Shown piece after piece: positions 1 to 25,088 of a stretch of DNA of 25,088 nt. Positions within the stretch are counted from its first letter, which is position 1; each line of letters opens with the position of its first letter. The position numbers and the translations under genes were made by a program. The notes under the pieces were generated by a model. The model made no database searches and had not been told where the DNA came from. It saw only the letters and a program-made list of their open reading frames with translations. Source of the DNA: a virus; IMG/VR virus record IMGVR_UViG_3300002040_000748, positions 1 through 25,088 of that record; one strand, written 5' to 3'.

Positions 1-14
1 GACGGCCAGAGGAA

Positions 15-62
15 GGGGACAAATGACTATTATAGAGACCTCTATAATAGCAGAATGTCCCC
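15..62. promoter_or_regulatory. 48-bp interrupted palindrome, probable operator/promoter
   Basis: Inner arms CTATTATAGAG (27-37) and its exact complement (40-50) are separated by 2 bp. Outer arms GGGGACA (15-21) and TGTCCCC (56-62) share the same centre (38.5). A perfect TATAAT lies at 43-48 on the plus strand and, by symmetry, at 29-34 on the minus strand. No good -35 box is visible, so an activator or a weak promoter is likely. The outer right arm overlaps the ATG at 55. The AT-rich dyad in very GC-rich DNA suggests the binding site of a dimeric phage regulator; that role is inferred. Confidence 0.7.
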
Positions 63-405
63 ATCCTCCGCGGAGGTGACCTATCGCCCGGAGGGTCCCG
101 GCCATCGCGCCCGCACCGCCCGCGTCGATCTCTCCCGCATCCCCGATCCGGAAGCCTGGCTCACCAACCGGCGCGGCGCGCTCGCCAGCTTCGAGTTGCA
201 GCACATCGCAGGCGCCGACGCCAACGTGCCCGATCCCGCCGACGCCGCGCGTCTCGACACCCTCGCATCCCGTCTGACCGACAGCATGCAGGCCGTTCTC
301 GCTGCGCGGCGTGCGGCCCTCGACGCGCTGTCCACACGGCTGGAGGCCGCAAAGCCCGCGGACCTGCGCTCGCACCATACCCCGAACCCCACTGAGGAGG
401 AATGA
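55..405 (+). CDS. Hypothetical early phage protein (116 aa)
   Basis: I do not recognise the family. The product is soluble, rich in Ala, Arg and Asp, with no membrane segment or signal peptide; residues 60-100 look helical with regular Leu/Ala spacing and could form a coiled coil. The ATG lies only 7 nt after a TATAAT box (43-48), so a transcript from that box would be nearly leaderless; no Shine-Dalgarno is present before it. A GTG at 76 is an alternative but its purine run abuts the codon. The stop is followed at once by the next gene, so the two are probably co-transcribed. Its place ahead of replication genes suggests an early function. Confidence 0.6.
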   Translation: MSPSSAEVTYRPEGPGHRARTARVDLSRIPDPEAWLTNRRGALASFELQHIAGADANVPDPADAARLDTLASRLTDSMQAVLAARRAALDALSTRLEAAKPADLRSHHTPNPTEEE

Positions 406-407
406 GC

Positions 408-935
408 ATGTGTTTCGACACGCTGCGCGTCTACGAGGCCGACCGCCTGCAAGACGTGGAACTGCCCGCCTGGTATCTCGAAGCCGAGCGGCTGAACCAG
501 TCCGAACGCGTCGATTACCACCGCGCGTTCGACCGCGTTCTCGGCTGCGAGCACACGCTGCTTACCGAGGACGGCATGCTGGGCGGCGCGATCGCGATCC
601 GATTCTGGCCGAGCGAGGCCCACGGCGTGTTCGTGCTCGTCGAGACGCCGCTCGGCCTCGTCGAGCAGGTCGTGGTCCCGAACCCCGCCGACTGGCTGCC
701 GTTCTTCACGCGTCACCTCGCGCCGCTCGTCGCGGTCTCCAACCAGAGCGCCACGATCGCGCTGCACGGCAAGATCGCCAACGCCTTCATCGCGTGGGCG
801 CGCCACGGCGAAGGCGGCCACGTCGACCGCGACACCGGCCTGAGCCGGATCGATCTCGACAACGACCGCGATCGTCGCCGGGCGCAACAGGCGCGCGCCG
901 CCATGGCGCGGGCCAGTCGGGAGGGGGGCGCGTGA
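408..935 (+). CDS. Hypothetical early phage protein (175 aa)
   Basis: I do not recognise the family. The N-terminal 120 residues read as a compact mixed fold with hydrophobic strand-like stretches around residues 60-100; the C-terminal 40 residues are highly charged (Arg/Asp/Ala) and probably helical. There are no membrane segments. ATG 408 is chosen over ATG 402 because GAGGAGG (394-400) is 7 nt before 408 but only 1 nt before 402. The stop TGA (933-935) overlaps a GTG at 932 that opens a short KGYGG-type reading frame (see the junction at 932-970). Confidence 0.65.
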   Translation: MCFDTLRVYEADRLQDVELPAWYLEAERLNQSERVDYHRAFDRVLGCEHTLLTEDGMLGGAIAIRFWPSEAHGVFVLVETPLGLVEQVVVPNPADWLPFFTRHLAPLVAVSNQSATIALHGKIANAFIAWARHGEGGHVDRDTGLSRIDLDNDRDRRRAQQARAAMARASREGGA

Positions 936-970
936 GCGGCAAGCGGTTCACGTCGAAAGGCTATGGCGGC
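932..970 (+). pseudogene. 5' stub of a KGYGG-type gene fused out of frame to primase-helicase
   Basis: From GTG 932 the DNA encodes SGKRFTSKGYGG, closely matching SGMRYTPKGYGG, the start of the intact small gene at 2470. After the GYGG codons (about 967) clear similarity fades, and in the +1 frame a motif typical of phage primase-helicases (ATGNNPEFSNEMARR) begins at about 966. The simplest reading is a deletion joint that removed the rest of the KGYGG gene and most of the helicase gene. The joint lies within a few bases of GGCGGCCACC. Confidence 0.6.
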
Positions 971-1898
971 CACCGGCAACAACCCGGAGTTCTCCAACGA
1001 GATGGCCCGGCGTCTCGTGCGCATCCGGCTCGATCCGCACACAGACCGCCCCTGGCAGCGCTCGGACTTCCGCCACCCCGACCTGATGAGCTGGGTGCGC
1101 GCCAACCGGGCGCGGCTGGTCGCGGCCTGCCTGACGCTCTGCCAGGCGTGGATCGCCGCCGGCCGCCCGCGCGGCGGGCGCAGCATCGGCTCCTTCGAGA
1201 ACTGGGCGCACGTGCTCGGCGGCGTGCTCGAGGTCGCAGGCATCCCCGGCTTCCTCGGCAATCTCGAGGAGATGATGGAGTCCTCCGACAGCGAGGGCGC
1301 CGCCTGGAACGCCTTCATCGGCGCCTGGTGGGACCGCTTTGGCACTGCCGAGGTCACGGCCGCCGAGGTCTACGACATCGCGCTCTTCTGCGATCCGCCG
1401 CCGCCGATGAGCGGCGCCAACGAGCAGGCCCGCAAGACCAGCTTCGGGATGTCGATTGGGCGCATGCGGGACCGGGTGTTCCGGCTGGGCGATCTCCGCG
1501 TCCGGCTGGTGAAAGCTGGCACGTACCGGCGCGCCACGAAGTGGCAGCTGAAGGTCACCGAGGAGGAAAAGGCCTCGGGAGCGGCCCGCCGCAGCGCCGA
1601 TGCGTGTGAGCCTCGGGCCGGTCGTGTGAGCCTCGAAAACGAAGGCTCACACGCGCAAGGCCCTGATACCAAACCGAAATGTGAACCTTGTGAGCCTTGT
1701 GAACCTTTTTCCACCCTTACGCGTGCGTGCACGCGCGTGCGCACGAAAGGAGATGCCGGAAAAGGTTCACAACCCTCACAAGGCTCACAAATCGACTTCG
1801 TTTCAACGGGTTGCGAGTGTGAGCCTCCGTGTGAGCCTTCCGAGGCAGGCTCACAGGCCTCACCGCGCCCCGATTGGCTGCGGGAGCTCGACCGATGA
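963..1898 (+). CDS. Truncated phage primase-helicase, C-terminal fragment (311 aa)
   Basis: Residues 1-215 resemble the C-terminal third of the virus-type primase-helicases of alphaproteobacterial prophages: the sensor-like ATGNNP followed by an RR/RIRLDP stretch, then FRHPDL.SWVRANRARLVAA and a GGxLEVAGIPGFLGN block. Walker A and B and any primase domain are absent, so helicase activity is unlikely from this ORF alone. ATG 963 has a GAAAGG only 2 nt upstream, a poor initiation site, so translation is uncertain. Residues about 215-300 are low-complexity, alternating Cys-Glu-Pro and Gly-Ser-Gln. This is simply the translation of a direct and inverted TGTGARCCT repeat array, so the DNA rather than the peptide is probably selected here. 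The stop overlaps an ATG at 1895. Confidence 0.75.
   Translation: MAATGNNPEFSNEMARRLVRIRLDPHTDRPWQRSDFRHPDLMSWVRANRARLVAACLTLCQAWIAAGRPRGGRSIGSFENWAHVLGGVLEVAGIPGFLGNLEEMMESSDSEGAAWNAFIGAWWDRFGTAEVTAAEVYDIALFCDPPPPMSGANEQARKTSFGMSIGRMRDRVFRLGDLRVRLVKAGTYRRATKWQLKVTEEEKASGAARRSADACEPRAGRVSLENEGSHAQGPDTKPKCEPCEPCEPFSTLTRACTRVRTKGDAGKGSQPSQGSQIDFVSTGCECEPPCEPSEAGSQASPRPDWLRELDR
1605..1864 (+). repeat. TGTGARCCT iteron array, candidate replication origin
   Basis: Forward copies of TGTGARCCT start at 1605, 1625, 1680, 1689, 1698, 1818 and 1830. Inverted copies (AGGYTCACA) start at 1643, 1763, 1781 and 1847, with degenerate inverted copies at 1772 and 1855. Three head-to-tail 9-mers (1680-1706) face three inverted 9-mers (1763-1789) across 56 bp, giving a near-perfect 32-bp inverted repeat that includes the flanking TTTTCC/GGAAAA. 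Position inside the 3' end of a replication gene parallels lambda ori within gene O. Origin function is inferred. Confidence 0.75.
1718..1745. other. 28-bp alternating purine-pyrimidine tract between the iteron arms
   Basis: Every base from 1718 to 1745 alternates pyrimidine and purine, mostly CG and CA/TG steps, the composition expected to adopt Z-DNA under negative supercoiling. It sits at the middle of the symmetric iteron arms. A structural role at an origin is a guess. Confidence 0.5.
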
Positions 1899-1954
1899 GC
1901 CCCGCGCGCCGCCCCCATTCCTCCATCGAGCAGCAGACAGGAAAGGAGCCCCCG

Positions 1955-2473
1955 ATGGCCCATGCATCTCTCACTCCGTCGCCCGCGACCGCGCCTGTGG
2001 GCGGCACGCCGGTCCTTCTCGCCCTCGACCTCGGCACCACCACGGGCTGGGCGCTCCGCGCCGCGGATGGGCTGATCACCAGCGGCACGGTGTCGTTCCG
2101 GCCGAGCCGCTACGACGGCGGCGGCATGCGCTATGTCCGCTTCCGCGCCTGGCTGGAGCGACTGGCCGCGGATGCCGGGCCCATCGGCGCGATCCATTTC
2201 GAGGAGGTGCGCCGGCATGTCGGTACCGACGCGGCCCATGTCTTCGGCGGGCTGCTTGCCACCCTGACCGCATGGGCCGAGACGGCGGGCGTGCCTTATC
2301 AGGGCGTGCCGGTGGGCACCATCAAGCGCCACGCAACCGGCAAGGGCAACGCCCCGAAGGAGGCGATGATCGCGGCGGCCCGCGCCCGCGGCTTCAGCCC
2401 GGCCGACGACAACGAGGCCGACGCCATCGCCATTCTGTTCTGGGCGATCGAGACGGCAGGAGGCGTGGCATGA
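1955..2473 (+). CDS. RuvC-like Holliday junction resolvase / nuclease (172 aa)
   Basis: This is an RNase H-fold nuclease of the RuvC type, expected to cleave branched DNA during phage replication and before packaging. The four acidic positions of the family are recognisable: Asp25 in ALDLGTTTGW, Glu83/84 in HFEEVRRH, and the Asp151-Asp156 cluster in DDNEADAIAILFW near the C-terminus. The length is close to that of cellular RuvC. ATG 1955 is chosen because GGAAAGGAG (1940-1948) sits 6 nt upstream; an in-frame ATG at 1895, overlapping the preceding stop, would add 20 poorly structured residues. The stop overlaps the next start (ATGA), so the genes are translationally coupled. Confidence 0.85.
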   Translation: MAHASLTPSPATAPVGGTPVLLALDLGTTTGWALRAADGLITSGTVSFRPSRYDGGGMRYVRFRAWLERLAADAGPIGAIHFEEVRRHVGTDAAHVFGGLLATLTAWAETAGVPYQGVPVGTIKRHATGKGNAPKEAMIAAARARGFSPADDNEADAIAILFWAIETAGGVA

Positions 2474-2679
2474 GCGGGATGCGCTACACGCCCAAGGGCT
2501 ACGGCGGGCCCCGCCGTGACCCCGAGCAGGTCAAACGCGAGGGCTGGCACGAGCAGCGAATGCTCGCGGTCTCGCTGGATGATCAGCGTCTCACCTGGCC
2601 GGAGCGCGAGTTGATCCGTCAAATTGGGGACAAGCTCTACGGCAAGCCGCCCGCGGTCCGCGAGGTGCGCCATGACTGA
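2470..2679 (+). CDS. Small KGYGG-motif hypothetical protein (69 aa)
   Basis: A short basic protein opening with SGMRYTPKGYGG and followed by charged, helix-like sequence containing TWPERELIRQIGDKLYGK. I do not know its function. The start overlaps the RuvC-like stop (ATGA) and the end overlaps the DUF6362 start at 2672, so it belongs to a tightly packed operon. Its first 12 residues are matched by the broken frame at 932, implying the ancestral element carried two related copies of this gene. DNA binding is possible from the charge but unproven. Confidence 0.7.
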   Translation: MSGMRYTPKGYGGPRRDPEQVKREGWHEQRMLAVSLDDQRLTWPERELIRQIGDKLYGKPPAVREVRHD

Positions 2680-3118
2680 CTGGACCACCGCGCAGGTGCA
2701 GGACCGCTTGGAACTCGCCGCCGACGTCTTCGCGCAGCTGCCCGCGGTAAAGCCGCAGGGCTACTTCAACGCCTGGCCCGAGTACTTCCACAGCTTCGCC
2801 GATCAGGTCGGCCAGGAGCCGCAGATGCGCCGGCCCCGGCCGGGCCCGCGCGAGATCACCGAGGCCGAGGAGGCAATGCTCTGGTTGCGCTGGCTCGAGA
2901 AGGACGACGCGCAGATCGTGTGGCTGCGGGCGAACCGGAAGCCCTGGAAGCCGATCTGCTGGCAGTTCGGGCTGTCGCGCACGGCGGCGACGAAGCGCTG
3001 GCAGTACGGCATAGCCATCATCGTCTGGCGCCTGAACGGTCGCGTTCCATCCCGGCGGCGCTCGCAACAGTTCGTCATTGAAAACGCGGATCGACTGTCA
3101 AGAAAAATCATCCTTTGA
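2672..3118 (+). CDS. DUF6362 family phage protein (148 aa)
   Basis: The sequence matches, from memory, the prophage family DUF6362: an N-terminal LAADVF.QLP block, the aromatic YFNAWPEYFHSFADQVG segment, then a PRPGPREITEAEEAM linker, and a C-terminal WKPICWQFGLSRTAATKRWQYG stretch that reads as a helix-turn-helix. The HTH suggests nucleic-acid binding, perhaps a late regulator, but no function is established to my knowledge. ATG 2672 overlaps the end of the previous ORF. This is the last gene before a 417-bp non-coding stretch; the base composition drops over its last 60 bp. Confidence 0.8.
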   Translation: MTDWTTAQVQDRLELAADVFAQLPAVKPQGYFNAWPEYFHSFADQVGQEPQMRRPRPGPREITEAEEAMLWLRWLEKDDAQIVWLRANRKPWKPICWQFGLSRTAATKRWQYGIAIIVWRLNGRVPSRRRSQQFVIENADRLSRKIIL

Positions 3119-3226
3119 GACAATTTTCCGGTGTACATCGCAGCGCCTTACAGGATCGGCGAATAGAGCTACAAAGACGGCATACTCGGGAGAGGAGCGC
3201 GCGGGCGACACCGCAGACGCTGGCTT

Positions 3227-3497
3227 CCGGGGTCCACCGACGGGTCCAGCCGGGGTCCATGCCGCCAACCCATTGAATTCAATGGTTCCTTCCTGGCGAC
3301 TATGTATGCTGGCGGGCTTGGCGCGATGTTTCGCCAGCGACAGGGCCGGATTTTTGGGAAGCCACCGGAGTCCAGCGTCCAGCCGCGGCGTCCTGAAACC
3401 CTCGTGAATTCAAACATCTGAGCGGCCGCGCGGGGTGGATACCCCGCGGATACCGGAGTCCAGCCGGAAGCCGGTGGACCCAACGTGCCGGAGTCCA
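3227..3497 (+). repeat. Dispersed CCGGRGTCCA repeat array
   Basis: Exact CCGGRGTCCA copies lie at 3227, 3250, 3365, 3453 and 3488. Partial copies are ACGGGTCCA (3240) and GCGTCCA (3375), with an inverted TGGACC at 3475. Two clusters (3227-3259 and 3365-3497) flank the palindrome at 3270-3285. Their position just upstream of a ParB-domain gene makes a protein-binding array plausible; the partner is unknown. Confidence 0.6.
3270..3285. promoter_or_regulatory. 16-bp perfect palindrome, candidate operator
   Basis: CCATTGAATTCAATGG is a perfect dyad with an AT-rich centre in GC-rich DNA. It lies between the two clusters of CCGGRGTCCA repeats, about 250 bp upstream of the methyltransferase start. 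Repressor or activator binding is inferred. Confidence 0.5.
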
Positions 3498-3535
3498 TCC
3501 CGGCCGATGCCGATCGACCATCGACAGGAACCTGC

Positions 3536-4903
3536 ATGACCCTCGCCTTCGCCCCCGAGCGGATCGAGACCTGGCCGCTTGCGCGCCTGCAGCCCTACGC
3601 GAAGAACGCGAAGGTGCACGGGCCCGACCAGGTCGCGAAGATCGCCGCCAGCATGGCCGAGTTCGGCTGGACCGTGCCCTGCCTCGTCGGCGAGGACGGC
3701 GAGGTGATCGCGGGCCATGGCCGCATCCTCGCCGCCGAGACGCTGGGCATCAGCGAGGCGCCGGTCATCGTGCTCGGGCACCTGACCGAGGCGCAGCGGC
3801 GAGCATACCGGATCGCTGACAACCGCCTGGTCGAGAGCCCCTGGGATGATGCGCTGCTCGCTGCCGAGCTGAAGGACCTGCTGGCCGAGGATTTCGACCT
3901 CGCGCTGACCGGCTTCGACGACGGCGAGCTCGACAAGCTGCTGGCGCTGGACCCCGACGTCGAGGACGGCGCCGCGCCGGGCGGTGGCCACGCTCCGGTC
4001 ACCATTCCCGAGCCGCCGCGGAACCCTGTCTCACGGACGGGCGACCTCTGGCTGCTCGGTGATCACCGCCTGCTCTGCGGCGACAGCACCAGCCACGACG
4101 ACGTGCGTCGCCTGATGAACGGCGAGCGCGCGGCGCTGTTCGCGACCGACCCGCCCTATCTCGTGGACTACGACGGCTCGAACCACCCGACGCGCAACAA
4201 GGATTGGAGTCAGAGCTACGGCGTGACCTGGGACGACAGCAGCCAGGGCGCCGAGCTCTACGACGGCTTCATCGCCGCCGCCGTCGCGGAGGCCATCGCG
4301 GAGGATGCGGCCTGGTACTGCTGGCACGCCTCGCGCCGCCAGGCGATGCTGGAGGCCTGCTGGGAGAAGGCGGGGGCCTTCGTCCACCAGCAGATCATCT
4401 GGGTGAAGGACCGCGGGGTCCTGACCCGCTCGCACTACCTCTGGAAGCACGAGCCCTGCTTCATGGGCTGGATCAAGGGCAAGCGCCCGCCAAAGGTGGC
4501 CGACGAGACGCCGCCTTCGACCTGGGAGATGCCGAGCTTCGCGAAGGACGAGCGTCCCGACCACCCGACGCCGAAACCGCTCGACGCCTTCGGCATCCCG
4601 ATGCGCCAGCACGTCGCCCGCGGCGGGCTCTGCTACGAGCCTTTCTCCGGCTCGGGCTCGCAGATCATGGCGGGCGAGGCCAACGGCCGCCGCGTCTTCG
4701 CGATGGAGATCAGCCCGGCCTATGTCGATGTCGCCGTGGAGCGATGGCAGGCGGAGACCGGCCGTGCCGCGGCGCTCGACGGCGATGGCCGGAGTTTCTC
4801 CGAGATCGCGGAGGAGCGGCGCGGCGTGACGGCAGCCGAGGACCCGCCGCAGGAACAGGCCTGCGTCGAGAAGCCGACGCGGCGGCGGAGCAAGGCAGCG
4901 TGA
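3536..4903 (+). CDS. ParB-like nuclease domain fused to DNA methyltransferase (455 aa)
   Basis: Residues 1-130 form a ParB/Srx-type domain with the characteristic GEVIAGHGRILAA motif (residues 55-67). Residues 165-410 form an amino-methyltransferase of beta-type order: catalytic DPPY (205-208) first, HPTPKPL (343-349), then the AdoMet-binding EPFSGSGS (368-375). It should methylate adenine N6 or cytosine N4 in phage DNA, a common defence against host restriction; target specificity cannot be read. The C-terminal 45 residues are charged and disordered, ending in a basic run. ATG 3536 is chosen because AGGAA lies just upstream; a GTG at 3485 would add 17 residues running through the repeat array. 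No cognate restriction enzyme is nearby. The stop overlaps the next start. Confidence 0.9.
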   Translation: MTLAFAPERIETWPLARLQPYAKNAKVHGPDQVAKIAASMAEFGWTVPCLVGEDGEVIAGHGRILAAETLGISEAPVIVLGHLTEAQRRAYRIADNRLVESPWDDALLAAELKDLLAEDFDLALTGFDDGELDKLLALDPDVEDGAAPGGGHAPVTIPEPPRNPVSRTGDLWLLGDHRLLCGDSTSHDDVRRLMNGERAALFATDPPYLVDYDGSNHPTRNKDWSQSYGVTWDDSSQGAELYDGFIAAAVAEAIAEDAAWYCWHASRRQAMLEACWEKAGAFVHQQIIWVKDRGVLTRSHYLWKHEPCFMGWIKGKRPPKVADETPPSTWEMPSFAKDERPDHPTPKPLDAFGIPMRQHVARGGLCYEPFSGSGSQIMAGEANGRRVFAMEISPAYVDVAVERWQAETGRAAALDGDGRSFSEIAEERRGVTAAEDPPQEQACVEKPTRRRSKAA

Positions 4904-5109
4904 CGCAGTCGCGGCTGATGTCGCTGATCGAAGCGGTCGCCAACGTCGCCGTCGGCTACGGCGTAGCGGTCATGACGCAGATCGCGGTGTTCCCGCTGTT
5001 CGGGCTGGCGGTGTCGCTCGGCGACACCCTCGCCATCGGCGGCGTCTTCACCGGGGTCAGCCTGATCCGGGCGTACCTGCTGCGGCGCCTTTTCGAGCGG
5101 CTGCGCTGA
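4900..5109 (+). CDS. Small two-helix membrane protein, DUF7220-like (69 aa)
   Basis: The protein has a short N-terminal amphipathic stretch (SRLMSLIEAVANV), two hydrophobic helices at about residues 13-35 and 41-58, and a basic C-terminus (RRLFERLR), consistent with an inner-membrane hairpin. It resembles a small prophage family I recall as DUF7220; the number is from memory. GTG 4900 overlaps the methyltransferase stop, so expression is coupled to it. Function is unknown; it lacks the features of a typical holin neighbourhood, since no endolysin is adjacent. Confidence 0.75.
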   Translation: MTQSRLMSLIEAVANVAVGYGVAVMTQIAVFPLFGLAVSLGDTLAIGGVFTGVSLIRAYLLRRLFERLR

Positions 5110-5130
5110 CGGGGCCGCGGCTCAGGAGCG

Positions 5131-5310
5131 ATGGACGAGCGGGTCGCCGAGATACGGGCGACGCTGGACGCGACGCGCGAAGCGATGATGCGCCTTGCGC
5201 CCGACGCCTCACCTGGTGGATCGACGGCGCCGTCGAAGACTGAAAGAAAATCCGATGGCGAGCTGGGCGCAGATCCGATGGGAATGACCGAGAAAATCTT
5301 GATCTCGTAA
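5131..5310 (+). CDS. Hypothetical small protein (59 aa)
   Basis: The frame opens at ATG 5131, preceded by CAGGAG (5123-5128), and ends at TAA 5308-5310. The N-terminal 22 residues form a plausible amphipathic helix (DERVAEIRATLDATREAMM). The C-terminal half is polar and enters a region of lower GC. It is the last plausible plus-strand gene of the early operon, 21 bp after the membrane protein. I do not recognise it; codon usage looks coding for the first half only, so a degraded 3' end is possible. Confidence 0.45.
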   Translation: MDERVAEIRATLDATREAMMRLAPDASPGGSTAPSKTERKSDGELGADPMGMTEKILIS

Positions 5311-5418
5311 ATCTCGAATGACAAAAAATCTGTCAATAAGCACATTGACGATTTTATTCCGACTGCTGGTGAAGCAGTATCGTTCGTAATGAAAAGTCCA
5401 ACAGGGCAGTGAGAACGG

Positions 5419-5482
5419 GCGGCCGGTTGATGATCGGCCGCTCACCTTGGCCCGGTCGAGGGTCATGGGGCGTCGGCCCCAT
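5419..5482. terminator. Two consecutive hairpins, candidate terminators
   Basis: GCGGCCG (5419-5425) pairs with CGGCCGC (5435-5441), and ATGGGGC (5465-5471) pairs with GCCCCAT (5476-5482) across a GTCG loop. No T-run follows, so a factor-independent terminator is not certain. The location between convergent transcripts supports a stop or mRNA-end role. Confidence 0.35.
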
Positions 5483-5508
5483 CTCGCTCGATCGTGAGTG
5501 ACGCGCAA

Positions 5509-5532
5509 CGCCGCCCGATCGCTCGGGCGGCG
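5509..5532 (-). terminator. GC-rich hairpin after the DUF3489 gene
   Basis: A perfect 10-bp stem (CGCCGCCCGA with TCGGGCGGCG) and a TCGC loop lie 24 bp past the stop of the minus-strand gene ending at 5556. No clear T-run follows on either strand. It could serve convergent transcripts from both sides. Confidence 0.45.
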
Positions 5533-5555
5533 GCATGATCGTTGGGGTTCTTCGA

Positions 5556-6173
5556 TCACTCGGCGATGCGGTACGCGCGCCCTCTCGCCTCGACCTTCTC
5601 GGAGGTGATGGTCAGTCCGAGCTTTTTCTTCAGCGCCCCGGCGAGGGCGCCTCGTACGGTGTGCGGTCTCCAGTCGAGCGCGGCGGCGATCTCGTCGATG
5701 GTGGCGCCGCCCTCGGCGCGGAGCATGGCGATCAGCTGCGCCTGCTTGGTGCCCTCGCGGGTCTTGCGGGGCTTCGGCGCGTCCGTCGCCACCAGCGCGT
5801 CCGTGGGCGCGTCCGTGGGCGCGGTCTCGGCGACCGGCGGCGTCGCGTCCCGCCCGGCGCCCTCGGCCGAGTCGGGCGCGCCCTGCGCGGTGTCGGGCGC
5901 GTCGCCGGCCGACGCCTCTGGCTCGACGCCGATCGCCTCCATCGCCTCGGCCGTGGCCACCAGCGTGACGCCGTAGCCGTCATCGGTCTCGCGCCAGATC
6001 GGGTCGTCGCGCCCGGCCTCGATCTCCTCGAGCAGGCCCTTGGCGAGCATCGCGCGCACGACCTTCTGGGCCGCGCCGCCCTTCAGGCGCTCGGGCAGCG
6101 GCAGGGCGAGGCGGCTCGGCCGCTGGCTCGCGGCGGAAAGGATGATGGCCTGCGTGTCGGAAAGCTTGGTCAT
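5556..6173 (-). CDS. DUF3489 family protein (205 aa)
   Basis: The N-terminus (MTKLSDTQAIILSAASQRP) and the C-terminal winged-helix-like domain, about residues 135-205 (QAQLIAMLRAEGGATIDEI followed by ALDWRPHTVRGALAG), match the DUF3489 family. The middle, about residues 85-135, is an Ala/Pro/Asp/Thr-rich disordered linker with near-repeats such as PTDAPTDAL. The two ends look like two HTH-type modules, so DNA binding is likely; the target is unknown. On the minus strand GGAG lies 7 nt before the ATG. It is the last gene of the second minus-strand group, separated by 95 bp from the gene upstream. Confidence 0.8.
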   Translation of the reverse strand: MTKLSDTQAIILSAASQRPSRLALPLPERLKGGAAQKVVRAMLAKGLLEEIEAGRDDPIWRETDDGYGVTLVATAEAMEAIGVEPEASAGDAPDTAQGAPDSAEGAGRDATPPVAETAPTDAPTDALVATDAPKPRKTREGTKQAQLIAMLRAEGGATIDEIAAALDWRPHTVRGALAGALKKKLGLTITSEKVEARGRAYRIAE

Positions 6174-6268
6174 GGGGTCGTCTCCGTATTCGGGCCCGCG
6201 ACATGCGGCGCCTTCTACGACCCCAAGCCGCGCGGGGCGCGCGGCGGGAGTTCCGGCGGCGCCGGAGA

Positions 6269-6541
6269 TCAGCGGGCGTGTTCGCCTTCGCCGAAGGCGC
6301 TGTCGGTGATGCGCTTGAGGAGGCTGGCGTAGTGTTCGAGGGTTCCGACATGGCCCCAGTTGATCTCGTCGGGGTGGGCGTTGAAGTGGTCATCGCTGAG
6401 CGCCTGCAGCCGGGCGAGCATCGCGTCGATCTCGGCCTTCCTGCCGATGAAGGCGGCGAGCGCCGCCTCCTTGTTCCGGCGCGCCTTCGCGGCGCGAAGT
6501 TCATGGCGCGGGGTGGTGATCGGGTTCAGGCGGGTGGTCAT
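6269..6541 (-). CDS. Hypothetical protein (90 aa)
   Basis: A soluble, helical protein. Residues 10-45 are a charged helix (RHELRAAKARRNKEAALAA) and the C-terminal half contains a conserved-looking WGHVGTLEHYASLLKRI. I do not recognise a named family, though I believe similar ORFs sit beside DUF3489 genes in related prophages. ATG 6541 is preferred over the upstream ATG at 6640 because GGAG lies 8 nt before it and the extension translates a repeated non-coding leader. It heads the minus-strand group that ends with DUF3489. The TCCGGC..GCCGGA dyad just past its stop (6252-6266) may be an mRNA-end structure. Confidence 0.65.
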   Translation of the reverse strand: MTTRLNPITTPRHELRAAKARRNKEAALAAFIGRKAEIDAMLARLQALSDDHFNAHPDEINWGHVGTLEHYASLLKRITDSAFGEGEHAR

Positions 6542-6559
6542 GGTGGCGGCTCCGTGTCC

Positions 6560-6648
6560 TGCGTCGCGGCCCGTCCGCTGCGCTGGGAGTGTCATCGCTC
6601 TTATCGCCCGGCTCATCCAGTGAAACCGAAGCAATAACATGGCTTTAT
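6560..6648 (-). repeat. Duplicated leader, copy A
   Basis: This block, upstream of the 90-aa gene, aligns with 7174-7265 upstream of the 68-aa gene. Shared pieces on the plus strand are GCGTCGCGG-CC-TCCGCTGCG, a central TCGCTC, and CCGGCTYATCCAGTGAAAC followed by GRAGCAATA and GCTTT-TGA. Both copies precede the start codon of a minus-strand group at similar distance, which fits a shared promoter/operator leader. Confidence 0.6.
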
Positions 6649-6674
6649 GAGCGCCCCGGATGATCGGGGCGCTC
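6649..6674 (-). terminator. Perfect 10-bp hairpin after the 80-aa gene
   Basis: GAGCGCCCCG (6649-6658) pairs with CGGGGCGCTC (6665-6674) around a 6-nt loop, 14 bp beyond the stop of the minus-strand gene ending at 6689. It separates the two minus-strand groups. No T-run follows on the minus strand. Confidence 0.5.
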
Positions 6675-6688
6675 GGCGCGGGCGAGGA

Positions 6689-6931
6689 TCAAGCGTCCTC
6701 CCCGATCTCGGCCGCGAGCTCGCTGGGATCGCCCTCGAGCAGGCAGGCGGCCTCCAGGATGGCGCGCAGCAGGGTCCGCTGGGCGTCGGTCTCGTCGCGG
6801 GTCTGCAGCCAGTCCGCGCTGGTGCGGATCAGGTCCTCGATCGCCATCGTGTCGCGGCGGATCAGGGCCGCGCCCGCGGCGCGCATCAGGTCGGCGGCGG
6901 TGTGGATGGCGGCGGTGTCGATCATGGTCAT
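6689..6931 (-). CDS. Hypothetical protein (80 aa)
   Basis: A small acidic all-helical protein: helix 1 at about residues 8-24, helix 2 at 28-45 containing ADWLQTRDETDAQ, helix 3 at 52-65, and an acidic tail ELAAEIGEDA. No membrane segment is present and I do not recognise the family. On the minus strand GGAGGA stands 9 nt before ATG 6931; a second ATG two codons later is also possible. It follows the 68-aa gene by 17 bp and is followed by a strong hairpin, so these two genes form one short transcript. Confidence 0.65.
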   Translation of the reverse strand: MTMIDTAAIHTAADLMRAAGAALIRRDTMAIEDLIRTSADWLQTRDETDAQRTLLRAILEAACLLEGDPSELAAEIGEDA

Positions 6932-6948
6932 GGGCGTGGTCCTCCGGA

Positions 6949-7155
6949 TCAGGCGCGGGCGCGGGTGCGCAGCGCGGTGTCGAGATCGGCGAGCAGGGTC
7001 AGCCGCGTCTTCTTCGGCAGGCAGGCGATCACCTCGCGCGTGCTGATGGCGAGCGAGGCGACGCGATCGGCGCGGCCGTCGCGCGCGGCCTCGGCGAGGG
7101 CTGCGATGCTGCTCTCGGCGCTGCGGCGCAGGGTGGCGTCGGTGACCTTGCTCAT
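6949..7155 (-). CDS. Hypothetical protein (68 aa)
   Basis: A small helical protein with a regular Ala/Leu pattern in residues 8-30 and a CLPKKTRLTLLADLDTALR block near the C-terminus. I do not recognise it. GGGAGA lies upstream of ATG 7155 on the minus strand. It is the first gene of the minus-strand group 7155-6689 and is preceded by copy B of the duplicated leader. Its start is only 129 bp from the divergent terminase start, so this intergenic region probably carries promoters for both directions. Confidence 0.65.
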   Translation of the reverse strand: MSKVTDATLRRSAESSIAALAEAARDGRADRVASLAISTREVIACLPKKTRLTLLADLDTALRTRARA

Positions 7156-7173
7156 GGCGGCGTCTCCCGTCTG

Positions 7174-7265
7174 GCGCGTCGCGGTCCATCCGCTGCGCGT
7201 GATGACGTGTTCGCTCCGGTTGGCCGGCTTATCCAGTGAAACTGGAGCAATATCAGTGCTTTCTG
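7174..7265 (-). repeat. Duplicated leader, copy B
   Basis: This is the counterpart of 6560-6648, roughly three-quarters identical by eye. This copy includes a short perfect dyad CCAGT-TTC-ACTGG on the minus strand that is only partly kept in copy A. It lies in the divergent region between the minus-strand small genes and the late operon. Confidence 0.6.
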
Positions 7266-7284
7266 ATCATCGCGAAGCGCGCCC

Positions 7285-7842
7285 GTGCAGGGCCTGAGCG
7301 AGCGCGCCTACGCCGAGCGGATCGGCATGTCGCGTGGCGCGGTCCAGAAGGCGAAGGCGGCGGGGCGGCTGGTCCTGTTTCCCGACGGCTCCATCGATCC
7401 GGCGGCGTCGGACGCCCGGCGCGTCGCCGAGACCGACCCGTCGAAGCAGCGCGCCACCGCGCCCACGCGCATGAAGCCCGTCCCCGAGGCTGCGGTCGCC
7501 GCCGTCGGCGACACGCTGCGCGACAGCGGCATGGCCGCGCCGGTCACCGGCGGCGGCACCACGTTCCTGCAGGCGAAGACCGCGAACGAGGTGCTGAAGG
7601 CGCAGGAGCGCAAGCTCAGGCTCGCGAAGCTGAAGGGCGAACTCGTCGAGCGTGACCGCGCGAAGGCGCTGGTGTTCCGGCTGGCGCGCGAGGAGCGCGA
7701 CGCGTGGGTGACCTGGCCCGCGCGCGTCGCGGCGCTGATGGCGGCGGAGATCGGCGTGGAGGCGGCCGCGATGCAGACGGTTCTGGAGACCCATGTCCGC
7801 GCCCATCTCGACGCGCTTGCGGAGCTCCGCATCGGTCTTTGA
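7285..7842 (+). CDS. Terminase small subunit (185 aa)
   Basis: The N-terminal 45 residues carry a winged-helix/HTH typical of Nu1-like terminase small subunits (SERAYAERIGMSRGAVQKAK, then GRLVLFPDGSID), expected to recognise the packaging site. The middle is a Pro/Ala linker. Residues 95-135 form a charged helix (NEVLKAQERKLRLAKLKGEL) for oligomerisation, and the C-terminus should contact the large subunit. GTG 7285 is the first plausible start after an in-frame TGA at 7264; its Shine-Dalgarno is weak. It overlaps TerL by 50 bp. Position directly before a GpA-type large subunit supports the call. Confidence 0.85.
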   Translation: MQGLSERAYAERIGMSRGAVQKAKAAGRLVLFPDGSIDPAASDARRVAETDPSKQRATAPTRMKPVPEAAVAAVGDTLRDSGMAAPVTGGGTTFLQAKTANEVLKAQERKLRLAKLKGELVERDRAKALVFRLAREERDAWVTWPARVAALMAAEIGVEAAAMQTVLETHVRAHLDALAELRIGL

Positions 7843-9811
7843 GGATCAGACCGGCACGGCCTCGACGACCGCGCCCGACTTCGACGGCGCCGAGGATCTG
7901 CTGTGCGCCTGGCGCGCGGGGCTGCGGCCCGACCCGCACCTGACGGTCTCGGAATGGGCCGATCGGCACCGCTGGCTGTCGTCGCGCGCCTCGGCCGAGC
8001 CGGGGCGCTACCGCACTAACCGCACGCCATACATGCGCGCGATCATGGACGCGCTGAGCCCCAGCCACCCGGCCCAGCGGGTCGTGTTCATGAAGGCCGC
8101 GCAGGTGGGCGCGACGGAAGCGGGCAATTGCTGGATCGGCTACGCCATCCACCACGCGCCTGGCCCGATGCTGGCGGTGCAGCCGACGGTGGAACTCGCC
8201 AAGCGCAATTCGCGCCAGCGGATTGACCCGTTGATCGAGGAGAGCCCGGCGCTGAAGGAGCGCGTCCGCCCGGCGCGGGCGCGCGACAGCGGCAACACGC
8301 AGCTGTCGAAGGATTTCCCGGGCGGCGTGCTGGTGATGACCGGCGCGAACTCGGCGGTGGGCCTGCGCTCGATGCCGGCCCGCTACGTCTTCCTCGACGA
8401 GGTCGACGCCTATCCGGCTTCGGCCGACGAGGAAGGCGACCCGGTCGGGCTCGCCGAGGCGCGCTCGCTGACCTTCGCGCACCGGCGCAAGGTCTTCCTG
8501 GTCTCGACGCCCACGATCCGCGGCGTCAGCCGGATCGAGCGGGAATACGAGGCGAGCGACCAGCGGCGCTTCTTCGTGCCGTGCCCGCATTGCGGCGCGA
8601 TGCAGTGGCTGCGGTTCGAGCGGCTGCGCTGGGAGAAGGGCAAACCGGAAACGGCGACGTATCACTGCGATGCCTGCGACGAGCCGATCGAGGAACACCA
8701 CAAGCCGGCAATGCTGGCCGCGGGCGAATGGCAGGCCACCGCCGAACCTCGCGATGCGCGGACGGTGGGGTTTCATCTCTCGGCGCTCTATTCGCCGCCG
8801 GGGTGGAAGAGCTGGGCCGACATCGCGCGGGACAAGGAGACGGCGGCGGGATCGGACGAGGCCGAGCGGGTGTTCCGCAACACGGTGCTCGGCGAGACCT
8901 GGATCGAGACGGGCGACGCGCCCGACTGGCAGCGGATCGCCGAGCGGCGGGAGGACTGGCCGGCGGGGACCGTTCCCGCAGGTGGTCTGTTCCTGACCGC
9001 CGGCGCCGACGTGCAGAAGGACCGCATCGAGGTCGATGTCTGGGCCTGGGGCCGAGGCCTCGAAAGCTGGCTCGTCGATCACGTCGTGATCGAGGGCGGC
9101 CCGGCGCATCCTGAGTGCTGGGAGGCGCTGACCGATCTGCTCGGTCGGAACTGGCGGCATGCCGGCGGCGCGGAACTGGGTCTCGCGCGGCTCGCCATCG
9201 ACACGGGCTACGAGACGGCCGCGGTCTATGGCTGGGCGCGCTCGGTCGGCTTCGCGCAGGTGGCGCCGGTCAAGGGGCTCGAAGGCTTCAATCGTTCGAG
9301 CCCGGTGTCGGGGCCGACCTTTGTCGACGCCACGGCAGGCGGGAAGCGCCTGCGCCGCGGCGCCCGGCTCTGGACGGTGGCCACATCGACCTTCAAGGCC
9401 GAGACCTATCGCTTCCTGCGGCTGGCCCGGCCGACGGCGGAAGAGCTGAGTGAGGGCGCCGCATTCCCGCCCGGCACGGTGCATCTGCCCGGCTGGGCCG
9501 ACACCGAGTGGCTCCGGCAGCTGACGGCCGAGCAGCTGGTGACGGTCCGCAACCGCCGCGGCTTCGCGAAGCTCGAATGGCAGAAGCTCCGCGAGCGTAA
9601 CGAGGCGCTGGACTGCCGGGTCTACGCCCGCGCCGCCGCCTGGATCGCCGGCGCGGATCGCTGGCCCGAGACGACATGGGCCGATCTCGAAGCCCAGCTC
9701 GGCGTGCCGAGCGGGATGGAAAGTCCCGCCGGCCTGATCAGGCGGCCTGACGCGGGCCCGCAAGGCAAGCGCCGCTCCGACTGGCTCGGACGGCGGGAAG
9801 GATGGTTTTGA
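7793..9811 (+). CDS. Terminase large subunit, GpA family (672 aa)
   Basis: This is the packaging motor and nuclease that cuts concatemeric DNA and pumps it into the prohead. The ATPase domain shows a variant Walker A, KAAQVGATEAGN (101-112), Walker B YVFLDEVD (198-205) and the STP coupling motif (238-240). A zinc-ribbon with CPHC (264-267) and CDAC (292-295) follows, a feature of the lambda A-like family. The nuclease region occupies roughly 390-620, with acidic candidates in AGADVQKDRIEVDVWAWG and LAIDTGYETAAVYGW. The length is normal for the family and there is no frame damage. The start overlaps TerS; a gpW-like joiner and portal follow, the usual lambda order. Confidence 0.95.
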   Translation: MSAPISTRLRSSASVFEDQTGTASTTAPDFDGAEDLLCAWRAGLRPDPHLTVSEWADRHRWLSSRASAEPGRYRTNRTPYMRAIMDALSPSHPAQRVVFMKAAQVGATEAGNCWIGYAIHHAPGPMLAVQPTVELAKRNSRQRIDPLIEESPALKERVRPARARDSGNTQLSKDFPGGVLVMTGANSAVGLRSMPARYVFLDEVDAYPASADEEGDPVGLAEARSLTFAHRRKVFLVSTPTIRGVSRIEREYEASDQRRFFVPCPHCGAMQWLRFERLRWEKGKPETATYHCDACDEPIEEHHKPAMLAAGEWQATAEPRDARTVGFHLSALYSPPGWKSWADIARDKETAAGSDEAERVFRNTVLGETWIETGDAPDWQRIAERREDWPAGTVPAGGLFLTAGADVQKDRIEVDVWAWGRGLESWLVDHVVIEGGPAHPECWEALTDLLGRNWRHAGGAELGLARLAIDTGYETAAVYGWARSVGFAQVAPVKGLEGFNRSSPVSGPTFVDATAGGKRLRRGARLWTVATSTFKAETYRFLRLARPTAEELSEGAAFPPGTVHLPGWADTEWLRQLTAEQLVTVRNRRGFAKLEWQKLRERNEALDCRVYARAAAWIAGADRWPETTWADLEAQLGVPSGMESPAGLIRRPDAGPQGKRRSDWLGRREGWF

Positions 9812-9813
9812 GC

Positions 9814-10020
9814 ATGGCCGACTGGACGGAAGCGGAGCTGGCGGCGCTCCGGCGCGCCTATGCGAGCGGGACGACGCGGGTGAGCTATGACGGCAAGACC
9901 GTGGACTACGGCTCGGCCGAGGATCTGCTCGGGCGCATCCGGACCATCGAGCGCCAGATCGCCGGCGCCTCGACGCGGCCCATCGCGGGCTTCGCCGGCT
10001 TCTCGCGCGGGGATCGCTGA
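9814..10020 (+). CDS. gpW-like head-tail joining protein (68 aa)
   Basis: A short helical protein beginning ADWTEAELAALRRAYASG and containing RVSYDGKTVDYGSAEDLLGRIRTIER, the signature of the lambda gpW family that plugs the packaged head for tail attachment. ATG 9814 is chosen over ATG 9802 because GGAAGGA precedes at usable distance and 9802 lies inside the TerL end with no spacing. It sits between TerL and portal, exactly as in lambda, and its stop overlaps the portal start (TGATG). Confidence 0.85.
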   Translation: MADWTEAELAALRRAYASGTTRVSYDGKTVDYGSAEDLLGRIRTIERQIAGASTRPIAGFAGFSRGDR

Positions 10021-11492
10021 TGGTCTCGTGGCTCGATAGGGCCATCGCCTCGGTCGCCCCGCGGACGGCCACGCGTCGCGTGCTGGCGCGGCAGGCCTTC
10101 GAAGGGTTGGCCCGCTCCTACGAAGGCGCGGCCCGTGGTCGGCGCACGGATGGCTGGCACGCGCCGGGCTCCTCGGCCGACGCCGAGATCGGTCGGGCGG
10201 GCGCGCTCTTGCGCGACCGGATGCGGGACCTGGTGCGTAACAACCCGCACGCCGCCAAGGCGGTTTCGGTGCTCGTGAACAACATTGTCGGCGCCGGGAT
10301 CATGCCGCGCGCCGCGAGCGGCGACGCCGCGCTCGACCGCGAGGTGGACCGGCTCTTCGAGATCTGGGCGCGGGGCTGCGACGCCGATGGCCAGCTCGAC
10401 TTCTACGGGCTGCAGACGCTCGCCTGCCGCGAGATGGTGGAGGCCGGCGAGGTGCTGGTCCGCCGCCGGCCGCGCCGCCCGGGCGACGGCGTCATGCCGC
10501 CCGTCCAACTGCAGCTGCTCGAGGCCGATTTCCTCGACGCCACGCGCAACGGCGCGCTCGGCACGGGTCAGGCGGTGCAGGGCATCGAGTTCGACGCGCT
10601 TGGCCGGCGACGCGCCTACTGGCTCTTCGGCGCGCATCCTGGCGACGCCATGCTCAGCCTGACGGGCGGGCTCACCAGCCGCGCGGTGCCCGCAAGCGAG
10701 ATCGCCCATGTCTACGAGAAGCAGCGCACGCAGGCGCGGGGCGTGCCCTGGGGTGCGCCGGTGATCCGGGCCCTGCGCGATCTCGACGACTACGAAGTGG
10801 CCGAGATCGTCCGCAAGAAGACCGAGGCCTGCGTCACCGCCATCGTGTTCGGCGACGAGGAGGCGCAGCAGGGCATCGCCCCCGCGGTGGTCGATGCCGA
10901 CGGCAACAGGGTGGAGCAATTCGAGCCCGGCCTCATCGCCTATGCCCGCGGCGGCAAGGACATCCGGTTCAACCAGCCGGCCGCCACGGGCGGCTATGGC
11001 GAGTACAAGCGCGCGAGCCTGCACACCATCTCCGCCGGGTTCCGCGTGCCTTACGAACTGCTGACTGGGGACCTGTCCCAGGTGAACTACTCCTCGATCC
11101 GCGCGGGGCTCGTGGAGTTCCGCCGGATGATCGACGCGGTGCAGTGGCAGCTCTTCATCCCGATGTTCTGCGCGCCGGTCTGGCGCTGGTTCACGGAAGC
11201 GGCGTGGGCGGCGGGGCGCATCCCGACGCCGGACGTGCCGGTGGAATGGTCGCCGCCGAAGTTCGAGGCGGTCGATCCGCAGAAGGACGCGATGGCCGAT
11301 CTGCTGGCCATCCGCTCCGGCACCATGACGCTGGCGGAGGCCATCGCCCGGCAGGGCCGCAACCCCGACGCGGTGCTGGCCGAGATCGCGGCCACGAACG
11401 CCAAGCTCGACGAGCTGGGCCTCGTGCTCGACAGCGACCCGCGCCGGGTCACCAAGACCGGCAGCGCGCAGGCAAGCGCGCCGGCCGAATAG
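10020..11492 (+). CDS. Phage portal protein, lambda family (490 aa)
   Basis: The product forms the dodecameric ring at the unique head vertex. Lambda-type portal blocks are visible: LVRNNPHAAKAVSVLVNNIVG (about residues 70-90, split by charged residues), MVEAGEVLVRRR, AHVYEKQRTQARGVPWGAPV, and VPYELLTGDLSQVNYSSIRAGLVEFRR followed by the WQLFIPMFCAPVWRWF helix. The C-terminal 50 residues are polar. The length is usual and the frame intact. The prohead protease gene should follow directly; here it is displaced by a minus-strand gene of about 700 bp. Confidence 0.95.
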   Translation: MVSWLDRAIASVAPRTATRRVLARQAFEGLARSYEGAARGRRTDGWHAPGSSADAEIGRAGALLRDRMRDLVRNNPHAAKAVSVLVNNIVGAGIMPRAASGDAALDREVDRLFEIWARGCDADGQLDFYGLQTLACREMVEAGEVLVRRRPRRPGDGVMPPVQLQLLEADFLDATRNGALGTGQAVQGIEFDALGRRRAYWLFGAHPGDAMLSLTGGLTSRAVPASEIAHVYEKQRTQARGVPWGAPVIRALRDLDDYEVAEIVRKKTEACVTAIVFGDEEAQQGIAPAVVDADGNRVEQFEPGLIAYARGGKDIRFNQPAATGGYGEYKRASLHTISAGFRVPYELLTGDLSQVNYSSIRAGLVEFRRMIDAVQWQLFIPMFCAPVWRWFTEAAWAAGRIPTPDVPVEWSPPKFEAVDPQKDAMADLLAIRSGTMTLAEAIARQGRNPDAVLAEIAATNAKLDELGLVLDSDPRRVTKTGSAQASAPAE

Positions 11493-11538
11493 CTACTGGG
11501 TCACCATATGTTAGGCGGTGGCCAACGAAAACTGACGG
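11493..11538. other. Short convergent gap after portal
   Basis: The 46 bp between portal and the antisense moron contain an imperfect dyad (GGTCACC ... GGTGGCC) but no convincing terminator, so transcription from either side may read into the other gene. Confidence 0.3.
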
Positions 11539-12198
11539 CTAGTTCACATCACAACCTTGCCTCTCACATTCGTCTCTAGCGATTTCCGGCTGAAACTCTG
11601 GTCGTGTCCCGTCGGGCTGGTCACTCGGGTCGGTGAAGTCGTCGTCGAGGATAATGCGCCGAATACCGGGCTCGCCGCCGGTTAGCCCACAGCCCGGTCC
11701 GAAGCCTTCGCAATCGGGTGTGTCCGGCGCCGGACATGGATTTCCCGGCTGGCCATGTTCACATGTATCCCTCGCGATTTCCGGCTGAAACTCTGGCCGT
11801 GTCCCGTCGGGCTGGTCACTCGGGTCGGTGAAGTCGTCGTCGAGGATAATGCGCCGAATACCGGGCTCGCCGCCGGTTAGCCCACAGCCCGGTCCGAAGC
11901 CTTCGCAATCGGGTGTGTCCGGCGCCGGACATGGATTTCCCGGCTGGCCATGTTCACATGTATCCCTCGCGATTTCCGGCTGAAACTCTGGTCGTGTCCC
12001 GTCGGGCTGGTCACTCGGGTCGGTGAAGTCGTAGTCGAGGATAATGCGCCTGTCGGTTGGCGGACAGAGAATTCGACCTTGCTCGTCACTAGAGCAAACG
12101 CCGATCGAATTGTTTGGGTAAAGACCCTCGGAAAACACAACCGACGGAAGCACTAAGCCTACCACAGAAGACGCGTAGACTAGCTTTTTCAACAACAT
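11539..12198 (-). CDS. Secreted Cys-rich repeat protein, candidate moron (219 aa)
   Basis: The protein starts with a signal peptide: KK near the N-terminus, a hydrophobic core (LVYASSVVGLVLPSVV), and likely cleavage near VFS/EG. The mature part contains a 65-residue unit, repeated about 2.4 times, that begins RRIILDDDFTDPSDQPDGTR and has four Cys (DTCEHG, NPCPAP, PDCEGF, GPGCGL). The protein is strongly acidic and rich in Pro and Gly, so an exported, disulfide-containing, perhaps surface-exposed product is expected. No family is recognised. ATG 12198 is chosen over GTG 12204 because GAGG lies 5-6 nt upstream. It runs antisense to the flanking late genes, is lower in GC, and separates portal from protease; foreign origin is inferred. 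Confidence 0.75.
   Translation of the reverse strand: MLLKKLVYASSVVGLVLPSVVFSEGLYPNNSIGVCSSDEQGRILCPPTDRRIILDYDFTDPSDQPDGTRPEFQPEIARDTCEHGQPGNPCPAPDTPDCEGFGPGCGLTGGEPGIRRIILDDDFTDPSDQPDGTRPEFQPEIARDTCEHGQPGNPCPAPDTPDCEGFGPGCGLTGGEPGIRRIILDDDFTDPSDQPDGTRPEFQPEIARDECERQGCDVN
11578..12050 (-). repeat. 195-bp tandem repeat, about 2.4 copies
   Basis: Copies begin at 11581, 11776 and 11971 (period 195 bp, 65 codons). The two full copies differ at one base (T/C near 11602/11797), and the partial third (to 12050) has one further change (GTCGTC to GTCGTA). The in-frame period and near identity indicate a recent duplication able to expand or contract by recombination. Confidence 0.95.
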
Positions 12199-12234
12199 TA
12201 ACACCTCGCGAAAAATGAGTGCGCACCAAAGCGA

Positions 12235-12263
12235 ACGCTATCGGTCGCGTTAAAGGAAATCAA
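12235..12263 (-). promoter_or_regulatory. Possible promoter for the secreted moron
   Basis: On the minus strand TTGATT (12263-12258) is followed after 17 bp by TAGCGT (12240-12235), a weak sigma-70-like match. It overlaps the Shine-Dalgarno of the plus-strand protease-capsid gene, so the two transcripts could interfere. The match is weak. Confidence 0.25.
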
Positions 12264-14330
12264 ATGGAAGAGCAGACGATCGAACTGCCGGCGTTCCGCC
12301 GGTCGGCGGAGCTGCGGCCTGCCAGCATCGACCCGGAGACGCGCAGCGTCGAGGTGATCTGGTCGACCGGCGCCCGGGTGCGGCGTGCCGCGCTCTTCGG
12401 CGAGCCGCATGACGAGGAGCTCAGCATGGCGCCCGAGCATGTGCGGCTCGAGCGGCTGAACGCGGGCGCGCCCTTCCTGAAGGTGCACGAGGCGCACGAT
12501 CTCGACGCCGTGATCGGCTCGGTCGTGCCGGGCTCGGCGCGGATCGAGAACGGACAGGGCATCGCCCGCATCCGGCTCTCCGAGCGCGACGCGGTGGGCG
12601 ACATCTGGCGCGACATCGAGGCCGGGCACATCCGCGCGGTCTCCATCGGCTACCAGGTCCACCGCTTCGAGATCTCGAAGCCCGACGGCCAGCGCGAACT
12701 CTGGCGCGCGGTGGACTGGACCCCGTTCGAGATCTCCGCCGTGCCCGTGGGCGCCGACCCCGCCGCCGGCTTTCGCGCCAAGGGCGAACATCACGACTGC
12801 GTCCTCCACCGCCGGGACGCCCCCACCGAGCAAGGAGCATCCCCGATGACGGACACGACCCAGACAGCGGCCGAGCCGGCCGAGCAGAAGAGCGAAACCG
12901 CAGTGCCCGAGGAGACGAGCATGACCGACGACAAGACCGGCGCTGCCGAAACGCAGACCCGCGCCGCCGACACGAAGCCCAAGGCGACCAAGCCCGCGCC
13001 CGACCCGGCGCCCGAGGATCGCGCCCGCAGCGTCGACACCGACGCGCTGGTCAGCGAAGCCCGCGCGCAGGAGCGCGAGCGCGTCTCCACGATCCACGGC
13101 CTCGCCGACAAGCTCCATCTCGAGCGTGGCTTCGCCGACGACCTGATCAAGCGCGGCGTCTCCATCGACGAGGCGCGTCGGCTGATCCTCGACCAGGTCG
13201 CGGCCAAGGCGGACGAGACGCGGACCTTCCCCCATGTCTCGATCCCGCTTGGCGGGCGCGACGCCACGGTCACGCGGCGCGAGGCGATCTCGAACGCGCT
13301 CCTGCACCGCTACAGCCCGACGCTGTTCCCGCTGGAGGACGCCGCCCGCGAGTACCGCGGAATGACGCTGATGGAACTCGCCCGCGAAAGCCTTGAGACC
13401 GCGGGCGCCAGCACCCGCGGCCTTTCGCGCGACGAGGTGGCGACGCGTGCGCTGCACACGACCTCGGACTTCCCCGAGATCCTCGCAGCCGTCACCAACA
13501 AGACGCTGCGCCAGGCCTACGAGGCCTATCCGCGGACCTTCCCGCTCTTCTGCCGGCAGGTGCTGGCGACCGACTTCAAGGCGATGCACCGCGTCCAGCT
13601 GGGCGAGGCGCCGCAGCTTCTGAAGGTCGGCGAGAGCGGCGAGTTCAAGCGCGGCACGCTCGGCGAGAGCAAGGAGAGCTACCGCATCGAGACCTACGGC
13701 CGCGTCGTCGCCATCACCCGGCAGGTGCTGATCAACGACGATCTCGACGCCTTCACCCGGATCCCGGCGATGTACGGCAACTCGATCGCGCAGCTGGAGT
13801 CGGACGTGGTCTGGGACATCGTGACGTCGAACCCGGCGATGGCCGACGGCACGGCGCTCTTCCATTCGACCCACAAGAACCTCGCCGGCTCCGGCGCGGC
13901 GCTCGGGGTCGACAGCGTGGGCCTCGCGCGCGCGGCGATGCGCAAGCAGACCGGGCTCGACAAGAAGACGGTGCTGAACATCCGCCCCGCCTTCCTAATC
14001 GTGCCGGCGGCGCTGGAGCTCAAGGCCGAGCAGCTGGTCGCGCAGAACCTCGTGCCCGCCCAGAGCGGCAACGTGGTGCCCCAGTCTATCCGCACGCTCT
14101 CGCCCATCGCCGAGCCCCGGCTCGATGCCGCGAGCGAGACGGCCTGGTATCTGGCCGCCAGCCCCAACCAGATCGACACGATCGAGTACGCCTATCTCGA
14201 GGGCCAGCAAGGCGCCTACATCGAGACGCGCAACGGCTTCGACGTCGACGGCGTCGAGATCAAGTGCCGCCTCGACTTCGGCGCCAAGGCCATCGACTGG
14301 CGCGGCCTCTACAAGAACCCCGGCGCGTGA
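12264..14330 (+). CDS. Prohead protease-major capsid fusion, gpT-like capsid (688 aa)
   Basis: Residues 1-185 are an HK97/U35-type prohead protease: candidate catalytic His75/His78 in VHEAHDLDAVIGSV and Ser127 in RAVSIGYQV. Residues 195-290 are a low-complexity Ala/Thr/Glu/Lys linker that probably acts as a scaffolding delta domain. Residues about 290-688 match Mu gpT-type capsids, with AMHRVQLGEAPQLLKVGES, QLESDVVWDIVTSNPAMADG and a LFHSTHKNL block. ATG 12264 is chosen because AAAGGAAA (12252-12258) precedes it; a GTG at 12219 lacks such a site. Two in-frame internal ATGs with strong Shine-Dalgarno sequences (12846 and 12921) lie at the domain boundary, so free capsid protein can be made without the protease. 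The frame is intact. Confidence 0.9.
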   Translation: MEEQTIELPAFRRSAELRPASIDPETRSVEVIWSTGARVRRAALFGEPHDEELSMAPEHVRLERLNAGAPFLKVHEAHDLDAVIGSVVPGSARIENGQGIARIRLSERDAVGDIWRDIEAGHIRAVSIGYQVHRFEISKPDGQRELWRAVDWTPFEISAVPVGADPAAGFRAKGEHHDCVLHRRDAPTEQGASPMTDTTQTAAEPAEQKSETAVPEETSMTDDKTGAAETQTRAADTKPKATKPAPDPAPEDRARSVDTDALVSEARAQERERVSTIHGLADKLHLERGFADDLIKRGVSIDEARRLILDQVAAKADETRTFPHVSIPLGGRDATVTRREAISNALLHRYSPTLFPLEDAAREYRGMTLMELARESLETAGASTRGLSRDEVATRALHTTSDFPEILAAVTNKTLRQAYEAYPRTFPLFCRQVLATDFKAMHRVQLGEAPQLLKVGESGEFKRGTLGESKESYRIETYGRVVAITRQVLINDDLDAFTRIPAMYGNSIAQLESDVVWDIVTSNPAMADGTALFHSTHKNLAGSGAALGVDSVGLARAAMRKQTGLDKKTVLNIRPAFLIVPAALELKAEQLVAQNLVPAQSGNVVPQSIRTLSPIAEPRLDAASETAWYLAASPNQIDTIEYAYLEGQQGAYIETRNGFDVDGVEIKCRLDFGAKAIDWRGLYKNPGA
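12832..12923 (+). promoter_or_regulatory. Internal ribosome binding sites for separate capsid translation
   Basis: AAGGAG (12832-12837) stands 8 nt before in-frame ATG 12846, and GAGGAG (12909-12914) stands 6 nt before in-frame ATG 12921. Both ATGs are followed by MTD and lie just after the protease domain. This layout suggests the capsid is produced alone in excess over the fusion, as with lambda C/Nu3. Confidence 0.65.
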
Positions 14331-14364
14331 GCCGGGCCATCCCCTGAACCCTGATCCCTGACAC

Positions 14365-14390
14365 ACGGGCGGTCCCGATGGGCCGCCCGT
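14365..14390 (+). terminator. Strong hairpin between capsid and DUF2190 genes
   Basis: ACGGGCGG (14365-14372) pairs with CCGCCCGT (14383-14390), and the inner CCC/GGG pairs around a GAT loop. It lies 35 bp after the capsid stop. No T-run follows, so partial attenuation or protection of the capsid mRNA 3' end is as likely as termination. Confidence 0.5.
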
Positions 14391-14415
14391 CGTCGTTCCG
14401 CGAAAGGACCCCGCG

Positions 14416-14751
14416 ATGAAGAACTATGTCCAGCCCGGCGCCACCCTCACCCTGACCGCGCCCTACGCCGTGACCTCCGGCGACGGCCTGCTCGTTGGCT
14501 CGATCTTCGGCGTGGCGGCCGCCGATGCCGCCAACGGTGCCACCGTCGAGGCTGCGCTCACCGGCGTCTTCGACCTCACCAAGATCGGCTCGCAGGCCTG
14601 GACCGTCGGCGCAAAGATCTACTGGGACGACACCAACAAGCGCTGCACCACGGTCGCGACCGACAACACCCTCATCGGCGTGGCGGTCGAGGCGGTGGCC
14701 GGCGGCGCGGGCGACACCATCGGCCGTATGCGCCTGAACGGTAACTTCTGA
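14416..14751 (+). CDS. DUF2190 capsid decoration protein (111 aa)
   Basis: The beta-rich sequence fits the DUF2190 family of capsid cement proteins: MKNYVQPGATLTLTAPYAV, then GDGLLVGSIFGVAAADA, then TKIGSQAWTVGAKIYWDD and a C-terminal GDTIGRMRLNGNF. The position right after the major capsid gene is the normal one. AAAGGA precedes ATG 14416. It probably binds the outside of the mature head and stabilises it against DNA pressure. The stop overlaps the next start (TGATG). Confidence 0.9.
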   Translation: MKNYVQPGATLTLTAPYAVTSGDGLLVGSIFGVAAADAANGATVEAALTGVFDLTKIGSQAWTVGAKIYWDDTNKRCTTVATDNTLIGVAVEAVAGGAGDTIGRMRLNGNF

Positions 14752-15062
14752 TGACTGCCTTCGCCGCCGCCCTCGACGCGCTCTTCGCAGACGCGCATCT
14801 GGCGCGCGACGTCGTCTACACCGCCGAGGGCGGCGCGCCCGCACTGGTCCGCGCCATCCTCCGGCGGCCGGACGACGTAACCGGCTTCGGCGAGGCACGC
14901 ATCTGGTCGGAAACCACCCGGCTCGATCTGCGCCTCGCCGAGGTCGCTACCCCGCGTCCCGGCGACCGCATCGAGATCGACGGCGAGGCCTTCCTTATCC
15001 AGGGCGAACCCGTCCGCGACCGCGAACGGCTCGTTTGGACAGTTGATCTGAGGCCCGCGTGA
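14751..15062 (+). CDS. FII-like head-tail joining protein (103 aa)
   Basis: A small beta-rich protein with the pattern of lambda gpFII-type attachment proteins: an N-terminal helix (AAALDALFADAHLARDVVY), RAILRRPDDVTGFGE, LDLRLAEVATPRPGDRIEID and GEAFLIQGEPVRDRERLVW. It should bind the portal/gpW neck and present the tail docking surface. The start overlaps the DUF2190 stop and the end overlaps the next gene's GTG, so it is translationally coupled in the late operon. The FII call rests on pattern and position. Confidence 0.75.
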   Translation: MTAFAAALDALFADAHLARDVVYTAEGGAPALVRAILRRPDDVTGFGEARIWSETTRLDLRLAEVATPRPGDRIEIDGEAFLIQGEPVRDRERLVWTVDLRPA

Positions 15063-15688
15063 AGCTGAAGCTCGACATCACGCCCGATCTCGTCGTCGCC
15101 ATGGCCGCAGAGGTGAAGGCGGGCGAAAAGGCCGTCACCGCCGCCATGCGCGAGGCCGGGACCGGGCTGAAGACCGCCTGGCGCGGCCAGATCACCGGCG
15201 CGGGGCTCGGGCGGCGGCTCGCGAACTCGATCCGCAGCCAGACATACCCGAAGGCCGGCGAGAGCCTGAACGCCGCGGCGCTCGTCTGGTCCAAAGCTCC
15301 TGTCATCGTCGGCGCCCACGACACCGGCCCGCTGATCCGCTCTAAGGACGGGTTCTGGCTCGCGATCCCGACCGAGGCCGCCGGCCGTGGCCTCCGCGGC
15401 GCCAAGCTCACGCCCGGCGAATGGGAGCGCCGCCGCGGCCTGCGTCTGCGCTTCGTCTATCGCCCCCGAGGTCCGAGCCTGCTCGTCGCCGACAGGGCCC
15501 GCATCAACACCCGTGGCCAGGCGGTGGCGTCGCGCGCGAAGACCGGTCGCAACCAGGTCACTGCGCCGATCTTCCTGCTGGTGCCGCAGGTCAAGCTGCC
15601 GAAGCGGCTGGATCTGGACCGCGACGCCGAGCGGGCGCACGACAGCGTGCCGGGGTTGATCGTGGCGAATTGGGTGGAGGGGAGATGA
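15059..15688 (+). CDS. DUF6441 family tail completion protein (209 aa)
   Basis: This matches the prophage family DUF6441 from memory: LDITPDLVVAMAAEVKAGEK, TGLKTAWRGQITGAGLGRRL, VIVGAHDTGPLIRSKDG and FLLVPQVKLPKRLDL. The layout (helical N-terminus, then a basic beta region) and the position between the head-tail joiner and the tail terminator fit a gpZ/HK97-gp10-like neck protein, which is an inference. GTG 15059 overlaps the previous stop and has TGAGG upstream. Its end is only 9 bp from the stop of a convergent minus-strand gene, with no terminator between them. Confidence 0.8.
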   Translation: MKLKLDITPDLVVAMAAEVKAGEKAVTAAMREAGTGLKTAWRGQITGAGLGRRLANSIRSQTYPKAGESLNAAALVWSKAPVIVGAHDTGPLIRSKDGFWLAIPTEAAGRGLRGAKLTPGEWERRRGLRLRFVYRPRGPSLLVADRARINTRGQAVASRAKTGRNQVTAPIFLLVPQVKLPKRLDLDRDAERAHDSVPGLIVANWVEGR

Positions 15689-15697
15689 GGAGACCTT

Positions 15698-16435
15698 CTA
15701 CGCCGATTTTCTGATCGACAGTGTCGTCTTTCCTACCTTTAACATAACGCCGCAAAGCACAAGTGCTGGAAACAACCTGAAGAGAATCCATTCAAGACCT
15801 TCGGGGCTTATGAGATCGGAGGATGCGACGTCTGCATTTGGGCCACGTTCTACAATCTCGCTTAGATCGCGGACCCGATTATTAGCAGATATCGCTTCAC
15901 TTGTTGCGCGTGCGGCAGCATCGACTACCGAAAGGGGAAGTTCACATCCCGGAGGATAGTCGGCCAGCAGTAGCCCGTCTCTTTCACGCTGCGGATCGAC
16001 TTCAATTGAGTCCATGAGGTCGGCTGTCATCTGTTGAGCTACGCAGTCGCCTATCACTTCCGGAGGTATGTTTTCCAAACTCGTTGAAGTTTCCCGACGC
16101 AATTGTGAAGCAGCCTGTGCTTCTTCCCTCGCCTCTGGAAGTTCTGCTGAGGCCTGAGCGAATGTGATTTCTGCATCCTGCTGGAGGATTCGATCTATCT
16201 CAGAGAGATATTGAGCGCCAAGACCAATCACCGCACCAACAATCAAGTAGTATGCGAGGTCAGTAAAACCAAAGAACCTCTCAGCGTCTTTCACGGCGGC
16301 GCTTTGAGCAACCCACTGGCAAATTAGTAATACCGGCAGTGGGACAATGAACACCCACCAAAATGTAGAAGCGAAGTAGGCGGAAATAAGTAGTAGAGCT
16401 GAGATTGCGATGGTTATGTTCCGGCCAGCCTTCAT
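15698..16435 (-). CDS. Four-helix membrane protein, candidate moron (245 aa)
   Basis: Hydrophobic segments lie at about residues 7-22, 25-44, 60-77 and 214-234. Between the third and fourth is a polar domain of about 135 residues with a coiled-coil-like N-terminal part (ASAELPEAREEAQAASQLRR) and two Cys (GDCVAQQ and PPGCELP) that could form a disulfide if the domain is periplasmic. No family is recognised. GGGAGG lies upstream of ATG 16435 on the minus strand. The gene is clearly poorer in GC than its neighbours, runs antisense to them, and splits two adjacent tail genes, all marks of a moron. A role in superinfection exclusion or host fitness is a guess from the membrane location. Confidence 0.75.
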   Translation of the reverse strand: MKAGRNITIAISALLLISAYFASTFWWVFIVPLPVLLICQWVAQSAAVKDAERFFGFTDLAYYLIVGAVIGLGAQYLSEIDRILQQDAEITFAQASAELPEAREEAQAASQLRRETSTSLENIPPEVIGDCVAQQMTADLMDSIEVDPQRERDGLLLADYPPGCELPLSVVDAAARATSEAISANNRVRDLSEIVERGPNADVASSDLISPEGLEWILFRLFPALVLCGVMLKVGKTTLSIRKSA

Positions 16436-16463
16436 ATTCTGCCTCCCACCTAATGTATCGGCC

Positions 16464-16499
16464 TGTGCGATAGTCCGCGATGTCGCACACGCTTGTCAC
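16464..16499 (-). promoter_or_regulatory. Candidate promoter and operator dyad for the membrane moron
   Basis: On the minus strand GTGACA (16499-16494; 5 of 6 to TTGACA) precedes GACTAT (16475-16470) by 18 bp. Overlapping it, TGTGCGA (16464-16470) and TCGCACA (16483-16489) form a perfect 7-bp inverted repeat with 19-bp centre spacing, as expected for a dimeric regulator. The -10 match is weak. Confidence 0.35.
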
Positions 16500-16518
16500 C
16501 CAAAATGATCGTCGGACC

Positions 16519-16938
16519 ATGCCCACCCCTCGCGAAACCATCCTCACCGCGCTGCACACGCGGCTCTCGGCGCTACCCGCCACCGCCCTTCGCGGCGACG
16601 TGCTGCCCGAGCGTGTTCCGGCTGAGGGCCTGCTGATCCTGCGCGACGGCGAACCGGGGGAGCCGGAGGTGACGTTGTCGCCCCTGCGCTACCACTACCA
16701 GCACCGCGCCGAGATCGAGGCGGTCGTACAGGGCGCCGCCCGTGACGCCGCCTTCGACGCGCTGACCGCCAGCATCGGCGCAGCGCTCGCCGCCGACCGC
16801 ACGCTGGGCGGGCTCTGCGACTGGATCGAGGCGGAAGCCGCGCGCCCGGTCGATCTGCCGGTCGAAGGCGCGGCCAGCCTTAAGGCCGCCGTGATCCCGG
16901 TCGTGCTGCACTATTCCACGGCCGATCCGCTGGCCTGA
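16519..16938 (+). CDS. Tail terminator-like protein (139 aa)
   Basis: The sequence begins PTPRETILTALHTRLSALPA and contains LLILRDGEPGEPEVTLSPLRY and an alpha/beta core ending in AAVIPVVLHYSTADPLA. Similar prophage proteins lie just before the tail tube gene and are often mislabelled acyl-CoA transferase in databases; by position it should cap the tail tube at the neck. ATG 16519 has only a weak purine run (CGGA) upstream, perhaps because the moron insertion replaced the original leader. An in-frame ATG at 16480 would add 13 residues that fall in the moron promoter region. Confidence 0.75.
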   Translation: MPTPRETILTALHTRLSALPATALRGDVLPERVPAEGLLILRDGEPGEPEVTLSPLRYHYQHRAEIEAVVQGAARDAAFDALTASIGAALAADRTLGGLCDWIEAEAARPVDLPVEGAASLKAAVIPVVLHYSTADPLA

Positions 16939-16962
16939 CCCCGACAATCCGAGGAGAACACC

Positions 16963-17904
16963 ATGGCACGAGCCCAGGGGGCGCGGGCGCTGATGGCGCT
17001 TGCGTTCGAGACGACCTATGGAACGCCGCCCGCGAGCGGCTTCACGCGCATGCCCTTCGCCAGCACCTCGCTCGGTGCGGAGCAGCCGCTGCTGAACTCG
17101 GAGTTGCTGGGCTACGGCCGCGATCCGCTGGCGCCGATCAAGGACGCGGTGACCGCCGATGGCGATGTCGTCGTGCCGCTCGACGCCGAGGCCTTCGGGT
17201 TCTGGCTGAAGGCGGCGTTCGGCGCGCCGGCGACCACGGGTGTGGAAGCCCCGTACACCCACGAGTTTCAGTCGGGCGCGTGGACACTGCCCAGCATGTC
17301 GATTGAGACCGGCATGCCGGAGGTGCCGCGCTACGCGATGTACGCGGGCTGCGTGCTTGACCAGATCACTTGGCAGATGCAGCGCTCGGGCCTTTTGACA
17401 GCAACCGCGCGGCTGGTGGCGCAGGGCGAGACGGTCGGCACGACGACGAGCGCCGGAACGCCGGCCTCGCTGGAGCTGAAGCGCTTCGGCCACTTCAACG
17501 GGGCGATCACCCGCAACGGCTCGGCCCTCGGCAACGTGGTCTCGGCCGAGATCACCTATGCCAACAACCTCGACCGGATCGAGACGATCCGGAGCGACGG
17601 CCGCATCGACGGGGCGGATCCGTCCATCGCGGCGCTCACGGGTCGGATCGAGGTGCGCTTCGCCGACCAGACGCTGGTGACGCAGGCGATCAACGGCGAG
17701 GCCTGCGAGATGGAATTCGCCTACGTCCTGCCCTCCGGAGAAAGCTTCACCTTCACCGTGCACGCCGTCTACCTGCCGCGCCCGCGCATCGAGATTTCCG
17801 GGCCGCAGGGCGTGCAGGCGACCTTCGACTGGCAGGCCGCCCGCGACAGCGTCGTCGGCCGGATGTGCACCGCAACGCTGATCAACGACATCGAGGTTTA
17901 TTGA
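16963..17904 (+). CDS. Major tail tube protein (313 aa)
   Basis: A beta-rich protein that begins ARAQGARALMALAFETTYGT, with a YGTPP motif near the N-terminus and GDVVVPLDAEAFGFWLKAAFG around residue 65; the C-terminal 90 residues (TGRIEVRFADQTLVTQAING onward) continue the beta pattern. This is the standard form of siphophage tail tube subunits, which stack into hexameric rings around the tape measure. GAGGAG precedes ATG 16963. The stop overlaps the chaperone start, the usual arrangement for tube and G/GT genes. Confidence 0.85.
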   Translation: MARAQGARALMALAFETTYGTPPASGFTRMPFASTSLGAEQPLLNSELLGYGRDPLAPIKDAVTADGDVVVPLDAEAFGFWLKAAFGAPATTGVEAPYTHEFQSGAWTLPSMSIETGMPEVPRYAMYAGCVLDQITWQMQRSGLLTATARLVAQGETVGTTTSAGTPASLELKRFGHFNGAITRNGSALGNVVSAEITYANNLDRIETIRSDGRIDGADPSIAALTGRIEVRFADQTLVTQAINGEACEMEFAYVLPSGESFTFTVHAVYLPRPRIEISGPQGVQATFDWQAARDSVVGRMCTATLINDIEVY

Positions 17905-18341
17905 TGATCACGCTCGATCTGACCGGTGCGCCGCACTGGCACGACCTCGCGCCCGGCGTCCGGGTGCAGCTCCGCCCGCTGACCACCGCGCTGATGGTGG
18001 CGACGCGCAGCGATCCCGCCGTGGAGACCATGCCCGAGGAGGCGTCCGACGAGGAGCGCGCGGTCGCCTTCGCCAAGGCGCTGGCGCGGCGGGCCGTGCT
18101 CGCCTGGGACGGCATCGGCGACGCCGACGGCAACGCCATCGATCCGACCCCCGAGGCCATCGACGCGCTGCTCGACGTCTGGCCGATCTTCGAGGCGTTC
18201 CAGCTGACCTACGTGTCGAAGGGCCTGCTGCTGGAACAGGAAAAAAACGCCTCCGCGCTCTCGCCGACTGGTCCTTCGGCGGGGGCGACCGGTACTGCGA
18301 AGCCTGCGCGCAAGCGTGCCAAGACTGCCCGACGCGCCTGA
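17904..18341 (+). CDS. Tail assembly chaperone, G-like zero-frame product (145 aa)
   Basis: This small protein lies between the tail tube and tape measure genes, where siphophages encode the G/GT tail chaperones that coat the tape measure during assembly. Residues 1-110 are the folded part (LRPLTTALMVATRSDPA, then EAFQLTYVSKGLLLEQEK); the last 30 residues are a basic Ala/Pro/Lys tail. At 18242-18248 the zero frame reads GAA AAA AAC, the canonical A AAA AAC slippery heptamer. A -1 slip leads into a conserved-looking frame up to 18580. The start overlaps the tube gene stop. Confidence 0.85.
   Translation: MITLDLTGAPHWHDLAPGVRVQLRPLTTALMVATRSDPAVETMPEEASDEERAVAFAKALARRAVLAWDGIGDADGNAIDPTPEAIDALLDVWPIFEAFQLTYVSKGLLLEQEKNASALSPTGPSAGATGTAKPARKRAKTARRA
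18242..18248 (+). promoter_or_regulatory. Programmed -1 ribosomal frameshift site A AAA AAC
   Basis: The heptamer is phased exactly as X XXY YYZ relative to the zero frame of the chaperone gene. The -1 frame downstream stays open for 110 codons and has no start codon near its beginning, so slippage is the natural way to express it. Several GC-rich stretches follow and could form the stimulating structure, but I did not fold them. Confidence 0.8.
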
Positions 18342-18580
18342 ACCGGCCGCTCACGTATGAAGGCTGGCAGGTCTGGGATCTCGTCGGCCGCCTCGGCGGC
18401 CAACTGCGCGTCCTGCCCGGCGCCGTGATCGGCTGGGACATGTCGGCGGCGCTGGCGCTCGGTGACGGCCTCGGCGTGCCGCCTCTCGCCATGGCCGAAC
18501 TGCTGCCTGTCATCGAAGCGGTGATGGTCGCCAAACTCAACGAACAGATGGATCACTCCCATGGCGGAAAAACGGGTTAG
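18242..18580 (+). CDS. GT-like frameshift extension of the tail chaperone
   Basis: In the -1 frame the sequence reads LRALADWSFGGGDRYCEACA, then QACQDCPTRLNRPLTYEGW, then QVWDLVGRLGGQLRVLP, and ends at TAG 18578-18580. Joined to the upstream chaperone (17904-18248) it gives a fusion of about 225 residues. Four clustered Cys (CEAC..CQDC) suggest a metal site. Lambda-type GT extensions recruit the tape measure protein. The frame overlaps the tape measure start at 18561. Some pipelines would call the 3' part as a separate hypothetical gene, but no ATG or GTG exists near its beginning. Confidence 0.8.
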   Translation, partial: KKRLRALADWSFGGGDRYCEACAQACQDCPTRLNRPLTYEGWQVWDLVGRLGGQLRVLPGAVIGWDMSAALALGDGLGVPPLAMAELLPVIEAVMVAKLNEQMDHSHGGKTG

Positions 18581-21019
18581 CGTCCGCCTCGCGGCCGTGG
18601 GCGGACGGCAGGTGCGCGCCGAGCTGGAAGGTGTCGGCGAGGCCGGGTCGCGCGGCTTCGGACGGCTCAGCCGCGAGATGGAAGCGGCGAACGCCCGGCT
18701 CGCGGCCTTCTCGCGGCGGGTGCGTGTGGCTGCCGCCGCCGCAGTGGCGGCCGCAGCCGCCGCTGGCGTGGCGATGATCCGCTCCGGTCTGCAGACAGTG
18801 GATGCGCAGGCCAAGCTGGCCCAGTCCCTCGGCACCACCGTCGCCTCGATCCAGACGCTGGAGCGCGCGGGCTAGCTGGCGGGCGTGTCGATGTCCGGCA
18901 TCGAACAGGCCACCAAGGATCTGACGCGCCGTCTCAGCCAGGCGGCGGCCGGGACCGGTCCCGCCGCCGATGCGCTCGACCGGCTCGGGCTCTCGGCCAC
19001 CGACCTGATCGCCCTGCCGCTGGACCAGCGGGTCGGCGCGATCAACGCGGCAATCGAAAGCTTCGTGCCTGCCGCTGAGCGCGCGGCAGTCGCGGGCCAG
19101 CTCTTCGGCGAGGAAGGCTCCATCGCCATGTCGCGGATCGACACCACGACGCTGCGCCAGGCGACAGAGGACGTTCTCGCCTTCGGGGTCGTGGTCTCCG
19201 AGCAGGATGCCGACCAGATAGAGCGGACGAACGATGCGATCTCCCGGCTCGGTCTGATCTGGCGCGGGCTGTCGAACCAGCTGGCGGTTGCTGCCGCTCC
19301 GGCGCTGGAAGCCGTCGCCAACGCCATGGCGGCGGTCGCCAGCCGCACCGGGCCGCTCGGCGTCGCCATCCGCGGTCTCTTCGACAACACCGGCCGCCTG
19401 ACCACCTATGCCGCGACCTTCGCCGCCTTCCTTGCGGGCCGCTGGGTGGCGGGGATGGTCGCCGCAGCGCTCTCCGTCCGTGGCCTCGCCACGGCGCTGG
19501 TCGTCCTGCGCGGCGCGCTGATCCGCACCGGCATTGGGGCGCTGATCGTCGGCGCGGGCGAACTCGTCTACCAGTTCACCCGTCTCGTGTCCGGCGCGGG
19601 CGGCTTTGGCGAGGCGATGTCGCTTCTGAAGGATCTCGCCGTCGAGGTCTGGGAGCGGATCCGCATGGGCGCCGCTGCGGCCGGTGCTGCGGCTACGGCG
19701 ATGTTCTCCGACCTGAAGGCGGACGCCGCATCGGGCATGCAGAGCGCCATCGAGAGTGTCGTCGGTTTCGGCAACACGGCGGCGAACACCTTCGAGGGCG
19801 CCTACGAGGCGATCAAGGCGATCTGGGGCCTGCTGCCCGCCGCCATCGGCGATCTGGCATTCCAGGCAGCGAACAGCCTGGTCAACGGCGTCGAGGCCAT
19901 GCTGAACGGCGTGGTGTCGCGCATCAACGGCTTCATTGGCGGCATCAACCAGGGGCTCGAAGCGCTCGGGTCGGAGAGGCGCATCTCGCTGGTGCCCGAC
20001 CTTGACCTCGGCGAGATCGAGAACCGCTTTGAGGGTGCGGCCAGTGCGGCCACGACGGCGGCGCAGGCGGCCTTCGACCGGGCCTTCGAGGACAACCCGC
20101 TCACCACGCTCGATCTCGGCTTGACCGGTTCACGGCGAACCGGGCACTCGAGTCCGCGAACCTCTATCGCGACGCCGCACGCGATCTGGCCGAGGGCGCT
20201 CGTGCGCCGCTCGAAAGCTGGCAGGCGCTTCGCAACGCCGTGCGTGGCACCGACGAGGATGGCGCCGATGCGCTGGCCGAGGCCACGGCTGCTGCGGAAC
20301 GGTTCGAGACCGCGCTCGACGGCGCCGGGCAGGCTGCGACCGATGCGGGCGCTGCCGCAGGCGCTGCAGCTTCCGCTGCCGAGCCGAACGTCGAGACGGC
20401 CGTCACGGGCTGGCAGGCGGTTTCGGCCGCGCTCTCCGACTACGCCAGCAAGGCGCGCCAGATCGGCGGCGATATCGGCCAGAGCCTCGTCGGGGCTTTC
20501 CAGTCGGCCGAGAACGCCGTCGGTGAGTTCGTGAAGACCGGCAAGCTCAGGTTCAGCGATCTTGTCACTTCGTTGCTCGCGGACCTCGCCAAGCTGGCTG
20601 CGCGCAGGTTCATCCTGGGACCAATCGCCAATGCGCTCTCGGGCATCTTCACAGGCGCGTTCGGCGCGCTGCTCGGTTCTGCCGCGCCGATGACGTCGCC
20701 TGCGCCGGTTCCGCGACCAGTGCTCCACCGCGGCGGCATCGTCGGCGCTGCTCCGCCGATGCGGGCGGTTCCAGCGATGGCCTTTGCCGGCGCGCCGAGG
20801 ATGCACGCTGGCGGCGTCGCCGGACTTCGCCACGACGAGGTGCCCGCGATCCTCCAGCGGGGTGAGCGGGTGCTCTCGCGTCGCGAGGCGCAGGCTTACG
20901 GTTCGGGCGGCGTCAACGTCACCATCATGGCGCGCGACGCCGAGAGCTTCAGGCAGTCCCGGACGCAGGTGGCCGCGGATATTGCCCGCGCCGTCTCGCT
21001 TGGGCGCAGGGGACTCTGA
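18561..21019 (+). pseudogene. Tail tape measure protein gene, broken by TAG and frameshift
   Basis: Three pieces read as one tape measure protein of about 819 residues. Piece 1 (18561-18875) ends LERAG followed by TAG at 18873-18875. Piece 2 continues in the same frame at once (LAGVSMSGIEQATKDLTRR) and stays in sense to about 20128 (LTTLDLGLTG). Piece 3 continues in the -1 frame (TANRALESANLYRDAARDL) to 21019, ending in a typical C-terminus (NVTIMARDAESFRQSR). Alanine-rich helices and hydrophobic segments (AAFLAGRWVAGMVAAALS, then GIGALIVGAGELVYQF) are usual for the family, which sets tail length and helps DNA entry. GAG to TAG and loss of one base near 20128 would explain both breaks. As written no full-length product can be made without amber suppression and a further frameshift. 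Confidence 0.85.
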
Positions 21020-21022
21020 GCC

Positions 21023-21649
21023 ATGGCCTTTCACGAGGTCCGGTTTCCGGACGACATCAGCCGTGGCGCGCGCGGCGGGCCCGAGCGGCGCACGCAAATC
21101 GTCGAACTCGCCTCGGGCGACGAGGAGCGCAACGCCAGCTGGGCCAACTCGCGCCGCCGCTACGATGTTGCCTATGGCATCCGCCGCGCCGACGACCTAG
21201 CCGTGGTGGTCGCCTTCTTCGAGGCGCGGAACGGCCGCCTGCATGGCTTCCGATTCAAGGACTGGGGCGATTACAAATCGTGCCTGCCGTCCCAGACGCC
21301 ATCGCCCACCGACCAGGCGATCGGCACCGGCGATGGCGCGACGACCGCCTTCCAGCTGGTGAAGCGCTACGCCTCGGGCGCGCAATCCTGGACGCGCGCC
21401 ATCGCCAAGCCGGTGACCGGAACCGTGCGAATCGCGGTGGCGGGCGCCGAGCAGCTGTCCGGCTGGTCGGTCGACACCACGACCGGCGTCGTCACCTTCA
21501 CCGCGGCGCCGGGCTCCGGCCTCGCGATCACCGCGGGCTTCGAGTTCGACGTGCCGGTCCGTTTCGACACCGACGTGCTCGACGTGACGCTCGACCTCGA
21601 GCGGCTCGGCTCGATCACCTCCATTCCGCTGCTGGAACTGCGCCGATGA
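21023..21649 (+). CDS. DUF2460 / GTA gp12-like distal tail protein (208 aa)
   Basis: The protein begins AFHEVRFPDDISRGARGGPE and contains RRTQIVELASGDEERNASWA and HGFRFKDWGDYKSC, the clear signature of DUF2460 (TIGR02217), encoded by gene 12 of the Rhodobacter gene transfer agent. It is the distal tail protein that starts the tail-tip complex. The middle carries a beta domain (AFQLVKRYASG onward) as in other members. The gene starts 3 bp after the tape measure stop and overlaps the next start. The frame is intact. Confidence 0.92.
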   Translation: MAFHEVRFPDDISRGARGGPERRTQIVELASGDEERNASWANSRRRYDVAYGIRRADDLAVVVAFFEARNGRLHGFRFKDWGDYKSCLPSQTPSPTDQAIGTGDGATTAFQLVKRYASGAQSWTRAIAKPVTGTVRIAVAGAEQLSGWSVDTTTGVVTFTAAPGSGLAITAGFEFDVPVRFDTDVLDVTLDLERLGSITSIPLLELRR

Positions 21650-22530
21650 AGACTTTCGATCCCGCCCTGCAGGCCCATCTCGACGAGGGCACGACCACGC
21701 TCGCCTGGTGCTGGCGGATCGCGCGGGCAGACGGCGTCACCTTCGGCTTCACCGATCACGACGAGACCCTGAGTTTCGACGGGACGGAGTTCGAGCCCGA
21801 GAGCGGGCTCACGGCGTCCGAGGTGCGGTCGGGCTCGGACCTGTCGGTCGATGCGCAGGACGCCGAGGGCGTGCTGACCTCGGACCGGATCACCGAGACC
21901 GACATCCTCGACGGCCGCTGGGACAACGCCGAGGTCGAGGTGTGGCGCGTGAACTGGGCCGACACTGGTCAGCGCGTGCTGATGCGGCGCGGCGCAATCG
22001 GGCAAATCCGGCGCGGGCGGCTGGCCTTCGTCGCGGAGGTCCGCTCGCTCGCGCATGTGCTGGGCCAGACGGTCGGGCGGACCTTCCAGGCGACCTGCGA
22101 TGCCGCGCTCGGCGATGCGCGCTGCGGCGTCGATCTCGAAAATCCTGTTTTCAAGGGTGCGGGCGCCGTGATCGACCTGTTGCGGGATCGGGCCTTCACT
22201 GCCTCGGGGCTCAGCGGCTTCGAAGCCGGCTGGTTCACGTTTGGCACCGTCGAATGGAGGAGCGGCGCGAACGCCGGGCGTCGCGCGGAGGTGCTGGGCC
22301 ACGACGTGACCGACGGCATCGCGATCCTGACCCTGCTCGAGGCGCCGGTGCGAACCATTGCCGAGAGCGATGCCTTCACCATCCGCGCGGGCTGCGACAA
22401 GCGGATCGAGACCTGCGGCGCGAAGTTCGCCAATACCGCCAACTTCCGCGGCTTCCCGCACATCCCGGGTCAGGACACGATCCTGCGCTACGCGACGAAG
22501 GACGGTGGCCATGACGGGGGCGTGCTGTGA
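21646..22530 (+). CDS. DUF2163 / GTA gp13-like baseplate hub protein (294 aa)
   Basis: Family blocks are visible: TTTLAWCWRIARADGVTFGF with the TDHDETL motif, SGLTASEVRSGSDLSVDAQD, a Cys-containing RTFQATCDAALGDARCGVDL, and the C-terminal RAGCDKRIETCGAKFANTAN with FRGFPHIPGQD. The conserved Cys pairs near the C-terminus bind an iron-sulfur cluster in the GTA homologue, as I recall. It forms part of the tail hub with the preceding and following products. ATG 21646 overlaps the previous stop, and the end overlaps the peptidase GTG. Confidence 0.92.
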   Translation: MKTFDPALQAHLDEGTTTLAWCWRIARADGVTFGFTDHDETLSFDGTEFEPESGLTASEVRSGSDLSVDAQDAEGVLTSDRITETDILDGRWDNAEVEVWRVNWADTGQRVLMRRGAIGQIRRGRLAFVAEVRSLAHVLGQTVGRTFQATCDAALGDARCGVDLENPVFKGAGAVIDLLRDRAFTASGLSGFEAGWFTFGTVEWRSGANAGRRAEVLGHDVTDGIAILTLLEAPVRTIAESDAFTIRAGCDKRIETCGAKFANTANFRGFPHIPGQDTILRYATKDGGHDGGVL

Positions 22531-22961
22531 CGCCGGCCGCCCCAGACAGGGTCATCGCCGCTGCGCGCGCGTGGCTTGGCACGCCCTACCACGACCAGGC
22601 GAGCCTGCGCGGCATTGGCTGCGACTGCCTTGGTCTCGCCCGGGGCGTCTGGCGCGAAGTGGTGGGGCCCGAGCCGTTCCCGATCCCGCCCTACAGCCGG
22701 GACTGGGGCGAGACCGGGCCGCGCGAGGTTCTGGCCGAAGGCGCGGGAGCCATGATGATCGAGGTGCCTCCCGCCGAGGCCGGTCCCGGCGCGCTGGTCC
22801 TCTTCCGCATGAAGCCACGTGCCATCGCCAAGCATGTCGGGATCCTGACCGGGCCCGACAGCTTCCTCCATGCCTACGAGCGGCTCGGCGTGATCGAGGA
22901 ACCGCTAACGCCGTCTTGGCGGCGGCGCATCGCCTTCGCCTTCCAGTTCCCGCAACGCTGA
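22527..22961 (+). CDS. NlpC/P60 tail-tip peptidase, GTA gp14-like (144 aa)
   Basis: This is a cysteine peptidase domain with the catalytic Cys34 in GCDCLGLARG, His103 in AKHVGIL and a third polar position near His115 in FLHAYERLG. It is expected to cleave peptidoglycan peptides when the tail penetrates the cell wall. The length matches the stand-alone GTA gene 14 product. GTG 22527 overlaps the DUF2163 stop, with a G-rich run as Shine-Dalgarno. The sequence is intact and in its normal place before the large hub gene. Confidence 0.92.
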   Translation: MTPAAPDRVIAAARAWLGTPYHDQASLRGIGCDCLGLARGVWREVVGPEPFPIPPYSRDWGETGPREVLAEGAGAMMIEVPPAEAGPGALVLFRMKPRAIAKHVGILTGPDSFLHAYERLGVIEEPLTPSWRRRIAFAFQFPQR

Positions 22962-22970
22962 GATTCACGC

Positions 22971-25088
22971 ATGGCAACGCTCGTCCTCGGTGCCGCTGGC
23001 GCCGCCATCGGAGGTTCGATCGGCGGCGCGATCCTCGGCGTGAGCGCTGCGACAATCGGCGGTTTCGTCGGCTCCGCCATCGGCTCGGTCGTCGACAGCT
23101 GGATCGTCTCGTCGCTCGCACCCACCCAACGCATCGAGGGGCCGCGGCTCGACAGTCTTCGGATGACGTCGTCCACCGAAGGCGCCGTCATCCCGCGCGT
23201 CTACGGCCGCATGCGCATGGGCGGCAACGTCATCTGGGCGACCGACTTCCGCGAGGAGACCAAGACCACCACGCAGGGCGGCGGAAAGGGCGGCGGAGGA
23301 GGCGGCAAGGTCAAGACCACCGAATATCTCTACTACGCGAGCTTCGCCGTCGCGCTCTGCGAGGGGCCGATCACCGGCATCGGCCGCATCTGGGCGGACG
23401 GCAAGCTGCTCGACACCGCTGGCATCGTCTGGCGCTGGTATCCGGGCGATGAGGCACAGGCCGCGGACCCGTTCATCGCCGCCAAGATGGGCGCGGCGAA
23501 CACCCCGGCCTATCGCGGCACGGCCTATGTGGTCTTCGAGGAGCTGCCGCTCGGCAACTACGGGAACCGCCTGCCGCAGCTCAGTTTCGAGGTGTTCCGC
23601 CCGCTCGCGGATCCCGACACAGCCGAGGGGCTGACGCAGGCCGTCACCATGATTCCGGCCTCGGGCGAGTTCACCTACGCGACGCAGGGCATCCGCAAGG
23701 GCAGCGGCGGGGCGCAAATCCCCGAGAACCTGAACGCGCTCTCGGATACGGCCGACATGGTGGTGGCGCTCGACCGCCTGCAGGCGATGGCGCCGAAGGT
23801 GGAGAGCGTCAGCCTCGTGGTCGCCTGGTTCGGGAACGACCTGCGCGTGGGCGACTGCACCATCCGGCCGGGCGTGGAGGTCTCGGAAAAGACCACGAGC
23901 CCGCAGACCTGGTCCGTCAACGGCGTCTCGCGCGCCGCCGCCCATCTCGTCAGCCGTGATGACCAGGACCGACCCGTCTACGGCGGCACGCCGGCCGACT
24001 TCGCCGTGGTGCAAGCGATCAAGGAGATGAAGGCCCGCGGGCTGCGCGTCACCTTCTATCCGTTCATCCTGATGGACGTGCCGCCCGGCAACAGCCTGCC
24101 CAGCCCCTATTCCGACAACGCGGCCGGGACGGGCCAGCCCGCGTTCCCATGGCGCGGTCGGATCACCTGTTCGCCCGCGGCTGGTTTCGGCGGTACCGTG
24201 GACAAGACCGCCACGGCAGCAAGCCAGGTCGCGGCCTTCTTCGGCAGCGCCACCCCCTCGGACTTCGCCGTCGTGGGCGAAACCGTCTCCTGGACCGGCG
24301 CAGCGGGCGACCGGGGCCTGCGCCGGATGGTGTTGCACTACGCCCATCTCTGTTTAGCGGCGGGCGGAGTCGACGCCTTTCTGATCGGGACCGAGATGCG
24401 CGGGCTGACCACGATCCGCTCGGGGGCCAGCGCCTATCCCGCGGTCCAGGCCTTCCGCGATCTGGCGGCCGACGTGCGGAGCATCCTCGGGGCGGGGACG
24501 AAAATCAGCTATGCAGCCGACTGGTCGGAGTACTTCGGGCACCAGCCGGGCGACGGCTCGGGCGACGTGTTCTTTCACCTCGATCCGCTCTGGGCGGATG
24601 CCGAGATCGATTTCGTCGGGATCGACAACTACATGCCACTGTCGGACTGGCGAGACGGGTTCGAGCATCTCGACGCGGTCGAGGGCTGGCCCGCGATCTA
24701 CGACCGGGCCTACCTGCAGGGGAACATCGCGGGCGGCGAAGGCTTCGACTGGTTCTATGCCAGCGCGGCGGATCGCACCGCGCAGGTCCGCAGTCCGATC
24801 AGCGATGGCGCCGCCGGCAAGCCGTGGGTCTTTCGCTACAAGGATCTCCGCGCCTGGTGGTCGAGTGCGCATTACGACCGCCCCGGCGGGGTGGAGAGCG
24901 GCACACCGACGGCGTGGGCGCCGCAGTCCAAGCCGATCTGGTTCACCGAACTCGGTTGCCCGGCCATCGACCGCGGCACCAACCAGCCCAACGTCTTCTT
25001 CGATCCGAAGTCGTCCGAGAGCTTCGTGCCGTACTTCTCCCGCGGCTGGCGGGACGATGCGATCCAGCGCGCATATCTCGAGGCGACC
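22971..25088 (+). CDS. GTA gp15-like tail hub/host specificity protein with TIM barrel (partial, at least 706 aa)
   Basis: The frame from ATG 22971 stays open to the window edge. The N-terminal 45 residues are a glycine-rich hydrophobic stretch (GAAGAAIGGSIGGAILGVSA), usual for the family. A hub domain follows with EGAVIPRVYGRMRMGGNVIW and a Gly/Lys-rich loop near residues 100-115. From about residue 240 a glycoside-hydrolase-like TIM barrel begins, including LRVTFYPFILMDVPPGN, AADWSEYFGHQ and WFTELGCPAIDRGTNQPNVF; the Glu in WSE and in TELG are the candidate catalytic pair. It is the largest tail-tip protein and probably contacts host surface glycans. The usual length is about 1,300 residues, so roughly half is outside the window. 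Confidence 0.93.
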   Translation, partial: MATLVLGAAGAAIGGSIGGAILGVSAATIGGFVGSAIGSVVDSWIVSSLAPTQRIEGPRLDSLRMTSSTEGAVIPRVYGRMRMGGNVIWATDFREETKTTTQGGGKGGGGGGKVKTTEYLYYASFAVALCEGPITGIGRIWADGKLLDTAGIVWRWYPGDEAQAADPFIAAKMGAANTPAYRGTAYVVFEELPLGNYGNRLPQLSFEVFRPLADPDTAEGLTQAVTMIPASGEFTYATQGIRKGSGGAQIPENLNALSDTADMVVALDRLQAMAPKVESVSLVVAWFGNDLRVGDCTIRPGVEVSEKTTSPQTWSVNGVSRAAAHLVSRDDQDRPVYGGTPADFAVVQAIKEMKARGLRVTFYPFILMDVPPGNSLPSPYSDNAAGTGQPAFPWRGRITCSPAAGFGGTVDKTATAASQVAAFFGSATPSDFAVVGETVSWTGAAGDRGLRRMVLHYAHLCLAAGGVDAFLIGTEMRGLTTIRSGASAYPAVQAFRDLAADVRSILGAGTKISYAADWSEYFGHQPGDGSGDVFFHLDPLWADAEIDFVGIDNYMPLSDWRDGFEHLDAVEGWPAIYDRAYLQGNIAGGEGFDWFYASAADRTAQVRSPISDGAAGKPWVFRYKDLRAWWSSAHYDRPGGVESGTPTAWAPQSKPIWFTELGCPAIDRGTNQPNVFFDPKSSESFVPYFSRGWRDDAIQRAYLEAT

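Follow-up and report, generated by a model that had tools for sequence, protein, structure and literature searches.

A candidate replication origin within the 3′ end of a primase-helicase gene from temperate phages of Alphaproteobacteria, with a winged helix encoded by this gene as its apparent reader

Described initiator-origin systems and the locus in comparison

The Rep helicases of SaPIs bind iterons located just downstream of their own gene by a C-terminal domain, apparently as two hexamers (PMC7581432). In P4, the alpha protein combines a TOPRIM primase, a helicase and an origin-binding winged-helix domain in one polypeptide; the winged helix binds the repeats of the origin, and the protein then unwinds and primes the DNA (PMC4234260). 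In lambda, the initiator O binds origin iterons that are part of gene O itself (PMC3985674). In the PLE satellites of Vibrio, the DNA-binding domain of RepA and the origin covary and swap as a module, and escape from the origin-directed nuclease Odn of ICP1 is a possible reason for the turnover of these origins (PMC8263062). Finally, residue-base pairs between initiator and iteron were inferred by comparison for the iteron-related domain of geminivirus Rep (Arguello-Astorga and Ruiz-Medrano, 2001, as presented in PMC12548392).

The locus described here is an array of 9-bp iterons at the 3′ end of a primase-helicase gene. It resembles the SaPI Rep system in the C-terminal DNA-binding domain and in the position of the short-iteron candidate origin (PMC7581432), and the helicase fold is predicted to be similar to that of SaPI Rep/PriRep1 as well as SCCmec Cch and Cch2. 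SaPI primases are of the AEP type (PMC7581432), whereas here a TOPRIM primase and DUF7146 are fused N-terminally. Further differences from SaPIs are the placement of the putative origin within the coding sequence, the near-dyad array and its alternating purine-pyrimidine centre. Like the lambda iterons, the array lies within the gene of its presumed initiator, but lambda O is not a helicase, belongs to a different protein family and recognizes four 19-bp iterons. The PLE replicon differs by its unrelated RepA_N domain, its only two types and its noncoding origin, and geminivirus Rep is a rolling-circle protein of eukaryotic ssDNA viruses.

With the P4 alpha family the gene shares the fusion of a TOPRIM primase to a helicase, as judged from Toprim_3, DUF7146 and the helicase model. 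The type I iterons of P4 read GGTGAACAG, which is close to the xGKGARnnT frame of the present array, but the P4 binding sites lie outside the alpha gene, unlike the in-gene array. We know of no report on P4 of a motif turnover comparable to the one described below. The literature search yielded nothing specific on Z-DNA at phage origins or on the P4 iteron sequence.

Array, host gene and neighbouring genes

The window is the whole analysed stretch of 25,088 nucleotides from IMG/VR record IMGVR_UViG_3300002040_000748, and the record itself consists of this 25-kb window only. A motif search over all 25,088 bases detected 11 exact matches to TGTGARCCT, seven forward and four reverse, which are all located at 1605-1855; no match was found elsewhere in the window, and 100 dinucleotide shuffles gave a mean of 0.13 and a maximum of two matches. 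This agrees with the eleven exact 9-bp copies in both orientations that the original prediction had listed. The array comprises the following elements:

1605-1855, no strand assigned: iteron array with 11 exact copies of TGTGARCCT and one near copy in the near-dyad order >><>>> / <<<>><
1680-1706, + strand: tandem forward iteron triple with a period of 9
1763-1789, - strand: tandem inverted iteron triple, the middle unit (1772-1780) with one mismatch
1718-1745, no strand assigned: 28-nt tract of alternating purines and pyrimidines in the dyad centre, candidate unwinding or Z-DNA-prone element, from the sequence

The forward and inverted triples are separated by 56 bp (1707-1762), the dyad axis lies at 1734.5, and the inverted copy at 1643 is the exact mirror of the forward copy at 1818. 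Since the middle inverted unit at 1772-1780 (ACCCTCACA) carries one mismatch, three exact copies are mirrored by two exact copies and a near one. The arrangement that had been proposed, with three tandem copies mirroring three inverted ones across 56 bp, was thus found, except that the inverted copies are not all exact.

The arms at 1639-1709 and 1760-1830 are 79% complementary and forward and inverted copies can pair, so the repeats might act as RNA by forming a long hairpin, an attenuator or a terminator in the primase-helicase mRNA. This is very unlikely, as the centre folds no better than shuffled sequences (z 0.17, DNA parameters) and the sole Rfam match is far below the threshold, and on these two results an RNA structure was rejected. 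Moreover, pairing would explain neither the concerted change of tandem direct copies nor the covariation with recognition helix and wing, both of which are described below.

The gene that carries the array in its 3′ end codes for a TOPRIM primase-helicase of temperate phages of Alphaproteobacteria and is followed by two further genes considered here:

963-1898, + strand: ORF of 311 aa, the C-terminal third of a TOPRIM primase-helicase of about 977 aa, by homology to relatives
1955-2473, + strand: RuvC-like Holliday junction resolvase gene (phrog_159) adjoining the array, which served as linkage control
2672-3118, + strand: DUF6362/phrog_6836 gene, a conserved neighbour

The ORF at 963-1898 shares 49-97% identity, over the matched segment, with 80 viral loci. 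In the relatives the full-length gene comprises about 977 codons, contains DUF7146 and Toprim_3 and also matches the PHROG primase families phrog_10537 and phrog_510. Nucleotide homology between the window and these relatives begins only at 969. The gene in the window is N-terminally truncated and therefore without DUF7146, Toprim and the ATPase P-loop, so that this contig alone cannot encode an active full initiator; the array is intact despite the cut gene. The bases just before 969 belong to an additional copy of a small gene (VSGKRFTSKGYGG...); in the relatives this gene is located downstream, past the array. The junction of the copy with the helicase C-terminus (930-970) shows a microhomology, GCCACCGG, common to both. 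For positions 1-968 no clear match was detected in the seven related phage records searched. The junction may have been created in assembly, or else the prophage is recombinant and decayed.

An N6/N4 DNA methylase gene (PF01555) was identified at 3536-4903, where it separates the terminase from the replication genes. At 11539-12204, on the - strand and thus opposite to the neighbouring structural genes, lies an ORF whose product repeats a unit of about 65 residues (RRIILDDDFTDPSDQPDG...) in tandem.

The P-loop-like stretch of the helicase family reads KPAPGTGATL (locus L006, 3719-3745, protein residues around 575-583). In 60 sequences G177, G179, A180 and T181 are invariant, as is K173 upstream. 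The canonical Walker A lysine in GxxxxGK[S/T] was not found in these 60 sequences, which carry PGTGAT instead: its position is taken by an invariant alanine, and an invariant lysine lies seven residues upstream.

AF2 models were obtained for helicase plus winged helix (pLDDT 83) and for the winged helix alone (pLDDT 90). In structure, the helicase model comes closest to SaPI PriRep1 (7pds, Z 11.6) and the SaPI5 primase-helicase (7ola, Z 11.4), and it is also near pox D5/E5 and SCCmec Cch; in the comparison with the SaPI Rep and SCCmec Cch helicases, 5dgk scored Z 9.6. Predicted model and array position therefore point to a SaPI Rep-like organization: a D5/SF3-like AAA+ helicase that carries its DNA-binding domain at the C-terminus, with the iterons in the 3′ end of the gene. 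At the sequence level, phmmer and profile searches against PDB chains gave nothing significant and no match, hence no detectable homology, to SaPI Rep entries. The winged helix alone weakly resembles many generic winged helices with low scores, and the P4 domain 1KA8 is not among the matches listed.

Motif turnover and residue-base covariation among related phages

By one genome-contig scan and one further viral scan the set was widened to 242 loci, in each of which a 9-mer repeated in both orientations was sought. The array was present in 223 loci, and the consensus motifs fall into 36 versions, nearly all of the form xGKG[A/G]nnnT, among them TGTGAACCT, GGGGAACCT, GGGGAACGT, TGGGGACCT, CGTGAGGGT, GGTGAATGT, GGGGGGAGT and TGGGGGTCT. 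Forward and inverted copies of one genome share the same version, i.e., the motif changes in concert. Over the 223 loci the median array has 12 copies in 260 bp. The orders seen most often are >><>>><<(<)>><, in some cases with one more inverted copy, and the offsets from the helicase domain are near-constant. Each of the seven longer phage records (45-65 kb) contains 10-11 copies of the motif, exclusively in the array; the short repeats are clustered at one place of the replicon, as is typical of iteron-type initiator-origin systems.

No array was found in distant helicases at 27-31% identity (L272-L280) or in L163. In the short contig L101 (1520-1600) only two exact forward copies and some remnants are left of the array, in an unbroken frame; recombination between iterons could have shrunk it in this way, as could the assembly. 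No DNA-level match to the array was found among 50,697 phage genomes (GenBank phage records), and the helicase part is only about 30-36% identical to named phages (Caulobacter, Ruegeria and other phages). The plasmid matches listed cover at most about half of the query at 26-36% identity.

The peptide encoded by the array (CEP.../GSQ...) is the in-frame translation of the repeats, as stated in the original prediction and confirmed by the reading frame. A low-complexity peptide selected as protein, with the DNA repeats as by-product, would fit the observation that in nearly all loci no stop interrupts the frame within the core array. The codon positions speak against it. Within motif groups, codon differences in the helicase amount to about 0.06/0.04/0.28 at positions 1/2/3 and thus fall mainly on third positions, whereas those in the spacers between iterons are flat in the two groups of highest divergence (0.27/0.28/0.25 and 0.25/0.30/0.26), a profile expected of DNA under no coding constraint. 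Iteron third positions differ by 0.03-0.04 in two groups, by 0 in a third and by 0.167 among the loci with TGTGARCCT, where R=A and R=G both occur at one site; the grouping of loci by motif biases these iteron figures towards constancy and leaves the flat-spacer figures unaffected.

Furthermore, in 15 loci the open frame stops short of the last copy counted. In nine of them the stop lies at or near the usual gene end with only an outlying copy beyond, and in the other six, from four lineages (L003/L085, L018/L220, L193 and L188), a stop or frameshift is located inside the core array and the later copies are kept. The peptides, moreover, are completely different between motif classes. Selection of the repeats as a peptide can practically be dismissed, and it was rejected on the basis of the codon-position test and the broken frames. 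Selection at the DNA level, which had been proposed for the array, is supported by the concerted motif change, the spacers free of a codon signature, the constrained iteron third positions and the arrays with broken frames. Repeats drifting in relatives while the protein stays constant had been named as an outcome that would argue against it; the opposite was observed.

In the related loci the helicase domain is strongly conserved, and the 72 residues directly before the array are variable and can be aligned without gaps. In the window this region and its putative specificity residues are as follows:

1344-1559, + strand: winged-helix DNA-binding domain of 72 aa (w0-w71), the proposed iteron reader, from the AF2 model of the L006 orthologue and motif covariation
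1425-1451, + strand: putative specificity residues of the recognition helix, namely Q at w27 (1425-1427) for base 6, T at w31 (1437-1439) for base 7 and M at w35 (1449-1451) for base 8, from mutual information
1524-1535, + strand: putative wing-tip specificity residues Y-R-R-A (w60-w63; bases 1, 3 and 5), from covariation

The locus set contained duplicates between collections, and 105 distinct winged-helix sequences were left. For these, the mutual information between each motif base and 458 columns (72 of the winged helix and 386 of the helicase) was calculated. Among the 458 columns, base 3 shares most information with w61, base 5 with w63, base 6 with w27, base 7 with w31 and base 8 with w35, and base 1 tracks w60-w62. 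In the AF2 models, w27, w31 and w35 (i, i+4, i+8) lie on one face of the recognition helix, and w60-w63 form part of the wing tip. H61 occurs with G3 in 52 of 52 cases and R or Q with T3 in 50 of 52; T31 goes with C7 (71/72), I or M35 with C8 and K35 with G8. A natural pair of loci, L122 and L124, is identical up to the wing and differs in the wing, and the motifs are GGGGAACGT and GGTGGACGT.

Related sequences overstate statistical independence, and the main guards against this are tree-based tests and a held-out set. Pagel tests of correlated evolution on the helicase tree gave likelihood ratios of 110.7 for base 3, 75.2 for base 8, 60.9 for base 1, 56.1 for base 7, 42.9 for base 5 and 21.4 for base 6. 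The held-out set consisted of 18 new winged helices, obtained from an additional later scan plus one leftover of the first set, and the rules were taken from the first 105. Correct predictions numbered 17/17 for base 3, 18/18 for base 5, 16/17 for base 6 and 12/14 for base 8, compared with 4/18, 15/18, 7/18 and 8/18 for the commonest base, a baseline that is already high for base 5. Base 7 was predicted poorly (9/16 vs. 7/16 for the majority base), because V31 goes with either G or T. In L254, which has N at w61, the motif is TATGAGGGT, in which the otherwise nearly invariant G2 is replaced by A; N61 with A2 is possibly a further rule of the code.

The normalised mutual information reaches at most 0.16 for RuvC columns, vs. 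0.32-0.57 for the winged helix. Since the RuvC gene lies about as near on the other side of the array, plain linkage is insufficient as an explanation. The same comparison bears on a packaging (pac/cos) or recombination site for another phage protein, for which the resolvase gene next door and the iterated sites used by some small terminases might speak. This has very little probability, as the motif covaries with the primase-helicase's winged helix but not with RuvC, and the large terminase gene begins only at 7793, about 6 kb away from the array. Covariation and held-out prediction together point to a cognate initiator with a repeat-specific DNA-binding domain, as expected for an iteron-type system; the apparent reader of the array is the winged helix that its own host gene encodes as part of the primase-helicase.

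Proposed initiation at the array and its dyad centre

Based on these sequence comparisons, the array is very probably the replication origin of this phage family, located inside the 3′ end of the gene of its own initiator and bound by the winged helix of the latter. The earlier proposal of a replication origin is thereby well supported through the apparent own-gene reader and a predicted fold near that of the SaPI initiator helicases. The full gene product joins a TOPRIM primase to a D5/SF3-like AAA+ helicase, with a winged helix at the C-terminus. This last domain would bind each 9-bp iteron, xGKG[A/G]nnnT, with the recognition helix (w27, w31, w35) reading bases 6-8 and the wing tip (w60-w63) reading bases 1, 3 and 5. 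The opposed iterons on either side of the dyad could then assemble two helicase rings head to head around the tract of about 28 nt; that the rings face the centre is assumed by analogy with the SaPI initiators and P4 alpha. The duplex would open at the alternating tract, and bidirectional replication would start there.

Between the triples of the relatives, the alternating run has a median of 28 nt and is at least 13 nt long in 88% of the loci; in the helicase DNA such runs have a median length of 6 nt and do not exceed 14. Alternating purine-pyrimidine tracts can adopt Z-DNA under negative supercoiling, and the central tract may serve as the unwinding element.

A GC-skew analysis had been suggested as a check, and it gave a weak signal. 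In each of 16 long phage records, the skew of the 6 kb to the right of the array exceeds that to the left. Six records reach their cumulative minimum no more than 0.7 kb from the array, the other ten have the global minimum elsewhere, and gene-strand content was estimated only crudely. As the 16 records are related, these counts are not independent, and the skew weakly supports an origin at the array without proving it.

An array bound by the winged helix could also be a regulatory or incompatibility site, acting in copy control, autoregulation or titration of the initiator like P4 crr, and not the origin. Iteron arrays outside origins are known to act in copy control, and covariation or binding evidence by itself does not show initiation. 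This explanation is rather improbable in view of the near-dyad layout with a special centre in most loci, and autoregulation from the 3′ end of a gene would be unusual. Since the array is the sole motif cluster in the seven longer phage records, there is no separate cluster in these that could be the origin.

Going beyond the original prediction, an origin at this site is now accompanied by a host gene, a putative reader domain, an alternating purine-pyrimidine centre and a motif turnover across the family. As a more tentative extension, these phages may represent a widespread family with diversified initiator-origin pairs, an inferable amino-acid-to-base code and in-gene origins, in which a Z-DNA-prone dyad tract might replace the AT-rich unwinding element and the fast turnover of motifs might be driven by incompatibility of co-resident prophages or by origin-directed nucleases.

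The candidate origin and its apparent reader would add an origin type and a reader domain for a large uncharacterised group of alphaproteobacterial prophages. With 36 motif versions and homologous winged helices that can be aligned without gaps, the family provides a natural experiment in protein-DNA recognition, and the residue-base rules predict most bases in new phages. The family raises the question whether an alternating purine-pyrimidine tract can replace an AT-rich unwinding element, and it makes initiator specificity, origin incompatibility of prophages and the rules of winged-helix recognition directly testable.

Follow-up and report, generated by a model that had tools for sequence, protein, structure and literature searches.

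The antisense open reading frame (ORF) at 11539..12198 on the minus strand (219 amino acids; ATG at 12198, stop at 11539) is read here, with a probability of roughly 0.7, as a moron of a temperate alphaproteobacterial phage, foreign cargo that has taken the place of the spacer between the portal and protease-capsid genes and whose product is probably exported, acidic, and disulfide containing. The window covers the whole of its IMG/VR virus record, which is 25,088 bases long. Phage cargo is an ordinary kind of thing; the protein itself is an orphan, and the site is seldom used.

Comparison with relatives delimits an inserted or replaced stretch at 11489..12269 with no homology to 15 close relatives. 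In these relatives (L002 to L016), the nearest viral loci among the best 80 of at least 594, the spacing between the portal and capsid genes is 10 to 12 nt, and the protease-capsid fusion proteins are 86 to 97% identical to that of the window. Homology to them ends between 11473 and 11489, mostly at 11488, and restarts at 12270. The insert shows a GC content of 0.58, compared to about 0.70 in its surroundings, which confirms the lower GC content given in the original prediction, and the comparison with relatives gives good support to the claim of a foreign gene inserted among late genes. On one side lies the portal gene (10020..11492, plus strand; lambda type, Phage_portal_2, 7e-116), whose C-terminal tail is shortened at the junction; on the other lies a protease-major capsid fusion gene (12264..14330, plus strand; phrog_4523, 2e-252), whose start was set from relatives. 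The insert takes the place of the variable C-terminal tail of the portal and of the start region of the capsid gene, and it brings the fusion gene a new ribosome-binding site, AAAGGA, identified by eye at 12252..12257 on the plus strand. The portal of the window has 6 residues past the TGSAQ motif, and other occupied portals have 7, 11, and 11, compared to a median of 28 (range, 9 to 38) in 148 unoccupied portals; with an unoccupied minimum of 9, a short tail is not exclusive to occupied junctions. The ORF is convergent with the portal gene and divergent from the fusion gene. Its earlier placement as antisense between portal and protease genes is exact in coordinates and strand, with the correction that the right-hand neighbor is a protease-capsid fusion. 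An IS-like origin was considered and rejected, as inverted repeats of at least 12 nt are lacking apart from a 16-nt palindrome in the repeat units.

Morons are extra genes between two phage genes that are neighbors in close relatives, with a base composition differing from that of the flanking phage genes and with a promoter and terminator of their own; they are expressed in the lysogen and dispensable for phage growth. PMC7067206 gives a place antisense to lytic genes as a characteristic of such accessory loci. The window ORF is an extra gene between adjacent genes, with an odd composition and an orientation antisense to lytic genes. STMMW_20121 of the Salmonella prophage ST64B, described in the same paper, is likewise an extra gene opposite the lytic strand in a prophage. 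It is a different protein with its own promoter identified by RNA-seq, whereas the window ORF is known from sequence and occupies a junction within the head genes. The titles and abstract openings returned by literature searches contain no description of either this cargo site or the second one described below, and for PMC8224337, a survey of Rhodobacteraceae prophages, a term search of the main text finds none of "portal," "hypervariable," and "insertion site."

Scans with the fusion protein give at least 594 confirmed relatives among viral contigs and 381 among species genomes, of which the best 80 each were kept. Named hosts in the genome scan are Rhodobacteraceae and other Alphaproteobacteria. 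The claim that the gene is encoded by a prophage holds for the phage family, which is found as prophages within bacterial contigs. The 160 loci (best 80 of at least 594 viral and best 80 of 381 genome loci), counted as records and not as independent events, certain viral and genome loci being the same strain, include 156 with a portal match and 154 with a readable junction. Not counted are L001, the window itself; L033 and L113; and L019, L049, L051, and L101, in which no portal is found. Portal-capsid spacing is 0 to 28 nt in 151 of the 154 readable junctions from these best 80 plus best 80 loci; the long junctions are those of L091 (278 nt), L095 (476 nt), and L103 (473 nt), with 771 nt in the window. 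In L033 and L113, the portal and protease-capsid frames are continuous without a stop, as if fused; the two are apparently one contig, both having 10,256 bases and the same match coordinates, and the source of L113 is Methylobrevis pamukkalensis. By the capsid fusion protein, the nearest cultured relatives are the Rhodobacter capsulatus RcC phages (RcKemmy), with 43.6% identity. RcKemmy shares with the window the gene order of terminase, gpW, portal, capsid fusion, and head-tail genes but lacks an insert at both cargo sites. Prophages 93 to 98% identical to L119 occur as L127, L133, L134, L136 to L140, L148, and L152. Their segments of 12 to 15.7 kb, all with a cargo length of 2,887 bp, lie in Rhodovulum, Paracoccus, Roseibium, Jiella, Amaricoccus, Hoeflea, Tropicimonas, and other hosts, and because segments this similar occur in many genera, the L119-type phage seems to cross orders.

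Besides the window, seven distinct records are occupied at the portal-capsid junction, by two unrelated small cargo families, all antisense. Ruegeria marisrubri ZGT118 and Alkalilacustris brevis are among the bacteria with different cargo at this junction. L091 carries a zinc-ribbon-like ORF of 78 amino acids with no Pfam match at cutoff; a relative of this ORF in L174 was discounted as evidence for the site, as the L174 locus matches neither a portal nor a capsid gene. The antisense ORFs of L095 and L103, each of 113 amino acids, are homologous to each other. A scan of viral contigs with the L095 protein gives four loci: in L169, L170, and L171, the gene sits between the portal gene and the capsid gene, antisense to both, and in L172, which is the same contig as L019, it lies ahead of the capsid gene with the portal missing. 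The contig of L019 and L172 also has a transposase-like ORF, recognized by eye, beside this cargo. In genomes, the 113-amino-acid protein is matched in 3 of 394: L175 has it at the portal-capsid junction, and L176 and L177 contain distant relatives, around which the stretch examined gives no match to phage head genes. The cargo genes of L095 and L169 are identical, and the two may be one strain. Between L095 and L103, the changes at the three codon positions number 21, 16, and 61; since the differences lie mostly in third positions, this gene is, by its substitution pattern, under purifying selection and maintained for its protein. The 113-amino-acid family (L095, L103, L169 to L172, and L175) resembles the window cargo in its junction, in its antisense orientation, and in the shortened portal tail of both measured cases; it differs in being unrelated in sequence to the repeat protein, in having homologues of its own, and in an N terminus that, by eye, is not signal-like. 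Because seven other records have unrelated antisense genes there, the portal-capsid junction is, on this comparison, a rare, reusable cargo site for morons. The constant antisense orientation over three cargo families is suggestive only.

The predicted protein of the window begins with a signal-peptide-like N terminus of 24 residues (12127..12198, minus strand), recognized by eye and hydropathy, with two lysines, a hydrophobic stretch, and V-F-S before the proposed cut; its best 15-residue hydropathy mean is 1.93, just below an arbitrary cut of 2.0. Tandem-repeat and protein analyses show 65-residue units on the minus strand at 11857..12051 (unit 1) and 11662..11856 (unit 2), followed by a partial unit 3 with the C terminus at 11542..11661, so that units start at residues 50, 115, and 180 and the third is incomplete. 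At the DNA level, the array at 11579-12050 (period of 195 bp, 2.4 copies, 98% matches) has the top score, 930, among the 12 tandem-repeat rows of the window. The duplication looks recent, since units 1 and 2 differ by only 3 nt. A perfect 16-nt palindrome, TGTCCGGCGCCGGACA, is present in each full unit (11721-11736 and 11916-11931). The 195 residues past residue 24 include 12 cysteines and 42 Asp plus Glu residues, compared to 14 Lys plus Arg residues, with a pI of 4.05; the description as a Cys-rich acidic repeat, here of 65-residue units in tandem, is thus accurate. AlphaFold2 without an alignment gives a mean pLDDT of 36.5, and this model is useless.

No homologue of the repeat protein is found in viral contigs with the entire protein or with a 105-residue two-unit query, nor in phages and plasmids by tblastn. 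The 105-residue query gives 53 pattern matches in genome contigs, 0 of them confirmed; genome searches covering 25, 394, 347, and 337 genomes give no credible homologue. Five matches at 0.005 to 0.09 in the 25-genome search were discarded as noise, 4 of them spanning stops, and two matches below 0.001 in the 394-genome search were rejected: L167, antisense to a permease-like gene (by eye), and L168, which crosses three stops. The insert DNA matches nothing in plasmids or in all collected loci, and the junction DNA pattern gives 0 matches among viral contigs. Distant homologues may exist, since pattern scans catch close relatives only. Searches of Pfam, PHROG, PADLOC, and PDB give no match to the protein at an E value of 0.001 or better. 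The NCBIfam family NF040672 (SCO2322) matches part of one repeat weakly (E value of 3.4e-4) but at 21 bits, under the curated cutoff of 85, probably through shared composition. The repeat-unit search proposed with the original prediction, which was meant to reveal homologues always in prophages at this site, thus yields no homologue at all; the same site is occupied by unrelated antisense genes.

The insert could also be a recombined segment that is noncoding or decaying, with an open frame that is fortuitous or a relic; this reading is unlikely. It agrees with the lack of homologues and family matches and with the lack of a promoter-like site. No promoter or terminator for the ORF is found by a scan whose consensus is of the E. 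coli type. Without the duplicate repeat unit, the longest ORF of the insert has 156 amino acids, a length matched in 41 of 2,000 dinucleotide shuffles, which is only moderate evidence for coding. The codon score against the late genes of the phage itself is -0.487 per codon for the ORF, compared to -0.396 for a frame on the plus strand that contains 4 stops, so that late-gene codon usage does not favor the ORF frame; foreign DNA would account for this score, which nevertheless gives no support. The GC content at third codon positions is 0.62 in the ORF, compared to 0.89 to 0.93 in four late genes. Opposed to a noncoding insert are the signal-like N terminus, the gene under purifying selection at the same site in other phages, and a Shine-Dalgarno-like GAGG (12204..12207, minus strand; by eye) ahead of the ATG, where the sequence on the ORF's own strand reads GAGGTGTTA-ATG. 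The 33 codons common to the three repeat units provide a further argument: 6 of 8 codon changes are synonymous, compared to an expectation of 21.9% for single-base changes (0.219; binomial P of 0.002), and the remaining five frames have 0 to 3 synonymous changes among 7 to 10. A chance ORF appears unlikely because most of the changes that separate the repeat copies are synonymous (6/8; P of about 0.002). A lack of homologues had been proposed as a sign of a chance ORF; no homologue is found, but the clean insertion, the Shine-Dalgarno-like site, and the synonymous pattern oppose chance.

An antisense RNA or regulatory segment, in which transcription toward the portal gene restrains the head genes in the lysogen while the protein plays a secondary role, is very improbable. 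The ORF points at the portal gene, and the scan finds no terminator separating the two; PMC7067206 also describes a prophage antisense RNA active in superinfection exclusion; opposed to this, the insert has no RNA family match, the sequence pattern looks protein coding, and other phages keep the cargo at this site as a protein. Least probable of all, and barely plausible, is a protein with a structural or assembly role in this particular phage, such as a head decoration or a portal partner replacing the lost portal tail: the gene sits in the head gene cluster and accompanies a shortened tail, but it is antisense to the late operon, encodes a signal-like N terminus, and is missing in close relatives with 86 to 97% identical capsid genes.

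For the moron reading, a multistep course can be proposed. Recombination at the conserved flanks, portal on one side and capsid on the other, would have brought in the cargo; the insert would remove the variable portal tail and supply the new capsid ribosome-binding site, leaving the head genes still expressed. In the lysogen, with the late genes silent, the cargo gene would be transcribed from its own promoter, and during lysis, late transcription would cross it as antisense RNA. The product would be exported by Sec as a flexible, acidic, disulfide-containing repeat protein outside the cytoplasm, where its most plausible action might be to alter the envelope, for example, against superinfection. 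The N terminus and the cysteine content are the only features that point to export, which is probable, and to an action at the envelope. The repeat protein would be a further orphan, probably exported candidate among lysogenic-conversion genes, and a junction of a few nucleotides in a head operon can apparently accept cargo provided that the insert restores capsid translation. It is a distinctly doubtful proposal that prophages encode a new class of exported, tandem-repeat, disulfide-stabilized envelope proteins, seen here for the first time, that change rapidly in repeat number and block incoming phages at the surface or in the periplasm, with this protein encoded at a previously undescribed site for antisense cargo, the use of which accompanies portal-tail replacement.

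A second antisense, low-GC cargo ORF of 245 amino acids with a hydrophobic N terminus lies at 15698..16435 on the minus strand, with no confirmed relative in viral contigs. Its site (15689-16479) is flanked by a gp10-like gene ending at 15688 and a tail terminator gene at 16480. Both flanks are found in 128 loci of the best 80 plus best 80; 117 of the 128 have 222 to 3,305 bp between them, and 11 have overlapping genes, with diverged flanking proteins (38 to 56% identity) in 10 of the 11 and L066 (80%) as the exception. The site contains 102 distinct sequences, the window included, with 149 ORFs of at least 90 amino acids in 97 clusters, although these ORFs were picked greedily and some are false in GC-rich inserts. 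ORFs occur on the minus strand alone in 37 of 61 low-GC inserts, on the plus strand alone in 20, and on both strands in 4. Family scans of 83 proteins (80 of the 97 cluster representatives plus three portal-capsid junction proteins; 17 representatives that were short or resembled false frames were excluded) give, among others, PADLOC model matches to Aga_Nuclease, QueC, PDC-S64, and capP and Pfam matches to RiboL-PSP-HEPN, PIN, chromate and sulfate transporters, and an oxidoreductase, each in 1 to 3 of the 83. Judged from these sequences, the gp10-like/tail-terminator junction is a hypervariable cargo site with defense-like, transporter, and enzyme genes in either orientation, far busier than the portal-capsid junction and the more useful lead to defense and accessory genes. 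Elsewhere in the window, the ORF at 3485-4903, located 5' of the terminase genes, matches phrog_498 (3e-130), a family described as ParB-like nuclease and DNA methyltransferase.
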